From Enterococcus mundtii (GTDB taxonomy: Bacteria; Bacillota; Bacilli; Lactobacillales; Enterococcaceae): 64,000 nucleotides of DNA. The notes below the pieces were generated by a model. It was not told the DNA's origin. It worked only from the letters and a program-made list of their open reading frames with translations, and did not search any database. A program made the position numbers and the translations under genes. Below, piece after piece: positions 1 to 64,000 of the stretch. The DNA lies in NCBI RefSeq assembly GCF_013394305.1, contig NZ_AP019810.1:62001-126000 (forward strand), given 5' to 3'. Position 1 is the first letter of the stretch, and each line of letters begins with the position of its first letter.

Positions 1-82
1 TCACGACATTTTTAAGCCCGCCTTCTTTCATTCCTTTGATGAATGCCAATAAATAAGCGGTCATCTCTTGTTGTCTCGTCAT
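1..82 (-). CDS. menD: MenD N-terminus (partial): SEPHCHC synthase
   Basis: Only the first 27 codons lie in the window. They begin MTRQQEMTAYLLAFIKGM and continue KEGGLKNVV, which matches the start of 2-succinyl-5-enolpyruvyl-6-hydroxy-3-cyclohexene-1-carboxylate synthase, the thiamin-diphosphate enzyme acting after isochorismate synthase. The start ATG overlaps the menF stop in an ATGA, and a GAGGAG ribosome binding site lies just upstream. The identification rests on the short N-terminus and on its place after menB-menE-menF, so it is strong by context and modest by sequence. Confidence 0.75.
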   Translation of the reverse strand, partial: MTRQQEMTAYLLAFIKGMKEGGLKNVV

Positions 83-1437
83 CCTTTCACTCCTCTAAGC
101 ATTGGTTGGAATTTCAGCAATGTTTCTTGGCGTTCTGCCTCAGGATCAGAATCCGCAACAATGCCACAACCTGCATATAATATTCCTTCGGTTTCAGTCA
201 AGATGCCTGAGCGAATGCCTACAGCAAACTCACCGACATCCTCGATCGGGTCCACCCACCCGATTGGTGCCCCGTATAACCCTCTACCGAAAGGTTCATG
301 ATCTTTGATCCATTGCAACGCTAATCTTTGAGGTTCACCACCTAAAGCCGGTGAAGGATGGATCAGTTCAACCGCATCGATCAATGAGACTCCCTGTTTA
401 CGTTCTCCAGAGAAAGTCATCGCTAAATGTTGAATATCACGGTTTTTCAATAACTGACGGGAAGAAACAGCGACATCCCCTGCGACAATATTTGCTAATT
501 GATCCTCTAATCGTTGCGCAACAATTCCGTGTTCTTGTGTATTTTTAGAGTCTTTTAAAAGTTCTTTGCCGATTTCATCGTCTTCCTGCATAGTAGATCC
601 TCTAGGTGCCGAACCTGCTATCCCAGCAGTCATAAAATGACTTTTCGTTCCTTGAATCAATCGTTCTGGAGTTGCACCAATGAAAGCAAGTTGATTCGAT
701 GCTAAAAGAAATAAATAAGTCTGTGGTTGTTGTTCAGCTAAACGATGAAGAATTTGAGTGATCGACTGGAAAGATCCGTGTATTGCCAATTGTCTTGCTA
801 AGACGACCTTTTTAAGCGAAGTAGCTTTGTGTATGATTTCCTTGCGCGCATCATCTACATTGTGTAGAAAAGTTGGAACTGCCAGCTCTTCGGACGACAC
901 AAGAACATTTACTGATTGTTCTTGTTCTTTGCCTTCTAACAATTCACTCACAAGACTATCTAAATACGAAAAATCTTTTAAAAGACTCCTGGCTGTTGCA
1001 GCTTCTTTTCTGATTGTCAAAACAACTTGAGTCTTTGAACCTATTCGCTTGAAAAGAATACTTGGTAGAATGAAATAGCCAGATTCAACCTCACTCCAAA
1101 TCTTTTCTTTTAAGTTGTTTGGATCAAAGGGAAAGCCTCCAAAAAGCAAAGGTCCCCCCTTCTGGCTTGATACGTTTAAAAAACTTTTAGAAAACTCAAG
1201 AGAAAATCCTTTGATAGCACTAGGCATATCATCCTGTTGTCCATCAAATAAATTTTCTCCTATTCCTAATAGCTCACAATCCTCATCAGGAGGACACCAA
1301 TAAAAGCGATCTCCTTTAGATGGGACAAGAGGCAAGAGTTTTTTTACCGTTTGTTCACCAAGCTCGTAGCTATAAGTAAAATAAAGATGATTTTTTAAAA
1401 GCTGATCATCGATTGAGCTATCTAATTTGATATTCAA
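79..1437 (-). CDS. menF: Isochorismate synthase
   Basis: Converts chorismate to isochorismate, the first committed step of menaquinone synthesis. The 452-residue protein carries the chorismate-binding C-terminal domain. TAGIAGSAPRG and the E-x-HG element (TQEHGIVAQRL) are followed by HPSPALGGEP near residue 360, RGLYGAPIGWVD near 385, FAVGIRSG, and YAGCGIVADSDPEAE near 421, which holds the Mg2+-ligand glutamate. The start ATG lies inside the end of menE (20-base overlap) and the stop overlaps the menD start, so the four men genes are translationally coupled. A salicylate synthase is the only close alternative and the men context argues against it. Confidence 0.93.
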   Translation of the reverse strand: MNIKLDSSIDDQLLKNHLYFTYSYELGEQTVKKLLPLVPSKGDRFYWCPPDEDCELLGIGENLFDGQQDDMPSAIKGFSLEFSKSFLNVSSQKGGPLLFGGFPFDPNNLKEKIWSEVESGYFILPSILFKRIGSKTQVVLTIRKEAATARSLLKDFSYLDSLVSELLEGKEQEQSVNVLVSSEELAVPTFLHNVDDARKEIIHKATSLKKVVLARQLAIHGSFQSITQILHRLAEQQPQTYLFLLASNQLAFIGATPERLIQGTKSHFMTAGIAGSAPRGSTMQEDDEIGKELLKDSKNTQEHGIVAQRLEDQLANIVAGDVAVSSRQLLKNRDIQHLAMTFSGERKQGVSLIDAVELIHPSPALGGEPQRLALQWIKDHEPFGRGLYGAPIGWVDPIEDVGEFAVGIRSGILTETEGILYAGCGIVADSDPEAERQETLLKFQPMLRGVKG

Positions 1438-2902
1438 TGTAATTCACTCTTTCTTCTGTCATTAAAAGACGTTTGATTGGTTTTCCAGTCGCCGTTTTAG
1501 GAATTTCCGAGACACAGTAGATTTTAGTTGGATGCTTGTAACGTGCTAATGGCGCTAGTAGATCAGTGATTTCTCTATCAGTAAGTGGTTCATCTAATCG
1601 CACATAAGCAACAGGTGTTTGCCCCCATGTTTTATCCCAAGCCCCTACGACAGCGACCTCCGCAATTTTATTGCAAGTTAAAAGTACTCGCTCGATTTCA
1701 ACTGGGAAAATATTCTCTCCCCCCGAAATGATGCGTTCACTCATGCGACTGACAATATAAAGATAATCCTCTTCATCAAGGTACCCCCAATCGCCAGTGT
1801 GAAACCAACCATCCTCTGTCCAAGAATCCGGATTGACGCAATTCAAATAGTGGTCGATGATCGATGGTCCTTTGACTAAAATCTCTCCCATTTGATCTGA
1901 CTTCTTATCTTTTTGAATACGGATCGATACCTCAGACAAAGCTTTACCAGAAGAACCGGTTTTTGCTTCGAATGACTCCGGAGAAAGGGCGACGATCTGT
2001 GAACAGGTTTCTGTCATGCCATAAGAAAGCATCACAGGCACCTGTTTTTCCATACATGCTTGCATGACTCGTCCTTCTCCCGGCCCTCCCCCTAATAATA
2101 CTTTTTTGAATGAGGGAGCATAACCACTTTCTGGGATCAATGGTTCAAGGTCTTTCAACATTTTGCTGACCAAAGAAATATAGTTGCCACTTCCATTTGC
2201 TAAAAGTTGATGGACTTGTTGAGGAGAGAATCCCTGCAACAGAATCACTTGGATGCCTAAAGCAAGTGAGCGTAATAAAATAGACAAGCCACTAATGTGA
2301 TAGAGTGGCACACAGCAGATCCAGCTATCTGAACGATCTACTTCTAAACTTAGCGCAGTCGCTTGGCTACTCGCATAGTGATTGGCAAATGTTTGCGGTA
2401 CGCCTTTCGGTTTACCTGTCGTTCCAGACGTATACATGATTGACGCAATTGCCTTTTCTCCGTACCCTTCATCAAACCAATCCTTCGGCTGTAGGACGTG
2501 TAATTCCGAAGGATCGGGAAATGAAAACCAAGTGATGCGCTCGTTGACTGCTAATTTATTGGCAGAAATAAGAGTGGATGTCCCAGCATCTGCCATCTGT
2601 TCACTGATCTCATTCGTCGTCAAGCGTGTATTGACAAACTGGATTTCTTTTCCTAACTCCCATAATGCCAAGATCGATAAATAGGCATCTAAATCATTTT
2701 CACAATACAAGGCAACTCGTTCACTCGCTTTGGGTAATATTCGATGATAATACTCTGCAAAACTTTGAACGTGTGAAGTCAGCTCGCGAAAAGACAAATG
2801 ATGATCGTTCCACTGACAGGCTGGTGCATCTGGATGAAGCATTGCTTGTTTTTGCAACCAGCTATTAGGTTGAGGTTTAAGGGAACTTAGGAAATTGGTC
2901 AA
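1418..2902 (-). CDS. menE: o-Succinylbenzoate-CoA ligase
   Basis: Acyl-adenylate-forming enzyme that activates o-succinylbenzoate with ATP and CoA. The P-loop [14 protein letters not shown], the A5 motif [12 protein letters not shown], the A8 hinge region [21 protein letters not shown] and the catalytic lysine in [11 protein letters not shown] are all present. The frame is open further upstream, but those residues would lie inside menB. The TTG at 2902 gives about 494 residues and an N-terminus ([13 protein letters not shown]) like other MenE proteins, so I prefer it. An ATG 18 codons further in is the alternative. The gene overlaps menB by 26 bases and menF by 20. Confidence 0.88.
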
Positions 2903-3692
2903 AATCAGGTTCTCTTTTTTCTTTAAATGCGTCGCGTCCTTCTTGTGCTTCATCCATGGTGTAATATAAAAGCGTCGCATCCCCTGCCAATTGTTGGATA
3001 CCTGCTAAGCCATCTGTATCTGCGTTCATTGCCGCTTTGATCATTCGTAGAGCTAGTGGGCTTTTCTTCAACATCTCTTCTGCCCACTCGATCGTCACAT
3101 CCTCTACTTGTTCGAGCGGTACGACCGTATTGATCCAATTCATTGCCAACGCTTCTTCAGCACTATACTGCTTCGTCATGAACCAAACTTCTTTCGCTTT
3201 TTTATGCCCTACGACACGAGCCAAGTAACCCGAACCATAGCCACCATCGAAGCTCCCAACGTTAGGCCCTGTTTGACCGAATTTCGCATTTTCGGCTGCG
3301 ATTGTGATATCACACACAAGTTGTAAGACATTTCCACCACCGATCGACCAACCTTTTACCATCGCAATCACTGGCTTAGGAATGACTCGGATCAATCGTT
3401 GCAAATCTAGTACATTCAGACGCGGAATTTGGTCTTCACCAACATACCCACCATTTCCTCGAACTTTCTGATCGCCACCTGAACAAAATGCTTTGTCACC
3501 AGCCCCTGTCAAAATGATAACACCGATATCTTGACGATCACGACTGATTGTAAAAGCTTCGATCATCTCAAAGACTGTTTTTGGTGTAAAAGCATTATGG
3601 ACCTCCGGACGATTGATTGTTATCTTAGCAATCTTCCCATATTGTTCAAATAAGATTTCGTCGTATTCCTTGATCGTTTTCCATTCTCTCAT
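2877..3692 (-). CDS. menB: 1,4-Dihydroxy-2-naphthoyl-CoA synthase
   Basis: Crotonase-fold enzyme that closes the naphthoquinone ring from o-succinylbenzoyl-CoA. The 271 residues contain [13 protein letters not shown], the oxyanion-hole segment [28 protein letters not shown], and the MenB-specific [22 protein letters not shown] with the C-terminal tail [12 protein letters not shown]. This is the first gene of the minus-strand operon. An AGGAGGAGA ribosome binding site precedes the ATG and a TATAAT -10 lies about 30 bases upstream. No menA, menC or menH is visible in the window. Confidence 0.96.
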
Positions 3693-3722
3693 TTCTATCT
3701 CCTCCTAAAATTCATTAAATTT

Positions 3723-3728
3723 ATTATA
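3723..3728 (-). promoter_or_regulatory. -10 element of the menB operon promoter
   Basis: On the minus strand a perfect TATAAT lies about 30 bases before the menB start codon and is preceded by GTG. No good -35 hexamer sits at 17 bases, so the promoter may be weak or activated. Confidence 0.5.
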
Positions 3729-4131
3729 CACAAGTTTTAAGCATTTAATGATAATTTCTTTATAAATTACTGTACAAAGAATATTGAATGAGTTAAGCGC
3801 AAGAAAAGCTTTATAATCTAACTTTCAAATAAATGATTTTAGATTTTTTCAGTGAATTTATTGTTTCTATTTTTCATTGTAATTGATTACTTCAAATATC
3901 TTCTCTTATTAGTCCCTGGCTATATTCATAATCTAGCATATACCTAATACGTAATTTTTTTGCTTTTACCATTCATACTCATAATAAACAATTGCTACGC
4001 AAGCAAATGAATGTTTTCAAAATCCTCTATTTCGTTTACTATTTTAGTCGCTATTTCCTAGATAGACATACTTTCACAGCAGTACAGCTCTTTTATATAA
4101 ATAATGAAGAGGTTGATTCTGTTCTCACCGC
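3729..4131. other. AT-rich intergenic stretch without a recognised gene
   Basis: About 400 bases upstream of menB and downstream of the IS110 fragment. I see no coding-like frame, tRNA or strong hairpin. It probably includes decayed transposon sequence, because the transposase homology stops abruptly at its edge. Confidence 0.5.
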
Positions 4132-4419
4132 TTATTCAGTTTCAGGTGGTATGAGAGGGCTAATATCTCTCTCCAAAAAGTTTAATAGACAATAGGCTAA
4201 CCGGTTATTTTGACAGAATTTTTCTAATGGACGAGAGGAGACACCGGTTGCTTCAAAAATAATTTCAGGCGTTTCTGGCAGTACGGTGATTTCTTCAAGT
4301 AACTGGCGGAACTCTTCTTGATTATGACAGACTTTCCCTTCTGTTAGACATTGTTGATTATGGTAAAGTACTTTGTAACTTTTACCTTTAGATACGTCAA
4401 AAGCAAAAATAAAGGTCAT
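4132..4419 (-). pseudogene. Truncated IS110-family transposase (N-terminal fragment)
   Basis: The 95-residue product starts MTFIFAFDVSKGKSYKVLY and continues with PEIIFEATGVSSRPLEKF and NRLAYCLLN, the N-terminal DEDD RuvC-like domain of IS110-type transposases (about 400 residues in intact members). Homology stops after CLLNFLE and the frame ends 10 residues later, so the rest of the domain and the C-terminal serine-containing domain are missing. The fragment is not expected to be active. Confidence 0.85.
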
Positions 4420-4592
4420 GCGACTTCTCCTTTATTATTTGATTGAACATCTTTCACTCATTCATTCCGATTCGACTTTTCTTTACACGGACTCGAGGTC
4501 CATTAGAGTATGTTCGAGCTTCCCTTAACTCTCACTATACTTGAATAAGAGAAATAGTGGTTATCGATGTAGTTTCAAAGGCAAATCTTTCG
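4420..4592. other. Probable left-end remnant of the IS110 element
   Basis: Non-coding sequence upstream of the truncated transposase. In intact IS110-family elements this side carries the left end and the guide (bridge) RNA. I can see no decisive RNA structure here, so the assignment is by position only. Confidence 0.3.
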
Positions 4593-4648
4593 AAAACAAG
4601 TAAAAAAACGAAAATTTATTTTCAAATTCTCGTTTTTTTACTTGTTTC
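4593..4648 (-). terminator. Terminator after the endolysin genes
   Basis: Inverted repeat AAACAAGTAAAAAAACG / CGTTTTTTTACTTGTTT with a short loop, about 50 bases after the last endolysin stop. The long A/T arms would work in both directions. Confidence 0.7.
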
Positions 4649-4699
4649 TGTTAGTTTTCGGCTTTTCTCAAAACTGTGCGTAATTATTAATTATAGCAA

Positions 4700-5701
4700 T
4701 TAGATTTCAATGCCAGTAACCCAGTATGAAGTAACGATTCCATTAGCAGTTGAACCAATAGCCAACCAAGTATAACCTTCACTAATTGACTGTCTTACAA
4801 AGGCATGGCCATTCTTTTGTACGAGTATTTTGTCATATTCGAACGTTTCCCCCAGATCCACGCGACGTAGTATTGGCAGACTAGTTGGATTGGTTACATT
4901 GTCACTTGAAGGTCCTCGTAAGTTGATCCCTCCTGAAATAGCGACAGTCACCTCGCCTTTTCTTTCAATCCATTCATTATCAGAAGATGCTTCTGCTACT
5001 AATGATCCTGAAACCCAGCCGTTACCATCCACTTCATACCAGTGTCTGATACCATTCACTAACTCCCCGTTGATCGTCACTCGTGCAGAATGGAAAACTT
5101 GACTTCTAGTTAATTGACGTAAGATTGCTGATCGTGTGTTTGGCTCTTGGCGTACATTTAAAACATCTGCTGCTACGACCATTTCTTTATTCCAATCATG
5201 CATGATATAGTCCGGTTCTGGAACGTTGCCATCCCCACCATTAAGGATATCTCTGACAGCATCCATATTTGTCCCTGGACAAATATTTGACGCATGTCCA
5301 CTAAACTCATTATGACCTAAGACGTTTTCAACGGATAAACCAAATCGTTCCATTGCGGCTTTCGCACGCTGATTGAAAGCTTCTTCTTGAGCTTCCGTAA
5401 ATGAACCATTTCCTACTAAACAGATATGATAGGTTGGTGTATTGTGCCCACCAACACCATTAGTTACATCTTCATCAAAGTAGCACCATTGTACAGTTCC
5501 GTCACGTAAGATAATCTCATGATAACCGCCAGTTCCCCAGCCTAGTTCTCCATTCCAATATTGTTGAAAGATAAAAACATCTCCTGTTTCAGTTGCTGAA
5601 TGGTGACGTGCAATGTTTTTGACCACTGAAACGTCTCGTTTCGCATTAGTTGGTCCTAAAATCCGTGAATCTCCTCGTAAATCCTCAATTTTGATTGTCA
5701 T
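4700..5701 (-). CDS. Phage-type N-acetylmuramoyl-L-alanine amidase with SH3b-like tail
   Basis: Peptidoglycan amidase of 333 residues. Residues 1-155 form an Amidase_2/PGRP domain: ARHHSAT supplies a zinc histidine, GGYHEIILRDGTV follows, then GHNEFSGHASNICPG with the second histidine and cysteine ligands. The C-terminal half has two SH3b-like blocks (AADVLNVRQEPNTRSAILRQL and GGINLRGPSS...YTWLAIG) that probably bind the cell wall. There is no signal peptide, so release would need the holin. Its N-terminal domain is roughly three-quarters identical to that of the next gene upstream, with a different tail. It is the last gene of the lysis cassette. Confidence 0.88.
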   Translation of the reverse strand: MTIKIEDLRGDSRILGPTNAKRDVSVVKNIARHHSATETGDVFIFQQYWNGELGWGTGGYHEIILRDGTVQWCYFDEDVTNGVGGHNTPTYHICLVGNGSFTEAQEEAFNQRAKAAMERFGLSVENVLGHNEFSGHASNICPGTNMDAVRDILNGGDGNVPEPDYIMHDWNKEMVVAADVLNVRQEPNTRSAILRQLTRSQVFHSARVTINGELVNGIRHWYEVDGNGWVSGSLVAEASSDNEWIERKGEVTVAISGGINLRGPSSDNVTNPTSLPILRRVDLGETFEYDKILVQKNGHAFVRQSISEGYTWLAIGSTANGIVTSYWVTGIEI

Positions 5702-5823
5702 AATAATCTTCCTTTCTCTGATTTTATTATTTTACAAAATCATTTTCTCATTAAATTTTGATATTTTATTTATTGTTGTATTGTTTTTGTTTGATTATAA
5801 TATGAACAATGAAACAAACTTTA

Positions 5824-6723
5824 TTATCGTTTAGGAATGGTCAAAGTATATTCTGGAAAAGAAACATCAACTGTTTGTCCACTGATCATATTTCCGTTTG
5901 GTTCATTCGTCCGTCTTAACATCGGAAATACTTTTTTTCCTGCATGTTTTTGAATGTCAAGTGTGCCGTCCAAACCAAACCGTAAACCAGTTGGTAAGTC
6001 GTAAGCAACATTCACATCGTCTCGTATAATGCCTGCTGACCGACAACGACCAATTTCTACAGAGGGATTATCGGCATCTATCCAAAAAACATAGCCTAGA
6101 TCCAAAAAGGCTGCTCCATTTTGGGGTATTAACCATCCTGCTATCCGAAATATACCTAAAGATAGCTCATTAAATATTTCTAATTTTCCTCGATAGTTTC
6201 CGACTACCTTGGGTGGACTAGCTAAAATGATTTCATCATGTGTCAAGTCCTCAGCATCACCTAAGCGATCACGAATCATCCTCATGTTAATACCCGGACA
6301 GATAGTCGAAGAGTGTCCAATGAACTCATTGTGCCCCAAAACATCCTTCACTGATAGGTCAAAACGTTGCATCGCCGCTTTTGCTCGCGTGTCAAATGCT
6401 TTTTCCTGTTCTTTAGTGAACGAGCCATTTCCAACAAGACAAATATGGTAGGTTGGTATGTTATGTCCCCCCACACCATTTGTGATATCTTCATCAAAGT
6501 AACACCATTGTACCGTGCCATCTCTTAGGATAATCTCATGATAGCCACCAGTTCCCCACCCCAATGTGTTCTTCCAATAGTTTTGAAACGCCCATACATC
6601 TCCTGTGGTTGTTGCCGAATGATGACGCGCAATTTTAGTTATTTCTGATGCCTTTCTTTTGGCATTGGTCGGTCCTAAAATACGTCCATCTCCTCGTAGA
6701 TCCTCCAGTCTTATCTTCCTCAC
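5824..6723 (-). CDS. Second phage-type amidase with a different C-terminal domain
   Basis: Paralogue of the neighbouring amidase. The first 155 residues keep RGDGRILGPTNAKR, ARHHSATTTGDVW, GTGGYHEIILRDG and GHNEFIGHSSTICPG, so the zinc site looks intact. From about residue 175 the sequence is unrelated to the neighbour's SH3b blocks (GKLEIFNELSLGIFRIAGWLIPQ onwards); I do not recognise this module and infer a wall-binding or regulatory role. No signal peptide. An AAAGGAGGTGAGG ribosome binding site precedes the ATG, and the gene follows the holin gene closely. Confidence 0.85.
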   Translation of the reverse strand: MRKIRLEDLRGDGRILGPTNAKRKASEITKIARHHSATTTGDVWAFQNYWKNTLGWGTGGYHEIILRDGTVQWCYFDEDITNGVGGHNIPTYHICLVGNGSFTKEQEKAFDTRAKAAMQRFDLSVKDVLGHNEFIGHSSTICPGINMRMIRDRLGDAEDLTHDEIILASPPKVVGNYRGKLEIFNELSLGIFRIAGWLIPQNGAAFLDLGYVFWIDADNPSVEIGRCRSAGIIRDDVNVAYDLPTGLRFGLDGTLDIQKHAGKKVFPMLRRTNEPNGNMISGQTVDVSFPEYTLTIPKR

Positions 6724-6753
6724 CTCCTTTACTGGTAAAAGAAACTTGGACGA

Positions 6754-7026
6754 TCAATTGCTTTTATTAGACTCCTGTAACTTCATTACATGATCTCCTA
6801 AATCAAATAATCCACCTGCGGCCAAACCAGCAATCGCTCCTGCCCATAAATAAAGAATGAGATCCTGTGGAACGAATGAGAAGGAATACAGCCCACTAAG
6901 CAAAATTCCAGTAACCACGTTGCTGATAGGCAAAAGTTTACTGCGTCCTATTTGTCCTTTCACCAGTTCTGTCACACCGACGACCAGTGGTGTGATAATA
7001 CTTGAAATCGTTAAGATTTCGGTCAA
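6754..7026 (-). CDS. Putative phage holin (A118-like)
   Basis: A 90-residue membrane protein with two to three hydrophobic segments (SSIITPLVVGVTELV, ISNVVTGILLSGLYSF, LYLWAGAIAGLAAGGLF) and a charged C-terminus (DHVMKLQESNKSN). The WAGAIAG-A-GGLF pattern recalls the Listeria A118 holin family. It lies directly upstream of two endolysins and one base after the preceding small membrane protein, the usual holin position. The assignment is by topology and context. Confidence 0.72.
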   Translation of the reverse strand: MTEILTISSIITPLVVGVTELVKGQIGRSKLLPISNVVTGILLSGLYSFSFVPQDLILYLWAGAIAGLAAGGLFDLGDHVMKLQESNKSN

Positions 7027-7027
7027 C

Positions 7028-7261
7028 CTACTTCACCTCCTTTCCAATTTGTTTGAAAATAGATTTGATTTGTTCTTCAATAATTGAGAGACGATTGCCA
7101 TACTCGATTTGGCTTTTTTCTACTCGAATAATAGTATTCTCTAATTTCCCCAATGTATGATCGAGCTTTGTAAACATTGCATAGAATTTTGCTACGCCTA
7201 CAATCAACGTTCCACCAAGTGTTATGACAGCCATCCATTCACCAATTGATACTTCCGTCAT
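7028..7261 (-). CDS. Small membrane/coiled-coil protein of the lysis cassette (XhlA-like)
   Basis: A 77-residue protein with one N-terminal hydrophobic segment (WMAVITLGGTLIVGVAKFYAMF) followed by a charged, coiled-coil-like tail (KLENTIIRVEKSQIEYGNRLSIIEEQIKSIF). This layout is seen in XhlA-type holin partners, though the transmembrane part is at the opposite end from classical XhlA. It is separated from the holin gene by one base. It may anchor or regulate the holin. Confidence 0.6.
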   Translation of the reverse strand: MTEVSIGEWMAVITLGGTLIVGVAKFYAMFTKLDHTLGKLENTIIRVEKSQIEYGNRLSIIEEQIKSIFKQIGKEVK

Positions 7262-7548
7262 TCTCTACCTCCGTTATCTTTGACGTTTTTGTTTCTGTGA
7301 GAGTATTTGTATCTTTCATCATTTGATTCTTCTTTCGTTTCATATAGTGACTTAAGTTGATTGCTCTATTTTCTTTATTCCACTATATGTGCCATGTTCA
7401 TCTTGAAAATGTAGATACACCTATCTATCACCTGTTATTACATAGAAAAACAAATACTTATTATTTTCTGCCATTTCCTAAGCTTACATTCATACTAGCA
7501 TCAAAGAAGAGATGGGAACCGCCAATCATCTGCCAAAAAAACGCCAAA

Positions 7549-7962
7549 TTATTTATACGCAATCAGTTTTCCAGTCTTATATGCTTCAGCGAATTCAATC
7601 AATGCTTCTGCTTTTTTTCTCTGAATCGTTCTTTCGGAATAACCGATTTCAAGACTAATCTTATAATTCGAAAAACTTTCAGGAACAAAATAAGAATAAT
7701 AAAGGATCATTCGATTCGTTAGACTCAAAACCATCAAAGCATTTAAGATTGCATTCCTTTCTGCTTCAATCGCTATCATTTGCATAGATGCCCTTTCTGA
7801 AGATTGATCAGAAAGAGTTGCTTTTAAGCTATTGATTCTATGAGGAGATTGAATGTCGACTGTGACACGTCCTACCAGCCGATCAAGTTTACGAAAATTT
7901 TTTAAAACTTCTCTCACATTACATCTTGTTTGTTTCATATCTATTCTTTTGGGGTACATCAC
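7549..7962 (-). CDS. arpU: ArpU-family phage transcriptional regulator
   Basis: A 137-residue protein of the ArpU type, a late-gene regulator family named from Enterococcus hirae. Signs are the N-terminal basic region, the ERNAILNALMVLSLTNRMILYYSYF core, and a C-terminal sigma-like helix-turn-helix (YKISLEIGYSERTIQRKKAEALIEFAEAY). In phages it sits upstream of packaging or lysis genes; here it sits about 290 bases upstream of the lysis genes with no capsid, terminase or tail gene between them. It probably activates the cassette promoter. Confidence 0.8.
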   Translation of the reverse strand: MMYPKRIDMKQTRCNVREVLKNFRKLDRLVGRVTVDIQSPHRINSLKATLSDQSSERASMQMIAIEAERNAILNALMVLSLTNRMILYYSYFVPESFSNYKISLEIGYSERTIQRKKAEALIEFAEAYKTGKLIAYK

Positions 7963-8155
7963 AAAAAATCACTCCTTTAAAAATTCATCTTTTAGATCTA
8001 CTGATATAAAGTATTTGGCTTCTACTAGTCAAACCACAAACTAAATTGCACAGAGTTTTCATTTTATTTCTTTTCCAACTCATATATAAATAGACGTTTC
8101 GTAAGGTATGAAGTATTTTTTTGTCATACTATACTTAAACTAATGATTGTTCGAA

Positions 8156-8403
8156 TTAGCCAATCATTAAATCTTCATAACCAATATCATTGGATACACA
8201 ATACTTTTCTATTTCTTTTCGTGTCTATTTAGGATGATTGACCTGTTTGACCGGATTTTTGAGATTACGTAATCCAGACTCCATTTTTACTCCTCTTTTC
8301 CAACGTGGTTTTCCCTTCAATTACCTCATTACTGCTTCTATTCCTTCAGAATCTGGTTGGATAAACCGAAGATTTGTATGTCCGAGTTTTTTCTTTTTTT
8401 CTA
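8156..8403 (-). pseudogene. Possible degraded gene, product unknown
   Basis: One minus-strand frame reads coherently through this stretch (LRFIQPDSEGIEAVMR, then LKGKPRWKRGVKMESGLRN, then TRKEIEKYCVSNDIGYEDLM) but is cut by TAA, TAG and TAA codons. The composition between the stops is protein-like, so it may be the remains of a phage or accessory gene. I do not recognise the family, and chance openness cannot be ruled out. Confidence 0.3.
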
Positions 8404-8603
8404 GACCGACAGTTCAATGGCATTCTTACTCACTCCTTAATAAAAATTAAATGTGTCTGCTTATATTAGTACCTATTACAAGGACGCTAAAATGTTGAAA
8501 GACCATCGTTTGGTTTAAATGATTTTATTCGTCACATCAAATAATAGGTCATATGCTGTTCATCAATTTTAAGTGGTTATCTTGATGTTTATCACATGAA
8601 TCA

Positions 8604-8864
8604 CTAAAGATTATTTTGGTTTAATCCACGCGAAATATAACTTAAAGTTGATTTGTTACCGAAAAATATATAGTCATCGGAAATACCATAAATTTCCGAA
8701 AATTTCTTTGCTAAAGAAATCGGCACATCAGTGGCATCATCCTCGTACTCAGCAAGCTGTTCCTTAGTAAGATTTAGACCATAACTATTTTGCAGAATGT
8801 CAATTACTTCAGTCTGATTCAAATCTGAATTTACTCTTGCTGCTTTCAAAGATATTTGCAACAT
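8604..8864 (-). CDS. Small XRE/Cro-like DNA-binding protein
   Basis: An 86-residue protein whose helix-turn-helix spans about residues 8-60 (LKAARVNSDLNQTEVIDILQNSYG...LTKEQLAEYEDDATDVPISLAKKFSEIYGISDDYIFFG). The ATG at 8864 is chosen because AGGAGG sits 8 bases upstream; a GTG three codons earlier would overlap that site. It is divergent from the longer XRE regulator at 9000 and shares its operator region, as in a Cro/CI switch. One copy of the same operator sequence lies inside its own 3' coding end. Confidence 0.75.
   Translation of the reverse strand: MLQISLKAARVNSDLNQTEVIDILQNSYGLNLTKEQLAEYEDDATDVPISLAKKFSEIYGISDDYIFFGNKSTLSYISRGLNQNNL
8636..8652. promoter_or_regulatory. Operator-like site inside the small XRE gene
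   Basis: TATAACTTAAAGTTGAT, differing at only three or four bases from the palindrome in the divergent promoter region 250 bases away. It lies in codons near the C-terminus of the Cro-like gene. Confidence 0.45.
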
Positions 8865-8893
8865 ATAAAACACCTCCTATTTATATATTTTAA

Positions 8894-8910
8894 TATAACT
8901 TAAAGTTATA
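8894..8910. promoter_or_regulatory. Operator of the divergent XRE pair (perfect palindrome)
   Basis: TATAACTT-A-AAGTTATA, an 8+1+8 perfect inverted repeat just upstream of the ribosome binding site of the small XRE gene. It is typical of a dimeric XRE repressor site. Confidence 0.65.
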
Positions 8911-8933
8911 GTAAATAATTTTATATAACTATG

Positions 8934-8950
8934 TATAACTTAATGTTGAT
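8934..8950. promoter_or_regulatory. Second operator copy, overlapping the repressor -35
   Basis: TATAACTTAATGTTGAT, an imperfect copy of the palindrome whose right edge overlaps the TTGATT -35 hexamer of the plus-strand XRE gene, so binding there would block that promoter. Confidence 0.55.
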
Positions 8951-8974
8951 TTAGACCAGTTTCTGGTATATTAT
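8946..8974 (+). promoter_or_regulatory. Promoter of the plus-strand XRE regulator
   Basis: TTGATT, a 17-base spacer and TATTAT, ending about 25 bases before the start codon and followed by a GGAGGA ribosome binding site. Confidence 0.6.
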
Positions 8975-8999
8975 TGGAGTAAGAACTCGGAGGATTATT

Positions 9000-9446
9000 A
9001 TGGATAAAAATATTATTGGACAGAAGATTAGTGAACTAAGGCATAAACAACAAATGACGCAAGAAGAATTGGCAATAAAAGTCGGTGTTAGCAAGCAAAC
9101 TATTTCTAATTGGGAAACTGGATTAAAAACACCTCGTATGGGTGCTATTCAAAAAATTGCTGAGTTATTTCATGTGACAAAAGGTTATATTATTGAAGGT
9201 GAGGAAGAAAATTCTCGTCGTCTACTCTCTATCTTTGAAAAACTTAATAGCGAAAGACAACAGTCAGTAATCTCTTTTGCAGGAAAAAAATTAGAAGAAC
9301 AACAGTTAGAAACAAAGCTTGATAATGAAGAACTTCTCAAAGAAATTGATGAATTCGTAGAAGAATATGGATTCGAGGCCTTTGAAAATTTACATAAAGT
9401 AATTACCAGTAAAAGGCAAAAAGAACAAAATAAAAATATCAGCTAA
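9000..9446 (+). CDS. XRE-family transcriptional regulator (phage-like repressor)
   Basis: A 148-residue protein. Residues 5-62 form a classical helix-turn-helix (IGQKISELRHKQQMTQEELAIKVGVSKQTISNWETGLKTPRMGAIQKIAELF); the rest is charged and helical, without the peptidase domain of SOS-cleavable CI repressors. It is divergent from a Cro-like gene with shared operators, as in a phage immunity region. Whether it controls the lysis cassette cannot be read from the sequence. Confidence 0.82.
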   Translation: MDKNIIGQKISELRHKQQMTQEELAIKVGVSKQTISNWETGLKTPRMGAIQKIAELFHVTKGYIIEGEEENSRRLLSIFEKLNSERQQSVISFAGKKLEEQQLETKLDNEELLKEIDEFVEEYGFEAFENLHKVITSKRQKEQNKNIS

Positions 9447-9454
9447 ATCCCTCT

Positions 9455-9539
9455 CCCCCTTTTTAAACGAACGGTTACAATTTTAGAATAATAATAATAT
9501 AATTGTTATATAACCGTATATATAGGGGGTGTTTTTTTT
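9455..9539 (+). terminator. Long hairpin and T-run after the XRE regulator
   Basis: Nested inverted repeats (CCCCC...GGGGG outside, ACGGTTA...TAACCGT inside) followed by TTTTTTTT. The GGGGG strand also looks like a ribosome binding site for the short frame that follows. Confidence 0.6.
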
Positions 9540-9543
9540 CTGA

Positions 9544-9735
9544 TTGCCTAAAAAAAATAAATTTTCAAAAGAAATAGTTGATTTTGAAAAAAGACTTCAT
9601 CATAAAAAGGCAGGAGTAGAAAAAGAAAAAGCATTGGTTAAAGGGATAATTGGTGGCTATACGCCTAATGAAATAAAAGAAATCCGGAAATTAATGAAAA
9701 AACTAAAAAAAGCAGACCATTATTTGTTTTTATGA
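9544..9735 (+). CDS. Hypothetical small basic protein
   Basis: A 63-residue lysine-rich frame (MPKKNKFSKEIVDFEKRL...EIRKLMKKLKKADHYLFL) starting with TTG. The only possible ribosome binding site, AGGGGGTG, is part of the preceding terminator stem and lies 13 bases away. Composition is protein-like and helical. I do not recognise the family. Confidence 0.35.
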   Translation: MPKKNKFSKEIVDFEKRLHHKKAGVEKEKALVKGIIGGYTPNEIKEIRKLMKKLKKADHYLFL

Positions 9736-9938
9736 ACTTTGGCATTTTTTCTGGTAAAAGATTTAGAACAAGTGTTTCATTCAAACTAAATGATTAAATT
9801 TTAACTGACAGTTCTTCCATTCATCAGTAAAAAATTTTTAATTGAATACCCTAATAGTTCGCAAACAGTGTTTTAATGATAAAAATAGAGTTTAATTATG
9901 ACAGTAGCAATAAAGAATAAGAAATAAGGAGTAACAGG

Positions 9939-10298
9939 ATGAATTTATTAGATCATCTAGGGATTGAAACGTGTATTGTTTCACCTAAAGAAGTCCAATT
10001 GACTTTAGCAATTGACGAAAAGCATCACCAACCTTATGGCTATTTGCATGGAGGAATCAATGCTGTATTGATCGAAACGGCTTGTAGCATTGGGGCTAAC
10101 GAATATTTACAAGCCCCCCACTTTGCTGTAGGTATCGATCTGCAAGTCCAACATTTGAATAAAGCCTCTACAGGTAACTTGAGAGTGGTTGCACAACCTG
10201 AAAAAATCGGGAAAAATATTCATTTTTGGCAGGCAACGATTTATTTAGATAATGATTTAAAAATCGCTACAGGGCAATGCACCTTGATGGTCAATTAG
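9939..10298 (+). CDS. PaaI-type hotdog-fold thioesterase
   Basis: A 119-residue hotdog protein. YGYLHGGINAVLIETACSIGAN carries the HGG motif and the catalytic acidic residue of the PaaI/YdiI group, followed by AVGIDLQVQHLNKA and the C-terminal strand IATGQCTLMVN. These enzymes hydrolyse acyl-CoA thioesters, and the YdiI-like branch includes 1,4-dihydroxy-2-naphthoyl-CoA thioesterase. With a men operon 6 kb away and no other thioesterase visible, that role is plausible but inferred. An AAGGAG site precedes the ATG. Confidence 0.82.
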   Translation: MNLLDHLGIETCIVSPKEVQLTLAIDEKHHQPYGYLHGGINAVLIETACSIGANEYLQAPHFAVGIDLQVQHLNKASTGNLRVVAQPEKIGKNIHFWQATIYLDNDLKIATGQCTLMVN

Positions 10299-10535
10299 CT
10301 TTTGTAAATAGTTTCTATAAATAACGAGTCAGCATAAATCAAAAAATACACGCTTTGTTCCATTTCATAATTGTTTTTATTGATTGGTGTCCAATATTTC
10401 GACCCATTTTAGCTTTGAACGATTCATTATAAATTTAGGTTTATCTAACTTTCTTTTTCAACTTTGTTAACTTTTATACAAAATTAATGTATAATGAGAA
10501 TAGTTGGAAATAAATGTATAGTAGGAAGTGGATAA

Positions 10536-11384
10536 ATGAAACACGGTAGAAATATAATTTGGACATACATTAAAATAGTATTTGCTTTAACTATTTTAGC
10601 TATCAGTATCAACATGTTTTTAGGTCCGCATCACATTGCAGCTGGTGGCGTAAGTGGACTTGGTATTTTACTTGAGTCAGCTTTAGGTTTGAACCGAGCA
10701 ACAGTTATACTAGTTTTGAATATCATCATGTTGATTTTGGCCTTGATTTTTTTAGGCAAGAAACCTTTCTTTAAAGTATTATTTGGTAGTTTAGTCTTCC
10801 CAGCGATCATTGAGATCGTCCCAGAGTATATGATCACGCCTGATCGTCTCTTATCAGTCATTTTCGGTAGTGCGATCTTTGCTTTGGGTGTAGCTATCTT
10901 ATACAAAAATAATTCATCTAGTGGCGGTACCACGATTCCTCCCCTTATCTTCAAAAAATACTTCAATTTAAGTACTTCCATTGGACTTTTGATGACCGAT
11001 GCTGTCGTTGTTTCCTTAACCTTATTTGTTTTTGGATTTGATGAATTTCTCTATGCGATTCTGTCGATCGTAATTACATCCATCGTGATGAATTACATTG
11101 AAACAGGAACAAATCGTCAAAAATCGATCATGGTTCTAAGCGAGAATCATCTTTTAGAAATCCATACACGTTTAAGTCAGGAGATTGGACGTGGGTTCAC
11201 GATCCTAGAAGCTAGAGGCGGTTATAGTAATCTATCAAAAGAAGTGTTGTTGATGGTTGTAACTGACCAAGAATTTTCTAAAGTCAAACCGATAATTGAA
11301 GAAATCGATCCGAATGCTTTTGTCATCGTCAATAGTGTAGCAGAAGTCATGGGTAGTGGATTTACGTACCATCCGATCGAATGA
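10536..11384 (+). CDS. YitT/DUF2179 family membrane protein
   Basis: A 282-residue protein with five or six N-terminal transmembrane segments (YITT_membrane: INMFLGPHHIAAGGVSGLGILLE, NSSSGGTTIPPLIFKK) and a cytoplasmic DUF2179 domain from about residue 195 (QKSIMVLSENHLLEIHTRL...RGFTILEARGGYSN...VTDQEFSKVKPIIEEIDPNAFVIV). The molecular function of the family is unknown. It is a single gene with its own promoter region and terminator. Confidence 0.88.
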   Translation: MKHGRNIIWTYIKIVFALTILAISINMFLGPHHIAAGGVSGLGILLESALGLNRATVILVLNIIMLILALIFLGKKPFFKVLFGSLVFPAIIEIVPEYMITPDRLLSVIFGSAIFALGVAILYKNNSSSGGTTIPPLIFKKYFNLSTSIGLLMTDAVVVSLTLFVFGFDEFLYAILSIVITSIVMNYIETGTNRQKSIMVLSENHLLEIHTRLSQEIGRGFTILEARGGYSNLSKEVLLMVVTDQEFSKVKPIIEEIDPNAFVIVNSVAEVMGSGFTYHPIE

Positions 11385-11417
11385 TGTCACAATTAAAATG
11401 AACGGACCTATTCCTAT

Positions 11418-11468
11418 AAAAAAGTCTACTCTTAGTTTTTATTCATAAACCAGGAGTAGACTTTTTTT
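11418..11468 (+). terminator. Terminator after the YitT gene
   Basis: AAAAAGTCTACTC...GAGTAGACTTTTTTT, a strong stem followed by a T-run. Confidence 0.85.
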
Positions 11469-11504
11469 CAAAGCAAGTTAGTTGCTCTACCTAATTAAAT
11501 TGTG

Positions 11505-11519
11505 TACAATTTAATTGTA
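11505..11519. promoter_or_regulatory. OhrR operator
   Basis: TACAATTTAATTGTA, a perfect 7+1+7 palindrome matching the established OhrR box (TACAATT-AATTGTA). It lies 29 bases before the ohr start codon, where a bound repressor would overlap the promoter. Confidence 0.85.
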
Positions 11520-11547
11520 TCAAATATAAAAAGAGGAGTGATTTTTA

Positions 11548-11958
11548 ATGAAAAAAATGTATTCAACAAAAATGATCAATACTGGCGGACGTTCTGGGGA
11601 AGTACACAGTCCAGATCACTCATTCGAGCTTAACATTGCAGCTCCAGGTAAACGTGTAGAAGATGCAACAAATCCGGAACAATTGTTTGCCGCTGGCTTT
11701 AGTGCATGTTTCAATAGCGCATTAGACTTGATCAAAACACAAAAAAATATTGACGGTGCATCAACAATCAGCGCTCAAGTGTCTCTATATGCAGAAAGTG
11801 AAATGAGTTTTGTGTTAGGCGTTGAGATCGAAGGTTCAGTTGAAGGTTTATCAATCGAAGAAACACAAGAATTACTAGAAGCTGCACATAAAGTTTGTCC
11901 TTATTCAAAAGCAACAGCTGGCAATATCGAAGTTACTTTGACAGCCGTAGAGAACTAG
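11548..11958 (+). CDS. ohr: Organic hydroperoxide resistance protein (Ohr)
   Basis: Thiol peroxidase of the Ohr/OsmC fold that reduces lipid and organic hydroperoxides in the cytoplasm. The 136 residues hold both redox cysteines in the expected settings, FAAGFSACFNSAL and AAHKVCPYSKAT, and the start KMYSTKMINTGGRSGEVHSPD typical of Ohr. The OhrR operator lies just upstream and the ohrR gene follows. Confidence 0.95.
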   Translation: MKKMYSTKMINTGGRSGEVHSPDHSFELNIAAPGKRVEDATNPEQLFAAGFSACFNSALDLIKTQKNIDGASTISAQVSLYAESEMSFVLGVEIEGSVEGLSIEETQELLEAAHKVCPYSKATAGNIEVTLTAVEN

Positions 11959-12013
11959 ATTTTTTTAGAAAAAACAAGTATGCTATAAAGTAGCACATTA
12001 GGAGGTGGTCTAT

Positions 12014-12454
12014 TTGGAGGAGTTATTACTAAAAAATCAATTATGCTTTCCTTTATATGCCACCTCTAAAGAAATTACTCGTTACTATACGCCCTTGTTG
12101 AGGCCACTGGATCTTACTTATACGCAGTATCTTGTTTTACTTGTTTTATGGGAGAGAAAACAAATCACCATGAAGGAATTAGGAAAGATCTTGTGTTTGG
12201 ATTCAGGAACTTTGACTCCTGTAATAAAGAAATTAACTAGTAAGCAGTATATCACTCGTAAAAGAGATGATTCAGATGAACGAGTATCTATCCTATCTCT
12301 AACTGAACAAGGACTTTTGTTGCAAGAACAAGCAAAAGACATTCCAAAAAAGATCCTTGATTTTTTACCTTTAGATGAAGAAGAATTATCTATGCTACTT
12401 TACTTGACTAAAAAAATGCTTAAAAATTTTAATAAAGAACAACACGCTCGGTAA
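12014..12454 (+). CDS. ohrR: OhrR, MarR-family organic peroxide sensor
   Basis: Represses ohr until its reactive cysteine is oxidised. The peroxidatic cysteine is in KNQLCFPLYATSKEITRYY, the one-Cys OhrR arrangement; the winged helix follows (LTYTQYLVLLVLWERKQITMKELGKILCLDSGTLTPVIKKL, RDDSDERVSILSLTEQG). I choose the TTG at 12014 because GGAGGT ends 7 bases upstream; the GTG at 12005 would lie within that site. The product is 146 residues. Confidence 0.93.
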   Translation: MEELLLKNQLCFPLYATSKEITRYYTPLLRPLDLTYTQYLVLLVLWERKQITMKELGKILCLDSGTLTPVIKKLTSKQYITRKRDDSDERVSILSLTEQGLLLQEQAKDIPKKILDFLPLDEEELSMLLYLTKKMLKNFNKEQHAR

Positions 12455-12474
12455 TCACATTACCGAGTTTTTTT
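12447..12474 (+). terminator. Terminator after ohrR
   Basis: CTCGGTAAT-CAC-ATTACCGAG followed by seven T. The stem overlaps the ohrR stop codon. Confidence 0.85.
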
Positions 12475-12570
12475 CGCTTGATTGACCAGTTTATAAGAAA
12501 AGAGAATCATTTTATTAGTAATTTTTCCTTTATCCTCTTAATATAGAATTAAACAAAGGAGGTTATTATA

Positions 12571-13545
12571 ATGTGTACATCTATTACTTACACAACAAAC
12601 GATCATTATTTTGGACGGAATTTGGATTTAGAGATTTCTTATAATGAACAGGTGACGATCACTCCAAGAAATTTTCCTTTTGTTTATCGGAAAGCACCAA
12701 AACAAGAGTCTCACTATGCGATCATCGGTATGGCAGCAGTTGTAGATAACTACCCCCTCTATTATGATGCAACAAATGAAAAAGGTTTGAGTATGGCTGG
12801 TTTAAATTTCCCTGGAAATGCCCATTTTTTTGACGAAGATGCCGAAAAGACCAATATCACACCATTTGAATTTATTCCTTGGATATTGAGTCAATGTAAA
12901 AACGTGGAAGAAGCTCGTACGTTATTAGCGGATATCAATTTAGTCAACATCAATTTTAGTGAAGAACTACCGTTATCTCCTCTTCATTGGATATTAGCAG
13001 ATCAAAAAACATCGATTGTTATTGAATCAGTTGCCGAAGGATTAAAAATTTATGATAATCCAATCGGTGTACTAACAAATAATCCAACCTTTGACTATCA
13101 ATTATTTAATTTGAACAACTATCGGTCAGTCTCACCGACTACCCTTAAAAACCATTTCTCCGATGAACTTGATTTATCGGTCTATTCTCGCGGTATGGGC
13201 GGATTAGGTTTACCTGGAGATTTATCATCTGCTTCTCGTTTTGTCAAAGTTGCATTTACAAAATTAAATTCTGTCAAAGCAACGACTGAACAGGAAAGCG
13301 TTAGTCAATTCTTCCATATCCTAAAATCGGTCGAACAACAAAAAGGACTATGTGACGTTGGGAATGGTAAATTTGAGTATACGATCTATTCTTCTTGTTG
13401 CAATGTGGATAAAGGAATCTATTACTACACGACTTACACAAATAGCCAAATTAATGCAGTCGATATGACGAAAGAAGATTTAGATAGTACAGAATTACTT
13501 ACCTATCCATTGATTGAAGAAGAACAAGTTCACTATGTTAACTGA
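12571..13545 (+). CDS. bsh: Choloylglycine hydrolase (bile salt hydrolase)
   Basis: Ntn-hydrolase that deconjugates glycine- and taurine-linked bile salts. Cys2 becomes the nucleophile after Met removal. The active-site set is visible: Arg16 and Asp19 in GRNLDLE, the Asn in GLNFPG, the Asn pair in GVLTNNPTFDYQ, and the Arg in SSASRFVK. The 324 residues equal the usual enterococcal length. Penicillin V acylases share the fold, but the length and GLNFPG support a bile salt hydrolase. AAAGGAGG ribosome binding site; single-gene unit with its own terminator. Confidence 0.92.
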   Translation: MCTSITYTTNDHYFGRNLDLEISYNEQVTITPRNFPFVYRKAPKQESHYAIIGMAAVVDNYPLYYDATNEKGLSMAGLNFPGNAHFFDEDAEKTNITPFEFIPWILSQCKNVEEARTLLADINLVNINFSEELPLSPLHWILADQKTSIVIESVAEGLKIYDNPIGVLTNNPTFDYQLFNLNNYRSVSPTTLKNHFSDELDLSVYSRGMGGLGLPGDLSSASRFVKVAFTKLNSVKATTEQESVSQFFHILKSVEQQKGLCDVGNGKFEYTIYSSCCNVDKGIYYYTTYTNSQINAVDMTKEDLDSTELLTYPLIEEEQVHYVN

Positions 13546-13571
13546 TTATTAATCATTTTCTACGCAAAAAT

Positions 13572-13602
13572 GCCTTGAAACATTCCGTTTCAAGGCGTTT
13601 TT
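13572..13602 (+). terminator. Terminator between bsh and the LPXTG gene
   Basis: GCCTTGAAAC-ATTCC-GTTTCAAGGC followed by GTTTTT; A-rich on the other side, so it could serve both converging genes. Confidence 0.85.
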
Positions 13603-13616
13603 ACCTATTACAATCA

Positions 13617-15017
13617 TTAGTTGATTTTTCTAAAAGTAACCATACTCATTCCTGTGATCAGCAGACCAAACATCCATGTAAAGAAGCGATTGTGCTCTCC
13701 TGTTTTAGGTAATTGCTTCGTTGCTTCCTCTGTGGCTGTTGCAGAGTTCTTATCATTAGCTGCTTGATTTGAAGAGTGAACTATTTTTGTCATTGGCAGA
13801 ATTTCTTTCGCAATTTCAGACGATTGTTTATTTACCAGTACATCTGTCGTATCAATATGTGGAATTGATTGTTTTCGAATTTGAGACAATGGTTTTACTT
13901 GCTCAGGTATTGTGATCGTTGGATTGCTGCCTTCAGGGTGGATTTGTGGTTTAATCACTTCTTCACCACCATGTCCACCATTTCCATTTTCCTCGTTATC
14001 CCCTTCATAGTTTCCATTGTTCCCCTCTGGTTTATCCGGTTTTGCATCTGGATTCTCATCTGGATTATCCGGTGTCTCGTCTGGATTTTCATCGGGATTA
14101 TCCGGTGTCTCATCTGGGTTCTCGTCCGGATTATCTGGTGTCACATCAGGATTCTCATCTGGATTAACCGGTGTCTCGTCTGGATTTTCATCTGGATTAT
14201 CCGGTGTCTCATCTGGGTTCTCGTCCGGATTATCCGGTGTCACATCGGGATTTTCATCCGGATTATCCGGTGTCTCGTCTGGATTTTCATCTGGATTATC
14301 TGGTGTCACATCGGGATTTTCATCCGGATTATCCGGTGTCTCATCTGGGTTCTCGTCCGGATTATCTGGTGTCACATCGGGATTTTCATCCGGATTATCT
14401 GGTGTCACATCGGGATTTTTATCCGGATTATCCGGTGTCTCGTCTGGATTTTCATCTGGATTATCCGGTTTAGGATTAGGATCTGGATTAGGATCTGGAT
14501 TAGGATCTGGCTCAGTCAAGCCCCCTGTTCCTCCAGCTTTTTGTTCAACTGTTTGACGTTGACTATATTGTGTCAAATGATGACTGTCCTCAGGTTGACC
14601 ATCTGCTACTTTTACGGTAAATAAAGCAGGTCTATTGATTGGTTGTGTCAGTGTAATATTAAACGTAAAAGTTGCTAGTTTGTTGTGGAATACAAGTGAA
14701 GCTGGATCGTGTTCGATCTTCAACGCTGGATCAACGTTTTCAAATTGGACAACAGACTGTAAAATCGGTTGAATATCCCCTGAATAAGTCACCAGTGCCT
14801 TCACCGTGATCGTCTCTCCTAGTTTAAGTCTCATAATACCAGAGTTTGCTGAAACATGTTCTTCTAAAAATTTGATTTGATTCACATTTGCCCAGACGGA
14901 ATGAGAAGCTAGTTGAGCGACATCATTGCTAGGTTGTTCATCTGTCTGTGCAGCTTCGACTGGTACAGAAACACTACTCAGTAAAACTGAAGCAAAGAGA
15001 AGACTTAAATATTTCAT
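13617..15017 (-). CDS. LPXTG cell-wall protein with Asp/Pro/Asn-rich repeats
   Basis: Sortase substrate of 466 residues. An N-terminal signal peptide (MKYLSLLFASVLLSSVSVPVEAA) is followed by a roughly 140-residue domain of predicted strands, thirteen 11-residue repeats (residues 186-328, unit NPDENPDETPD), a Gly/Glu-rich linker, and the anchor LPKTGE with a hydrophobic stretch and short basic tail (FRKIN). The repeats probably form an extended acidic stalk. I do not recognise the N-terminal domain. It is divergent from an Mga-type regulator, its likely activator. Confidence 0.88.
   Translation of the reverse strand: MKYLSLLFASVLLSSVSVPVEAAQTDEQPSNDVAQLASHSVWANVNQIKFLEEHVSANSGIMRLKLGETITVKALVTYSGDIQPILQSVVQFENVDPALKIEHDPASLVFHNKLATFTFNITLTQPINRPALFTVKVADGQPEDSHHLTQYSQRQTVEQKAGGTGGLTEPDPNPDPNPDPNPKPDNPDENPDETPDNPDKNPDVTPDNPDENPDVTPDNPDENPDETPDNPDENPDVTPDNPDENPDETPDNPDENPDVTPDNPDENPDETPDNPDENPDETPVNPDENPDVTPDNPDENPDETPDNPDENPDETPDNPDENPDAKPDKPEGNNGNYEGDNEENGNGGHGGEEVIKPQIHPEGSNPTITIPEQVKPLSQIRKQSIPHIDTTDVLVNKQSSEIAKEILPMTKIVHSSNQAANDKNSATATEEATKQLPKTGEHNRFFTWMFGLLITGMSMVTFRKIN
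14034..14462 (-). repeat. Tandem 33-bp repeats, 13 units
   Basis: Encodes residues 186-328 of the LPXTG protein. Units are NPDENPD followed by ETPD or VTPD. For much of the array the two types alternate, giving a 22-residue super-period; single variants occur (NPDKNPDVTPD, ETPV, DAKPD). The array invites slipped-strand length variation. Confidence 0.9.
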
Positions 15018-15145
15018 GAGAATTCCTCCTATTTAATATCATTATCATGTTAAACATAAGATAATATAGATTGAGACGGAAGATTTACTGTTTTTTTGTT
15101 GAAAATAAAGAAATTTTCAGTAAAATTTCAACCGGAGGAATTTCA

Positions 15146-16678
15146 ATGCAAACACAAGAAGCAATCAAAAAGTTTTTATTAAAGAAGAAAAATGTAACAA
15201 AGCTTGAGATTTTTCTTTTTTTAACAGAGCATCAGTTCTTTATCACCACGCACTATCTAGCCGACCATTTTAAGATGTCTGATTCAAATTTTCTTTTATA
15301 TCTTCATGAAATCGAACAGGACTTCCATGCTTTGGGCATAAATAATCTGGAAGTAGTGAAAAACAAAAAGTTTGTCAAAATTTCTTTGAACGATGCTGAC
15401 CTTGCGAAGTGTTATTACGAATTATTTGGTAAATATTGTTTTGAATCAACTAATTTTCAAATCATCGCTGCCTTACTTCGACAAAAAGTCAACTCAATGG
15501 TCACGATCAGCCAAATGACAAATTACAGCCCTTCATATCTCTATTCTAAAATGAAAGCAATCAACCAATTTTTAGCTCTATATGGAATCTCCTTCAAGTT
15601 TTCAAGTAAAGGAAAAAAAATAATCACTGGTAGTGAAATTCAAATCCAATATTGTTTTCTAGATGTTTATTGGACGATTTTTGCTAATACGTCCCTTCCC
15701 TATCACAAGGAAGAGCCAAAAAAAATCGATTACACTCTTCATGTCTTCTTCAAGAAAGAGTTATTGGATGAGATGAATGGTGGCGTCTTGGATAAGTTGT
15801 ATCTTCTTTTAAAACTTTGCCAGGATAATTTTCCCATGACTTCTTTAGAAAATGTTCAAAAAGAATTAAGTCAGTTTAAGTATATTGATCTTCTAATTGA
15901 ACCTGATGTGGATATTTTAAATCCTGATTTACCGATTTGTCGGGAACAACGAATCATACTCAATTTATTAGCACGCCTAACGATTTCTCAATTGGATAGT
16001 GAAGAACAAAGTTTGACGCACTATCAAAGACTGTTAGCGATCGATTTTCCTTATTTGATTTATTCCAAGAACTTAGTCGAAACATTCAGTCATCATTTCG
16101 CTTTAGAGCTACCTGAAAAACAAAAAAAGTTATATGCACTGTCCTTTACGATCAATAAACTTCACAATACCTTTTTGGATAGCGAACAGCCGAATACACC
16201 TTTACCAACTTTTTTGCTTTATAAGGATCAGAAAAACTATGAACACTTAAGAACCGTGGTCGCTGAATTTTATGAGAACTTCCGGCAAGAAAATTGGCAT
16301 TACTTACCAGATTTTCTAGAAAAAGAAAATATTTCATGGGTAGTCGAAGAATTACTACATTTCTACGACCGATTCAAAAAGCAACCGCCGATCATTATCG
16401 GTGTGAATCACACGAAAGACTTTTATATCAGCAAAGATTTAATTGTTAAAATTGAACAAATCTTTTCAAAAGAAGCGATCGTCATCCAACGTTACTATAT
16501 GGAGCGTTGCGATATCGTCATTAGTGATTGTCCACTAAACCAGCTACCCGAGCGTATCAAAAAGATTTATTTGTTAAACGGCATCGTTCGTCCAGATGAT
16601 TGGAAAAAGATGATTGCTCAGTTAGCTACCTATATTTTTGAGATTAAACAAGAACGTGACTACGCTGATTTTGATTGA
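15146..16678 (+). CDS. Mga-family transcriptional regulator
   Basis: A 510-residue stand-alone virulence-type regulator. An N-terminal winged helix (VTKLEIFLFLTEHQFFITTHYLADHFKMSDSNFLLYLHEI) and a second HTH_Mga (SMVTISQMTNYSPSYLYSKMKAINQFLALYG) precede PRD-like segments and a C-terminal EIIB-like end (IIIGVNHTKDFYI...CDIVISDCPLNQLPE). The frame is open 25 codons upstream, but GGAGGAATTTCAATG marks the start at 15146. It is divergent from the LPXTG gene. Confidence 0.85.
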   Translation: MQTQEAIKKFLLKKKNVTKLEIFLFLTEHQFFITTHYLADHFKMSDSNFLLYLHEIEQDFHALGINNLEVVKNKKFVKISLNDADLAKCYYELFGKYCFESTNFQIIAALLRQKVNSMVTISQMTNYSPSYLYSKMKAINQFLALYGISFKFSSKGKKIITGSEIQIQYCFLDVYWTIFANTSLPYHKEEPKKIDYTLHVFFKKELLDEMNGGVLDKLYLLLKLCQDNFPMTSLENVQKELSQFKYIDLLIEPDVDILNPDLPICREQRIILNLLARLTISQLDSEEQSLTHYQRLLAIDFPYLIYSKNLVETFSHHFALELPEKQKKLYALSFTINKLHNTFLDSEQPNTPLPTFLLYKDQKNYEHLRTVVAEFYENFRQENWHYLPDFLEKENISWVVEELLHFYDRFKKQPPIIIGVNHTKDFYISKDLIVKIEQIFSKEAIVIQRYYMERCDIVISDCPLNQLPERIKKIYLLNGIVRPDDWKKMIAQLATYIFEIKQERDYADFD

Positions 16679-16819
16679 TCATCACAGAAACAATTAGCTC
16701 AGTATCCTGTAGCGTTCTTACTATCTATTCCCCTGTTCACTGAACTTTCATGAGACTTGACACTATAGCTATTCTTTTCGAACAGTTCATTATATAATAA
16801 TGGAAAAAGGAGCTTCTTT

Positions 16820-17170
16820 ATGACTGAACATCGAATTTTTACTATGCCCTTTTCTTCTGTCTATCCTCTTTATCTAAAAAAAGCAGAACGAAAAAATCGT
16901 ACAAAAGAGGAAGTTGACCAAATCGTTTATTGGTTGACCGGCTATAAACAAGCTGAATTAGAGGAACAGATCAAACTGGAAAAGGACTTCAAAACTTTCT
17001 TTGCTGAGGCACCGAGATTGAATCCTGACCGTAAATTGATCACTGGCGTCATTTGTGGTGTTAGAGTAGAAAATATTGAAGAGCCATTGATGCAAGAAAT
17101 TCGTTATTTGGATAAGTTGATCGATGAGTTAGCTAAAGGAAAGAAAATAGAAAAAATTCTAAGAAAATAA
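16820..17170 (+). CDS. DUF2200 family protein
   Basis: A 116-residue soluble protein with the DUF2200 signature ([86 protein letters not shown]). The family is widespread and uncharacterised. AAAAGGAG ribosome binding site. Confidence 0.88.
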
Positions 17171-17239
17171 TGGAATCACTAGTTTTTAGTTGGTTTAAAC
17201 AACAATAACCGTTAAAATAAAAAAAAGGAGGTTATAATA

Positions 17240-17767
17240 ATGTATGAACTTATTCGAAGTAATTTTCAAAGATATGCTATTTTACGAGCAGCTATTTATA
17301 TCATTGCTGGTATCGCCATAGTCATCAATCCAACTGCCGTATTTAATTTTGTCGGCTATCTTATCACTGCTTATTTTGTTTTATTAGGTCTGATCAATTT
17401 ATTTGAAGCCTATAAAAACAAGCAAAAAACGGGTGCTTGGGGATTTGGACTTTTCAGCGCAATTGCTTTTCTGATTTTCGGACTGATCGTGTTCTTATTT
17501 GCATCAGCAATCGTTTCGATCTTACCAATTCTTTTAGGCTTGATGATTTTAGCAAATGGCGCATTTCAATTGTTCATCAGTTTGAATACGAAATCAAAAG
17601 GATGGTCATTATACAGCGTAATTTTACTGATTGGCGGATTGATTTTATTATTTAATCCATTCCAAAGCTTGATGGTACTTTTCCAAATCTTTGGTGGTAT
17701 CTTGATCTTTATGGGGATTTCTGAAATCATCAACTACTTTAAAGTAAGAAATATGTATGTCAATTGA
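17240..17767 (+). CDS. HdeD/DUF308 family membrane protein
   Basis: A 175-residue protein with six closely packed hydrophobic helices in three pairs (AILRAAIYIIAGIAIVINP, FVGYLITAYFVLLGLINLFEAYK, FSAIAFLIFGLIVFLFA, ILPILLGLMILANGAFQLFIS, and so on), the DUF308 pattern. Linked to acid stress in enterobacteria; role here unknown. AAAGGAGG ribosome binding site; terminator follows. Confidence 0.85.
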   Translation: MYELIRSNFQRYAILRAAIYIIAGIAIVINPTAVFNFVGYLITAYFVLLGLINLFEAYKNKQKTGAWGFGLFSAIAFLIFGLIVFLFASAIVSILPILLGLMILANGAFQLFISLNTKSKGWSLYSVILLIGGLILLFNPFQSLMVLFQIFGGILIFMGISEIINYFKVRNMYVN

Positions 17768-17784
17768 TTAGTTATTTAAATTCG

Positions 17785-17813
17785 AGGTTGGGCTTAATGC
17801 CTAGCCTTTTTTG
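17785..17813 (+). terminator. Terminator after the DUF308 gene
   Basis: AGGTTGGGC-TTAAT-GCCTAGCCT followed by TTTTTT. The stem has two G-T pairs. Confidence 0.7.
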
Positions 17814-17941
17814 TCCTGCGGTTTCATATATCCATACAATGGACGATACTACATAAATAACGTTATTTATGTTATCCTGTTTAGTAGGTCATTTGACACG
17901 AATAAAATAAATTCTTTTTTGAGAAAGGAAGGATGAAAAGA

Positions 17942-19093
17942 ATGGAATTTATAGGTATTCTCTGTTTGATCTTGTTAGCGACAACCATTGGCTCTCACCT
18001 TTCACGGAGGTTTGGTGTACCTGCGGTGATCGGTCAACTACTCGTTGGCGTCTTGCTTGGTGGTGCGGGTCTGGGATGGGTGCATCCAAATATTCTCGTC
18101 CACGATTTTTCAGAAATAGGTGTCATTTTATTGATGTTTTTAGCTGGACTGGAAAGCGATCTTTCTCTTTTGAAAAAATACTTTCGACCAGGAATGTTCG
18201 TTGCTTTATTAGGGATCATACTCCCCGTATTATTTGGTTGGTTGACGGGTGAAATTTTCCAAGTCACAAGGAATGAAGCTATCTTCTTTGGAATCATCCT
18301 CGCAGCAACTTCTGTTAGTATCTCTGTTGAGGTATTGAAAGAACTTCATGTAGTCAACACAAAAGAAGGTTCGACTATCTTAGGTGCTTCAGTAGTTGAT
18401 GACATTCTTGTCGTGTTGGTGTTAAGTTTCAGCTTATCATTTTTGACAGGAGAATCTGGTAGCAGCCTCCCTTTACCGCTTCTTTTATTGGAGCAAGTGA
18501 TCTACTTTATTTTTATATTTTTATTAGTCAAATGGATTGCCCCATTTTTGATGTCACTAGCTGGAAAAATCTATGCCAACTCTGCGATTATCATTGTTTC
18601 CTTGGTTTTATGTCTAGGTATGTCCTACATCGCTGATTTGATCGGACTAAGTTCAGTTATTGGTGCATTTTTTGCAGGAATCGCGGTGAGTCAAACATCG
18701 GTCAAAGAAGAAGTGTATCATAATGTCGAGGCATTAGGTTATGCCGTATTTATTCCAGTCTTTTTTGTCAGTGTTGGACTAGAAGTCGATTTCTCTAACT
18801 TTGGAGAACAATTGATTTTTATCTTGATCCTAACAACTGTTGCAGTCTTGACTAAACTTGGTGGTGGTTATCTAGGGGCGAAAGTAGCCGGTTTCTCAAC
18901 GAATAGTGCCTTTATGGTAGGAGCTGGCATGATCTCACGTGGTGAAATGGCACTGATCATCTTGCAAATTGGACAACAAAGCCAATTGATTGAAGCAAAA
19001 TATTATTCTCCACTTGTGATCGTAATCTTATTAAGTACTTTGATCTCTCCATTGATTCTTAAATACTTTACTAGAAAAGTGTATCATGGGTGA
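17942..19093 (+). CDS. napA: Na+/H+ antiporter NapA (CPA2 family)
   Basis: Electroneutral-type sodium/proton exchanger in the plasma membrane. The 383-residue protein starting MEFIGILCLILLATTIGSHLSRRFGVPAVIGQ matches the length and start of Enterococcus hirae NapA. About 12 transmembrane helices are evident, with the ion-binding acidic pair in GASVVDDILVVLVLS and the half-helix regions ATSVSISVEVL and GMISRGEMALIIL. I place the start at 17942 rather than three codons upstream, because the GGAAGG ribosome binding site directly abuts the earlier ATG. Confidence 0.92.
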   Translation: MEFIGILCLILLATTIGSHLSRRFGVPAVIGQLLVGVLLGGAGLGWVHPNILVHDFSEIGVILLMFLAGLESDLSLLKKYFRPGMFVALLGIILPVLFGWLTGEIFQVTRNEAIFFGIILAATSVSISVEVLKELHVVNTKEGSTILGASVVDDILVVLVLSFSLSFLTGESGSSLPLPLLLLEQVIYFIFIFLLVKWIAPFLMSLAGKIYANSAIIIVSLVLCLGMSYIADLIGLSSVIGAFFAGIAVSQTSVKEEVYHNVEALGYAVFIPVFFVSVGLEVDFSNFGEQLIFILILTTVAVLTKLGGGYLGAKVAGFSTNSAFMVGAGMISRGEMALIILQIGQQSQLIEAKYYSPLVIVILLSTLISPLILKYFTRKVYHG

Positions 19094-19107
19094 TTCGTTC
19101 TCAGATA

Positions 19108-19158
19108 AATAGAGCCTTTCTACTAGATTTCTCGAATCTAATAGAAAGGCTCTATTTT
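19108..19158 (+). terminator. Terminator after napA
   Basis: AATAGAGCCTTTCTA...TAGAAAGGCTCTATTTTT. Long perfect arms with an inner AGATT/AATCT stem. Confidence 0.85.
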
Positions 19159-19161
19159 TGA

Positions 19162-19446
19162 TCAAATAATATGCTCTTTGCTATCGTTCCATAACTCTTC
19201 TGGCGAGTAATAATCATTTTCATTCAGAACAAGAGTGCCATCTGGTTGAATTTCAATGGTCGATCCTACCCAGGTTGTTTGTGAAGCCAATAAACTATTC
19301 TTTCTCTTGCCATTTTTCATCGAAAAAGCTTCTGCATGTTCTTTGGCTAAATGTGATTTTAAATATCTTGTTTCCCCATTATCAAATTAGATCTTCAACA
19401 TGCTTGCTGCCATCTCCGCTTTTACTGCTCTTGGGACATCAGTCAT
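19162..19446 (-). pseudogene. Hypothetical protein gene with one in-frame stop
   Basis: A 95-codon frame with a GGAGGAGAT ribosome binding site reads MTDVPRAVKAEMAASMLKI, then TAA at codon 20, then FDNGETRYLKSHLAKEHAEAF and on to LNENDYYSPEELWNDSKEHII. The reading on both sides of the stop is clearly protein-like and in the same frame, so a single substitution (for example AAA, GAA or CAA to TAA) broke it. I do not recognise the family. Confidence 0.65.
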
Positions 19447-19548
19447 CTTATCTCCTCCTCTTGTTATTTACACTCGTTTCTATAGACTAGTGGATCACTA
19501 GAAAAGGAAAATAGCCAATGGTTTTGTATCCGATTTCACACTCTATGT

Positions 19549-21582
19549 TTATTGGTAAGTTTGGTTCAAATACTGCAATAAAGCAGGCGCTCGATTAGTA
19601 GCAGAATCGCCTTCTTCTCTGTTTTCTAACATGCTGATCACCAAGTAGCCATTTGTTTCAGGATTGATCGCATAAAGGAAACTGTTTTCTTGTCCTTTTT
19701 CATCCTGCTTTTCTTTGATTTCAGCTGTGCCAGTTTTTGCTGCAAGCGGAATGCCAAGAGCAGCTAAAGAATGTGCAGTTCCGTTAGGATCTTGCACAAC
19801 GTCGACTAAATCTGGCAAAATCGTTTGGACACTTGATTCACTGATCACATTTTTCTTATCTTTAGTTTCCTGATCCATAACTAATCGTGGATAAACTAAA
19901 CTGCCATTATTTGCAAAAACACTATACATCGCAGCTTGTTGGATCGGATTGATCAATAATTGTCCTTGCCCATAGCCTGTATCTGCCAACAAAATCTCCG
20001 AATTGAATGAGTCTTCATTTGAGATCTGCGCAGGATTCATTTGGATCGGTAAATCAAGATCTTCACCAAAAATAAATTGATTCAGTCCTTTTCTAAAGGC
20101 TTCTTCCCCCATTTTCAATGTTTCTTGTGCCATATAGATATTATCAGAATAAACTAAAGCATTTTTCAAGTTGACTTGTGGTACATCACTGACACGTGTC
20201 ACTTGGTAAGAACCCCAAGAGCTATCTTTTTGCCACTTCAATCCATTGATCGTTAAGACTTCATCTGGATTCAATGTTCCATTATCTAAGCCGATGGCTG
20301 CGGTGATCATTTTGAATGTTGAACCCGGCGCATAACCTGTCGCAAAACGACTGATAAATGGACGATTTGGGTCTTCTTCATATACTTTGTAATCATCTTG
20401 GGAAATACCGTTCGTCATTTTATTTGGGTCATAACTAGGTGAACTGACAAGGGCCAACAAATCTCCAGTTTTAGGGGCTGTCGCCACAGTAGAACCTGGT
20501 TTTCCATCTAAGCTATCGAATGCCGTTTTTTGCGCATTAGCATCGATCGTCAACTGGATATCCTGTCCATTTTTTACTTCATGTTGGAGTAAGACCGCTT
20601 TTTCATTTCCTTCTTCATCTGTGACACTTAATTTCCCGCCGTTCGTACCTCTTAATTCTTTGTCGTAAGCCATTTCTAAGCCTGAACGCCCGATTTTTCC
20701 TGTGCTACTCAACTCAGGATTTTTCTCAATGTCTTCTGCGGTGATATCTCCTACATAGCCAATCAATTGGGCAGCGGCTTCCCCTAGTGGATAATAACGA
20801 CCGTCAACTTCTTGGATCGTTGCTCCATTGGGAAGTTCTGGTGTTTCCCCATCAATGATTTTTAAAGGAACAAAGTAATCCGGTTGGACCCAATCTTGAG
20901 AAATCGCTTGTTCTATACTGGCTTCCGTCAAATCGAATGCTTCAGCGATTGCTTTGATATTCGCTGATTTTTCCTCACCCTCACCTAATTTCGCAGGTAC
21001 GACACCTAATTGTTTTAATTTCCCAGTTGTCGCTAACGGCTGTTTATTACGGTCCAAGATTTCGCCACGCGACGCTATATCTGTACTCAAGCTGACTTTA
21101 TCTTGTCCTTCCATTTGCGGAAAAATCAAATTAGGTTGCCAATTGATTTTGGTTTGGTCTCCCTCTTTGGACAAGGTTCCTTCATATGCTAAGTCTTTCA
21201 ATTCACCTAGCGTCGTATTCATTTTAGCTTTATACGTAAACTCATACGTATCATTCTCTTTTTTTGTCACGGATAAGTCTGAGAGTTTGATCCCTCTGAT
21301 CTCTGCTGCACCGTAAATGTTTTGATATTTTTCCAAAATATCTTGTTCAGTAAGATCACTATCTTTCTCTACTTGAAGTGATTTTACCGCTTCTTCATAA
21401 TTTTCCTGATTCAGGGAGTCAATAAATCCTTCAATCGTTTGTTCTCCAGCTTTTACTGCTTGTTGTTCCTGAACGTGTTGATAATAAAAGAAGCCACCAC
21501 CAGCTGCTGCAAGCAAGACGACGATTCCCGCTCCGATATAGATGCCGGTCGATTTTTTCTTTTGTCTGCCACTCCTCTTCAT
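19549..21582 (-). CDS. pbp5: Low-affinity class B penicillin-binding protein PBP5
   Basis: DD-transpeptidase that cross-links peptidoglycan and gives enterococci intrinsic beta-lactam tolerance. The 677 residues (678 in E. faecium) comprise a membrane anchor at about 13-33, an MecA_N/NTF2-like domain, a dimerisation domain (ASRGEILDRNKQPLA, GRSGLEMAYDKELRG) and the transpeptidase with STFK, SDN (YSDNIYMAQETLKMG) and KTGT (AAKTGTAEIKEK). Met follows SDNIY, as in ampicillin-susceptible E. faecium PBP5, and I see no insertion after VSDV. psr lies directly upstream. Confidence 0.94.
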   Translation of the reverse strand: MKRSGRQKKKSTGIYIGAGIVVLLAAAGGGFFYYQHVQEQQAVKAGEQTIEGFIDSLNQENYEEAVKSLQVEKDSDLTEQDILEKYQNIYGAAEIRGIKLSDLSVTKKENDTYEFTYKAKMNTTLGELKDLAYEGTLSKEGDQTKINWQPNLIFPQMEGQDKVSLSTDIASRGEILDRNKQPLATTGKLKQLGVVPAKLGEGEEKSANIKAIAEAFDLTEASIEQAISQDWVQPDYFVPLKIIDGETPELPNGATIQEVDGRYYPLGEAAAQLIGYVGDITAEDIEKNPELSSTGKIGRSGLEMAYDKELRGTNGGKLSVTDEEGNEKAVLLQHEVKNGQDIQLTIDANAQKTAFDSLDGKPGSTVATAPKTGDLLALVSSPSYDPNKMTNGISQDDYKVYEEDPNRPFISRFATGYAPGSTFKMITAAIGLDNGTLNPDEVLTINGLKWQKDSSWGSYQVTRVSDVPQVNLKNALVYSDNIYMAQETLKMGEEAFRKGLNQFIFGEDLDLPIQMNPAQISNEDSFNSEILLADTGYGQGQLLINPIQQAAMYSVFANNGSLVYPRLVMDQETKDKKNVISESSVQTILPDLVDVVQDPNGTAHSLAALGIPLAAKTGTAEIKEKQDEKGQENSFLYAINPETNGYLVISMLENREEGDSATNRAPALLQYLNQTYQ

Positions 21583-21712
21583 GTTTTGAATACCTCTCTT
21601 TATTAAAAGTACGAATCAAAGATATTCTAACACATAGAAGAGGAAATAGAACAGCAGCCCAAATGATTCTTAACCAGTACTGTTCTTATGTTAACTTTTT
21701 TTTAATCAAAAT

Positions 21713-21739
21713 AAACCAGTTCGTTTTAGGAACTGGTTT
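21713..21739 (-). terminator. Hairpin between psr and pbp5
   Basis: AAACCAGTTC-GTTTTAG-GAACTGGTTT just after the psr stop, with a moderately T-rich tail on the minus strand. It suggests that pbp5 also has its own promoter. Confidence 0.6.
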
Positions 21740-21757
21740 ATCAATATGGTTATATGG

Positions 21758-22639
21758 TTATTTGTCCAAAAACTCGTGTATCGCTTGCTGATTTTTAGTC
21801 AAGCCGATTTCCAAGACACTACCAGCTGGTGTATTATCATTGAAGTCCCAACTTTTATCAACGGGCACGGACAATGTATCGATTTTCTTCTCGTCATCTA
21901 GGAAATCTAACCCACAATCTAACAGTACACTTTCCGGTAGATTGGTTTGGATACTACCTAAAAGTTTGCCGATCGCCTTGGGTAATTTGATGATCGATGT
22001 GACATCTTTCAATTGACTGGCTACCGCCTCAACGACTTGTTGTTGTCTACGGATCCGTCCAAAATCACCTTCTTCGTCTTCACGAAAACGAGCATATTGC
22101 AGCAAGGTATTTCCGTCCATTGTTTGCTTTCCTTTTTTGATAGCTACCCCATCTAAATCCAAATCTTTTTCTGCATCGATCGTGACGCCATCTGGAAACA
22201 ATTCATCGATACAATCAATAAAATCTTGAAACGTAATACTTGCATAGTAAGGGGTCTCTAATTTGAAATTATCTTGTAAGGTTTGGTTTAATAAGTCGAT
22301 ACCTCCATATGAATAGGCGGCATTGATCTTATTCATTCCATAACCAGGAATAGAGACGTAAGAATCTCTCATGATAGAAATCAATTTGGCTTGTTTGGTC
22401 TTTTGATCATATTGGGCGACCATCAAAGAATCCGAACGACCATTTTCTTCTTTTGATCGTGCATCAGAACCAATCAATGCTACATTGATGATCGATGGGA
22501 CATCTTGTGCATTGACTTTCTCAACTGTTGCAGATTGTTTCACTGAGGAGAACCCTTGGATAAATTCAAAAGAAAAAAAGCCAATGACCATTGCAAGTAC
22601 TAACAAGATACTTAATATGATTTTCTGAAATGGTTTCAT
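21758..22639 (-). CDS. psr: Psr, LytR-CpsA-Psr family protein
   Basis: Membrane-anchored LCP enzyme. The family transfers wall polymers from lipid carriers to peptidoglycan and needs a divalent metal such as Mg2+. The 293 residues (the known Psr length) start with one transmembrane segment (IILSILLVLAMVIGFFSFEFI). The LCP core shows VALIGSDARSKEENGRSDSLMV, ISIMRDSYVSIPGYGMNKINAAYSYGG and QYARFREDEEGDFGRIRRQQQVVEA, with the Arg and Asp residues of the active site. Originally described as a repressor of pbp5, which follows it. An M-box leader lies about 300 bases upstream. Confidence 0.9.
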   Translation of the reverse strand: MKPFQKIILSILLVLAMVIGFFSFEFIQGFSSVKQSATVEKVNAQDVPSIINVALIGSDARSKEENGRSDSLMVAQYDQKTKQAKLISIMRDSYVSIPGYGMNKINAAYSYGGIDLLNQTLQDNFKLETPYYASITFQDFIDCIDELFPDGVTIDAEKDLDLDGVAIKKGKQTMDGNTLLQYARFREDEEGDFGRIRRQQQVVEAVASQLKDVTSIIKLPKAIGKLLGSIQTNLPESVLLDCGLDFLDDEKKIDTLSVPVDKSWDFNDNTPAGSVLEIGLTKNQQAIHEFLDK

Positions 22640-22723
22640 TCAGTTGCCTCTTCCTTTCAAACTCTTCTACTTGAAACGAGGACCTTTGTCTATTATGATG
22701 AATCAAGTAAAGAGTTTATTCTC

Positions 22724-22858
22724 TTACATGTCTTTGGGTCGATTGAGCTGCAACTCGTCGACCTTTTTTGTTTGTCTCTCTGTTTTATTTCGTTCGGTAT
22801 TCTTTGGAGTGAGACGAATACCTTTATTGATAAAATCAAATAGCTTGTTCCAGCGCAT
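22724..22858 (-). CDS. Possible 44-residue protein between the M-box and psr
   Basis: Starts MRWNKLFDFINKGIRLTPKN and continues with a charged Lys/Arg/Glu-rich tail ending NRPKDM. AAAGGGG abuts the ATG, too close for a normal ribosome binding site, so translation is doubtful. It is the only frame of note between the riboswitch terminator and psr and does not resemble an Mg2+ transporter. Confidence 0.3.
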   Translation of the reverse strand: MRWNKLFDFINKGIRLTPKNTERNKTERQTKKVDELQLNRPKDM

Positions 22859-22913
22859 CCCCTTTCTTGTCCAGACACAAGTTAGGCAAAGCGAGTAAAA
22901 AAGGAAAAGAAAG

Positions 22914-22956
22914 CATAAGAAAAGGTCAGAAACCTTTTCGAACAAGATTTCTGACC
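22914..22956 (-). terminator. Intrinsic terminator of the M-box expression platform
   Basis: On the minus strand GGTCAGAAA...TTTCTGACC followed by TTTTCTT, 27 bases after the M-box aptamer. This is the layout expected for a riboswitch that terminates at high Mg2+. Confidence 0.75.
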
Positions 22957-22982
22957 TAGCATCATCTCATCGTCCGAGTTTT

Positions 22983-23128
22983 AGCACTATACAACGTAAA
23001 GAACGTATTCTTAGCTATTGGAAAAAGCCTTAATCCGACAATTCCTGTTTGACCCATTGGCGTCTTTCGACGTTTCTGGGCAATAGCCTATGTTTGTATA
23101 GGAGCCTCACCTAACAAGGTTAGTACTT
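22983..23128 (-). ncRNA. M-box (ykoK) Mg2+ riboswitch aptamer
   Basis: The minus strand carries the conserved M-box blocks in order: GTTAGGTGAGGCTCCT, then TAGGCTATTGCCC, then GTCGAAAGACGCCAATGGGTC and AACAG. The closing stem is AGTACTA with TAGTGCT. A promoter lies just upstream and a terminator just downstream. M-boxes normally control Mg2+ transporters (mgtE, mgtA); none lies downstream here, where the first clear gene is psr. Confidence 0.92.
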
Positions 23129-23148
23129 ATTTGATTTTCACAAAATTT

Positions 23149-23177
23149 ATCATATTCCTCTTCCCATTGATAATCAA
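23149..23177 (-). promoter_or_regulatory. Promoter of the M-box transcript
   Basis: Minus-strand TTGATT, a 17-base spacer and TATGAT, placing the transcription start about 15 bases before the aptamer stem. Confidence 0.7.
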
Positions 23178-23288
23178 TAAAAAAAAGAATAAAATAACTA
23201 AATTAAACTTTATTTAATAAATGTAGAGCTAACGTTTGATTCTTAAATCATTTTTACACTAGAAAAAACTGCGTTATCAGCCGGATAT

Positions 23289-23903
23289 TTATTCCGGACG
23301 TAACAAGCGAATGATCTCACCTAATTTACCGTAGTCGTTTCCTGCTAAGCGGCTGATTGGTTGTAACTGTTTCGGATCGATATAGCCTGTTTGTTCATCA
23401 TAAACAGCTTCACTTATTTGATAAGTAGAAATTTGCAGTAAAAATAAATCAGCGGTTGTTTCTTGGCCTTTTTTGATCGGCACATGTTGGTATAGTGTCG
23501 TTTCAAAGGCAATACTTGCTTCATTGATTCTTGGGACGCTGATCGTATCGGATTCGGAAGTAGTGAAAGAGGTCAACGACAATTCACTTTCTTCGCTTGA
23601 TAAGCTAGCAGCTGTCTGATTCGCATCTACAAGTATTCTTTCGTCAAGAACATGGATCACCGCTTCTTTTGTATCGATAAGATGCTTTGCTGTATCTTTC
23701 CACTCCCCATTTTTTCTTTGGATAGCTAAAGAAAGTATCGGCGGATTGGAACTGACGATATTGAAGTAACTAAATGGTGCTACATTGGTCACTCCTTTTG
23801 AAGACCTTGTCGCAACCACTGCCACTGGGCGAGGGATAACTGAGCCAATCAACAGTTTATAATTTTCTCTTTCTGTTAACTCTGAAGGTACTCGTTTGAA
23901 CAT
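23289..23903 (-). CDS. Flavin reductase family protein
   Basis: A 204-residue flavin-reductase-like protein with the split-barrel FMN-binding motif (LIGSVIPRPVAVVATRSSKGVTNVAPFSYFNIVSSNPPILSLAIQ), followed by KDTAKHLIDTKEAVIHVLDE and a C-terminal GYIDPKQLQPISRLAGNDYGKLGE, which is typical of the group that supplies or uses FMN. The substrate is unknown. It is a single gene. Confidence 0.88.
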   Translation of the reverse strand: MFKRVPSELTERENYKLLIGSVIPRPVAVVATRSSKGVTNVAPFSYFNIVSSNPPILSLAIQRKNGEWKDTAKHLIDTKEAVIHVLDERILVDANQTAASLSSEESELSLTSFTTSESDTISVPRINEASIAFETTLYQHVPIKKGQETTADLFLLQISTYQISEAVYDEQTGYIDPKQLQPISRLAGNDYGKLGEIIRLLRPE

Positions 23904-24008
23904 TTGCTTTCCTACTTTCTGGTTGAATGATCATTCCTGATGATAGTCATGGTATCGGACAATCTCCTTCATTGTCAACTAAACGTTCTTATTGCAACCT
24001 TTATTCAC

Positions 24009-24043
24009 AAAAAAACACCCAGCGCAGTTTCATGCGCTGAGTG
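24009..24043 (-). terminator. Terminator of the LPMO pseudogene
   Basis: CACTCAGCGCA-TGAAAC-TGCGCTGGGTG followed by TTTTTTT on the minus strand. Confidence 0.85.
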
Positions 24044-24052
24044 TCAAATTGA

Positions 24053-25396
24053 TTATTTCAATCGGAATAATGTTGGTGCTTGGTCAGGTGCCCAAGTAAC
24101 ATCACCAAAGTTGAAATGTGGAACAATAGTTATGTAGACTCTTCCATTGTGTCTTACTTCTTCATTCATAGAATAACGTTCTGGTGAAGCCATTGAACCT
24201 ACTTTCCATTCACGGATTCCTTCGATTGTTTCATCTTGTTTCGTTGTCACTGATAAAGTGTTACTTGCATCTGAAACTTCGTCTGTTGTACTGATTGCAC
24301 GTACCACGTATGAGTATGTTGTGCCAGAAGCCAAGTTTTCATCTGTGTAGCTAGTAGATGGCGTTGAAGCCACTAACTGACCATTGCGATAGATATCATA
24401 TTGTTTGATACCTTGTGTATGGGTTGAAGCTCCCCACATCAATGACACGCTTGAAGTCGTTTCGCCCATTGAATGTAAGTTTTTAGGAGCAGTTGGTTTT
24501 TCTTCAGCAGTTGTCGCTCTAGTTGTCACTGAAATCGCTGTTTTGTCAGATGTCAATCCAGTTTGGCTAACTGCTTCGATCTCATAGTTGTATGTTGTTT
24601 CTTCATTTAGTCCTGCATCTTTAAATTCTGGATCATTTGTATTACCAACTAATTCACCGTCACGGTAAACGTTGTATGATACAGTATTGGCTTGGCCATT
24701 CCATGCTAATTCTACAGAAGAAGCAGTCACATTTGCAGCACGTACATTTTGTGGTGCTTGTGGTTTCACAGGAATAGCTGAATCACCTTTCACATCAACA
24801 TCAATCACGTTGTAGAATGCATTAGCTGTATCCGCTACATCCCAAACAGCTAAAATCACATGGTAACCTAAACGATCACTTGGTACGTTGATTGCGTGTG
24901 ATGTCGTTGTTGCTGGTGTGCCATTATGGTTGATCGTACCAATCAATTCAAAATCAGAACGTTCTAATTTATCGTTTGGATTCCAATCTGCTTTTGTCAT
25001 GTAATAATGTCATTTTGTTGTTGCATGTCCAACAGTATAGCGCCATGTAAATAAGTTTGCTCCTTGATCGATCGATTGTTTTGTCCAAAGTGATGAAGTT
25101 TGTTGATCAAGATTGAAATCACCAAGTGAACCACCTGCTGATGCAATTTGTCCATCAACTGGTCCAGCTTGTGGGTATCCTTTTAAGGCTTCTAAAGATT
25201 GAGGTTCGTTGATAACCGCTCCATATTTTTGGAAAGCAACATTCCAGTTTGTGTCTCTGTCTAAATGTCCTTGGTACCCACGACTGATAGGAGACTGTAC
25301 ATATCCGTGTGCAGATGCTTCATTCCCACCAATTGCTAGACTTGCTCCAAATAAAATACTTGAGCATAAAATGGTTCCTAAAATTTATTTTTTCAT
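24053..25396 (-). pseudogene. Chitin-active AA10 lytic polysaccharide monooxygenase, two nonsense codons
   Basis: Secreted copper LPMO: signal peptide (ILGTILCSSILFGASLAIGGNEASA), then HGYVQSPISRGYQ with the N-terminal copper histidine, the second histidine in YTVGHATT, and AA10 end ILAVWDVADTANAFYNVIDVD. Two fibronectin-III domains and a C-terminal CBM5/12-type chitin-binding module (REWKVGSM...YSMNEEVRHNGRVYIT) follow. The frame of 448 codons, with a GGAGGG ribosome binding site, holds TAA at codon 4 (25385-25387, expected Lys) and TGA at 25010-25012 (expected Trp before HYYMTKADWNPN). Everything else is well preserved, suggesting recent inactivation or sequence errors. Confidence 0.9.
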
Positions 25397-25834
25397 GTTT
25401 CCCTCCGTAATTAACGATTAATATAGATAACTTCAACTTTTTTCAAAAATTTCATATTATGTATTTTTTTTGTTATCTTAAACTAAGAATAACAGACAAA
25501 TATGTTTAAATCTAACCAGTTATTACCGCAAGCAAGGTAATAATAAATTACAAAAAAAATGTTGAATCACCGTACAAAACGTTCTTTAAACAAGATTTTA
25601 TGGATGTATTTTAGTATTGGAATAATTGAAAAAAATATTGATCGTCTATATTCTTGATTTTTTATTATAAATCAGCAAATTTTTAACTATTAAAATTTCG
25701 TTATTTCTTATTTATGAAAAAAACTATAACTCTAACTATAATAACAACTAATCCCTTACTCTTTTGCTAGTGTAAGTTCATTCATTTGCGGTATCGATTG
25801 CTTCATCATATGATGATACAAAGGGGGAGTATTT
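25397..25834. other. AT-rich intergenic region
   Basis: About 440 bases between the divergent LPMO pseudogene and the ankyrin lipoprotein gene. It must hold both promoters. No coding-like frame, tRNA or strong terminator is visible. Confidence 0.5.
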
Positions 25835-26602
25835 ATGAAAGCTTGGCTGATCGTGCCCTTTGCCGTTTTATTGTTTTCATTAACGGGTTGTGAAGAGCCA
25901 CAGCAGATGACTGTTCCTGATCAAACGAAAAGCACTAGTTCTACTGTCGAACAAATAACCACTGAACAAACCGATCATTTAATCGAAGAAACGGAGGAAT
26001 CGCTTGTGAGTTACCCATCTGGCAGTTTATTAGCCGCAGTCGAAGACAACGATCGAAAGAAAGTTGAGGATATTTTACAAACAGAGTATTCAATCGATGA
26101 ACAAAATGACAAAGGCGAAACACCTTTACTAATTGCCACACATCATGATTTTGTCGAGATCGCCAAACTTCTGATCGATCATGGTGCGTCAATCGATATC
26201 CAAGATGCGATTCAAGACAGCCCTTACCTTTACGCTGGAGCACAAGGAAAAACAGAGATCCTATCTTATATGTTGGAACAGCGTGAACCAAATCAAGCAA
26301 TCGTCAATCGTTTTGGCGGTAATGCCTTGATTCCAGCAGCTGAAAAGGGCCATTTAGACAATGTGAAACTCCTGTTAACCGACGCACGTGTGGGCATCGA
26401 CCATCAAAATAATTATGGTTATACCGCGTTGATTGAAGCAGTTGCTTTACGTGATGGTTCTGAAATCTATCAACAAATCGTTCAAGAACTGTTGAATCAT
26501 GGCGCAGACAAAACGTTACGTGACAATCAAGGGAAAACTGCGGAAGATTACGCAAGAGAACTGGGATATACTGAGCTATTGGCACAACTATCTCAATCAT
26601 AA
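25835..26602 (+). CDS. Ankyrin-repeat lipoprotein
   Basis: A 255-residue lipoprotein. A signal peptide with lipobox (VPFAVLLFSLTGC) is followed by a Ser/Thr/Glu-rich linker and about five ankyrin repeats from residue 65 (SLLAAVEDNDRKKVEDIL, KGETPLLIATHHDFVEIAKLLIDHGASIDI, and so on to KTLRDNQGKTAEDYARELGY). It probably binds a protein partner at the outer face of the membrane. An AAAGGGGG ribosome binding site precedes the ATG. Confidence 0.88.
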   Translation: MKAWLIVPFAVLLFSLTGCEEPQQMTVPDQTKSTSSTVEQITTEQTDHLIEETEESLVSYPSGSLLAAVEDNDRKKVEDILQTEYSIDEQNDKGETPLLIATHHDFVEIAKLLIDHGASIDIQDAIQDSPYLYAGAQGKTEILSYMLEQREPNQAIVNRFGGNALIPAAEKGHLDNVKLLLTDARVGIDHQNNYGYTALIEAVALRDGSEIYQQIVQELLNHGADKTLRDNQGKTAEDYARELGYTELLAQLSQS

Positions 26603-26619
26603 TATAAATATAAACGCTG

Positions 26620-26667
26620 AAAAAACTCCCTCAAATGCGGTGTACACGCATTTGAGGGAGTTTTTTC
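26620..26667. terminator. Bidirectional terminator
   Basis: AAAAAACTCCCTCAAATGCG...CGCATTTGAGGGAGTTTTTT, a 20-base perfect stem between the converging lipoprotein gene and the nucleotidase operon. Confidence 0.92.
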
Positions 26668-26676
26668 ATCCTATTT

Positions 26677-28230
26677 TTATTTGCCGATCACGTTGAAATT
26701 ATGATTCACTTTTGCATCTATCACTTTTTTTCGTTTGAAATAGTCGGCAATCAATTCGGTCATATCGATTGGATATTCTTTTACGATCTTCTCCGCTGAA
26801 AACATCTTATAATTTCCACCACCAACTGCTCGATATTGATTGATCACCACTTCTAGTGGTTTATCTAAGGGAATCGGTTCCCCTTCTTTTTCAAAGCGCG
26901 TTACACGATGCCCGATGGGGTGATTTAAATCAATTGTGTAATTGATACCTTCATACATATCATAGTTATAATATTGAGGTTTGGGTTGGATATACTTCGG
27001 ATCAAACGTAATTCCTTCATCGGTTGCCATTAAGTAACCAGCCGTTTGTTCGAGTGCTGCTTTCAGTTCTTGTCCCGTCACACGTACAACAGCCAGAGTA
27101 TTCGGGTAAATATAATTCGTAAGAATATGACGCATACTGACAGATTGTGGCAAACCAGTCACTTCATTATTGAATAAGGCTGTTCCTGAAATCTCTGCTC
27201 CAGTCGCATCCATCTGTATTCGATTGATCAATTCAATATATGGATGCTCATTGACTCTAGCTGCCATTGGATCAATAATCCGTAGATCGCCCAGCACTTC
27301 TCCCACTGGTTGGTCTAGCCACACATCTAATGCTTTTGAGACTAGTCCAACTTGTTCAAGAACACTAGGATCTGGAGATGCCTCGTTCGTCGGATAAAGT
27401 TGACACGAGTGGTCTAAGACGATAAACTTATTATCTTGCTTTTTGACAGTTAGTTTGATTGCTCCTACAAAAGCCCCACGATATCCTGGTTGGATCACTG
27501 GTACACCATTGACGACTTCAGCAATTTCACGATGTTGATGCCCTGTGACTAACGCATCGATCCCAGGTACTTCTTGTAATAATTGACTTCCTTCGTTTTC
27601 ACCAGTCATTGCTTCAGTCGGCTCGTTTGTTGTTAGATCTTTTTCAAAACCACCATGGTATCCAACGACGACTAAATCTGCTAACTCACGTAATAGTGGC
27701 ACGTACTTTTTGGCCGTTTCCACAGCCGACACAAAGTGAAGATCCTTGATTGTTTCAGGATTTTCCCAGTTTGGGATATACTGGGTCACTAGTCCCAAGA
27801 CCGCCACTTTGATCCCTTGTTTCTCAATGATCTGATACGGAGGTAAAACCGATTCCTGTTGATTCTTCCTTAACATATTGGCTACGACTATTGGGAAATC
27901 ATAGGATTGGATTGCTTCATTCAAATAGTTCCAGCCATAATTAAATTCATGATTACCTAACACACCTACATCATAGTTCATGCCGTTTAGAAGCTTTGTT
28001 AACGTCGAGACAGAATACTCCGGTTGTTTTGCAACAAAATAACTAAGTGGCGAACCTTGGATAAAGTCACCGTTCTCAATCATGAATACCGGACCGCTTG
28101 CTGCTTGTCTTAATTCCTTCAGTTTTCCAGCTACCTTCGCCACACCAAATGGTTGTTCTAGGTCACTGGCATAATTCGTCGGCAGAACGTAGCCGTGCAT
28201 GTCACTTGTTGCAAGGATCGTCACTTCCAT
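26677..28230 (-). CDS. Bifunctional metallophosphatase / 5'-nucleotidase-like protein
   Basis: A 517-residue protein of the UshA/CpdB group. Metal-binding motifs run in order: ATSDMHGYV, NGDFIQGSPL, GVLGNHEFNYG, GYHGG and VTGHQHRE. From about residue 340 a 5_nucleotid_C domain follows (MRHILTNYIYPNTLAVVRVTGQELKAALEQ, VINQYRAVGGGNY). Unlike classical members it has no signal peptide or anchor, so it probably acts in the cytoplasm on imported nucleotides or phosphodiesters. It is the last gene of a six-gene operon with an ABC importer. Confidence 0.88.
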   Translation of the reverse strand: MEVTILATSDMHGYVLPTNYASDLEQPFGVAKVAGKLKELRQAASGPVFMIENGDFIQGSPLSYFVAKQPEYSVSTLTKLLNGMNYDVGVLGNHEFNYGWNYLNEAIQSYDFPIVVANMLRKNQQESVLPPYQIIEKQGIKVAVLGLVTQYIPNWENPETIKDLHFVSAVETAKKYVPLLRELADLVVVGYHGGFEKDLTTNEPTEAMTGENEGSQLLQEVPGIDALVTGHQHREIAEVVNGVPVIQPGYRGAFVGAIKLTVKKQDNKFIVLDHSCQLYPTNEASPDPSVLEQVGLVSKALDVWLDQPVGEVLGDLRIIDPMAARVNEHPYIELINRIQMDATGAEISGTALFNNEVTGLPQSVSMRHILTNYIYPNTLAVVRVTGQELKAALEQTAGYLMATDEGITFDPKYIQPKPQYYNYDMYEGINYTIDLNHPIGHRVTRFEKEGEPIPLDKPLEVVINQYRAVGGGNYKMFSAEKIVKEYPIDMTELIADYFKRKKVIDAKVNHNFNVIGK

Positions 28231-28252
28231 TATTTCACCCTCTCAGTCGTTT

Positions 28253-29536
28253 TTATTGGTTCCAAGCATCTTCTAACTGCGGTACTGAATCTGTGATCAA
28301 TTGATCTGTATCTTGATTTGTGTTAGCTAATATATTCTCCATGATCGTACGTATTTCGTTGAACGCATTGTCACTATTCTCCACGACTGGAATCGAGAAC
28401 AATTCTTTCGTTGCCTCTTCTAACTGTCGTGGGACTTTTGTTTCCGATGAATTTTTGTAGTCATCACTTTCTAATACTGATTCGATCGTTGGCATATAGC
28501 CAGTCATGGTTGCCCAATACAATTGGTTTTCTGGCTCTGATAAGAATTTCATATATAAAAACGCTGCTGTCCGTTCTTCTGGTGTGGCACTACTGAACAT
28601 GTAGAGATCCGTTCCTTGTTGTAAATTGATTTTTTCAGGGCGTGGAGCAACATCATACGTAAATACACCTTCCGTATCTTTCTTCACATATCCTTCCCCT
28701 GCAATCGATCCGATAAACATAGCTACTTTTTGATTGGCAAAAGGCCCTGATAAATAGTTGTCTGATCCCGCAATCCGGAAGTATCCATCTTTGACACCCT
28801 CCGCGTAATAGTTGATCAATTCTTTTGATTTGTCACTGGTCAAATCTAACTCTTTGTTAAATTCAACCCCTTTGTTTTCCATACCGATCGTATAATAGTT
28901 GTTCAAAGAATCAAAGCCGGCACCTACAACTTCGCCATCCGTTGCTTCATAAATCTTTTGGGATGCTTCTTTGAGTTCAGCGAATGTCGTTGGTACAGCG
29001 ACATCATATTTTTCCAACATATCTTTGTTATAAAAGAGCATTTCAGTCGATTTATTAAAAGGAATACCGTACTGGACATCATTGATCTTGGCGCCATCCA
29101 GCAAAGAGGTACGAATCGCTTCTTGGTCTTGCCAACCAATCGTGTCATTATCGATCAATGGTTGGAGATCAACGAGCATCTCGTCTTGTGCAGCATCGTA
29201 TAACCAACCAGGATAAGCTTGAGTAATGGTTGGTAGATCTCCTGGTGACGGAAGAGTGGAGTTGATCTTTGCTTGTAGATCAGAATATTGGGCTTGGTTT
29301 TGTAATTCGACTTTGATAGTTGGGTTTGCTTTAACAAAATCATCAGTCATCTTTTGTAACGCTGTTTCTTGCGCACCGTTCATTGCATGCCAAAAGGTGA
29401 TCGTCGTGTCTTTTGTTAAATCAGTGACAATTTCTTCACTTGACGAAGATGCGTTCGAGCCAGTGTTCCCACAGGCGCCTAAAGTCATTACAGCTGCTGA
29501 TGCTACCAAAAACTTACTAATAGTTGTCCATTTCAT
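28253..29536 (-). CDS. ABC transporter substrate-binding lipoprotein (UgpB-like)
   Basis: A 427-residue extracellular solute-binding protein. Signal peptide and lipobox (FLVASAAVMTLGAC) precede the family core ITFWHAMNGAQETALQKMTDDFVKANPTIKVELQNQ, GIPFNKSTEMLFYNKDMLEKY and FLYMKFLSEPENQLYW. The closest characterised relatives bind glycerol-3-phosphate or glycerophosphodiesters, but related proteins bind sugars. It lies inside an operon with two permeases, an ATPase and two metallohydrolases. Confidence 0.9.
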   Translation of the reverse strand: MKWTTISKFLVASAAVMTLGACGNTGSNASSSSEEIVTDLTKDTTITFWHAMNGAQETALQKMTDDFVKANPTIKVELQNQAQYSDLQAKINSTLPSPGDLPTITQAYPGWLYDAAQDEMLVDLQPLIDNDTIGWQDQEAIRTSLLDGAKINDVQYGIPFNKSTEMLFYNKDMLEKYDVAVPTTFAELKEASQKIYEATDGEVVGAGFDSLNNYYTIGMENKGVEFNKELDLTSDKSKELINYYAEGVKDGYFRIAGSDNYLSGPFANQKVAMFIGSIAGEGYVKKDTEGVFTYDVAPRPEKINLQQGTDLYMFSSATPEERTAAFLYMKFLSEPENQLYWATMTGYMPTIESVLESDDYKNSSETKVPRQLEEATKELFSIPVVENSDNAFNEIRTIMENILANTNQDTDQLITDSVPQLEDAWNQ

Positions 29537-29553
29537 TTTTCATTTTCCTCCAA

Positions 29554-30834
29554 TTATAGTTGAATGGTTTCGCCTCTTTGTACTAATACTCTGCTTCCAT
29601 ATGGATTATGCATACTCTCAGGTTTTAACGTATGGATTGGGACCAACATAGCTGGTTTTATCCGATCGATGATTTCTGCTAGATCCGCAGGTTTTGCATG
29701 ACCTGATAATGATAACTGCTTAAACTCCACTTGTTGCTTTTCAAAAGATGCTCTAAAAATCGCGTACTGGGGATCAAACTCGCCTAATGGTTGGGCATCA
29801 CTGTGTATATACAGACCTCCTTTTTGTAATGAGTCAACCTTACCAACAAATTGCCAAAAATAATCTGTCGAATCTGCTAATAAAGTATCGTAAGAATACT
29901 CAAGTTGTGGATCTAATGTATCGATCCGCTCTTTCTTCTCAGCGTAGTAATAAGGGACTTCTCGTTTTGCGACTTTTTGTAAGAGTAAAGCCATTTCTGC
30001 TTCCACAACTACTTGTCGTGGGGAGGCATCGATCAAAGCTTCCCAGCGTTTGATGTTCGCTGGATAAAAATTGAAGGTCAATTGACGATTCTCGTTTTCT
30101 TGGATCAACTTCACCAGTTGCTCCGTCAGTCCTCTTTCGCTATCTAGTGATGTCACATGTTTCTTTTCTTTCTCTGGGAAACTAATGCTCACTCCTTCCA
30201 GCATCAATACATCGACCTTCTGTGCCGCTTCACAAAACTCTTCTGTCAAATGTCGGTCAAATCCATGAAGACGAAGGTCACCTGAATAAGCAATCAAAGC
30301 AGTTGGTGTTTCGATAAGAAAGGCTGCTGCCCCATATGCATCATGATCCACAGGAAACAAACGTATCGTTATTTCGCCAATGTGAATATCTTGATCAGGC
30401 GCAATCGTTTTGATCATTCGTGTATTTCCTTCTATATAAGGGGAAGGCAACAAGAATGTCCCGTTACGATTTAAGCTTTCCAATAAATCTTTGGTCGGCT
30501 CTAATGTATATAAGGGGATTTTTGGATCAAGATAATTGATCATTTTTGTATGATCCAAGTGAACATGCGATAAAAATACTGCAGTATTTTTAAACTTAGT
30601 CTCTTGCTTTTGTGTGGTCAATCGAGGATCATAAATATCAATTGCTGGAATAAATCCTACATCTAGTAAAGTTGGTAGCTCTTCATTTGGTAAGTTGATC
30701 TCAGGATGATATTCTGTCCCAAAGTCAAAAAAGATTCTATCGTCCCCGTAAGCAATTTCAATGACTGTTCCACCGATCGTCATGAGCCCACTATGAAAGG
30801 TAATACTTGTTTTTTGATTAGCCTTTGATCCCAT
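29554..30834 (-). CDS. Metallo-beta-lactamase-fold hydrolase (beta-CASP/RNase J-like)
   Basis: A 426-residue MBL-fold enzyme. The zinc-binding motif is FLSHVHLDHTKM, followed by FPVDHDAYGAAAFLIETPTALIAYSGDLRLHG and, near the C-terminus, SLSGHAKPADLAEIIDRIKPAMLVPIHTLKPE, which resembles the SGHA...P-HG end of RNase J and other beta-CASP proteins. I choose the ATG at 30834, 9 bases after GAGGAG and overlapping the permease gene by 17 bases; the longer frame lies within the permease. Its substrate is unknown; it might be a nucleic acid or a small phosphodiester. Confidence 0.82.
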   Translation of the reverse strand: MGSKANQKTSITFHSGLMTIGGTVIEIAYGDDRIFFDFGTEYHPEINLPNEELPTLLDVGFIPAIDIYDPRLTTQKQETKFKNTAVFLSHVHLDHTKMINYLDPKIPLYTLEPTKDLLESLNRNGTFLLPSPYIEGNTRMIKTIAPDQDIHIGEITIRLFPVDHDAYGAAAFLIETPTALIAYSGDLRLHGFDRHLTEEFCEAAQKVDVLMLEGVSISFPEKEKKHVTSLDSERGLTEQLVKLIQENENRQLTFNFYPANIKRWEALIDASPRQVVVEAEMALLLQKVAKREVPYYYAEKKERIDTLDPQLEYSYDTLLADSTDYFWQFVGKVDSLQKGGLYIHSDAQPLGEFDPQYAIFRASFEKQQVEFKQLSLSGHAKPADLAEIIDRIKPAMLVPIHTLKPESMHNPYGSRVLVQRGETIQL

Positions 30835-31636
30835 TTTTTGCCACTCCTCGGATGATTTCTTTTCTAAAAATAAAGTAAATAAGCACAATTGGTAATACCG
30901 TTAAGGTGGCTGCTGCTAATTGTAAGTGGACATCACTGCCACTTTCGCTCGTAAATGCAGATAAGCCATTGTTCAATAATCGAAACCTTTTGTCATTTGT
31001 GACCAATAACGGCCATAAAAAGGAGTTCCAACTCGAAATGAAAGTCAAAATTCCTACTGTGACCAGCGCTGGCTTAGACATAGGAACAAGGATCTTTTTT
31101 ATATATTCCATATCAGATGCGCCATCGATCTTAGCTGCTTGATAAAAGGAACGTGAAATACTTTTCAAGTAATTAGTCAAATAATAAATATAAAAAATAC
31201 TCGTCAAAAACGGTAAAATCAAGGCAGTATAAGAGTTCAACAAGCCTAAACGTGCGATTGTATTATAATTCGTAAATATGATCGACTCGTATGGAATCAT
31301 CAACAGAGAAATCAATCCTACCATCACTACTTTCTTGTAGCGAAATTCCAAAGTTGCTAAAGCAAATGCTGCCAACAGTGAAGTGATAATGGTTGCCAAT
31401 GTGGTTACTAACGATACAAATGACGTGTTGATGAAGTATTGAATAAATGGCGCTTTTTCAAATACCGCGAAATAATTCACCCATTGAAAGGAATCAGGTA
31501 TAACAGTTGGTGGAATACTTGTCGCTTCCCGATACGTCATCAATCCACCGAGTATCATATAGATAAATGGAAAAACAGTAATGATTCCTAGGAGTGTCAA
31601 AAATAAGAGTGAGAGCAATGTAACGATTTTTTTCAT
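30818..31636 (-). CDS. ABC transporter permease (UgpE-like)
   Basis: A 272-residue inner permease of the MalG/UgpE type with six transmembrane helices and the ATPase-coupling EAA loop (YQAAKIDGASDMEYIKKILVPMSKPALVTVGILTFISSWN). It overlaps the upstream permease gene by 4 bases. Confidence 0.92.
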   Translation of the reverse strand: MKKIVTLLSLLFLTLLGIITVFPFIYMILGGLMTYREATSIPPTVIPDSFQWVNYFAVFEKAPFIQYFINTSFVSLVTTLATIITSLLAAFALATLEFRYKKVVMVGLISLLMIPYESIIFTNYNTIARLGLLNSYTALILPFLTSIFYIYYLTNYLKSISRSFYQAAKIDGASDMEYIKKILVPMSKPALVTVGILTFISSWNSFLWPLLVTNDKRFRLLNNGLSAFTSESGSDVHLQLAAATLTVLPIVLIYFIFRKEIIRGVAKNGIKG

Positions 31637-32523
31637 CTTTGTCTCCCCACTTTCTTCAAAATCAACTGTTGGAAAAAAGTAATACTTAGAATAAGCAAGA
31701 ATAAAACAAGTGTTGCTGCCATAGCTAGACCTGGTCTACCTGCAACGTGGAACTTATCATAAATGTAAAATACTGCGGTCATCGCACTTTTTGCAATTCC
31801 AGCTTGACCACCAAACAGTGCATAAACTTGCGTGTAGATTTTAAATGCGCCAATCAAATTGACTGTTAAGAGAAACGTCAATGTAGGAAGCAGTTGGGGC
31901 AAAGTGATTTGTAAAAAAATCTCCCATTCATTTGCGCCAAACATTTTCGCGATCTTGTAATGCTCTTTGTCAATGTTACGGAATCCGGCTAATAATATGA
32001 TGATATTGAAAGCTAGACTTGTCCAAATACCAAAGAGGATCAAAGTCGGCATACTCATTGACACACTATCTAACCAATTCACGCGGGGAAGCCCAACAAA
32101 CTCGAGTAAATAATTGATGAGTCCGTAAGATCCGTTGAAAAAATAGCGAAAAACAATACCGATCGCTATTGTACTCGTGACATAGGGCATAAAAAAAATC
32201 GCTTCAAAAAATGACTTATACTTTACTTTTTCAAAAATCACCCACGCAATTGCTAATGAAAGAATCAAAGCAATTGGTACGACGGTAAAACTGTAGAATG
32301 CAGTATTTTTCAATGCGCGAAAAAATACCGGATCACTAAACAACCGTTGATAATTCTCAACTCCTGCAAAGCGAGGATTGATCAATGTCCCTTTTTGAAA
32401 GCTCATAAAAAAAGCTCGAAAAAGCGGATAAATATTGAATACGAAAATTGCAAGTAATGCTGGAAGCAAAAAATACCAAGCCTTTAGCTGATTTTCAGAG
32501 TTATAATTCTTCTTTCCCATCAA
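31633..32523 (-). CDS. ABC transporter permease (UgpA-like)
   Basis: A 296-residue permease of the MalF/UgpA type with six transmembrane helices. The EAA loop reads YKIAKMFGANEWEIFLQITLPQLLPTLTFLLTVNLIGAFKIYTQVYALFGG. It overlaps the ATPase gene by 4 bases and the next permease gene by 4, so the transporter subunits are translationally coupled. Confidence 0.92.
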   Translation of the reverse strand: MMGKKNYNSENQLKAWYFLLPALLAIFVFNIYPLFRAFFMSFQKGTLINPRFAGVENYQRLFSDPVFFRALKNTAFYSFTVVPIALILSLAIAWVIFEKVKYKSFFEAIFFMPYVTSTIAIGIVFRYFFNGSYGLINYLLEFVGLPRVNWLDSVSMSMPTLILFGIWTSLAFNIIILLAGFRNIDKEHYKIAKMFGANEWEIFLQITLPQLLPTLTFLLTVNLIGAFKIYTQVYALFGGQAGIAKSAMTAVFYIYDKFHVAGRPGLAMAATLVLFLLILSITFFQQLILKKVGRQR

Positions 32524-33590
32524 TAGATCCTCTCTCCATCAAGACTGAATAAGAACACTTTAGGATAAGCCAAATTAAACGTAACCTTAGTTCCTTCAGT
32601 AATCTCATTTTCCACTCGTACAATCGACTTTACTCGCTCTCCTGCAAGTTCAAAGTGTAAAATCCGTTCACGACCGATCAACTCAACACTTTGAATCTTC
32701 CCTTTCAAAGGTCCATTATCGCTTGGAAAGATATCTTCAGGACGCATGCCTAAGTAATATTTACCATTTGTGATTGATTTTTTGAAACGCTTTTCCATAA
32801 AATGAGTAAGTGGTAAATCAAATGACGCATGTTTGACCCGATCATCGATGACTTCAATCGGTAAAAAATTAATAATTGGATTACCAATGAATTTCGCCAC
32901 GAATAAATTTTCTGGCTCTAAATAGAGATTTTGAGGGTCATCTTCTTGTTGTATCTTGCCATCTTCCAACAAGATGATTTTGTCACTGATCGATAGAGCT
33001 TCTTCTTGATCGTGGGTGACAAAAATCGTCGTGATCCCCACTTCTTTCACTAACCTGCGAATTTCTTCACGGATCTTCAAGCGTAGTCGAGCATCGAGAT
33101 TACTTAAAGGTTCATCCAATAATAAGACTTCTGGTTCTGGTACTAAGGCTCTCGTGATGGCTACTCGTTGTTGTTGCCCACCAGATAAAGTCCCAGGTTT
33201 CTTGTTCTGCAACTCTTTGATATTGGTTAAATCCATATATTTTTCAGCAATCACTTTTGCTTCGCCTTTTTTCTTTTTATTATCCCCAACTAATAAAGGA
33301 AACATGATGTTTTCTAAGACAGTCATGTGTGGATACAACGCGTAATTTTGAAAAACAAAGCCAATATTACGATCTTTAGGTTCTGTTTTTATGACCGATT
33401 GCCCGTTAAAACGAATATCGCCATCTGTCGGTTGTAATAGTCCTGCGATGAGGTTCAACATCGTTGATTTACCACAGCCACTAGGGCCTAAAAGACAAAC
33501 AAGTTCTCCTCTTTCAATCGCAAAATCTACTTGCTTCAATGCTTCAAAGCCATTATCAAAAGTTTTCTGTAATCCGATCACCTCAATCAT
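32520..33590 (-). CDS. ABC transporter ATP-binding protein (UgpC/MsmK-like)
   Basis: A 356-residue ATPase. Walker A GPSGCGKST, Q-loop VFQNYALYPHMTV, signature LSGGQQQRVAITRAL, Walker B VLLLDEPLSNLD and the switch histidine in IFVTHDQEEA are all intact; a C-terminal TOBE domain (LGMRPEDIF) follows. It is the first gene of the operon. It could also energise other sugar transporters, as MsmK does. Confidence 0.92.
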   Translation of the reverse strand: MIEVIGLQKTFDNGFEALKQVDFAIERGELVCLLGPSGCGKSTMLNLIAGLLQPTDGDIRFNGQSVIKTEPKDRNIGFVFQNYALYPHMTVLENIMFPLLVGDNKKKKGEAKVIAEKYMDLTNIKELQNKKPGTLSGGQQQRVAITRALVPEPEVLLLDEPLSNLDARLRLKIREEIRRLVKEVGITTIFVTHDQEEALSISDKIILLEDGKIQQEDDPQNLYLEPENLFVAKFIGNPIINFLPIEVIDDRVKHASFDLPLTHFMEKRFKKSITNGKYYLGMRPEDIFPSDNGPLKGKIQSVELIGRERILHFELAGERVKSIVRVENEITEGTKVTFNLAYPKVFLFSLDGERIY

Positions 33591-33735
33591 AAGTGACCCT
33601 CCGCTCTTCCTTATATTTTTTATGACAGTTGTTTTCTTTCACATCTTCATCTTAACGTTCGAATATTTAGATTACATATATTATTTGTAAATATCTTGAA
33701 AATATTCTTAACTCCTAGTTTTTATGTTTGTTTTA

Positions 33736-33764
33736 TTGTAAAAAATTGAAATCAACGTTATAAA
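33736..33764 (+). promoter_or_regulatory. Promoter of a candidate small RNA
   Basis: TTGTAA, a 17-base spacer and TATAAA on the plus strand, with no coding frame downstream before the IS element. Confidence 0.5.
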
Positions 33765-33770
33765 ATGATG

Positions 33771-33925
33771 CTTATAAAAACTCTTCATATAATATTTCAA
33801 TAAAAGGATAACAAAGAAAAAATGCTTTATCTATAGCAATATTTAACGTCAATACGAGAAATAACAGTTATCTAGCAGTTAAACCTCGAAGATTGCTATG
33901 GAATAAGCATTTTGTTATTTTTTTA
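33771..33925 (+). ncRNA. Candidate small RNA with long terminal hairpin
   Basis: The predicted transcript of about 150 bases ends in a hairpin with 20 of 22 paired positions (arms 33819-33840 and 33892-33913) that encloses a TTTAAC/GTTAAA inner stem, and then a T-run (TTATTTTTTT). It has its own promoter and no coding frame. It matches no RNA family I know. An attenuator or mobile-element inverted repeat would be alternatives. Confidence 0.4.
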
Positions 33926-34039
33926 ATATCAAAAAAATCGTAATTTACATATTATTTTTATGATAAATACGGAATTCAAGTGACTTAACCGATTGATAAA
34001 AGACAAACAACGAATATTCGAAAATATGTACAAACAAAC

Positions 34040-34053
34040 AGACCACAAAGAGT
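34040..34053. terminator. Left arm of a hairpin split by the IS
   Basis: AGACCACAAAGAGT, exactly complementary to ACTCTTTGTGGTCT at 35589-35602. Without the IS the two arms would form a 14-base perfect stem with a 13-base loop, probably the terminator between the ABC operon region and the glsB operon. Confidence 0.7.
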
Positions 34054-34057
34054 TAGA

Positions 34058-34065
34058 ATAAAAAC
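34058..34065. repeat. Target-site duplication, left copy
   Basis: ATAAAAAC, identical to the 8 bases immediately after the right end of the IS. Eight bases is the usual ISL3-family duplication. Confidence 0.85.
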
Positions 34066-34201
34066 GGCTCTATAATTTATGGGACTGATGAATCAGAATT
34101 GATTCTTCAGTCCCATTTTCATTTTAGGTATTAAAAAACATATCGTTCTCTAGTATGATTAAATCACCACAAAATAAACAACTGAGAGGACGATATGCTA
34201 T

Positions 34202-35497
34202 ATGAATGATTCTATCAAAAAAATGCTGAGAATAATAGAGAAAGATTTGATGATTACAGAGGTCTCTTACGAGACCCTTCAGAAGAAAAAGACGTTGGTC
34301 GTCGATGCTGTTCTCTCGCCTACTCCTCGTGCTTGTAGAAGTTGTGGTTCTACTGTGGTAGATGGAAACGGGAAAGCAATTATAGTGAAAAATGGAAAAA
34401 AAGAAACGATTGTCCGTTTTGAACAATACAATCATATGCCTTTGGTTATGCGCCTAAAAAAGCAGCGCTATACCTGTAAAAACTGCCGAACCCATTGGAC
34501 TGCTCAAAGTTATTTTGTCCAATCCAGACATTCAATCGCAAATCATGTTAGATATAAAATTGCTTCTTTACTGACTGAAAAAGTATCTTTATCTTTTATT
34601 GCGAAAAGCTGTCAGGTATCTTTGACCACTGTTATTCGTACATTGAAAGAGTTTAAAAGCTATTTACCAAAGCAATCTAAGAAGATTCTCCCAAGAGTAT
34701 TGATGGTTGATGAATTTCGTTCGCATGCTTCCATAGAAGATAAAATGAGCTTTATTTGCGCAGATGGCGAAACAGGAAAATTAATAGATGTTTTGCCTAC
34801 GCGTAAATTACCTCGATTAACAAGCTATTTCTTAAAGTGTACCAATCCAGAAGAAGTAGAATTCTTGGTGACAGACATGAACGCCGCCTACTTCCAGCTC
34901 ACCAAGCGTGTTCTGCCAAATGCGAAAATAGTGATTGATCGGTTTCATATTGTCAAACACATGAATCAAGCGTTCAATGAGTTGCGTATCCGTGAAATGA
35001 ATGAACTTCGTAAAGCAGGACAGAAAAGCCAGGCAGAAAAACTGAAAAAGAACTGGCGCTTTTTGCTAAAAAATCGTGCAAACATCAACCATTATGAATA
35101 CAAAACATGGAAAAGTTTCCGAGCACCAAAATACCCATTTCTTACTGAAGCAATGATGATTGATCGATTGCTTGAGTTTTCTACGCCCCTAAAGGAGGCG
35201 TATCCCTTTTTTCATGAATTAGTTGAAGCCTTTCGAGACAAAGACCCTGACTTATTTTTCTCCTTATTAGCAGAACTTCCCGAAACGTTGGATGACAGCT
35301 TTCGGGAAAAGCTTCAAAACCTTCTGACCTATGAAGAAGGCATCACCAACGCAATGATCTATCCTTATTCCAATGGAAAAATAGAAGCGAAGAATACCCA
35401 CATAAAGACAATGAAACGAGTATCCTACGGATTTAAATCATTCGAGAACATGAGAATTAGAATCTTTTTGATCAATCAATTAATCAAAGTAAGATAA
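34202..35497 (+). CDS. ISL3-family transposase
   Basis: A 431-residue DDE transposase. N-terminal zinc-binding cysteines are CRSCG and CKNCRTHW; the helix-turn-helix is LSFIAKSCQVSLTTVIRTLKEF. The catalytic core follows: VLMVDEFRSH, FLVTDMNAAYFQLTKRVLPNAKIVIDRFHIVKHMNQAF, and the final glutamate region YSNGKIEAKNTHIKTMKRVSYGFKSFENMRIRI. No truncation is visible. Confidence 0.95.
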   Translation: MNDSIKKMLRIIEKDLMITEVSYETLQKKKTLVVDAVLSPTPRACRSCGSTVVDGNGKAIIVKNGKKETIVRFEQYNHMPLVMRLKKQRYTCKNCRTHWTAQSYFVQSRHSIANHVRYKIASLLTEKVSLSFIAKSCQVSLTTVIRTLKEFKSYLPKQSKKILPRVLMVDEFRSHASIEDKMSFICADGETGKLIDVLPTRKLPRLTSYFLKCTNPEEVEFLVTDMNAAYFQLTKRVLPNAKIVIDRFHIVKHMNQAFNELRIREMNELRKAGQKSQAEKLKKNWRFLLKNRANINHYEYKTWKSFRAPKYPFLTEAMMIDRLLEFSTPLKEAYPFFHELVEAFRDKDPDLFFSLLAELPETLDDSFREKLQNLLTYEEGITNAMIYPYSNGKIEAKNTHIKTMKRVSYGFKSFENMRIRIFLINQLIKVR

Positions 35498-35501
35498 CAA
35501 A

Positions 35502-35540
35502 AAATCTGAGCCAGAATGAGGTTCATTCTGACCCAGATTT
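35502..35540 (+). terminator. Hairpin after the transposase, inside the IS
   Basis: AAATCTGAGCCAGAATGA-GG-TTCATTCTGACCCAGATTT, a nearly perfect stem just after the stop codon. Confidence 0.65.
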
Positions 35541-35579
35541 GATTTTGCACAACTCATCAGTCCTTATTGACAAAGAGCC

Positions 35580-35587
35580 ATAAAAAC
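35580..35587. repeat. Target-site duplication, right copy
   Basis: ATAAAAAC, matching 34058-34065. Confidence 0.85.
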
Positions 35588-35665
35588 TACTCTTTGTGGT
35601 CTGTTAGAATGTTTAGTCGATCTCTTTCTTGATCAGATCATTACATCTGAGTAAGCGATCTTTGC

Positions 35666-35908
35666 TTAAAGCTTACGTGCAAAGAATGAAACGATCAATA
35701 CTAAAATGATTGCTCCGATAAGTGATGGTACGATTGCCATTCCACCGATCACTGGACCCCAAGTACCTAAAAGTGCTTGACCAATAGCTGATCCAACTAA
35801 ACCTGCGATCACATTCGCAATGATTCCCATTGAAGAACCTTTATTTGTGATTGCTCCTGCAATTGCTCCGATAATACCACCAACGATTAATGACCAAATA
35901 AATCCCAT
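35666..35908 (-). CDS. glsB: GlsB / YeaQ-YmgE family membrane protein (copy 1)
   Basis: An 80-residue membrane protein (transglycosylase-associated family) rich in Gly and Ile, with three hydrophobic segments (IWSLIVGGIIGAIAGAI, IIANVIAGLVGSAIGQALLG, VPSLIGAIILVLIVSFF). It follows gls24 in an operon, as in E. faecalis and E. faecium general stress loci. It differs from copy 2 (45901-46143) at only three residues. Confidence 0.92.
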   Translation of the reverse strand: MGFIWSLIVGGIIGAIAGAITNKGSSMGIIANVIAGLVGSAIGQALLGTWGPVIGGMAIVPSLIGAIILVLIVSFFARKL

Positions 35909-35942
35909 GATTATTTCCTCCTAAAATTCTATAAAATTAAGT

Positions 35943-36497
35943 TTATTGTACGCGTGGTTCATTGTTTTCTTTTACTTTTTGCGCACCTTTGCCAACAGCT
36001 GATTTTGCTTTGTCAGTTTGTTTTGAAGCAAATTGACCAGTTGATTTTGCTGCATCAGTTACTTTATCTTGTACTGTTTCTTGATCTTTTTCGTATTCTG
36101 CTTGTGTTTTGATGTCAACAACATTTACGTTAACTTCGATCACATCAAGATGAGTCATTTCATTTACTTCTGTGCTGATCAATTCTTTGATTTGATCGTA
36201 AATGTTTTCGATATCTTTTCCATATTCAACAACTACATCTAAATCAACAGCAACTTGTTTTTTACCAACTTCTGCGTTGATTCCAGCAGTCACGTTATCT
36301 GTATTGACTAATTTTTCAGCAATATTTGAGAAAAATCCGCCATCAAGAGTCAACAAACCGTCAACGTCTTTCAATGCGTAACCAATGATTTTTTGAATGA
36401 CTTTGTCTTCATAAGTCAATTCACCTTTTGCTGCAGTATCAGCAACTGGATTTGTACCTGTAGTAGTGTTCACGTTTTTGAAATCTTTGTTTTCCAT
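35943..36497 (-). CDS. gls24: Gls24 / Asp23 family general stress protein (copy 1)
   Basis: A 184-residue Asp23-fold protein (LTYEDKVIQKIIGYALKDVDGLLTLDGGFFSNIAEKLVNTDNVTAGINAEVGKKQVAVDLDVVVEYGKDIENIYDQI) with a C-terminal amphipathic Lys/Ala-rich tail ending NNEPRVQ. In enterococci Gls24 proteins are linked to stress and bile resistance; Asp23 is held at the membrane by AmaP, encoded two genes upstream. Confidence 0.93.
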   Translation of the reverse strand: MENKDFKNVNTTTGTNPVADTAAKGELTYEDKVIQKIIGYALKDVDGLLTLDGGFFSNIAEKLVNTDNVTAGINAEVGKKQVAVDLDVVVEYGKDIENIYDQIKELISTEVNEMTHLDVIEVNVNVVDIKTQAEYEKDQETVQDKVTDAAKSTGQFASKQTDKAKSAVGKGAQKVKENNEPRVQ

Positions 36498-36509
36498 ATT
36501 AAATTCCTC

Positions 36510-36698
36510 CTATGATTTGAAATATTCATCTAACAATTTGGTTTCTTTTAAATAAAAACCAATACCCACACCAATAGCGGTCATGATCAATATTAAAAGA
36601 GTTTTGAAAAATCCAACTGTTAACCATAAAACGGCTAATAGTAAGCCAAGACCCCCAAAGATAATAGGGAGCTTATATAGTGAAAAAAATTCTTTCAT
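36510..36698 (-). CDS. DUF2273 small membrane protein (copy 1)
   Basis: A 62-residue protein with two transmembrane helices (LPIIFGGLGLLLAVLWLTVGF and TLLILIMTAIGVGIGFYL). It is a constant partner between amaP and the Asp23 gene in Firmicutes. An AGGAGG site precedes the downstream gls24, and spacing to both neighbours is about 12 bases. Confidence 0.88.
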   Translation of the reverse strand: MKEFFSLYKLPIIFGGLGLLLAVLWLTVGFFKTLLILIMTAIGVGIGFYLKETKLLDEYFKS

Positions 36699-36710
36699 TT
36701 GTGTGCCCTC

Positions 36711-37277
36711 CTATTCTACTCGTGAGTGCTGGTTGTCTTCATGATCTTTTTCTTCTTGATAACTACTATAATTGACAGCTACTTTGATCTCTTGTTCTGA
36801 ACCAAGGACATTGGCAACTTGATCTCTCACTTCTTGCATCAACATTTCTGTTTTGCCAATCAGAGAAGAAGTACGTTTTAGATCGCCTTTTACATGAATA
36901 TTGATTTTCTGTTTTGTTGATCGTACTTTGACTTTTGGTGATTGGATGAACTCTTCTTCGTGTAGATACGAACGAGTCAGTCCTTCAATTGCTTTTTTAT
37001 CCAACGTCAATTTTCCATCTTTGTGCTTTAATACGAATGTTCCTTTCGATTTTGGATAGAAAAGAACAAATAATAAGATGAGAACGACAACAATTGCAAA
37101 AACGACTGCAACCCAGAAAATAAATTGTTGCATATAATAATTTGTTATCGTAAAAAAGCGAAAACGTTCCAATTGTTCAGGTAAGATATATGGTGCATTA
37201 ACTAGAGCGATGATCAAAAGTACTGAAAGTAAAATTATGCTTACAATTACACCGATGATCTTTACCCCCTTATTCAT
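36711..37277 (-). CDS. amaP: AmaP, alkaline shock membrane anchor protein (copy 1)
   Basis: A 188-residue protein with two N-terminal transmembrane helices (IIGVIVSIILLSVLLIIALVNAPYI, FIFWVAVVFAIVVVLILLFVLFYP) and a cytoplasmic domain (GKLTLDKKAIEGLTRSYLHEEEFIQSPKVKVRSTKQKINIHVKGDLK) ending HSRVE. AmaP recruits Asp23/Gls24 to the membrane. First gene of the four-gene stress operon, with an AGGAGGTGG ribosome binding site. Confidence 0.9.
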   Translation of the reverse strand: MNKGVKIIGVIVSIILLSVLLIIALVNAPYILPEQLERFRFFTITNYYMQQFIFWVAVVFAIVVVLILLFVLFYPKSKGTFVLKHKDGKLTLDKKAIEGLTRSYLHEEEFIQSPKVKVRSTKQKINIHVKGDLKRTSSLIGKTEMLMQEVRDQVANVLGSEQEIKVAVNYSSYQEEKDHEDNQHSRVE

Positions 37278-37736
37278 TTTCCACCTCCTAAGTATCTTAT
37301 TTTTTATTTTTCAACACATGACCAACAAGTATATCGCTTGAGGAACCCATAGAAATACCTACCTAAAGTAAGCGCTACCAAAAAGTGCAGGCTCAAAATA
37401 ACTTTGGTACTCCCTCCTGAATAGAAATCTTAAATAACAGTAACAATTATTATATAACTTCTATTGTTTCTTGCTGGCTATACTACAAGGATAGTATTCA
37501 AGATTAAAAATTGCAAAGATAATGCTCATTTATATTACAAAATAAAAAATAAAAATGACAAAATGCAGCAAGAAACGATCATTCCCCACTTTCAAACCAA
37601 ATGTTTTAATGTTTTATTATAAAGGATGATACCCTTTTCAAAAACCATTAAAATATTTTATAATAAGTAAAAGAAAAATGTTAGAATAATAGTTATTCAA
37701 TTTAGTAAAACTATTACTCTTAGAAAGAGGTGTCAT
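37278..37736. other. Divergent intergenic region between amaP and a small membrane gene
   Basis: About 460 AT-rich bases carrying the promoters of the stress operon (minus) and of the small plus-strand gene (TATAAT-like sequence near 37660). I see no further gene or clear operator. Confidence 0.45.
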
Positions 37737-37910
37737 ATGCTAAAAAAATCCATATATGCATTTATAATAACGATTATTTACTTGATTGTTTCCAATGCTG
37801 GTAATCTATTTTTTGGGGTGTTTAAAGAATTTAGTTGGACCACTACTCTGTGGGAATCATTGTTTTTCTTTTTATTCGTTCTCTTACTACAAAATTATCG
37901 AAAGAAATGA
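37737..37910 (+). CDS. Hypothetical 57-residue membrane protein
   Basis: Two hydrophobic helices (IYAFIITIIYLIVSNAGNLFF and LWESLFFFLFVLLLQNY) with a basic end (RKK). GAAAGAGGTG lies 7 bases before the ATG. It converges on agrD and shares its terminator. The topology would suit an immunity-like or small regulatory membrane protein, but I recognise no family. Confidence 0.6.
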   Translation: MLKKSIYAFIITIIYLIVSNAGNLFFGVFKEFSWTTTLWESLFFFLFVLLLQNYRKK

Positions 37911-37930
37911 ATGGGTATGAATATCAAAAA

Positions 37931-37967
37931 AAAAAAGCGATTTAGATTTTTTCTAAATCGCTTTTTT
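37931..37967. terminator. Bidirectional terminator after agrD
   Basis: AAAAAAGCGATTTAGA...TCTAAATCGCTTTTTT, a 16-base perfect stem starting 4 bases after the agrD stop on the minus strand. Confidence 0.9.
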
Positions 37968-37971
37968 ATTT

Positions 37972-38136
37972 TTATTTATTCATTTCATTTTTTAATGCTT
38001 CAGGCATTTTGGGTTTGTAGATAACGAATGTGCAATCTGCACCGATCGTTCCCATTGCGTAAGTTGCGATAGCAATCGCCATTGTTGAGATAACCTGCAT
38101 CATTTGTAATTTCTTTGTTTTTAGACTTGTTAACAT
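37972..38136 (-). CDS. agrD: AgrD-type autoinducing peptide precursor
   Basis: A 54-residue prepeptide starting 2 bases after agrB. The N-terminal part is an amphipathic helix (MLTSLKTKKLQMMQVIST), then a short hydrophobic stretch, then GADCTFVI, YKPKMPEAL and KNEMNK. Listeria AgrD has CFMFV followed by YEPKSP, and staphylococcal AgrD has Pro six residues after the ring. By that register the ring should be CTFVI (Cys thiolactone to Ile), with YKPKMPEAL-KNEMNK as the acidic/amphipathic C-terminal recognition tail. The exact N-terminal cut of the mature peptide cannot be read. Confidence 0.9.
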   Translation of the reverse strand: MLTSLKTKKLQMMQVISTMAIAIATYAMGTIGADCTFVIYKPKMPEALKNEMNK

Positions 38137-38138
38137 AT

Positions 38139-38705
38139 TTACTCTACCCCTTTATTTTTAATAAACATCAACAATATAGCAATTGCTAGACCTAACAAAA
38201 GATATGTACGAATACTGTCACTAGGTAAAAGCAAGCCGATCGTTGTGATGAACAAAATAATAAGAACCGCTTTTCTTAATCGGAAAGGTCCTTTTGCTTG
38301 ATTGATCGTCCGCTCTTTTACGAATATTCCTAAACCCACAAATAGAATTCCGAGAACAAACACAGGACGAGTCGATTCAAAACCAAGCGAAGCGGTGATC
38401 CATGGCAAAACAACCAAGAAAAGCACACTAAGTATTGTACAAACTGCACTGTTACTTGCATGAAATCCTTTCGTGGTAAAACGAACTGAGATGAATACAA
38501 GGTGTGTGATGAATACTGCTCCCACAATATGTAAGAGAAACGCAATACCATACATCACGATCATCTTGAACAGATCAACAAATAGGATCGATAACCCATA
38601 TTCCACCTTTGCTTGTTCAATCGGTGAAAGTCCTAATTGTGAAGCGAAATGTCCACTTATTTTCTTTGATAATTTTTCCTCTATTGAAATGTACTCTTCA
38701 GTCAT
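38139..38705 (-). CDS. agrB: AgrB-family peptide-processing membrane protease
   Basis: A 188-residue membrane cysteine protease that cuts AgrD and closes the thiolactone. The catalytic pair is in TTKGFHASNSAVCTIL (His, then Cys seven residues on), the AgrB arrangement, and several transmembrane helices follow (VLFLVVLPWITASL, VLGILFVGLGIFV, LIILFITTIGLLL, LLLGLAIAILLMFI). AAGGAG ribosome binding site. It is preceded by a direct-repeat promoter and followed by agrD. Confidence 0.92.
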   Translation of the reverse strand: MTEEYISIEEKLSKKISGHFASQLGLSPIEQAKVEYGLSILFVDLFKMIVMYGIAFLLHIVGAVFITHLVFISVRFTTKGFHASNSAVCTILSVLFLVVLPWITASLGFESTRPVFVLGILFVGLGIFVKERTINQAKGPFRLRKAVLIILFITTIGLLLPSDSIRTYLLLGLAIAILLMFIKNKGVE

Positions 38706-38727
38706 CTTTCACGCTCCTTCGCAGTTT

Positions 38728-38792
38728 ATTATACCTATTTTATAAATCTATGGATTATTTTATCAAAAGTGTTTCTTTTTTTGTCAAAAGTG
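38728..38792 (-). promoter_or_regulatory. agrBD promoter with paired AgrA-like binding repeats
   Basis: On the minus strand CACTTTTGACAAAA and CACTTTTGATAAAA lie exactly 21 bases apart (two helical turns), the spacing used by LytTR regulators. A TATAAT -10 follows about 28 bases after the second repeat, with no consensus -35. This fits activation by the adjacent AgrA-type regulator. Confidence 0.7.
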
Positions 38793-38807
38793 CAAAAAAC
38801 GATGCGT

Positions 38808-39560
38808 TTATGCTTTGGGCGAAAACTCATTTTCAAAACGAGTAGCTAATTTTTTTAAGTATCTGGTAGATACTAAACATTCTTCCCCGTTCGTCATAAT
38901 CACTTTTCGCTCTTTTTTATTGATTTCTGCTATATTTGCCAAATTGACGACAAACGATTGGTGACAGCGACACAAAGAATCACTTAATTTTTCGATTTCT
39001 TTAATTCTCCCCGCATACTCAATCATGCGATTGTCCAAGTGTACGATCAATTTATGTGGTGTTGAACTTGAACTAAAAAAGAGAATTTCATCCACATATA
39101 ATTTTACATCGACGGCACCGCTTTTTAACCAGATCTGTTCCCTGGTAGACAACGCAGTATTCATATAGCGTTCGATCGCAATATCAATACAACTGTTGAT
39201 TTTTTGTTGCAATTGTTCTTCATTATCTTTGATTATATAATCCAACGCCTCTACCTTATAAAGAAAAGTAAGATAGACAAAATCGGTATAAGTCGTAACA
39301 AAAATGATTTTGGCTGTTGGATCATACTGTCGGATCTGCTTTCCTAGTTCCACACCATTGATATCTGAATTTAAATCGATATCTAAAAAATAGATACCCT
39401 CTGTTTTGTTAGTTGACACGTAGGATAAAATATCATACGGGTTATCTGCAGCTAGTTGGAACTCCACATCATAGTCCATCATCATCACGTAATTTTTAAT
39501 AATATTGGTGATGCGGTTACGATGGATCTCTTCATCATCACAAATAAAAATTTTTAACAT
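38808..39560 (-). CDS. agrA: AgrA-like LytTR response regulator
   Basis: A 250-residue two-component regulator. The receiver domain has FICDDEEIHR and the phospho-acceptor in YFLDIDLNSDINGVELGKQIR; the LytTR DNA-binding domain covers about residues 145-245 (VKLYVDEILFFSSSSTPHKLIVHLDNRMIEYAGRIKEIE, LCRCHQSFVVNLANIAEI). It starts 2 bases after agrC. Likely target: the repeat promoter upstream of agrB. Confidence 0.93.
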   Translation of the reverse strand: MLKIFICDDEEIHRNRITNIIKNYVMMMDYDVEFQLAADNPYDILSYVSTNKTEGIYFLDIDLNSDINGVELGKQIRQYDPTAKIIFVTTYTDFVYLTFLYKVEALDYIIKDNEEQLQQKINSCIDIAIERYMNTALSTREQIWLKSGAVDVKLYVDEILFFSSSSTPHKLIVHLDNRMIEYAGRIKEIEKLSDSLCRCHQSFVVNLANIAEINKKERKVIMTNGEECLVSTRYLKKLATRFENEFSPKA

Positions 39561-39562
39561 AG

Positions 39563-40846
39563 TTACCCCTCTACCTCACATATAGTTATGATTTGTATAA
39601 ACTTTTCATCTTGGATCTTTGTATCTAAAAATACATTTGCATTCAACTGGACTAGCTCATCCAGATTTGTCAAACCTATCCCAGAATTACCGGGTTTTGT
39701 CGTAAAACTTGCTTTCTTTAAATCATGTAATTTAGGCAAATCATGTGGACAGTTATTGATCAACATAAATGTACAGTCTTTATGGTCTGCCACGATTGCT
39801 AGTTCAATTTCTGGATGTTCAATTTCTTCTGAGGCTTCAATTGCATTGTCCAAGATGATCCCCAGCATTCTTACGAGTACCATCGTAGACACTTCCACAT
39901 GATTGACCACTTCAGGCACAGAAATGCTCACATGGATTCCTTTCTGGTGTGCCATATATAACTTACTCATGATCACACTTTTGATTTCTCGAATTTTTAT
40001 ATTTGAAATCGAAGACATCCTAAAAATTTCTTGGTCAAAAATCGATCCTGTCGCTTTGATACTATTTCTAAAATAATCCTTTAGACCTGTTAAATCTTCA
40101 GTTTCGATATACTCTTCCAATGAAATTAGAATATTTTTGTAATCGTGTTTAAATTTTAGAATCTCTAAATAATTTTTTTCAGCTTGTTCACTATATTCGA
40201 TCAAGTAACTCATTTGACGTTTTTGCTCTCTATTTTCATATTCCGTTCTTTTTATGAAAATAAAAGAAAAACAAATGATCGCTGACAACAGCCCATACAA
40301 TATCATGAATAGCTCATGTGCATCGATCAAATAAATTCGCAAATTTGGAAATCTTTCAATGACCACCAGACAAAAATAGACACAAATCGTCGCTGTTGCG
40401 ATGATTCCGCTGATTTTCATCGTCAAGAGATCTTTGTAGCACTTTTCTAATAACCATGTTTTGAAAATATATGCAAAGAAGAAAAAAAGAAGGGTTCCTA
40501 GAATCACAGTTAATCTTATGTTTAGAACCAAATGAAGAATCGTATAACTAAAATTGATGATATAATCGGAAAAAATATATAAACAGAATGTGACAGAAGG
40601 GATAAATAGCGCAATATAAATATTTCTCCGGAAGTAATAGGTTACGGCACATAAACTAGCCCATAAAACTGCAGTTGCAAAAAAATTCATCAAAAAATAA
40701 AGTGCCATATAGCAAATGATTCCAATGATTGACAAAATGACGTAATACCGATTTTTTAAATGCGTTTCCAAATAGCTAGTCACCCAAAAGATGCAAGCCG
40801 TTTGAACGATGACAATCAACAAGCTTTCCAGCGTGTCTAAATTCAC
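39563..40846 (-). CDS. agrC: AgrC-like peptide-sensing histidine kinase
   Basis: A 428-residue HPK10-type kinase. The N-terminal half has six to seven transmembrane helices for peptide sensing; the H-box is LKFKHDYKNILISLEEYI, followed by N-box GIILDNAIEASEE and G-box KPGNSGIGLTNL. I choose the GTG at 40846 because GGGGGAT lies 6 bases before it; a longer ATG frame starts at 40903. First gene of the locus, giving the order C-A-B-D, unlike staphylococcal BDCA or enterococcal fsrABDC. Confidence 0.92.
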   Translation of the reverse strand: MNLDTLESLLIVIVQTACIFWVTSYLETHLKNRYYVILSIIGIICYMALYFLMNFFATAVLWASLCAVTYYFRRNIYIALFIPSVTFCLYIFSDYIINFSYTILHLVLNIRLTVILGTLLFFFFAYIFKTWLLEKCYKDLLTMKISGIIATATICVYFCLVVIERFPNLRIYLIDAHELFMILYGLLSAIICFSFIFIKRTEYENREQKRQMSYLIEYSEQAEKNYLEILKFKHDYKNILISLEEYIETEDLTGLKDYFRNSIKATGSIFDQEIFRMSSISNIKIREIKSVIMSKLYMAHQKGIHVSISVPEVVNHVEVSTMVLVRMLGIILDNAIEASEEIEHPEIELAIVADHKDCTFMLINNCPHDLPKLHDLKKASFTTKPGNSGIGLTNLDELVQLNANVFLDTKIQDEKFIQIITICEVEG

Positions 40847-41112
40847 AAAATATCCCCCTAATTTAAGTAAGTCCTCACGTGCACAACAAACCAAAAACAA
40901 CAAAGAATTGCTTCATTACCCATTTCTCTTAGACAAAGACTAATTTCTTCATTTTATGTACCTTTCGATAACAAAAACGTTTTAATCCTTTTCACCAAAA
41001 AAGATTGTAGCACATTTCACTAGTCTTTTGGATTACATGTTGATTAATAAACTGCGTAGAACTTTTCATTTTTTCGGTGCAGCCAAGGATTTTTTCTGGA
41101 AGTAATAGTCTA

Positions 41113-41141
41113 TTTACATCAATTGTATGTTGTGCTATAAT
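41113..41141 (+). promoter_or_regulatory. Strong promoter upstream of the DUF2975 gene
   Basis: TTTACA, a 17-base spacer and TATAAT. It would start a transcript about 285 bases before the first start codon. Confidence 0.7.
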
Positions 41142-41147
41142 AAATAT

Positions 41148-41432
41148 ATTGCGAATCATATGTTATACGACATCTTAATTTGTTTTTATGAAATTTAATC
41201 CCACTGGCGTAACTAAAGGGTTACAAGGATGTATTAGTGGTTAGGGAATACATTGTTTAAATGAGAAAGAGTTAATATAGAGTAATCGCCTCTTTAGAGG
41301 TTTTAAGTAACACCAATGCTTCGTTAGATTGCCTTTTCTTCGGAAAAGGCAATCGTTCAACCATCTTTTTATCGAAAAACGATATATTATAGTTGAATAT
41401 CAATATATACATTCTATTAGGAGGTTAAATAA
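41148..41432 (+). other. Long structured leader of the DUF2975 gene
   Basis: Between the promoter and the AGGAGG site of the gene lie a GTAAC/GTTAC hairpin near 41215, a 12-base stem capped by a UUCG tetraloop (GATTGCCTTTTC-TTCG-GAAAAGGCAATC, 41327-41354) and an ATCG-AAAAA-CGAT hairpin. I recognise no riboswitch class. It may be a regulatory leader or a separate small RNA. Confidence 0.45.
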
Positions 41433-41906
41433 ATGAAAAATCATTCACGCTTTTTAAAAACAACGACTATCGGAATATGTGTTGTTTTCGGACTCTTTGG
41501 TCTGTTGTTGGGTACTCAGTTACTGACCAAAGAATCAAATGCCCCCTTAGATTGGCAAACCACCCTATTGAGTTTAGTCATTTTCACCACTCTACTATCA
41601 GGTATCATTATTGGCGGTATCATTTTTAAATTATTAACAATCATCTCTAAAGACCAAACATTTTCTGATCATTCACATCGTTTAGTTAGCTATATCCGAA
41701 AAGTAATGATTTTCTTATCACTCAGTACTTTTGGTATTTTACCAAAATTCTATCAAATGGCAGATGCGGATGACGCGCCTGGATTGATGCTATTAGGTTT
41801 TGCACTGGTTTTCTTACCTTTTGCGGGGTTAGTATTAATGAATGTCTTGATCAAAATATTGGAAGAAGCAATTCGTTTGAAGAAAAATGACGAATTGACC
41901 GTGTGA
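41433..41906 (+). CDS. DUF2975 family membrane protein
   Basis: A 157-residue protein with four transmembrane helices (IGICVVFGLFGLLLGTQLL, LLSLVIFTTLLSGIIIGGIIF, VMIFLSLSTFGILP, LMLLGFALVFLPFAGLVLMNVLIKIL). DUF2975 genes are usually paired with a small XRE regulator, as here. AGGAGG ribosome binding site. Confidence 0.88.
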   Translation: MKNHSRFLKTTTIGICVVFGLFGLLLGTQLLTKESNAPLDWQTTLLSLVIFTTLLSGIIIGGIIFKLLTIISKDQTFSDHSHRLVSYIRKVMIFLSLSTFGILPKFYQMADADDAPGLMLLGFALVFLPFAGLVLMNVLIKILEEAIRLKKNDELTV

Positions 41907-41914
41907 GGTGTGAG

Positions 41915-42130
41915 ATGGCGATCATTGTTAATTTAGACGTAATGTTAGCAAAGCGGAAAATGTCAGTAACAGAACTAAGTGAAAAAGTGGGTATTACCAT
42001 GGCTAATCTTTCAATTTTAAAAACTGGAAAAGCGAAAGCGATTCGCTTCACCACATTAGATAAAATCTGTGAAGTTTTGAATTGTCAGCCAGGAGACCTT
42101 CTTGTCTTTGAAAAAGATCAAGAAATCTAA
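41915..42130 (+). CDS. XRE-family regulator (YozG-like)
   Basis: A 71-residue helix-turn-helix protein (MAIIVNLDVMLAKRKMSVTE, LSEKVGITMANLSILKTGKAKAIRFTTLDKICEVLNCQPGDLLVF), the Cro-like YozG type that accompanies DUF2975. The ATG at 41915 follows GAGGTG by 5 bases; the stop of the membrane gene lies 9 bases earlier, so the two form an operon. Confidence 0.9.
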   Translation: MAIIVNLDVMLAKRKMSVTELSEKVGITMANLSILKTGKAKAIRFTTLDKICEVLNCQPGDLLVFEKDQEI

Positions 42131-42149
42131 ATAGTTTTGGTGTTATAAA

Positions 42150-42196
42150 AATGCAAGCTCCATAATCTCAAGATTTGGAGGACTTGCATTTTTTTA
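42150..42196 (+). terminator. Terminator after the XRE gene
   Basis: AATGCAAGCTCC...GGAGGACTTGCATTTTTTT; long stem with a small bulge and a T-run. Confidence 0.8.
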
Positions 42197-42203
42197 TTCG
42201 TAA

Positions 42204-43640
42204 TCAAGCCAGTAATTCTTGATAAAAGTTGATCAGATTATGGATCTCTCTCGCTTTTGGAAAGACGGATATACCGAATATAGGGATATTATAGGTTTTA
42301 TCAATCGTAATATTTGAAATAATACAATCAAAATTTTCATAATTGATTAAATCTTGGGACAAGGTTTGATTATTTCTAGCAACAAATTCAAAATGATTAC
42401 CCAATTGTTGGTCTAATTCACTGAGTAAATAGGCGTCATATTTTAGTGTAGAGTTGGTGATGACTAACGCGCGAACTTGCTTATTATCTTCGAATTTTTT
42501 TATTAAATCTGGCCAATACAATAATATTTCTGTAAACATAGTTGTCGCAAATTCTTCGAAATCATTTAGTAGGATATGATGTGTATGTACATAATGTTTT
42601 AACTTATTCCATAATCGAAGCTGGATTTTATTCATTTCTGAGTGACTATTTTTAAAAAAAAGAGAATTTTTTTGATAACTTATAGAGAAAGGCACCGTGC
42701 TTTGTTGTAATAAAATAGTTACTTTACGAAAGATCTTTTTTTTATCTTCGCACACAATTCCATATTTTTCTTCCACTTCTTTGATAAAACTATCAATTGC
42801 AAATAGAATTGGATTTTTTTGATTCAAAGAACCTCTGTCGAATAATTGAAAAATAAATGCTTGATCGAATATAAAACTTGCCAAGTGTTCATTAATCAAT
42901 TCGTTGCTCTTTGGTAGACGCAAACGTTTATTTGATAGTATTTCGTACTTGAATTTTTTTTGTTTTTTACTAACCGAAACTACCCCATTATCATTTTGTA
43001 GCAATAATATCCGAGCAGCAATCCAAAAATGAAATATTTTTTCTTCTTGCGGTTCCAAACTAATCAGTGCTTGTTGCAAGTTGTTTTCTTCAACAAAATC
43101 CTGCGCAAGTTGAGTCACCATCAACCGAAAGGATGCAGGAAATGCATCTTCAAAATAATGATATTTTTCCATTAAGAACTGAACGGTCATTTCAGTAATG
43201 ACTTGATCGTTTCCAACAAGTTTGATCAGTGCTTGTACTTTCAGATCATAACTCTGTAACATTGGATTGATTTTATCGACGATTCGCCGCAAGGTACTTT
43301 CAGAAATAAATAAATAGTCTGCTAATTCAAGATAATTCTTGAATTTATGTAATAAAATAGCTTCCAAGTAGCGATATTCAATCGACTCTTGCTTGATCAC
43401 TTGATAGATATAATCTTCCGTGACATGAGGTAGAATTGTTGCTTTCACTCCCTCTTCTCGAGTCATTTGGATTTTGATATCGTTGGCATAAGAATGAATA
43501 TCAAGCAAGTCATTTCTTAACGTTTTGGCTGAACAACCAAGTAAATTTTCTAAGTCGTTAAAGCGATAGGTATCACCTTCAAATAAGTATTCCAGTAACT
43601 TCAATTGTCTTTTTAATTTTTTTGACAAAATCTTCAACAT
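42204..43640 (-). CDS. Mga-family transcriptional regulator
   Basis: A 478-residue regulator. The N-terminal winged helix (KRQLKLLEYLFEGDTYRFNDLENLLGCSAKTLRNDLLDI) and HTH_Mga (YLELADYLFISESTLRRIVDKINPMLQSYDLKV) are followed by a PRD-like middle and an EIIB-like end (VRALVITNSTLKYDAYLLSELDQ, FDCIISNITIDKTYNIPIFGISVFP). It is downstream of a broken LPXTG gene, with a terminator between them, and probably controlled that gene. Confidence 0.83.
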   Translation of the reverse strand: MLKILSKKLKRQLKLLEYLFEGDTYRFNDLENLLGCSAKTLRNDLLDIHSYANDIKIQMTREEGVKATILPHVTEDYIYQVIKQESIEYRYLEAILLHKFKNYLELADYLFISESTLRRIVDKINPMLQSYDLKVQALIKLVGNDQVITEMTVQFLMEKYHYFEDAFPASFRLMVTQLAQDFVEENNLQQALISLEPQEEKIFHFWIAARILLLQNDNGVVSVSKKQKKFKYEILSNKRLRLPKSNELINEHLASFIFDQAFIFQLFDRGSLNQKNPILFAIDSFIKEVEEKYGIVCEDKKKIFRKVTILLQQSTVPFSISYQKNSLFFKNSHSEMNKIQLRLWNKLKHYVHTHHILLNDFEEFATTMFTEILLYWPDLIKKFEDNKQVRALVITNSTLKYDAYLLSELDQQLGNHFEFVARNNQTLSQDLINYENFDCIISNITIDKTYNIPIFGISVFPKAREIHNLINFYQELLA

Positions 43641-43666
43641 TTCTATTCACCTCACAAACAAATAAA

Positions 43667-43704
43667 AAACACTCAAATTTGGGTTTCCCTTCCTTTGAGT
43701 GTTT
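43667..43704 (-). terminator. Terminator of the LPXTG pseudogene
   Basis: AAACACTCAAA...TTTGAGTGTTT with a T-rich minus-strand tail, between the pseudogene and the Mga gene. Confidence 0.75.
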
Positions 43705-43792
43705 CCCATATTTAATTTTAGAGGTCTTTTTTCTTCTCTAAAAACTATTTTTTCTACTATGAATAAAAAAGTGGATAAAAAATGTCTTAATT

Positions 43793-45424
43793 TTATTTAT
43801 CGGACTCTTTTTCCAACTTTTCAGTCGATCGTTTTTTCCAGAAGAAGATACCGCCAACCAAGGCAAGTAACATAGTTCCTATTACTGAAAGAAGTGTGTT
43901 TCGAGTGTCATTTGTTTGTGGTAAGTTGCCTGTTGCTTCAAGATCACTTCTGTCATCTTGTCCACTTTCTCCATTTTCACAGCTTTCACTTCCAGCACCC
44001 TCTTCGCTAGCACCTGGTTTATCTTCTGCACCTGGTTTATCTTCTGCACCTTGTTCGTCCACTGAGTATCTTCCTTGAACACTCGCAGGACTCAATTCTA
44101 ACTGCAATCCTTCATCTGGAACAATCGTCACATCCATACTTTCTATTGCTTCTCTGCCATCTTGGATACGCACTCTCGCATGCCAAATGAATTGCCTAAA
44201 TTAGTGGTACTGATAGTATTTATCCACGTAAGTTGATAACTGCCATCATCCGCGATCGTAAATAGCTCTTGCGACATAGGATTCGAATCATTTTGACGCA
44301 TCGTAACTTGAGGATTGGTCGTGGAAATCAATGGTTTTATTTCGATTTCAATAGGAAGCGTGACAGCAGGTCTACGGTTTGATCACTAACTCTAATTTCA
44401 ATGCTTTACTTACCTCTAATTGACTTGTATCAGATTGCGTTACCCATTCATACTCTACCGTTCCCCTCGTATTGTGGGCATCCACAAAATTTTCTGGATC
44501 AGGAATACCCTGTTGATGTTCCAGAATCAATGACTCAGATTTTGGAGTAAGGCGAATACTGCCAATGTCAGTTCCAGAGAAATCGACAATGAAACTAGTT
44601 GAGCTACTCTCCAATCTCCAACATCCATTATTTATTCCCTGGGAATGTCCCCAGTAAGAAAATGGGAATCTGCGGATTTCGAATTCTTCTTCTTGAGGTA
44701 GTGCTATTTTTAAACGGGTAAAGACCACATTCATTTCCCCTTCTGTTCGAGTATTATGTAAGGCGCTTAATGAAGGTGTGACTTGCATTGGCCAAGTTCC
44801 CACTCTTTGGATCAGAAATCACCGTATAAACTGCTCGTTGAGTATGATCATTTCGGCGCAAAGGGCTTAGATCTTCGACGATATATCGAATAAAATCATT
44901 ATAACCAAAACCCGGTGTTCGGTAGTACATAGGTGTGACATTTCTTAAAATAACTTTATCACCTATGTTAAAATTATCTTGTGTTAGATCTAGGTTGCTT
45001 CTGATCCCAGCTCTTAAATGCCCCGTCAACATGTCCCCTAATTGCCTATCCCGTAGGTTACTTACATACGGAATCCATGAAGGTAAATCTTGTGCGTGGA
45101 TGGGATTTAATAGTTGATCTAACGAATCACTCCGTTCTATTATCTCTTCTTTACTTAAATTCTTTAACTCCTCTTTGCTTAGTTCATTTATTTCCTTCGA
45201 GTCATTTAGCTCTTTCTCTGGTTGTTTCACTTTTTCATTTGTTTCTTTTTTAATTTTTCCACATTCTTTTTTTCCCTCTCATTAGTAGTCGTTCTTGCCT
45301 GTCTACTTTGAATCAGACCTAGTTCATGGAATGCGGTCACTGCTTGAACGACTATGTCATTGAGATTGCCTAAAGTCAAACCTAGGATCAAAGCACTGTT
45401 CAACAGTTTTCTTCTTGTTCTCAA
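43793..45424 (-). pseudogene. Frameshifted LPXTG surface protein
   Basis: A gene of about 540 codons starting at TTG 45424 (GGGAGG site) with a signal peptide (LRTRRKLLNSALILGLTLG) and ending in the sortase signal LPQTN, a hydrophobic helix (LSVIGTMLLALVGGIFFW) and KKRSTEKLEKESDK. The reading frame jumps at least four times, near 45240 (A-run), 44760, 44375 and 44200, while the peptide sense continues across each jump. The middle (YTVISDPKSGNLAN, VEYEWVTQSDTSQLEV, RPAVTLPIEIEIKPLISTTNP) looks like a WxL-type or Ig-like adhesin, family uncertain. Not expected to be functional. Confidence 0.82.
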
Positions 45425-45770
45425 ATTATTTCCTCCCTTTATCAAACAATCAGAGAAAAACTTTTTTGTTTGGTTCATTCTCTGTCGATAGTCGTTTCTT
45501 TTTTTTAAAGGATGTTCGTAGTAATTCAAATGACTCTTTTATAAAAACGTTATGTATTTTGCGTTTCTTAATCGTCTTTTTACTATTCACTCCTTTTTCA
45601 AATCATTTAGAAAAGCATTGAAAAGCTTTACTTCTTCAATTTTATCGGTCATCATCGTCTTGCGTAACGTCATTTTTCCCTTTTGATTAGGAGTAATTGA
45701 AAGAAGATTTTTTGTGAGAAAATAATTTACTAATCATCTACTTGCAAAAACGCCGAAAGGACAACAAAAA

Positions 45771-45817
45771 AGAAGGATCTTCACTTCGTTGAACAAGTCA
45801 ACTTGTAAAGATCCTTC
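45771..45817 (-). terminator. Terminator of the second stress operon
   Basis: GAAGGATCTT...AAGATCCTTC with an inner ACTTG/CAAGT stem, about 85 bases after the glsB copy 2 stop. The remaining bases up to 45900 show no gene. Confidence 0.6.
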
Positions 45818-45900
45818 AATCAAATTCAAGATAATTGAATGTTACCGATTATTTCAAAGTAAAAGAATTTTTGCATCCATTGCAAATTTCTTCTTTATTC

Positions 45901-46143
45901 TTATAATTTACGCGCAAAGAATGACACGATCAAAACTAAAATGATCGCACCAATCAATGAAGGCACGATTGCCATACCACCAATGACTGGTCCCCATGAT
46001 CCTAATATTGCTTGTCCGATTGCTGAACCAACAAGTCCTGCAATGACGTTCGCAATGATACCCATTGAAGAACCCTTATTAGTGATTGCTCCTGCAATTG
46101 CTCCGATAACTCCACCTACGATTAATGACCAAATAAAACCCAT
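45901..46143 (-). CDS. glsB: GlsB family membrane protein (copy 2)
   Basis: An 80-residue membrane protein, 77 of 80 residues identical to copy 1 at 35666 (Val for Ile at position 12, then Ile for Leu and Ser for Thr in QAILGSWG). It is the last gene of the second amaP-DUF2273-gls24-glsB operon. Confidence 0.92.
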   Translation of the reverse strand: MGFIWSLIVGGVIGAIAGAITNKGSSMGIIANVIAGLVGSAIGQAILGSWGPVIGGMAIVPSLIGAIILVLIVSFFARKL

Positions 46144-46230
46144 CTGTATTTCCTCCTATAGTGTCTAGCCGATTTTTTCAATGCGACATCTCATTTATTT
46201 TAATTAAAAGTTTTGACTCACCAAGATATT

Positions 46231-47001
46231 TTATTGTACTCTTGGCTCGTTATTTTCTTTTACTTTTTCCGTTCCTTTGCTTGCTGCATGTTTTGCTTTG
46301 TCTGTTTGTTCTGACGCAAATTCTCCAGTTGCTTTTGCAGCATCCGTCACTTTATCTTGGACAGTGACTTGATCTTGTTCAAATTCTTCTTTTGATTTGA
46401 TATCTGTTACATTGACATTCACTTCGATGACATCTAAGTGTGTCATATTCGCTACTTCTTCACTGATGATCTCTTTCATTTGTTTAAAGATATCTTCAAT
46501 GTCTTTGCCGTATTCAACGACGATCGACATATCAACAGCAACTTGTTTCTTACCTACTTCTGTTTCGATCCCAGCTGTTTCATTGTCAGTATTGACTAAT
46601 TTTCCAGCTACATTAGAGAAAAATCCTCCGTCTACTGTCAATAGTCCGTCGATACGTTCTAATGCGATCGCAATAATTTTTTGAATGACTTTGTCATCAT
46701 AAGTTACTTCACCGTTCATCGATTCTTCACTGCCCTTCACTTCATTTGTCTGTTTGTTTGCCTCATGAGTTGGAGTATGCACACCAGGAGTTTTCGCTTC
46801 ATGATGTGGATGATCGTGGTGTTCTTTTTGATCATGCGCTACTTTTTCTTCTACATGCGGCACCACTGGATCTGGATGTGCAGACACTGGCGCAGTTTTA
46901 TTTTTTTCATCTTTGATCCCTTGTGCTTGATTCGGTGTTGTTGGATCTGGATGTGCTGATTTCGGTGTATTTCCGTTTTGATTTGAATGATTGTTTTCCA
47001 T
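46231..47001 (-). CDS. gls24: Gls24 / Asp23 family protein with His-rich extension (copy 2)
   Basis: A 256-residue protein. The Asp23 domain (VTYDDKVIQKIIAIALERIDGLLTVDGGFFSNVAGKLVNTDN) and the tail ending NNEPRVQ match copy 1. The first 90 residues are unique to this copy: Pro/His/Lys-rich and low-complexity, with repeated SAHPDP and a histidine cluster (KEHHDHPHHEAK). This segment may bind metal or be disordered. Confidence 0.92.
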   Translation of the reverse strand: MENNHSNQNGNTPKSAHPDPTTPNQAQGIKDEKNKTAPVSAHPDPVVPHVEEKVAHDQKEHHDHPHHEAKTPGVHTPTHEANKQTNEVKGSEESMNGEVTYDDKVIQKIIAIALERIDGLLTVDGGFFSNVAGKLVNTDNETAGIETEVGKKQVAVDMSIVVEYGKDIEDIFKQMKEIISEEVANMTHLDVIEVNVNVTDIKSKEEFEQDQVTVQDKVTDAAKATGEFASEQTDKAKHAASKGTEKVKENNEPRVQ

Positions 47002-47012
47002 GGTAAAGCCTC

Positions 47013-47201
47013 CTAAGATTTAAAGTAATGTTCTAAAATTCCGGTTCTTTTTAAATACATGCCGATGGCTACACCAAGCGCAACCATAATCACGATCAGC
47101 AATGTTTTAAAAAATCCGACAGCTACTAGTAAAATAGCTAATATCAATCCAAGCGCGCCACAAATAATTGGGAGCTTGTATGTCGAAAAGATTTCGTTCA
47201 T
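47013..47201 (-). CDS. DUF2273 small membrane protein (copy 2)
   Basis: A 62-residue protein with two transmembrane helices (LPIICGALGLILAILLVAVGF, TLLIVIMVALGVAIGMYL), clearly paralogous to the 36510 gene. It sits between amaP and gls24. Confidence 0.88.
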   Translation of the reverse strand: MNEIFSTYKLPIICGALGLILAILLVAVGFFKTLLIVIMVALGVAIGMYLKRTGILEHYFKS

Positions 47202-47213
47202 TTTCTCTCCCCC

Positions 47214-47777
47214 TTACTGTACTCGTGAGTGTTCGACTCTTTTTGATTGTGGTGAGTCAAAACCGGTATAATTGATCAGGACATTCACTGGTTCATCTGT
47301 ACCGATGATTTGTTTTACATCACGCTCAATGTCTGACATCAGTGCTCCTGTTTTACCGATTAATGATGACGTACGTTTCAACTCGCCTTTTACTTTTACG
47401 TCAATTTTATTTTTTGTTGCTTTGATCGTTACTTTTGGGGAAGAAACAAACTCTTCTTTCGTCAATCGTGAACGAACCATTCCTTCGATTGCTTTTTTGT
47501 CTAATGTTAACTCGCCATCACCTTTTTTTAGTAAGAATGAACGGTAAGTTTTTGGGTAGAATAATAAGACTAGAATCAATATAAGTGTCAACACAGCAAA
47601 AGCTGCGGTTACCCAAAAGACATATTGTTGTACGTAAAAGTTAGTTAATGATAAAAAGCGAAATTCTTCTAACTTAAACGGCAATGGATAAACTGAGCTT
47701 AGCAACATTGCAAATATTAAAACAGACAGCAGAAGGATCAGTAAGATCGCTCCTATCGTTTTGGCTCCTTTGTTCAT
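47214..47777 (-). CDS. amaP: AmaP membrane anchor protein (copy 2)
   Basis: A 187-residue paralogue of the 36711 gene: two N-terminal helices (TIGAILLILLLSVLIFAMLLS, YVFWVTAAFAVLTLILILVLLFYP), then GELTLDKKAIEGMVRSRLTKEEFVSSPKVTIKATKNKIDVKVKGELKRTSSLIGKTG, ending EHSRVQ. It starts about 30 bases after the SDR gene, so both may share a transcript. Confidence 0.9.
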   Translation of the reverse strand: MNKGAKTIGAILLILLLSVLIFAMLLSSVYPLPFKLEEFRFLSLTNFYVQQYVFWVTAAFAVLTLILILVLLFYPKTYRSFLLKKGDGELTLDKKAIEGMVRSRLTKEEFVSSPKVTIKATKNKIDVKVKGELKRTSSLIGKTGALMSDIERDVKQIIGTDEPVNVLINYTGFDSPQSKRVEHSRVQ

Positions 47778-47807
47778 TGTCTCGCCCTCCTAGCTTCTTG
47801 TCACTGA

Positions 47808-48701
47808 TTATAGATTAATGGCTTCTCCACCAGTGATACCGTAAATCTGTGCTGTGACATAGCTTGCTTTGTTGGATGCAAGAAAGACATAAACAGGCGC
47901 TAATTCAGCTGGTTGTCCTGCACGTTCCAACAATGCTTGTTGACCAAACTCAGGTAGATCTTCTTTGGGTTGACCTGCATCTAGTTGTAATGGTGTCCAA
48001 ATTGGTCCTGGTGCTACGCCGTTGACACGAATTCCTTTTGGTGCTAATTGTTTTGCTAAACCAATGGTGAAGTTTGCAATCGAAGCTTTAGTCGCTGCAT
48101 AATCTAACAAGTGTTCACTTGGATTGAATGCTTGGACTGAAGTCGTTGTAAGGATTGCTCCTCCTGCTGGAATATGTGGAATTGCTTCCTTCACAAGTGC
48201 AAACATTGCGATGATATTTACAGCAAAAGTATCTTTTACTTGTTCCAATGGGATTTCTGCAATTGAAGGGGACGAAATTTGTTGCGCCGCATTAAGAACA
48301 AGTGTGTCTAATCCACCAAAAGCATCCACTGTTTTTTGGATGATTTCTTTTGGTGCAGCTTCATCTCGCAAATCATAAGGTAATAGTAATGCTTTACGTC
48401 CAGCTTCTTCGATATAATGGGCCACTTGTTGCGCGTCTTCTTCTTCACCTGGGAAAAATTGAATGGCTACATCTGCACCTTCTCGTGCAAAGGCAATAGC
48501 CGCGGCACGTCCAATACCAGAGTCTGCACCTGTGATCAAGACACGGCGATTTGCTAATTGCTCTGTGCCTTTATAGCTTTCTTCTCCACAATCAGGTACA
48601 GGTTTCATATCCTTTTGCAAAGCCGGAGTTTCTTGATCCTGTTTTGGAAATTCTTCTGTGTGATATAGTTTTCTTGGGTCGATTAAATTTGGTTCTGTCA
48701 T
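47808..48701 (-). CDS. SDR family oxidoreductase (YhxC/YghA-like)
   Basis: A 297-residue short-chain dehydrogenase with the long N-terminal extension of the YghA/YhxC group. The Rossmann motif is VLITGADSGIGRAAAIAFAREGADVAIQF, the structural NAAQ motif follows, and the catalytic pair is YAATK with an upstream Ser (TTTSVQAF). Relatives belong to general stress regulons; here it sits directly upstream of a Gls24 operon. Confidence 0.92.
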   Translation of the reverse strand: MTEPNLIDPRKLYHTEEFPKQDQETPALQKDMKPVPDCGEESYKGTEQLANRRVLITGADSGIGRAAAIAFAREGADVAIQFFPGEEEDAQQVAHYIEEAGRKALLLPYDLRDEAAPKEIIQKTVDAFGGLDTLVLNAAQQISSPSIAEIPLEQVKDTFAVNIIAMFALVKEAIPHIPAGGAILTTTSVQAFNPSEHLLDYAATKASIANFTIGLAKQLAPKGIRVNGVAPGPIWTPLQLDAGQPKEDLPEFGQQALLERAGQPAELAPVYVFLASNKASYVTAQIYGITGGEAINL

Positions 48702-48765
48702 GTTGATCCTCCTAGTTTTTAGTCATAACTGACGTTATAAATTTGGGCGTTTAAGCCCATATTGG

Positions 48766-49707
48766 TTATTTCGTGTAATCTTTTCTAAATAAGTGATACC
48801 CTAAAGCAGCAGCAGCAACGATTGAGCCCCCTAATACTAAGAGGAAACCAGTTGCTGAATCTTCTCCTGGTAAACCGCCTGTGTTCATTCCCCAAATACC
48901 TGCGATCATCGCAGGCACAGAGATGATCAATGCGGTAGAATCCAGATATTTCATCAGATGATTCAAATTGTTGTCCATCATGCCATTGAACAGATCACCG
49001 ATACTTTCTAACAGATCGCGATAAATCAAAATCATCTTCTCTGTTTGACGTTGTCTCAAACGAACGTCATAAAGCAACTGTTCATCATTGACACGTTCTT
49101 TGAATTCAGGAGTCTCCCAGAGGAGGTCCATTGTCTCTTTTTGATCCCGCAACGTATGATCGATATAAACAATATCTCTTTCTAAATCAGCCTGCTTATA
49201 CAATTCTTCATTTTCTGTCGTTTTTCGTGCTTCTTGATCTAGCGAATCAATACGCGTTTTCATTTCACGAAGTTCTTTGACAAAATGGGTATAAATATCT
49301 AATGCCGCATAAACAATCACTTTTTCGAAAGAATCGATTTTATTACCATGATGTTCAATCAGCCGATCGATAAAATTGGTTTTTTCGTCTCGACAAGTAA
49401 TCAATAAGTCATTTGATATGACGAAAGATAATGGTGTCAGACGACGTTCGATTTTTTCTTTTTCACTTGAAAGGTTGAGCAGTACTAAGGAAATCGGGTT
49501 GTTCAAACTTGTTCCTGATAGATGTTCTAAGCGGGAGACCTCTTCTGGATAAGTCATACCAACAAATATATCTTCAGGGAGTTGATAGGTTCGAGTTACC
49601 TGTTCGATTTCCTCAGTATCGCTCGTATCAATAACAAGCCAATTAAAATGTTCTTCATCTGCGGCTATTACTTTCTTGTTTTCATCAATCAAGTAATATT
49701 CCAGCAT
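48766..49707 (-). CDS. corA: CorA family Mg2+/Co2+ channel
   Basis: A 313-residue channel with an N-terminal cytoplasmic domain, a long coiled helix (ERDIVYIDHTLRDQKETMDLLWETPEFKERV), two C-terminal transmembrane helices and the GMN pore motif (AGIWGMNTGGLPGE). CorA channels import Mg2+ passively, gated by cytoplasmic Mg2+. No M-box precedes this gene. Confidence 0.93.
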   Translation of the reverse strand: MLEYYLIDENKKVIAADEEHFNWLVIDTSDTEEIEQVTRTYQLPEDIFVGMTYPEEVSRLEHLSGTSLNNPISLVLLNLSSEKEKIERRLTPLSFVISNDLLITCRDEKTNFIDRLIEHHGNKIDSFEKVIVYAALDIYTHFVKELREMKTRIDSLDQEARKTTENEELYKQADLERDIVYIDHTLRDQKETMDLLWETPEFKERVNDEQLLYDVRLRQRQTEKMILIYRDLLESIGDLFNGMMDNNLNHLMKYLDSTALIISVPAMIAGIWGMNTGGLPGEDSATGFLLVLGGSIVAAAALGYHLFRKDYTK

Positions 49708-49733
49708 GGTGAATCGTCCTTTCTAGTGTACAC

Positions 49734-50084
49734 TCAGCTAAAGAAACAATTAGTTAGTTTGATGTTATGATCTAGTACAGCAATCTCGTTTTCCAATGAG
49801 AAACTATTTAATACATGATCATAATCCATCGTCAAATGTTTGCCTAAATAGCATTGTTCACTTTGTGATGTATAGATTTCTAGCGAAGGATGATTGATTT
49901 TTGTGACGTATAGTCCAAACTCAGTAACAAAAGGGATAATTTGAAAAAAGCTACCTTTCGCACACGCTCCTTTGTCTCTAAGGAAAGGATCTTTACTATT
50001 GATCAATGCAAGCGCTAATTTTGATTGTTCGCCTGCTTTTTCCTTTAAGATGTCCATCGCATTTCTTGTCAGCGTAATTTCCAT
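49734..50084 (-). CDS. HesB/IscA-like (iron-sulfur biosynthesis family) protein
   Basis: A 116-residue protein starting MEITLTRNAMDILKEKAGEQ, with the HesB-like fold pattern (SKLALALINSKDPF, FGLYVTKINHPSLEIYTSQSEQCYLGKHLTMDYD). The usual three conserved cysteines of A-type carriers are not all in place, so an Fe-S role is uncertain. The ATG at 50084 follows GAGGAG by 9 bases. Confidence 0.65.
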   Translation of the reverse strand: MEITLTRNAMDILKEKAGEQSKLALALINSKDPFLRDKGACAKGSFFQIIPFVTEFGLYVTKINHPSLEIYTSQSEQCYLGKHLTMDYDHVLNSFSLENEIAVLDHNIKLTNCFFS

Positions 50085-50128
50085 ATCGATCATCTCCTCT
50101 ATTAATAGTAAGTTTTTTCTATTATCGA

Positions 50129-51031
50129 TCAATGACTCAATTCAGTATTTCGTTGAACACGAGCGTACAATGGATATTTAGGGAATGATTTAACACAACG
50201 AAAAGCGGTCATATTTGCATACTTTTCATAGTATTTTTTACTAGCACCTTTAAACTCTTCACTCCATGGTTTGATATGCCCAGAGTAATGGATGATATAA
50301 GGCTTACGACGTGCTTCTTCGTACTCTTCTTCTCCTTGAGCCGTTGGATGTTGTTTTGCTTTCGCCATGATGTAACCTTGTGCATTCCATTTTGGATGCA
50401 AAGCAATCCAACGATCGTGTAAGATAGCATTCAAAGCATCTTGGTCATGGAATCGAAGTTTTTCTGGGTTTTCTTCGATGAATTTTAGAACGTTTTTCGT
50501 GATGTTTTGTTCTAACCATTTTTCAACATTGATCAGCATCAAGCCGGAGTTAAAGTAACGCATTGAATCTGCTTCAATCTCCATTTTTTCAAGACGTTGG
50601 TGGAAACCAGCATCTTCAACTGCTGCCATCACTGCGCCATTAAACTCTAGATCCCATAGTTTACTGATATCATTCAACGCGATCATGTCACAGTCCATAT
50701 AAAGGATACGTTCGACATTTTTCCCTCTAAATAACTCAGGGATCGCAATACGATAGTATGCTGTTTCAGGGATACGATCACTTGTCACTAAGTTTTTGAA
50801 GAATTTTTTGTTGATTTTCAAAAATTCAACATCTGTATTCATTCGTGAATTTTTCACTGAGTAACGTAAAAGATTTTTACTTTCTAATTCAATATCATCA
50901 TCAATCACGTAGAAACGTACAAACACTTTCGGGTCACTATTTTCTAAAATCGACACAAACAGTGCTGCTAGATGAGGCACAAATTTTGTATTACAACTAG
51001 AGACAACTGCTACTTCTTTTCTTCTATTCAT
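50129..51031 (-). CDS. GT8 family glycosyltransferase
   Basis: A 300-residue LgtC-like retaining transferase. Nucleotide-sugar and metal binding: SSCNTKFVPHLAALFVSI at the N-terminus, ILYMDCDMIALNDIS (DxD), YFNSGLMLINVEKW and HDQDALN, then IIHYSGHIKPW with the metal histidine. It overlaps the next upstream GT8 gene by 8 bases, so the two are coupled. The acceptor is unknown; lipoteichoic acid, glycolipid or surface protein are options. Confidence 0.92.
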   Translation of the reverse strand: MNRRKEVAVVSSCNTKFVPHLAALFVSILENSDPKVFVRFYVIDDDIELESKNLLRYSVKNSRMNTDVEFLKINKKFFKNLVTSDRIPETAYYRIAIPELFRGKNVERILYMDCDMIALNDISKLWDLEFNGAVMAAVEDAGFHQRLEKMEIEADSMRYFNSGLMLINVEKWLEQNITKNVLKFIEENPEKLRFHDQDALNAILHDRWIALHPKWNAQGYIMAKAKQHPTAQGEEEYEEARRKPYIIHYSGHIKPWSEEFKGASKKYYEKYANMTAFRCVKSFPKYPLYARVQRNTELSH

Positions 51032-51881
51032 TTACCTCGCCTACTTTCATTAATACGCTATGCGCTAGATTTTTTAGATAGATTTGTGTATAAGGATGAT
51101 CCTCTAATGTATTCCAAGGTTTATCATGCCCTGTGAAATGGACGATTGAAGGAGCTTCATTCCCGCTCTTATATAATTCTTCATATTTCTTATCTGGAGC
51201 TGGATGGCGTTCAAAAATCAATGAACATTGCATGTTCCATTTTGGATGAAGTTGTTCCCAATCTCCATATAAGACACCATTCAATGCGTCTTGGTCATGA
51301 TAGATAATCTGTTCACCATTTTCTTTTAGGAATTGGATCGTTTTATCTGTAATGTCTTTTTCATTCCATTGATCAATATCGATCACCATGACACCTGAGT
51401 TAAAATAGTATTCTTCTGAATCGATCCCTAGGCGCTTCAACGCTTTTGTTTGTCCTGGATCAATTACTGCCCCAATTGTTTTACCGTTCAATGATTCGTC
51501 ATATAATGCAACGATATCATCTAACACTAAAACGTCTGCATCTAGATACAACACTTTTTTATAATTGTATTTTGCTAAGGTCTTAGGTAGAGAAATTCTT
51601 AAATACGCCGTTGTTGTAATGTGGTCACTGACTAAGAAATCTTCATATACATCTTTCTCCACTGTCAAGAATTGGATGCTTGCATGTTCTGAGTGTTGTG
51701 CAACTGTCTGACGCAATCCTTCTTTACTATATTCTGATAGGCCATCATCAATCACATAAAAATATATATGTCTCATCTTATTCGCATTTTCCAGTGCCGT
51801 TGCAATCATTACGCTTAGATAAGGAGCATAATTTTCATCTGAAGCAGTCACAACCGGTACAGTCCCATACTTAATCTCCAT
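51024..51881 (-). CDS. GT8 family glycosyltransferase
   Basis: A 285-residue paralogue of the following gene: TASDENYAPYLSVMIATAL, KVLYLDADVLVLDDIVALY (DxD), YFNSGVMVIDIDQW, HDQDALNGVLYGDW and IVHFTGHDKPWN. The ATG at 51881 follows AAAGGAG by 8 bases; an earlier GTG lies inside that site. First gene of the minus-strand run; its promoter region (51882-52206) is shared with the divergent HAD gene and holds nothing else I can see. Confidence 0.92.
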   Translation of the reverse strand: MEIKYGTVPVVTASDENYAPYLSVMIATALENANKMRHIYFYVIDDGLSEYSKEGLRQTVAQHSEHASIQFLTVEKDVYEDFLVSDHITTTAYLRISLPKTLAKYNYKKVLYLDADVLVLDDIVALYDESLNGKTIGAVIDPGQTKALKRLGIDSEEYYFNSGVMVIDIDQWNEKDITDKTIQFLKENGEQIIYHDQDALNGVLYGDWEQLHPKWNMQCSLIFERHPAPDKKYEELYKSGNEAPSIVHFTGHDKPWNTLEDHPYTQIYLKNLAHSVLMKVGEVNE

Positions 51882-52206
51882 CAAAATCACTCCTTTTTTT
51901 AATCTTTTTCTAACCTGTTCTACATCTACAATATGCCTACTTTTTCATGAAAGCAAAAGATATGCTTTGTTTTTTATGAATATTACCCAAAATTTGCCCT
52001 TTTTTATGAAAATGAAAACGAAAACATTAAGATTGTTATGCTTTTTTATACAGCGGTCTTAACCATTTTCTTACTAATATTCTTTTCTCCATTTATGAAA
52101 AATCTTTTTTGAAAAAGTTCAAAGAGTTAAAGCATTTTATTTTTATTTTAGAAGTTTCTCATTTAAGCTATTGGTGAAAGAAAAAAGACTAAGGGAGCGT
52201 AAAAAG

Positions 52207-53019
52207 ATGAAATTAGCAGCTATTGATCTAGACGGGACCTTGCTTGATTCCCAAGGAGTTGTCCCACAAGAAAATATACGCGCATTAAAAGCTTTCTCCT
52301 CTAATGGAGGAATCGTAACGATTGCAACAGGAAGAAATAGTATTTCTGCCAAGGATGTCTTTGCACAATTAGGCGTCAGCGGCTATTTGATTTCTTCTAA
52401 CGGTGCATTGATTTCCGAAATGAAAGATGGCAAGATCGATTATGTATTAAGACGCTCAAAAATCGAAGTACCTATACTTAAAAAGGCCTTTTATTTAGCA
52501 AAAGAAGCAAAAATATCGATCATCGCAAGTCGAGAAACACAAGATGATCAAATCACTTTTGATGAAACTGCTTTAGTAAAAGACGATCCTTATTATCAAC
52601 ACTTCAACTTGCAAAATCATTCCTTTGATGAGATCACAAAACAGTTGGACGATCCTTCCTTAAGCTATTTGAAATTAGCTCTGACGGATAAAAATGAGGA
52701 AAAACTACAAAAAATCCAAGCAGAGTTGAAGAAAGAAGGAATTGATTCTGTTTTTTCAGACCCACATTTCCTAGAAATCACTCCTAAAAATATTACAAAG
52801 GCCCACTCACTCTTATTTCTAACTGAGTACTTAGGGTTATCTTCAGAAGACGTCATGGCGTTTGGTGATCAAGAAAATGATTTGGCAATGCTTGAATTCA
52901 GCGGATTAAGCGTGGCTATGGGCAATGCGCAAGAACATGTGAAGGATTTAGCAGATGAGGTGACAGAAACCAATGATGAAGCCGGTGTCGCAAACTTTTT
53001 GAATGATCACTTTTTATAA
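52207..53019 (+). CDS. Cof-type HAD hydrolase
   Basis: A 270-residue HAD phosphatase of class IIB. Motif I AIDLDGTLLDSQG, motif II ATGRNS, a lysine before the cap region and motif III/IV VMAFGDQENDLAMLEFSGLSVAMGNA. It probably acts on a sugar phosphate or flavin phosphate. The start at 52207 follows AGGGAG by 8 bases. It overlaps no neighbour, but the isochorismatase gene starts 13 bases after it. Confidence 0.92.
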   Translation: MKLAAIDLDGTLLDSQGVVPQENIRALKAFSSNGGIVTIATGRNSISAKDVFAQLGVSGYLISSNGALISEMKDGKIDYVLRRSKIEVPILKKAFYLAKEAKISIIASRETQDDQITFDETALVKDDPYYQHFNLQNHSFDEITKQLDDPSLSYLKLALTDKNEEKLQKIQAELKKEGIDSVFSDPHFLEITPKNITKAHSLLFLTEYLGLSSEDVMAFGDQENDLAMLEFSGLSVAMGNAQEHVKDLADEVTETNDEAGVANFLNDHFL

Positions 53020-53032
53020 GGAGAGATGATAG

Positions 53033-53524
53033 ATGTTAGTTGTTATCGATATGCAAAATCATATTTTAGATCCAACTAGTGAATTTTATATCGAAGATGC
53101 TGAAGCATTAGTTGAGCGAGTAAACACACGTTTAAACCAAGCACGTGCAGCGAATGAATACGTACTATTCACTCGTGATATCCCTATTGATCGGAAAGAT
53201 GAGGCAGAAAGTGAAGATCTTAAAATCATTCCCACGCTCTCTCCTCTACCAAATGAGCGGGAAATCAAAAAATACTACTTTACTCTGCCGCCAGAAACAT
53301 TAACAGAGATCAAGCATTCCCTTTTTGAACGTAAAGAAGAACAAAAAACGATTGAAGTGGTTGGGATCGAAACTAATTTGTGTGTCTTATCCAACACAAT
53401 CGCTTTACAAAGCGCCTTTCCAGAAGCTGACTTTATCATTGATTCGTCACTAGTCAGCAGCCGTGTTCACGAGCCACAAGCACTTAAACTTCTAAAAGAC
53501 TTTAATGTCTATGTCAAAGATTAA
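53033..53524 (+). CDS. Isochorismatase-family cysteine hydrolase
   Basis: A 163-residue protein with the catalytic triad of the nicotinamidase-like group: Asp in VVIDMQNHIL, Lys in the IKKYYF region, and Cys in VVGIETNLCVLSNTIAL. The family includes nicotinamidases and isochorismatases; the substrate cannot be inferred here. It is an operon partner of the HAD gene. Confidence 0.88.
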   Translation: MLVVIDMQNHILDPTSEFYIEDAEALVERVNTRLNQARAANEYVLFTRDIPIDRKDEAESEDLKIIPTLSPLPNEREIKKYYFTLPPETLTEIKHSLFERKEEQKTIEVVGIETNLCVLSNTIALQSAFPEADFIIDSSLVSSRVHEPQALKLLKDFNVYVKD

Positions 53525-53550
53525 ATGGTCGAAACGAATCTAAAAACATA

Positions 53551-53584
53551 AAAAAAGGTGGAATGAAAGTTCCACCTTTTTTTA
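53551..53584 (+). terminator. Terminator after the isochorismatase gene
   Basis: AAAAAAGGTGGAA-TGAAAG-TTCCACCTTTTTTT. Confidence 0.92.
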
Positions 53585-53762
53585 TGTTTTTTTCAAATTA
53601 TACGTCTACAGAAGAATCATGTTTTTTATCGAAATATTTGTTCAGAATCGCATAACATGCTATCTTTTATCTAGTGAATATAAATCTAGTATATTCTCAA
53701 ATAGAATAACTCAAAATACAATTTATGCACGAATAAAATATAGCTATGGGAGTTTATTTATT

Positions 53763-54023
53763 ATGCTGGAATTGAGCCGACTTGCTTTTATTTTTCCTGT
53801 TTTTATATTTGTACCGATTGTCTTTTCGTTTATCAAATGGACGAAAGAACGAAAAAAAATCGCTTTAAGTAGTTTGCCTGCGATCTATTTTATGTATAAA
53901 ATATTAAACTATCAGTTTTTCGAACCCTTCCAGATCTTCACATTTAATTTAGTTGGGTTCATTTTCTCCATACTCTTTGTCATTGGGTATTTATTTTATC
54001 TAAACAGAAAAAATAAACGTTAA
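53763..54023 (+). CDS. Hypothetical membrane protein
   Basis: An 86-residue protein with three hydrophobic segments (LAFIFPVFIFVPIVFSFI, LPAIYFMYKILNY, LVGFIFSILFVIGYLFYL) and a basic end. I choose the ATG at 53763, after GGGAG; the frame extends upstream without support. It is followed 37 bases later by a small XRE gene, a membrane-protein/regulator pair like 41433-42130. Family not recognised. Confidence 0.65.
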   Translation: MLELSRLAFIFPVFIFVPIVFSFIKWTKERKKIALSSLPAIYFMYKILNYQFFEPFQIFTFNLVGFIFSILFVIGYLFYLNRKNKR

Positions 54024-54060
54024 CTCTCATAGATGATTATTTAGAGAAAGGTGAGGTAAA

Positions 54061-54294
54061 ATGACGATTGAAGAAGCGATTTTACTGGATACACTGCATT
54101 GCCGTTTAAACTTCCTCAAAGATAAAAAGCATTTAACTACACCACAGGTTGCTGAAAAAGTGAACTTACCGATTGAGACATATAAAAACTATGAAGATGG
54201 AAAAAATATACCTAGTATCATCGAATTGATCTTTATCGCAGATTTTTACGACACGACCATCGATTATTTGATTGGTCGAACGGAAGCATCCTAA
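54061..54294 (+). CDS. Small XRE-family regulator
   Basis: A 77-residue helix-turn-helix protein (LNFLKDKKHLTTPQVAEKVNLPIETYKNYEDGKNIPSIIELIFIADFYDTTIDYLIGRTE). AGAAAGGTGAG ribosome binding site. It probably regulates the membrane gene upstream or itself. Confidence 0.87.
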   Translation: MTIEEAILLDTLHCRLNFLKDKKHLTTPQVAEKVNLPIETYKNYEDGKNIPSIIELIFIADFYDTTIDYLIGRTEAS

Positions 54295-54332
54295 ACACTT
54301 AATTCACTGTTTTAGAAAGAAGGAAATATTAT

Positions 54333-54695
54333 ATGCGCTTATGGCATCAAAGCCTCTTGCAATCACTTCCGCGCCAACAATTATTAGGACAACATCGCGA
54401 ATGTTGTGCTCTGAGAGGCAATGGTTGGGGACGAAAACATGCGACTGTCGATTACGTTTTTACACATTCGCCTTACAAATTATTTCAGTATCATTTGTTA
54501 GTAATGGAAGAAATGAAGAAACAAAATTATAAACCTGGTGAGGAATGGTTTGATCCCTTGTATCGTGGAAAAATTTGTGAACCTTATTCTACCCTTTCCC
54601 CTATTGAATGGACCTCACCACTTTATCCAGAACATGATCAAATCTACTTAGCCGAATGTGTGGCAAACTTAGAACAGAAAGGGATCATCTTGTAA
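54333..54695 (+). CDS. TIGR02328-type protein (pyrimidine-dimer glycosylase superfamily)
   Basis: A 120-residue protein with the hallmark start MRLWHQSLLQSLPRQQLLGQ and HRECCALRGNGWGRKHATVDYVF, followed by YHLLVMEEMKKQNYKPGEEWFDPLYRGK. It is related to the T4 endonuclease V-like group (PF03013) but longer at the C-terminus; activity is not established for this subgroup. Confidence 0.85.
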   Translation: MRLWHQSLLQSLPRQQLLGQHRECCALRGNGWGRKHATVDYVFTHSPYKLFQYHLLVMEEMKKQNYKPGEEWFDPLYRGKICEPYSTLSPIEWTSPLYPEHDQIYLAECVANLEQKGIIL

Positions 54696-54723
54696 ACAAG
54701 CAATAATACATTGCTCTATCAAA

Positions 54724-54751
54724 CCTCTCGATTGCTGAATCGAGAGGCTTT
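54724..54751 (+). terminator. Terminator
   Basis: CCTCTCGATT-GCTG-AATCGAGAGG followed by CTTTTA. Confidence 0.8.
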
Positions 54752-54774
54752 TATTGAAATTAGACATAAAAAAA

Positions 54775-54800
54775 ACTGCTCTTTCATAAGAAAGAGCAGT
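54775..54800 (-). terminator. Terminator of the cold-shock gene
   Basis: ACTGCTCTTTC-ATAA-GAAAGAGCAGT, followed by T7 on the minus strand. Confidence 0.88.
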
Positions 54801-54818
54801 AAGATATCAATCGTTTGA

Positions 54819-55019
54819 TTATGCTTTAACGATGTTGATTGCTTGAGGGCCACGTTGTCCATCTTCAACATCAAAAGTCACAGCTTGACCTTCGTCTAAT
54901 GTTTTGAAACCGTCACCTTGGATAGCTGAAAAATGAGCGAATACGTCATTTCCATCTTCACCAGTGATAAATCCAAAACCTTTGTCTGCGTTAAACCATT
55001 TTACTGTACCGTTATTCAT
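54819..55019 (-). CDS. csp: Cold-shock protein (CspA family)
   Basis: A 66-residue single cold-shock domain binding single-stranded nucleic acid. RNP1 KGFGFI and RNP2 VFAHF are present ([30 protein letters not shown]). AGGAGG ribosome binding site. The leader includes a perfect 12-base palindrome TGATACGTATCA touching the ribosome binding site, which could fold and affect translation. Confidence 0.95.
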
Positions 55020-55203
55020 GTATATTTCCTCCTGATACGTATCAACGTACGTTTATAGTGCAATAAATATTTGATAGGCAAAAGGAGTCTTATAATGTTT
55101 AACTTATAGCTCAAATTACGTTTCAAAATAGATTACTTTTACACTATAGCATGCCCTTTTAGAAAACACAACTATAAACCCTCGGTACTTTCAATTTCTC
55201 TAT

Positions 55204-55680
55204 TCATCTCATTTGTTTGATTTGTTCATTAGATGAAGCAATGTCTTTCTTCTGATAAATCATTCCTAACTTCTGCATCAAAAACCGGTCACTCACATTA
55301 GACAGCATTCGTCTAATTCCGCTGATAGCTTCCTCTGGCGCAGATCCTTGAACAAACCAGAAAACCGATTTTTGATACAAAGGAGCATCTGGTGTGTCTA
55401 ACCCATACTCAAATAGATCCGTCCAGCGATCAATAAATGTTTTTAACAAACCGGTCACATCCCACCAGTAGATGGGCGTACCAATCACCAAGACGTCAGC
55501 TTGTTTGATTACTCCCATGACTTTGTCAAATTCATCCTTTTCGGTCATCTGTCCTAACTGATTGATCGAATAATCAACTAAATGCAGGACCGTATAGTCG
55601 ATATCCTTTAAGATTTTTTCTCCCCATTTAACGGTCATCCCCTCTTTGTTCGGGCTTGCATTAATAAACAAAATGCGCAT
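55204..55680 (-). CDS. NAD(P)H-dependent FMN reductase / flavodoxin-like protein
   Basis: A 158-residue flavodoxin-fold protein. FMN phosphate loop NASPNKEGMTVKWGEKIL, isoalloxazine-binding GTPIYWWDVTGLLKTFIDRW, and a C-terminal helix. It probably reduces quinones or FMN. Single gene, AGGAGG site. Confidence 0.85.
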   Translation of the reverse strand: MRILFINASPNKEGMTVKWGEKILKDIDYTVLHLVDYSINQLGQMTEKDEFDKVMGVIKQADVLVIGTPIYWWDVTGLLKTFIDRWTDLFEYGLDTPDAPLYQKSVFWFVQGSAPEEAISGIRRMLSNVSDRFLMQKLGMIYQKKDIASSNEQIKQMR

Positions 55681-55965
55681 ATTAACTCCTCCTCTACCCA
55701 GTTTTTCATCCTGACTCTCTTTTTCATGTAAACTCTTGGTTTATTTTTATATTCGAACGATTATGATATCAAAACGATACTTTTCTTCATCAAATATAAC
55801 ATTTTTTACATAAAAAAAACAAATATTAAAAAAATCATCATCCATTAAAACTCTCTGTTATTATGTTCATCTTAATGATAAAATAAAGTTTGTTTGTTAT
55901 TATTTCTTTATATAATTATAACGTTGTGCTTTCTTCTACTACTTTTCTTTTTTGATTTATCTACA

Positions 55966-56006
55966 CTCTCTAACTGGCTTTCGTCGGTTCGATTCCGACA
56001 TAGAGA
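55966..56006 (+). other. tRNA-like minihelix (acceptor stem plus T-arm)
   Basis: GTCGG-TTCGATT-CCGAC is a perfect T-arm (5+7+5, GTTCGATTCC core), flanked by CTCTA and TAGAG that would pair as an acceptor stem. There is no room for D and anticodon arms (10 bases between), so it is not a working tRNA. It is either a tRNA remnant, an att-like scar, or a leader hairpin of the following gene. Confidence 0.45.
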
Positions 56007-56034
56007 ATACGGTCAATCACCGTAAATAAAACCA

Positions 56035-56078
56035 ATCGCTTTTATTAGGGGGAGCTTTGCATGAAAGCGATCTATTTT
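56035..56078 (+). promoter_or_regulatory. Terminator-like hairpin in the leader of the 56100 gene
   Basis: ATCGCTTT...AAAGCGAT followed by CTATTTTTC, just before the AGGAGG site. An ACGGT-CAATC-ACCGT hairpin lies shortly upstream. Together with the minihelix this forms a three-hairpin leader that could attenuate the gene. Confidence 0.4.
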
Positions 56079-56099
56079 TCGTAGAAACAGGAGGAAAAA

Positions 56100-56852
56100 A
56101 TGAATTTATTGTTGTTATTGTTAGGATTAATCAGTTTGATGCTTGGTCTACATCTATTTAGTCGATCAAGTAAAAGAAATGGAAAAGCTTGGCAGCGCCA
56201 TCTCATTTTATTTAGTGCTTTATTCGGTTTACTACTGGTCAGTAGCGCTTGCGGATCTGGTACCAATCAAGCGTCAAAAGCAGATACCGCTACTTCGGAA
56301 ACAACTTCAACATCTAGTGAAGAAAAAGCCCAACGAGAAGCGGCGGAAAAGAAAGAATTAGAAGAGAAAAAGAAAGAAGAAAAATTAGCAGCTGAGAAAA
56401 AAGCACAAGAAGAACAAGCGAAACGTGAAGCAGATAAGAAAGCGCAAGAAGAACAAGCAAAACGTAAAGCAGATAAGAAAGCGCAAGAAGAACAAGCAAA
56501 ACGTAAAGCAGATAAGAAAGCGCAAGAAGAACAAGCAAGACTTGAAGCGGAAAAGAAAGCTCAGGAAGAACAAGCTCGTCTCGAAGCAGAACAGGCAGCA
56601 CAGGCAGCGGAACAAGCGCGTATCGCTGAAGAAGCTCGTGTAGCTGCTGAACAAGCAGAAGCCCAGCGCGTGGCACAAGAACAAGCAGCCGCAGCTCAAG
56701 CGCAACAGGCACAAGCAAATGAAGCACAAGTCTTAGTTACCAGAACTGGAGCAAAGTACCATACGCATAAGTGTGGTAACGGTGACTACTATCCTGCGAC
56801 AATGAGTGAAGCATTGGCACGCGGATTGACCCCTTGCGAAAAATGTTACTAA
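56100..56852 (+). CDS. Membrane-anchored coiled-coil protein with a C-terminal Cys/His module
   Basis: A 250-residue protein with an N-terminal helix (LLLLLLGLISLMLGLHLF), a second hydrophobic segment ending in LLVSSACGSG (lipobox-like), a Ser/Thr linker, and about 120 residues of highly charged coiled coil with repeated KKAQEEQAKR(E/K)AD. It ends in TRTGAKYHTHKCGNGDYYPA and MSEALARGLTPCEKCY, a small module with His and three Cys resembling Ada-like metal-binding tails found on Gram-positive surface and nuclease proteins. Probably extracellular; function unknown. Confidence 0.8.
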   Translation: MNLLLLLLGLISLMLGLHLFSRSSKRNGKAWQRHLILFSALFGLLLVSSACGSGTNQASKADTATSETTSTSSEEKAQREAAEKKELEEKKKEEKLAAEKKAQEEQAKREADKKAQEEQAKRKADKKAQEEQAKRKADKKAQEEQARLEAEKKAQEEQARLEAEQAAQAAEQARIAEEARVAAEQAEAQRVAQEQAAAAQAQQAQANEAQVLVTRTGAKYHTHKCGNGDYYPATMSEALARGLTPCEKCY

Positions 56853-56862
56853 AATAATTTAT

Positions 56863-56906
56863 GCAGTATACGAAATGATCACTCTGATCTCGTATACTGC
56901 TTTTTT
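56863..56906 (+). terminator. Terminator after the coiled-coil gene
   Basis: GCAGTATACGA...TCGTATACTGC followed by TTTTTT. Confidence 0.88.
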
Positions 56907-57123
56907 CTTATCAATTTCATAATCTAGTCTACATCTTCTTATCCCTCCTTTTCACTTATGTAATCCAATTTTTTTGTGTCAATGATCCACTTCAAATAAT
57001 AATAATTATTATTTAATAAAAATACAGTTGATTCAATTCACCTATCTGTGCTATAATAGTTATGGAATTTCGTTATCAACGTATCGTTGCCTTTCAACAG
57101 AACAATAAGAAAGGAGAATGACT

Positions 57124-57273
57124 ATGACATTCTATAACAAAGAATTACAATATCGTGTCACTCTTAATACCGATTTAAATCTTTTCGTCGTGTTCGACAA
57201 AGAAGATAGCAATCGTGTTGCGACTGGTGTAACGATCGAACAAGCAGTGCAAGAACTTAAAAAATCCGCATAG
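57124..57273 (+). CDS. Hypothetical 49-residue protein
   Basis: Reads MTFYNKELQYRVTLNTDLNL and then FVVFDKEDSNRVATGVTIEQAVQELKKSA. AAAGGAG lies 6 bases before the ATG, a terminator follows at 57317, and codon use is normal, so it is very likely translated. Predicted strand-strand-helix; no family recognised. Confidence 0.7.
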   Translation: MTFYNKELQYRVTLNTDLNLFVVFDKEDSNRVATGVTIEQAVQELKKSA

Positions 57274-57316
57274 GAGTGAAAACCTCGAATGGACGATTGC
57301 AACTCTAGTTCACAAT

Positions 57317-57351
57317 AAGACACCTACTTGAAAGGTCAAAGTAGGTGTCTT
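57317..57351 (+). terminator. Terminator after the 49-residue gene
   Basis: AAGACACCTACTT-GAAAGGTCA-AAGTAGGTGTCTT followed by AAATTTTTA. From here to 57595 I see no gene. Confidence 0.8.
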
Positions 57352-57595
57352 AAATTTTTATATGCGTGATGAAACTCCACTCTTATCTTACATATGACGA
57401 TCGAATGATTCTAGCTTGTTCTTAGGAATATTCTCTTTTTCAATTATTTGATCCTATTTTTAGCAATTTGAATAAGTACCTGATTTGCACTAATCTTCAA
57501 CTAATTCTTACAATCTTTTTTACTTTGTGCTAAAATTTCTTTTTCAAGATGAAAATATTTTTGTCTTTAGAAGCCGTTTACAAGGAGGTTTGGAA

Positions 57596-57640
57596 GTGAA
57601 ATCAGCGATAGCTTATTCTTTATGTGATACAAGAAATTGA
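57596..57640 (+). CDS. Possible 14-residue leader peptide
   Basis: GTG start 7 bases after a perfect AAGGAGG, reading MKSAIAYSLCDTRN and then TGA. The stop overlaps the TTG start of the next small gene (TTGA), suggesting translational coupling. No family can be assigned at this length. Confidence 0.4.
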   Translation: MKSAIAYSLCDTRN

Positions 57641-57828
57641 CGCTTCGATGTTTTCAATATGCTATGGAAAAAAATCTAACCGTATGGATTTTACTATTAT
57701 GTTTGATCATTGGACTAGCTTTATTACTTTTTAATGTGATTAGTTGGACAACATACTTTGTTGTAGTATTAATTATTGCTGGATTGACGTTCTTTGAAAA
57801 AAAGCGACGCTCAAACCTTAATAAGTAA
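57637..57828 (+). CDS. Hypothetical small membrane protein
   Basis: A 63-residue protein with two hydrophobic helices (LTVWILLLCLIIGLALLLFNVI, TYFVVVLIIAGLTFF) and a basic end (EKKRRSNLNK). The TTG at 57637 overlaps the preceding stop; an ATG at 57664 (MEKNLTVW) is the alternative but lacks its own ribosome binding site, so coupling to the short upstream frame is likely. Confidence 0.5.
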   Translation: MTLRCFQYAMEKNLTVWILLLCLIIGLALLLFNVISWTTYFVVVLIIAGLTFFEKKRRSNLNK

Positions 57829-57888
57829 AACTCTTTTGATTATATAAAGGCAACGAAATCTGCATTAGAAATGCATTGCTAAATAAGC

Positions 57889-57943
57889 GCCACTACTCGA
57901 AAATCATTTTCATGATTTCGAAAAGGGTGACGCTTATTTATAA
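57889..57943. terminator. Long hairpin between converging genes
   Basis: AAATAAGCG...CGCTTATTT enclosing an inner CGAAAATCA/TGATTTCG stem. It can serve the small membrane gene and the GH85 gene. Confidence 0.7.
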
Positions 57944-58022
57944 TGATGTGAATTTTAAACATTTCAATTATATTAAATGATAGAAGTGATGAGATGACAA
58001 ATACACTTTTTATCCCACTAAG

Positions 58023-60866
58023 TTAGTGTAATAATTCTGGCAGTCCAAATACTTCAAATCCATAGATTCTTGCTGCAGTGTCTGATCCTTGTGTTGGTTT
58101 GTCAATACGTAATCGGACATATCGTGCAGATTGTACTGCAAAAGTCTCGCCGGAGCTACTCGCCGTATTATTGGTAGTTTTGGCAACTTCTTTATATATC
58201 GCTCCATCTTCACTTATTTCGATCGCATATGCTTTTGTATTCATGTCAGGACTTTCTCCACCTGCTTGCGCATGGTCTATGCGAACTTCACTAATGGTTT
58301 GAACATTCCCTAAATCAAGTGTCAATTCGTGTGGTGGCATACCCGTTGCACACCATTTAGTCGTCAAGTCGCCATCGATTGCAAAATGAGGGGCTTCCGC
58401 TTCGTTGGTATAAGAGGAAGCGGTCGCTTTCGCGTTTCGTGATAACAGCGGTAACTCCATTGGTACTTTATTAGAAATTGTAATCAAACCATTTTTTTCA
58501 GCAGGTGTCTCCCCTGCTTGATTGCTTGCCGTTAATTTGACTTTATAAACACCTTCTTTGTGGTAAGTGACAACTGGCGAATGTTCATGACTTGTCGTAA
58601 TATCCCCACCTTCAAATTCCCAAGTAACCGTTTCAGTGTTTAAGGATGACGTGTTTGTAAAAGTAATCGCTGATCCTGGAGCAGCTAACGTTCTTGAAGC
58701 AGTAAAATCAGCTCTCGGCACTTTATTATCCGGCCAATCAAAAGAAACGGCCTCTGAAGGTTCACCTTGATTACCCAGCGCATCAACAGGCACGACAATC
58801 AATTTGGTTTGCGCGGTGTCTAAGGTTCGTTCAAGGGCATTGATATAATGATTCGTAGCTGGTGTTGCTCCTAAGAAAGATTTTGAGTTATCAGGATTCA
58901 ACCGGTAGATCTCATAGTAGCATGCTTGACTCTCCGTCTCATCCCAAGCCAGTCGTATGCCAGCGTATCGCCCTTCCTCTTCATCAAATGCAACATCTTC
59001 AAGCCTCAGTCCCGAAACTTTTGTGGTTGGAAGTTCCTTTCCATCTGTCAGTGCTAATTGACCCAAGTGTAGCGCGTAATCGGACTGAGTCTCTGAAGAA
59101 GCAAGCTGATAAGAGAGTGTGTTGATTTTTTCTCCTGCCAACCGACTGACATCATAGCTGACAGTCGTCCAATCACGACCGATTGGCTCACTTGCCGAGA
59201 TGATTTCTTTTCGTCCGTCAGCCATTTCTAAAACTAAGTCAAGTTGGCTCATGCTCGTTGCTTTTGCCGTTGTTGTGATAGAAGTTTTATCGGAAATGAT
59301 TCCATCCATTCGATACAGTTTGATTGTGCTTGTTGCCTCGTTCACCATACTCCCTTTAAGAAGCAAAGAATTTCCGCCACGAAACGCCTCATCGTAATCC
59401 ATCTCAACGGCTAATTGATTTTCTCCTTGATGATCAAAGATCCAACGATACGTTGGCATCACGTCTTGCATACTGCGATTATTCCACTCTAGATCAGATA
59501 CTTTTTTTCCATTGATAAAGTATCCATACCCATTCCCCATACTAAAATTCGTCACAAAAGGCATGCTGGTAATAGCGCTCTGCTCTACTGCATACGTAGA
59601 GATCCCAGGCCATTCTTTTTCTACCGGTGCCTTCCCTTTCGTTGGATCACCTTGTTCATTTACCCAAAAACGCAATTCACGACGTTGAAAAACAGCAGGA
59701 TCACTAGCTGATGTGTATGTCCAACTTGGCACATATAGACCTAACGAAGTATACGGAGTGCCCGTTTCATCTGTGAACAACCGCCAATTCACTGGTGTAT
59801 CATAGCCATTTTGTTGGACATCAATGCCCGCATATAATTGATAAGGATCAATGCCTAATTCATTTGCTTTCTTTTTAGAAGCTTTCAATAGCTCTTGACT
59901 AGCTAAACGATCGGTGTTCCACCAGAAATTCAAAAACATGCTATCTGCTAAAGGATTCATCTCCGCATCGACTAAAAAAGCTTGGTTTTTATCCGTCAGT
60001 GCATTTTGCCAATCCATCTTCCCTTCCGAAGTCATTGAATCATACCACATGATTTCTAATGCTGCTTCTTTTTGCTTGAATTGTTTGATGAATTCTTGCA
60101 TCAAATCCGCATGTTTTTTACTCAATCCTTCTGTCGTATTCGCCCCTTCTACCTTTTTATGATTGTTTGCATCGTCAAAACTTGTGACTAATGTGTCCGT
60201 TTCCTGATTGATGAACCAGCCATCAAACCCATATCGAGTAGCTACTTCGATCAATTGATCGACTAAAGGAAAAGTACCATCCTCATCTTTTTGCAAGAAT
60301 GTATCCAACCATTCGATTTTACCGCCATGAGCAGACTGCGGAAAGAAAACTGTCCCTAATACTGGCACGCCATTTTTATGGGCTGCATCAATGACATCAG
60401 GACTTGGCGGTACAATGATCCCTTCACCAGACGAACCACCCCAATACACAAGTTGATCGATATATTGCCAATTGGAAAATACATTGGCATCAAAAGTATT
60501 GATACCTCTAGGCGCATTCCCACTTGTACTGCTATTCATGATCGACAAAGCGACAACTTTCATTTCTGGTGTCTGCGTGTCATTTGAAGTTGCCAGTGCG
60601 TTTTTATCGATCCGTTTTGCCAAAGGTACTTGGCTAACATTATAAGGTGCATCTGGATCTTTAGAAAATTCCCATTCTAGCAAGTCTTTAGGAAACCAGT
60701 AAGACGATTCTGGCTGATTATCCATTCCTCGTTGGTAAGTTGCTGCTTCTGTTTCTTTGTAATCAAACGTTTTAGTCTCTGCGTGATACGTTGTCCCACT
60801 ACCAATTGCACTTGCTATTACTACTGCACAAAAGAGTCCGACCGCCATTTTTTTCTTATCCTTCAT
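58023..60866 (-). CDS. Secreted endo-beta-N-acetylglucosaminidase (GH85)
   Basis: A 947-residue enzyme that releases N-glycans by cutting between the two core GlcNAc residues. Signal peptide (KKMAVGLFCAVVIASAIGSG), then the GH85 barrel with DQLVYWGGSSGEGIIVPPSPDVIDAAHKNGVPVLGTVFFP and the catalytic FDGWFINQETDT; then a jelly-roll region, a fibronectin-like part, a PKD domain (NTETVTWEFEGGDITTSHEHSPVVTYHKEGVYKVKLTA) and a C-terminal F5/8-type carbohydrate-binding domain. No LPXTG, so it is released or loosely bound. The start at 60866 follows GGAGGAG; an ATG 10 codons upstream is less likely. Confidence 0.92.
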   Translation of the reverse strand: MKDKKKMAVGLFCAVVIASAIGSGTTYHAETKTFDYKETEAATYQRGMDNQPESSYWFPKDLLEWEFSKDPDAPYNVSQVPLAKRIDKNALATSNDTQTPEMKVVALSIMNSSTSGNAPRGINTFDANVFSNWQYIDQLVYWGGSSGEGIIVPPSPDVIDAAHKNGVPVLGTVFFPQSAHGGKIEWLDTFLQKDEDGTFPLVDQLIEVATRYGFDGWFINQETDTLVTSFDDANNHKKVEGANTTEGLSKKHADLMQEFIKQFKQKEAALEIMWYDSMTSEGKMDWQNALTDKNQAFLVDAEMNPLADSMFLNFWWNTDRLASQELLKASKKKANELGIDPYQLYAGIDVQQNGYDTPVNWRLFTDETGTPYTSLGLYVPSWTYTSASDPAVFQRRELRFWVNEQGDPTKGKAPVEKEWPGISTYAVEQSAITSMPFVTNFSMGNGYGYFINGKKVSDLEWNNRSMQDVMPTYRWIFDHQGENQLAVEMDYDEAFRGGNSLLLKGSMVNEATSTIKLYRMDGIISDKTSITTTAKATSMSQLDLVLEMADGRKEIISASEPIGRDWTTVSYDVSRLAGEKINTLSYQLASSETQSDYALHLGQLALTDGKELPTTKVSGLRLEDVAFDEEEGRYAGIRLAWDETESQACYYEIYRLNPDNSKSFLGATPATNHYINALERTLDTAQTKLIVVPVDALGNQGEPSEAVSFDWPDNKVPRADFTASRTLAAPGSAITFTNTSSLNTETVTWEFEGGDITTSHEHSPVVTYHKEGVYKVKLTASNQAGETPAEKNGLITISNKVPMELPLLSRNAKATASSYTNEAEAPHFAIDGDLTTKWCATGMPPHELTLDLGNVQTISEVRIDHAQAGGESPDMNTKAYAIEISEDGAIYKEVAKTTNNTASSSGETFAVQSARYVRLRIDKPTQGSDTAARIYGFEVFGLPELLH

Positions 60867-60976
60867 CTCCGCTCCTCCTAAATTTAATTGATTCACAAAA
60901 ATGATAACGTTTTCTTTGTTTTAGGTATATGAACAAATCATAGAACTTTCACAACAAATTATAGGTAACATGAACA

Positions 60977-61014
60977 AAAAAACTGATTTTGATCGTCGAT
61001 CGAAATCAGTTTTT
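60977..61014 (-). terminator. Terminator of the MerR gene
   Basis: AAAACTGATTTTGATC-GTC-GATCGAAATCAGTTTT; A/T tails on both sides. Confidence 0.85.
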
Positions 61015-61169
61015 GTATTGTTGATTCGCTATTATGCCCTTTTACGATAGATTTTATTTGAAACCCTCATGAAACCAATCAACTATAATAAAACTTGGAT
61101 TGTCTGTCAGCATGATTAGTTACTTCAACATTTTGACTTTTCGTCGTTTGTTCAGTGATGACGGATTTT

Positions 61170-61976
61170 TCAATCATTCATTCCCTCGCTGAAAACTCGA
61201 ATCTCATAAACGATTTCTTCTAATGTTCCAGTGGAAGCTTCTGCTTCGATCGCAAGAACAGTCGACTTTTTTTTAAATATTTCTGGAAACAACTCTGGAA
61301 GGCGCTCACCGTAACTTTTAGGACTAAATCGGCATGCGTATTCTCCACTAGGTAAAATCTTGATATTGTTACCGACATTTTTTGTAGGCTTGATTTCTAT
61401 ATACATATACTGGTGCACGTTTTTATCAATAAATTCATAGAGAATACCAAAATCATATAAAGGCTCATACCCTGCTTCCATCGATCGATCAAACAAATTG
61501 GCTGCTTCTGTATAAAGTGTCTTTTTGTTATCAGTCTGTTGATAAGGAAAAACATATAAGTACTTTTCTGACAATTGCCGAATATGTTGCTTTTTAGAAT
61601 GTCGATATGTTTTTAACAAATTAATTTCTTCTTTTACCTCTTGCATTCCTTTTAAATTTTGTTGGAGCGAATCGATTTTTTGTTTCATTAATTCTTCGCT
61701 ATATGATAAAAAAGATAGGTAATCGATGGAATTATTCGGATCACTGAAGCGATGTAATTCCTTTAAAGGCAACCCAATCTCTACACATGCTTGAATCAGC
61801 TCGACCGCACTCACTTGCGCTAAGGAATAATAGCGATAGCCAGAATCTGGATTGATGTATACCGGCAATAATACCCCGACTTGTTCACAATATCTTAACG
61901 ATTTAATATTGACACCGGTTATTTTCGCCAATTCTCCGATACTCAACAATTCACTTCTTTTGTCCATTTCTCTCAT
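61170..61976 (-). CDS. MerR-family regulator with GyrI-like effector domain (BmrR type)
   Basis: A 268-residue regulator. MerR helix-turn-helix (LLSIGELAKITGVNIKSLRYCEQVGVLLPVYINPDSGYRYYSLAQVSAVELIQACVEIGLPLKEL), coiled-coil dimer helix, and a GyrI-like drug-binding domain (YMYIEIKPTKNVGNNIKILPSGEYACRF). The Cys in YCEQVG replaces the more usual Tyr. BmrR relatives activate efflux genes; no efflux gene is adjacent. AGGAG ribosome binding site. Confidence 0.9.
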   Translation of the reverse strand: MREMDKRSELLSIGELAKITGVNIKSLRYCEQVGVLLPVYINPDSGYRYYSLAQVSAVELIQACVEIGLPLKELHRFSDPNNSIDYLSFLSYSEELMKQKIDSLQQNLKGMQEVKEEINLLKTYRHSKKQHIRQLSEKYLYVFPYQQTDNKKTLYTEAANLFDRSMEAGYEPLYDFGILYEFIDKNVHQYMYIEIKPTKNVGNNIKILPSGEYACRFSPKSYGERLPELFPEIFKKKSTVLAIEAEASTGTLEEIVYEIRVFSEGMND

Positions 61977-62276
61977 TATAATTCTCCTACATGATAATAA
62001 TCTTTAATATCAAGCGTTCAGATACTGATTATATCATAAACTATTTTTACATATTATATTTTATCGTTATTTTTTAATCTAAAACCATTCACATAGATTG
62101 CTTTATTTAATATTTTTCATCCATAAATTTTGATAAACAGCTATATTTATAACGTTTTAAATTCATCTTTATTTTAGTTATATATAAAAAACAAATGAAC
62201 CATTAACACAATTTCAATGATTCATTAGATAAAGATATAATAATTCCGAATCTTCTCTATTTTTGAGACAACTAAA
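61977..62276. other. AT-rich intergenic region
   Basis: Upstream of the MerR gene and before the terminator of the NusG-II gene. Nothing beyond promoter-like AT-rich sequence is visible. Confidence 0.45.
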
Positions 62277-62321
62277 AAAACTACCACCATCAACTTTATC
62301 TAAGCTGATAGTAGCAGTTTT
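62277..62321 (-). terminator. Terminator of the NusG-II gene
   Basis: AAAACTACCACCATCA...TGATAGTAGCAGTTTT with two mismatches, T-rich on the minus strand. Confidence 0.7.
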
Positions 62322-62328
62322 CTCTTAC

Positions 62329-62736
62329 TTAATAGATATGATAATCCGACTGTCCTTCTTGTTCAATTGTAATGACTAGTCGATGCGGCAAACAGATACT
62401 TGTTTGTCCAGGTTCCGAGATCCAGTCAGTTCTGACAGCGATTTGATCGGGACTATTATCTTCTTTAACTCTGATCTTGCCTTCATGGATTTCGACAATA
62501 TTGTATTGGGTATCAGATGGATAGTAAGTCACCATCTTGCTACTGATTTCATCTAAATCAAATCGTTCGACTTCTTTTCCGTCGATTTTGACTACTGCAT
62601 ACTTCACACTATTACCGATTTCTGCGTTATCAAATGACAAAGCAAAGACAATTGTCGGAACGAAAGAAGCAACTACCAGAATACTAATAATGATGATATC
62701 CCAAGGTTTTATACCTGATTTACGAAAGTTGTGCAT
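62329..62736 (-). CDS. NusG domain II-containing membrane-anchored protein
   Basis: A 135-residue protein: one N-terminal transmembrane helix (IIIISILVVASFVPTIVFAL), then an extracellular NusG_II-type domain (YAVVKIDGKEVERFDL...YNIVEIHEGKIRVKEDNSPDQIAVRTDWISEPGQTSICLPHRLVITIE). The family is common beside FMN-binding and menaquinone-related proteins in Firmicutes; function unknown. Confidence 0.85.
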   Translation of the reverse strand: MHNFRKSGIKPWDIIIISILVVASFVPTIVFALSFDNAEIGNSVKYAVVKIDGKEVERFDLDEISSKMVTYYPSDTQYNIVEIHEGKIRVKEDNSPDQIAVRTDWISEPGQTSICLPHRLVITIEQEGQSDYHIY

Positions 62737-62772
62737 ATTGATTGTCCTTTTGGATTTTCTTATTCTATCCTT

Positions 62773-63150
62773 TTATCGATCTTCTAAATAGATGTTGATT
62801 TGTTGTTCGTCATCATAATCCAGTTGATCAGTTTCAAGCATTTCCATTAATTCTATTTTCAAGTCTACAGGAATCTCCCAGAAGCCGTCAATAGATTTGA
62901 ACAAATCGGCGTCATACTTTTGAAAAATAGGATAAATGTCCAAAAATTCTTCAAAGGACAAGTTTTGTTTTTCGTAATAGTCTTTGACAAGGCCTTGCTC
63001 TAGCGCATGTTCTGTAGGAAGGCCAGTTTCTGTGATCAGTTTCTTATCGACCATCGCACGATAGAATTCCCCTTTATCTACAGGTTCTTTCACCGTTTCC
63101 GAATAATATTTGATTCCTTGTTCGACTAATGGCGGATAAATAATTTCCAT
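62773..63150 (-). CDS. Hypothetical acidic protein
   Basis: A 125-residue acidic soluble protein (MEIIYPPLVEQGIKYYSETV, EPVDKGEFYRAMVDKKLITETGLPTEHALEQGLVKDYYEKQNLSFEEFLDIYPIFQKYDADLF). It is mostly helical. I recognise no family. It lies 30 bases after rpmF in the same direction, so it may be part of the zinc-responsive transcript. Confidence 0.65.
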   Translation of the reverse strand: MEIIYPPLVEQGIKYYSETVKEPVDKGEFYRAMVDKKLITETGLPTEHALEQGLVKDYYEKQNLSFEEFLDIYPIFQKYDADLFKSIDGFWEIPVDLKIELMEMLETDQLDYDDEQQINIYLEDR

Positions 63151-63180
63151 TTCTTGAACCCCCTTGCAGCTTCCAATCGG

Positions 63181-63348
63181 TTATTCTGTCACTTTGCGTC
63201 CTTTATAGTAGCCTTTTAAAGAGACATGATGGCTTCGACGATAATCACCAGTCAACTCGTCAAAAGAAATCTCTGGTTTCGTCAAACTTTGGTGTGTTCG
63301 TCGCAAACGTTTTTTTGCTTTCGATGTTTTTCTTGCTGGTACTGCCAT
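63181..63348 (-). CDS. rpmF: 50S ribosomal protein L32, zinc-independent form
   Basis: A 55-residue L32: [20 protein letters not shown], then [35 protein letters not shown]. The four zinc-ligand cysteines of the C+ form are absent, so this is a C- paralogue. It starts 17 bases after rpsN, with a GGAGGA site. Confidence 0.93.
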
Positions 63349-63365
63349 AACTTTTTCCTCCTATT

Positions 63366-63635
63366 TTACCAACTTGCTTTTTTAACTCCTGGGATCAATC
63401 CTTGATGTGCCAGTTCTCTAAAAGTGATTCGAGACATGCCAAATTTTCTCATGTAGCCTCGAGGACGTCCATCTGTTTGATCTCTAAGTTTTAAACGATT
63501 AGGATTGGACTCTTTGGGCAACTTAGCTAGTCCTTCATAATCATTTGCTGCTTTCAACTCTTGACGTTGTTCACTATATTTATTGATCAAAGCTACTTGC
63601 TTATTCATTTTTGCAATTTTTGATTTTTTTGCCAC
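63366..63635 (-). CDS. rpsN: 30S ribosomal protein S14, zinc-independent form
   Basis: An 89-residue S14 ([27 protein letters not shown]...[51 protein letters not shown]). It lacks the CxxC pairs of the 61-residue C+ type and so replaces it when zinc is scarce. GTG start after AAAGGAG. A Zur-like box lies about 40 bases upstream. Confidence 0.95.
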
Positions 63636-63671
63636 TAATAATCTGCTCCTTTATTTCACTTTATATTATCC

Positions 63672-63692
63672 AAATCGTAACTATTACGTTTT
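63672..63692. promoter_or_regulatory. Zur box upstream of rpsN
   Basis: CGTAACTATTACG flanked by AAAT and TTTT, close to the established Bacillus Zur consensus (TCGTAATNATTACGA). Its position before a C- ribosomal protein operon fits derepression when zinc is low. Confidence 0.8.
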
Positions 63693-63797
63693 AGGTAGAA
63701 CAACAATACCATGTATTTATTTGTTTGTCAAAAAAGTAACACTAATAAAAAATATGGCTGATCGACCTTGTACTGAGCGTGTGTTTTTGAGAACATT

Positions 63798-63846
63798 GAA
63801 AAAGCACCCATGATATGTATCACATCCATCACGGTGAGCTTTTTTT
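63798..63846 (-). terminator. Terminator
   Basis: AAAAAGCACCCATGA...TCACGGTGAGCTTTTTTT, about 40 bases after the stop of the frame entering from the right. Confidence 0.75.
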
Positions 63847-63885
63847 ATTATTAACTACCTCAAATGTAATTAAACAATTCAGCCA

Positions 63886-63996
63886 TTATATATTGATTTT
63901 TTGCAATGCTTTCGTAGGCACTTCGTTTTCTGATACTTCACTCCAGCGCTTTCCTTGTAAACCTTTTGCATCGATTTTACAAGTATCGACCTTACT
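63886..63996 (-). pseudogene. Possible 3' end of a gene entering from the right edge
   Basis: The frame SKVDTCKIDAKGLQGKRWSE, then VSENEVPTKALQKINI and a stop, is protein-like and followed by a terminator, but a TAA lies at 63997-63999 in the same frame. It is either a decayed gene, a frameshift near the edge, or chance. Family not recognised. Confidence 0.3.
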
Positions 63997-64000
63997 TTAA

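What the first reader, a model, noticed from the sequence alone, without database searches (positions are those of the whole stretch)
22640..23177. M-box Mg2+ riboswitch upstream of psr-pbp5 instead of a Mg2+ transporter
A textbook M-box (GTTAGGTGAGGCTCCT, GACGCCAATGGGTC), with its own TTGATT-17-TATGAT promoter and an intrinsic terminator, points along the minus strand. The next clear gene is psr, about 280 bases past the terminator, then pbp5; only a doubtful 44-residue frame lies between. M-boxes are known to control Mg2+ importers. Psr belongs to the LCP enzymes, which use a divalent metal to attach wall polymers. If the readthrough transcript reaches psr, Mg2+ limitation would raise a wall-polymer ligase and perhaps the low-affinity PBP5, linking Mg2+ status to envelope charge and beta-lactam tolerance. 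A deletion that removed a transporter gene is the alternative.
Basis: partly seen in the sequence, partly recalled or inferred. Interest (0 to 1): 0.8.

Follow-up and report, generated by a model that had tools for sequence, protein, structure and literature searches.

The report
Magnesium riboswitch controlling cell-wall synthesis genes
A magnesium-sensing RNA switch, normally found in front of magnesium pumps, sits here in front of the wall genes psr and pbp5; relatives carry the same switch before several sets of wall-building genes, including the Enterococcus faecium operon behind ampicillin resistance, so low magnesium may switch on a spare wall-building kit.

Summary
In detail: window 22959-23125 (-) is an M-box (RF00380, 149.7 bits, cut-off 44) with an intrinsic terminator, then psr and pbp5. 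The genome is of the Enterococcus mundtii group. The missing gene is ftsW, not a transporter: six of ten pbp5-linked relatives have M-box-ftsW-psr-pbp5, four (mundtii group) share one ftsW deletion, and the "doubtful 44-residue frame" is its scar. Aptamer and terminator are 93-95% identical over seven species, flanks 45-51%; since the ftsW loss the aptamer changed at 0-2 of 167 bases. Of 111 M-boxes in 43 Enterococcaceae genomes, 60 precede Mg2+ transport genes and 41 wall genes: second FtsW, second RodA, LCP, PAP2, PAP2-LCP fusions, PBP5. A palindrome and promoter published upstream of E. faecium ftsW in 2026 coincide with this M-box's terminator. Most likely, Mg2+ shortage lets transcription run into an auxiliary wall-synthesis set. 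Boldest reading: that set spares Mg2+, replacing metal-dependent steps (class A PBPs, BacA) by SEDS, PBP5 and PAP2 enzymes. Mg2+ response and read-through were not testable here.

The parts
23149..23177 (-). promoter TTGATT-17-TATGAT upstream of the aptamer
   Evidence: TTGNNN-N17-TANNAT upstream of the aptamer in 11 of 11 pbp5-locus leaders, in the same alignment columns in 10 of 10
22959..23125 (-). M-box (ykoK) Mg2+ riboswitch aptamer
   Evidence: RF00380 149.7 bits, E 4.4e-34; 94.8% mean pairwise identity in 7 species against 51% upstream and 45% downstream
22915..22957 (-). intrinsic terminator (expression platform); its loop, 3' arm and T-run contain the palindrome GAAAAGGT-N5-ACCTTTTC published upstream of E. 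faecium ftsW
   Evidence: passages of PMC13148053
22852..22914 (-). relic of the ftsW 5' untranslated region and ribosome-binding site
   Evidence: CCTAACTTGTGTC shared with the E. durans and E. villorum ftsW leaders
22724..22858 (-). 44-codon frame: scar of deleted ftsW (leader joined to roughly the last 45 codons); the frame is shifted in G008
   Evidence: blastn of the gap against the E. durans ftsW-psr stretch 71% over 163 nt, E 2e-16; shorter matching pieces in the other five ftsW-bearing loci; frame shift in G008 by eye
21758..22639 (-). psr (LCP family), first intact gene after the riboswitch
   Evidence: PF03816 147.5 bits
19549..21582 (-). pbp5, class B PBP with MecA_N domain
   Evidence: PF00905/PF03717/PF05223; NCBIfam PBP4_5_Efaec 1093.6 bits, cut-off 700
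23289..23903 (-). flavin reductase-like gene upstream (the rutF position of the E. faecium locus); conserved neighbour, not part of the switch
   Evidence: PF01613; found at 9 of the 10 genus pbp5 loci with an M-box, not at E. villorum's

Best explanation
The element is a working M-box transcription attenuator whose native targets are cell-wall genes. With enough Mg2+ the aptamer folds, the terminator forms and transcription stops; with too little, RNA polymerase reads on. In six of the ten genus genomes with an M-box at pbp5 the operon is ftsW-psr-pbp5. In the other four, the E. mundtii group, ftsW has been deleted, so the switch now heads psr and, through it, pbp5. The same genome carries a further M-box before an FtsW-type SEDS gene, a RodA-type SEDS gene and a PAP2-LCP fusion gene. 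Together these form a wall-synthesis set raised in Mg2+ shortage. Shown: aptamer, terminator, conservation, gene order, ftsW scar, recurrence across six genera. Inferred: Mg2+ response, read-through into psr and pbp5, physiological purpose.
For: Rfam score. M-box-ftsW-psr-pbp5 in 6 and M-box-scar-psr-pbp5 in 4 of 16 genus genomes. Aptamer 94.8% and terminator 93.4% identical over 7 species, flanks 51% and 45%. Since the ftsW loss G000 and G007 differ at 0 of 167 aptamer bases, against 14 of 149 upstream, 19 of the 251-base leader-and-scar stretch and 8 of 300 in psr; G000 and G008 at 2, 38, 23 and 22 of the same. Terminators below -12 kcal follow 95 of 102 family M-boxes, 23 of 306 control windows and 9 of 102 shuffles. 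41 of 111 M-boxes in 43 genomes precede wall genes, in 27 genomes and 6 of 17 genera. Own genome: 2 of 5 M-boxes, although only 9 SEDS/LCP/PAP2 genes exist there. PMC5059904 (passages) states that ftsW-lcpA-pbp5 is one polycistronic mRNA in E. hirae and E. faecium.
Against: No expression data. The antiterminator pairing at this locus is no better than in shuffles (-9.9 against -9.0 kcal, 29 of 100), although 19 of 50 distinct family loci are. PMC11077988 (passages) speaks of separate psr and pbp5 promoters in E. faecium, and a weak match (TTAACA-17-AAGAAT, 21694-21666) precedes pbp5 here, so the grip on pbp5 may be partial. Psr of the scar-bearing group starts about 280 nt beyond the terminator. 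Six of the 16 genus genomes carry pbp5 without an M-box nearby.
Confidence: 0.77

Rival explanations
1. Relic: since ftsW was deleted the M-box of the E. mundtii group controls nothing that matters, and psr and pbp5 run from their own promoters.
For: ftsW is gone, leaving a gap of about 280 nt; a promoter-like match lies before pbp5; PMC11077988 mentions psr and pbp5 promoters in E. faecium (passages).
Against: Aptamer and terminator were kept after the deletion while neighbouring bases diverged; no minus-strand promoter match between terminator and psr.
Confidence: 0.13
2. The palindrome after the aptamer is a transcription-factor operator beside a promoter, as PMC13148053 suggests for E. faecium, and transcription starts downstream of the M-box.
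For: [quoted passage not shown] croS mutants raise ftsW, psr and pbp5 mRNA.
Against: That palindrome (one G/A variant allowed) lies at the M-box terminator in 11 of 11 leaders, while the predicted promoter is present in only 2 of 11 (L034 and G004, both E. faecium or its like); a promoter box upstream of the aptamer is present in 11 of 11.
Confidence: 0.04
3. Same switch, other purpose: low Mg2+ raises LCP and SEDS activity to thicken the wall or load it with anionic polymer that holds Mg2+, or to restore wall growth generally, rather than to spare Mg2+.
Against: Does not explain why a PAP2 phosphatase and a second FtsW and RodA are the partners.
Confidence: 0.35
4. The aptamer has drifted to another ligand at wall loci.
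For: A drifted core does exist at other loci (L082, L083, L194-L196).
Against: The M-box here scores 149.7 bits, between those before mgtA (160.3) and mgtE (143.9) in the same genome, and keeps the plain core.
Confidence: 0.04

Closest known systems
M-box (ykoK) Mg2+ riboswitch, RF00380, as upstream of Bacillus subtilis mgtE
   Same: Aptamer, terminator-type expression platform, promoter upstream.
   Different: Targets: PMC4072509 (passages) says M-boxes are almost always upstream of corA, mgtA or mgtE, and adds Nramp-related transporters; here they precede SEDS, LCP, PAP2 and PBP5 genes.
E. faecium / E. hirae ftsW-psr-pbp5 operon (PBP5 beta-lactam resistance locus)
   Same: Gene order and homology.
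   Different: ftsW deleted in the E. mundtii group. None of the passages I saw in PMC11077988, PMC13148053 and PMC5059904 mentions an M-box; riboswitch and magnesium occur 0 times in the main text of the first two, magnesium 0 times in the third (riboswitch was not looked for there).
Riboswitch-controlled replacement isozymes (B12-independent isozymes)
   Same: PMC3766115 (passage) lists isozymes of B12-dependent enzymes as a class of RNA-regulated genes; the logic of supplying a cofactor-free substitute. That the cobalamin riboswitch does this is my recall.
   Different: Here the scarce factor would be Mg2+ and the substitutes wall enzymes; not demonstrated.

Membership tests
M-box riboswitch (RF00380) | sequence and secondary structure of the aptamer | tested here: met
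   149.7 bits, cut-off 44, positions 1-169
M-box riboswitch (RF00380) | expression platform (intrinsic terminator) | tested here: met
   conserved 93.4%
M-box riboswitch (RF00380) | alternative (antiterminator) pairing with the aptamer | tested here: inconclusive
   own locus: 29 of 100 shuffles as good; family: 19 of 50 distinct loci with 5 or fewer of 100; P1 5' strand as partner not supported
M-box riboswitch (RF00380) | Mg2+-dependent control | not testable with these tools
   needs reporter or probing
LCP (LytR-CpsA-Psr) | PF03816 domain | tested here: met
   147.5 bits, cut-off 24.6
PBP4(5) low-affinity class B PBP | NCBIfam PBP4_5_Efaec cut-off | tested here: met
   1093.6 bits, cut-off 700
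FtsW (TIGR02614), for the M-box SEDS protein of the own genome | equivalog cut-off 337.5 bits | tested here: inconclusive
   M-box FtsW2 264.3, E. faecium-like pbp5-locus FtsW 281.7, but the housekeeping FtsW of the own genome also falls short, 298.5
SEDS family (PF01098), for the M-box pair of the own genome | PF01098 domain | tested here: met
   261.4 and 218 bits, cut-off 26.4
SEDS family (PF01098) | core residues W107, E119, D279, E287, invariant in 14 of 14 housekeeping rows (seen here; which are catalytic is recalled) | tested here: met
   kept in 26 of 26 FtsW-type and 19 of 19 RodA-type M-box rows
housekeeping-type FtsW | Lys/Asp pair K122, D167, invariant in 14 of 14 housekeeping FtsW and RodA rows (my own observation, not a published criterion) | tested here: not met
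   0 of 26 M-box FtsW-type rows keep either; RodA-type rows keep both, 19 of 19; so FtsW2 is not filed as an ordinary FtsW

The most novel reading that the evidence does not exclude
Enterococcaceae use M-boxes to switch on a complete Mg2+-sparing wall-synthesis set. Class A PBPs (GT51, metal-dependent) and BacA (divalent-dependent) are backed up by SEDS polymerases (metal-independent in E. coli RodA-PBP2), a class B transpeptidase (PBP5) and a PAP2-type C55-PP phosphatase, with LCP enzymes alongside. The M-box FtsW (FtsW2) is remodelled at its core: a Lys/Asp pair invariant in the housekeeping SEDS rows examined is lost, the Asp becoming Lys or Asn. The E. faecium ampicillin-resistance operon would thus be, in origin, a Mg2+-starvation operon.
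Probability: 0.35. Interest if true: 0.92.

Novelty: new variant of a known kind. Interest (0 to 1): 0.76.

Why it matters
M-boxes are taken as markers of Mg2+ transporters. A family-wide use before wall-synthesis enzymes would be a new role for the class and tie Mg2+ supply to peptidoglycan synthesis and, in E. faecium, to the PBP5 operon, whose expression differences are called poorly understood (PMC11077988, passages). It would also explain a published palindrome upstream of ftsW as a riboswitch terminator. It makes a testable prediction: pbp5-operon mRNA, and perhaps beta-lactam susceptibility, of enterococci should depend on medium Mg2+.

Tried and rejected
Transporter deletion: rejected; the gap aligns to ftsW ends. 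44-codon frame as a Mg2+-related small protein: rejected; it joins the ftsW leader to ftsW 3' codons and is frame-shifted in G008. P1 5' strand as antiterminator (AACCTT/AAGGTT): fits the pbp5 loci, but over 83 distinct loci own pairs score 4.19 against 4.24 for permuted pairs. Aptamer 3' tract as antiterminator: support over the family but not at this locus (of 99 loci with a terminator 39 did not match my pattern for the aptamer end and were left out, the other 60 gave 50 distinct). Terminator scan: 9 of 111 M-boxes lacking the plain core were left out. Sample: the 27 genomes outside the genus were chosen by hand from 90, to cover 16 genera. Scope outside the family: 40 M-boxes chosen by hand, not at random, from the order search; 2 of 40 (L258, L274) precede wall genes, 31 MgtA or MgtE, 7 had no reference match, one of them MgtC-like by eye. 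In the tree rows L239-L242 are labelled 'other' although they come from M-box loci; my clade statements have that corrected by eye, so the label counts printed there do not apply. NCBIfam equivalog cut-offs do not separate FtsW2 from FtsW. Downstream labels were assigned by hand; in 7 of the 53 'MgtA' cases MgtA begins over 800 nt from the M-box and I did not examine the genes between. Structure prediction was not run.

Full report
1. The element. The minus strand of 22959-23125 is a full-length M-box (RF00380, 149.7 bits, E 4.4e-34). A promoter-like box stands at 23177-23149 and an intrinsic terminator at 22957-22923. Psr (PF03816) and PBP5 follow. The own genome holds five M-boxes: before mgtA, before mgtE, before a tandem of SEDS genes, before a LysR gene (with a drifted core), and this one.

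2. What is missing. In an E. faecium plasmid record and in six genus genomes the M-box is followed by ftsW, psr and pbp5. In G000, G007, G008 and G012 ftsW is absent; the gap holds the ftsW leader fused to its last codons. So a deletion did happen, most simply once, in an ancestor of this group, and it took ftsW. The remaining six of the 16 genus genomes have no M-box at pbp5.

3. The switch is under selection. Over seven species aptamer and terminator are 94.8% and 93.4% identical, upstream and downstream 51% and 45%. A TTGNNN-N17-TANNAT box precedes the aptamer in 11 of 11 leaders. Since the ftsW loss the aptamer is unchanged between G000 and G007 and differs at 2 of 167 bases from G008, against 14 and 38 of 149 upstream bases. 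This argues against a relic.

4. A published palindrome explained. PMC13148053 (passages) found GAAAAGGT-N5-ACCTTTTC upstream of E. faecium ftsW and predicted a promoter (TCGAAA-19-TATATT) around it. In E. faecium both overlap the M-box terminator. The palindrome is the loop, 3' arm and T-run of the hairpin and occurs, with one G/A variant allowed, in 11 of 11 leaders; the predicted promoter occurs in 2 of 11 (L034, G004). The same paper found croS mutants raising ftsW, psr and pbp5 mRNA, and nusG and rpoB mutants raising PBP5 protein without more operon mRNA; the latter gives no support to an attenuation effect.

5. A family-wide pattern. I took the 44 M-boxes of the 16 genus genomes and the 67 of 27 further genomes chosen by hand to cover the other 16 genera, and labelled what lies downstream. 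Of 111, 60 precede MgtA, MgtE or MgtC genes (in 43 of 43 genomes), 41 precede wall genes (27 of 43 genomes, 6 of 17 genera), 10 others. The wall targets are: ftsW-psr-pbp5 (6) and psr-pbp5 with scar (4); FtsW2-RodA2 followed by a PAP2 match (14); FtsW2-RodA2-Psr (2); RodA2-PAP2 (2); LCP or its remnant then FtsW2-RodA2 (3); LCP alone (5); PAP2-LCP fusion (3); PAP2 alone (1); LCP remnant (1). These loci are related by descent, so they are not 41 independent events. In the own genome there are four SEDS, four LCP and two PAP2 genes, one protein counting twice; M-box operons hold four of these nine genes. Outside the family 2 of 40 hand-picked M-boxes of the order precede wall genes.

6. The SEDS pair. 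In a tree of 61 rows the M-box pair consists of one FtsW-type and one RodA-type protein, each in a clade apart from the housekeeping FtsW and RodA rows (supports 88/91 and 91/100, neither starred by the program). One SEDS row from another family (L274) falls outside, another (L258) inside. The pbp5-locus FtsW sits within the FtsW-type M-box clade, next to that of the operon M-box-FtsW2-RodA2-Psr of another genus. Exactly one FtsW2 (48% identity or more to the query) occurs in 15 of 16 genus genomes and none in G009: in the pbp5 operon in six, elsewhere in nine (eight of these behind an M-box; in G003 none was found there). The E. mundtii group, which lost the pbp5-locus copy, has the other. 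Such either-or retention suggests that the two copies do the same job.

7. Remodelled core. Among residues invariant in 14 of 14 housekeeping FtsW and RodA rows (7 genomes), K122 and D167 (own FtsW numbering) are replaced in 26 of 26 FtsW-type M-box rows, D167 by Lys (22) or Asn (4), K122 mostly by Asn (20), while W107, E119, D279 and E287 are kept. These rows are related, so this is few events. Alignments to solved FtsW and RodA chains (25hr, 8bh1, 6bar) put the Lys at the PD[FL]G aspartate. In E. coli RodA the fragment D159-L160, which I take to be this position from the motif, was part of the modelled active site (PMC10449877, passages). What the swap does is unknown.

8. Mechanism and purpose. 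By analogy with characterised M-boxes (PMC4072509, passages) high Mg2+ favours the terminator. Over the family the aptamer's 3' tract can pair with the terminator's 5' side (mean duplex -10.2 against -7.3 kcal in shuffles, 50 distinct loci), but at this locus the pairing is not better than in shuffles. As to purpose: E. coli RodA-PBP2 activity was unchanged by EDTA, in contrast to GT51 enzymes; BacA needs divalent cations, and PAP2-family enzymes such as PgpB also act on C55-PP (PMC5852022, passages; that PAP2 enzymes need no metal is my recall). The own genome has both BacA and the M-box PAP2-LCP gene, whose relatives L153 and L154 keep the PAP2 motifs by eye (motif recalled). The switched genes would therefore supply metal-free steps. 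LCP enzymes do not fit this scheme so well, since they are thought to use a divalent metal.

9. Print. Paper searches (open-licence PMC only; listings, plus passages of seven of the papers) showed no paper that links an M-box to ftsW, psr or pbp5. PMC7724050 (passages) mentions 13 riboswitches in E. faecium 5' regions and refers to a supplementary table that I could not read; magnesium, ftsW and pbp5 do not occur in its main text. So the M-box before ftsW may be in a table already, without its meaning being discussed.

Noticed in passing
L082, L083 (upstream of a LysR gene), L194-L196 (upstream of an ABC permease and ATPase): Five M-boxes share a drifted core, ATATTAGGTGAGGTTACTCTGA, and precede a LysR regulator or an ABC transporter; possibly a variant with another ligand.
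   Followed up: no
window 24053-25000 (-): LPMO_10-fn3-CBM5/12 gene lacking the N-terminal part of the LPMO domain (profile 111-183 of 183); the G008 and G007 relatives have 447 and 451 aa, Pe161 343 aa.
   Followed up: no
window 41179-41266 (-): Rfam BsrC match, 60.5 bits against a cut-off of 38.
   Followed up: no
L034 (NZ_CP065930.1): An E. faecium plasmid record carries a stretch like the chromosomal locus, with the M-box and ftsW-psr-pbp5.
   Followed up: partly
L153, L154, L178; own genome C1:2735851-2736900: PAP2 phosphatase and LCP domain fused in one protein of about 526-541 aa, behind M-boxes.
   Followed up: partly
L177, L184: Decayed LCP genes behind M-boxes, in the latter followed by SEDS genes.
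   Followed up: no
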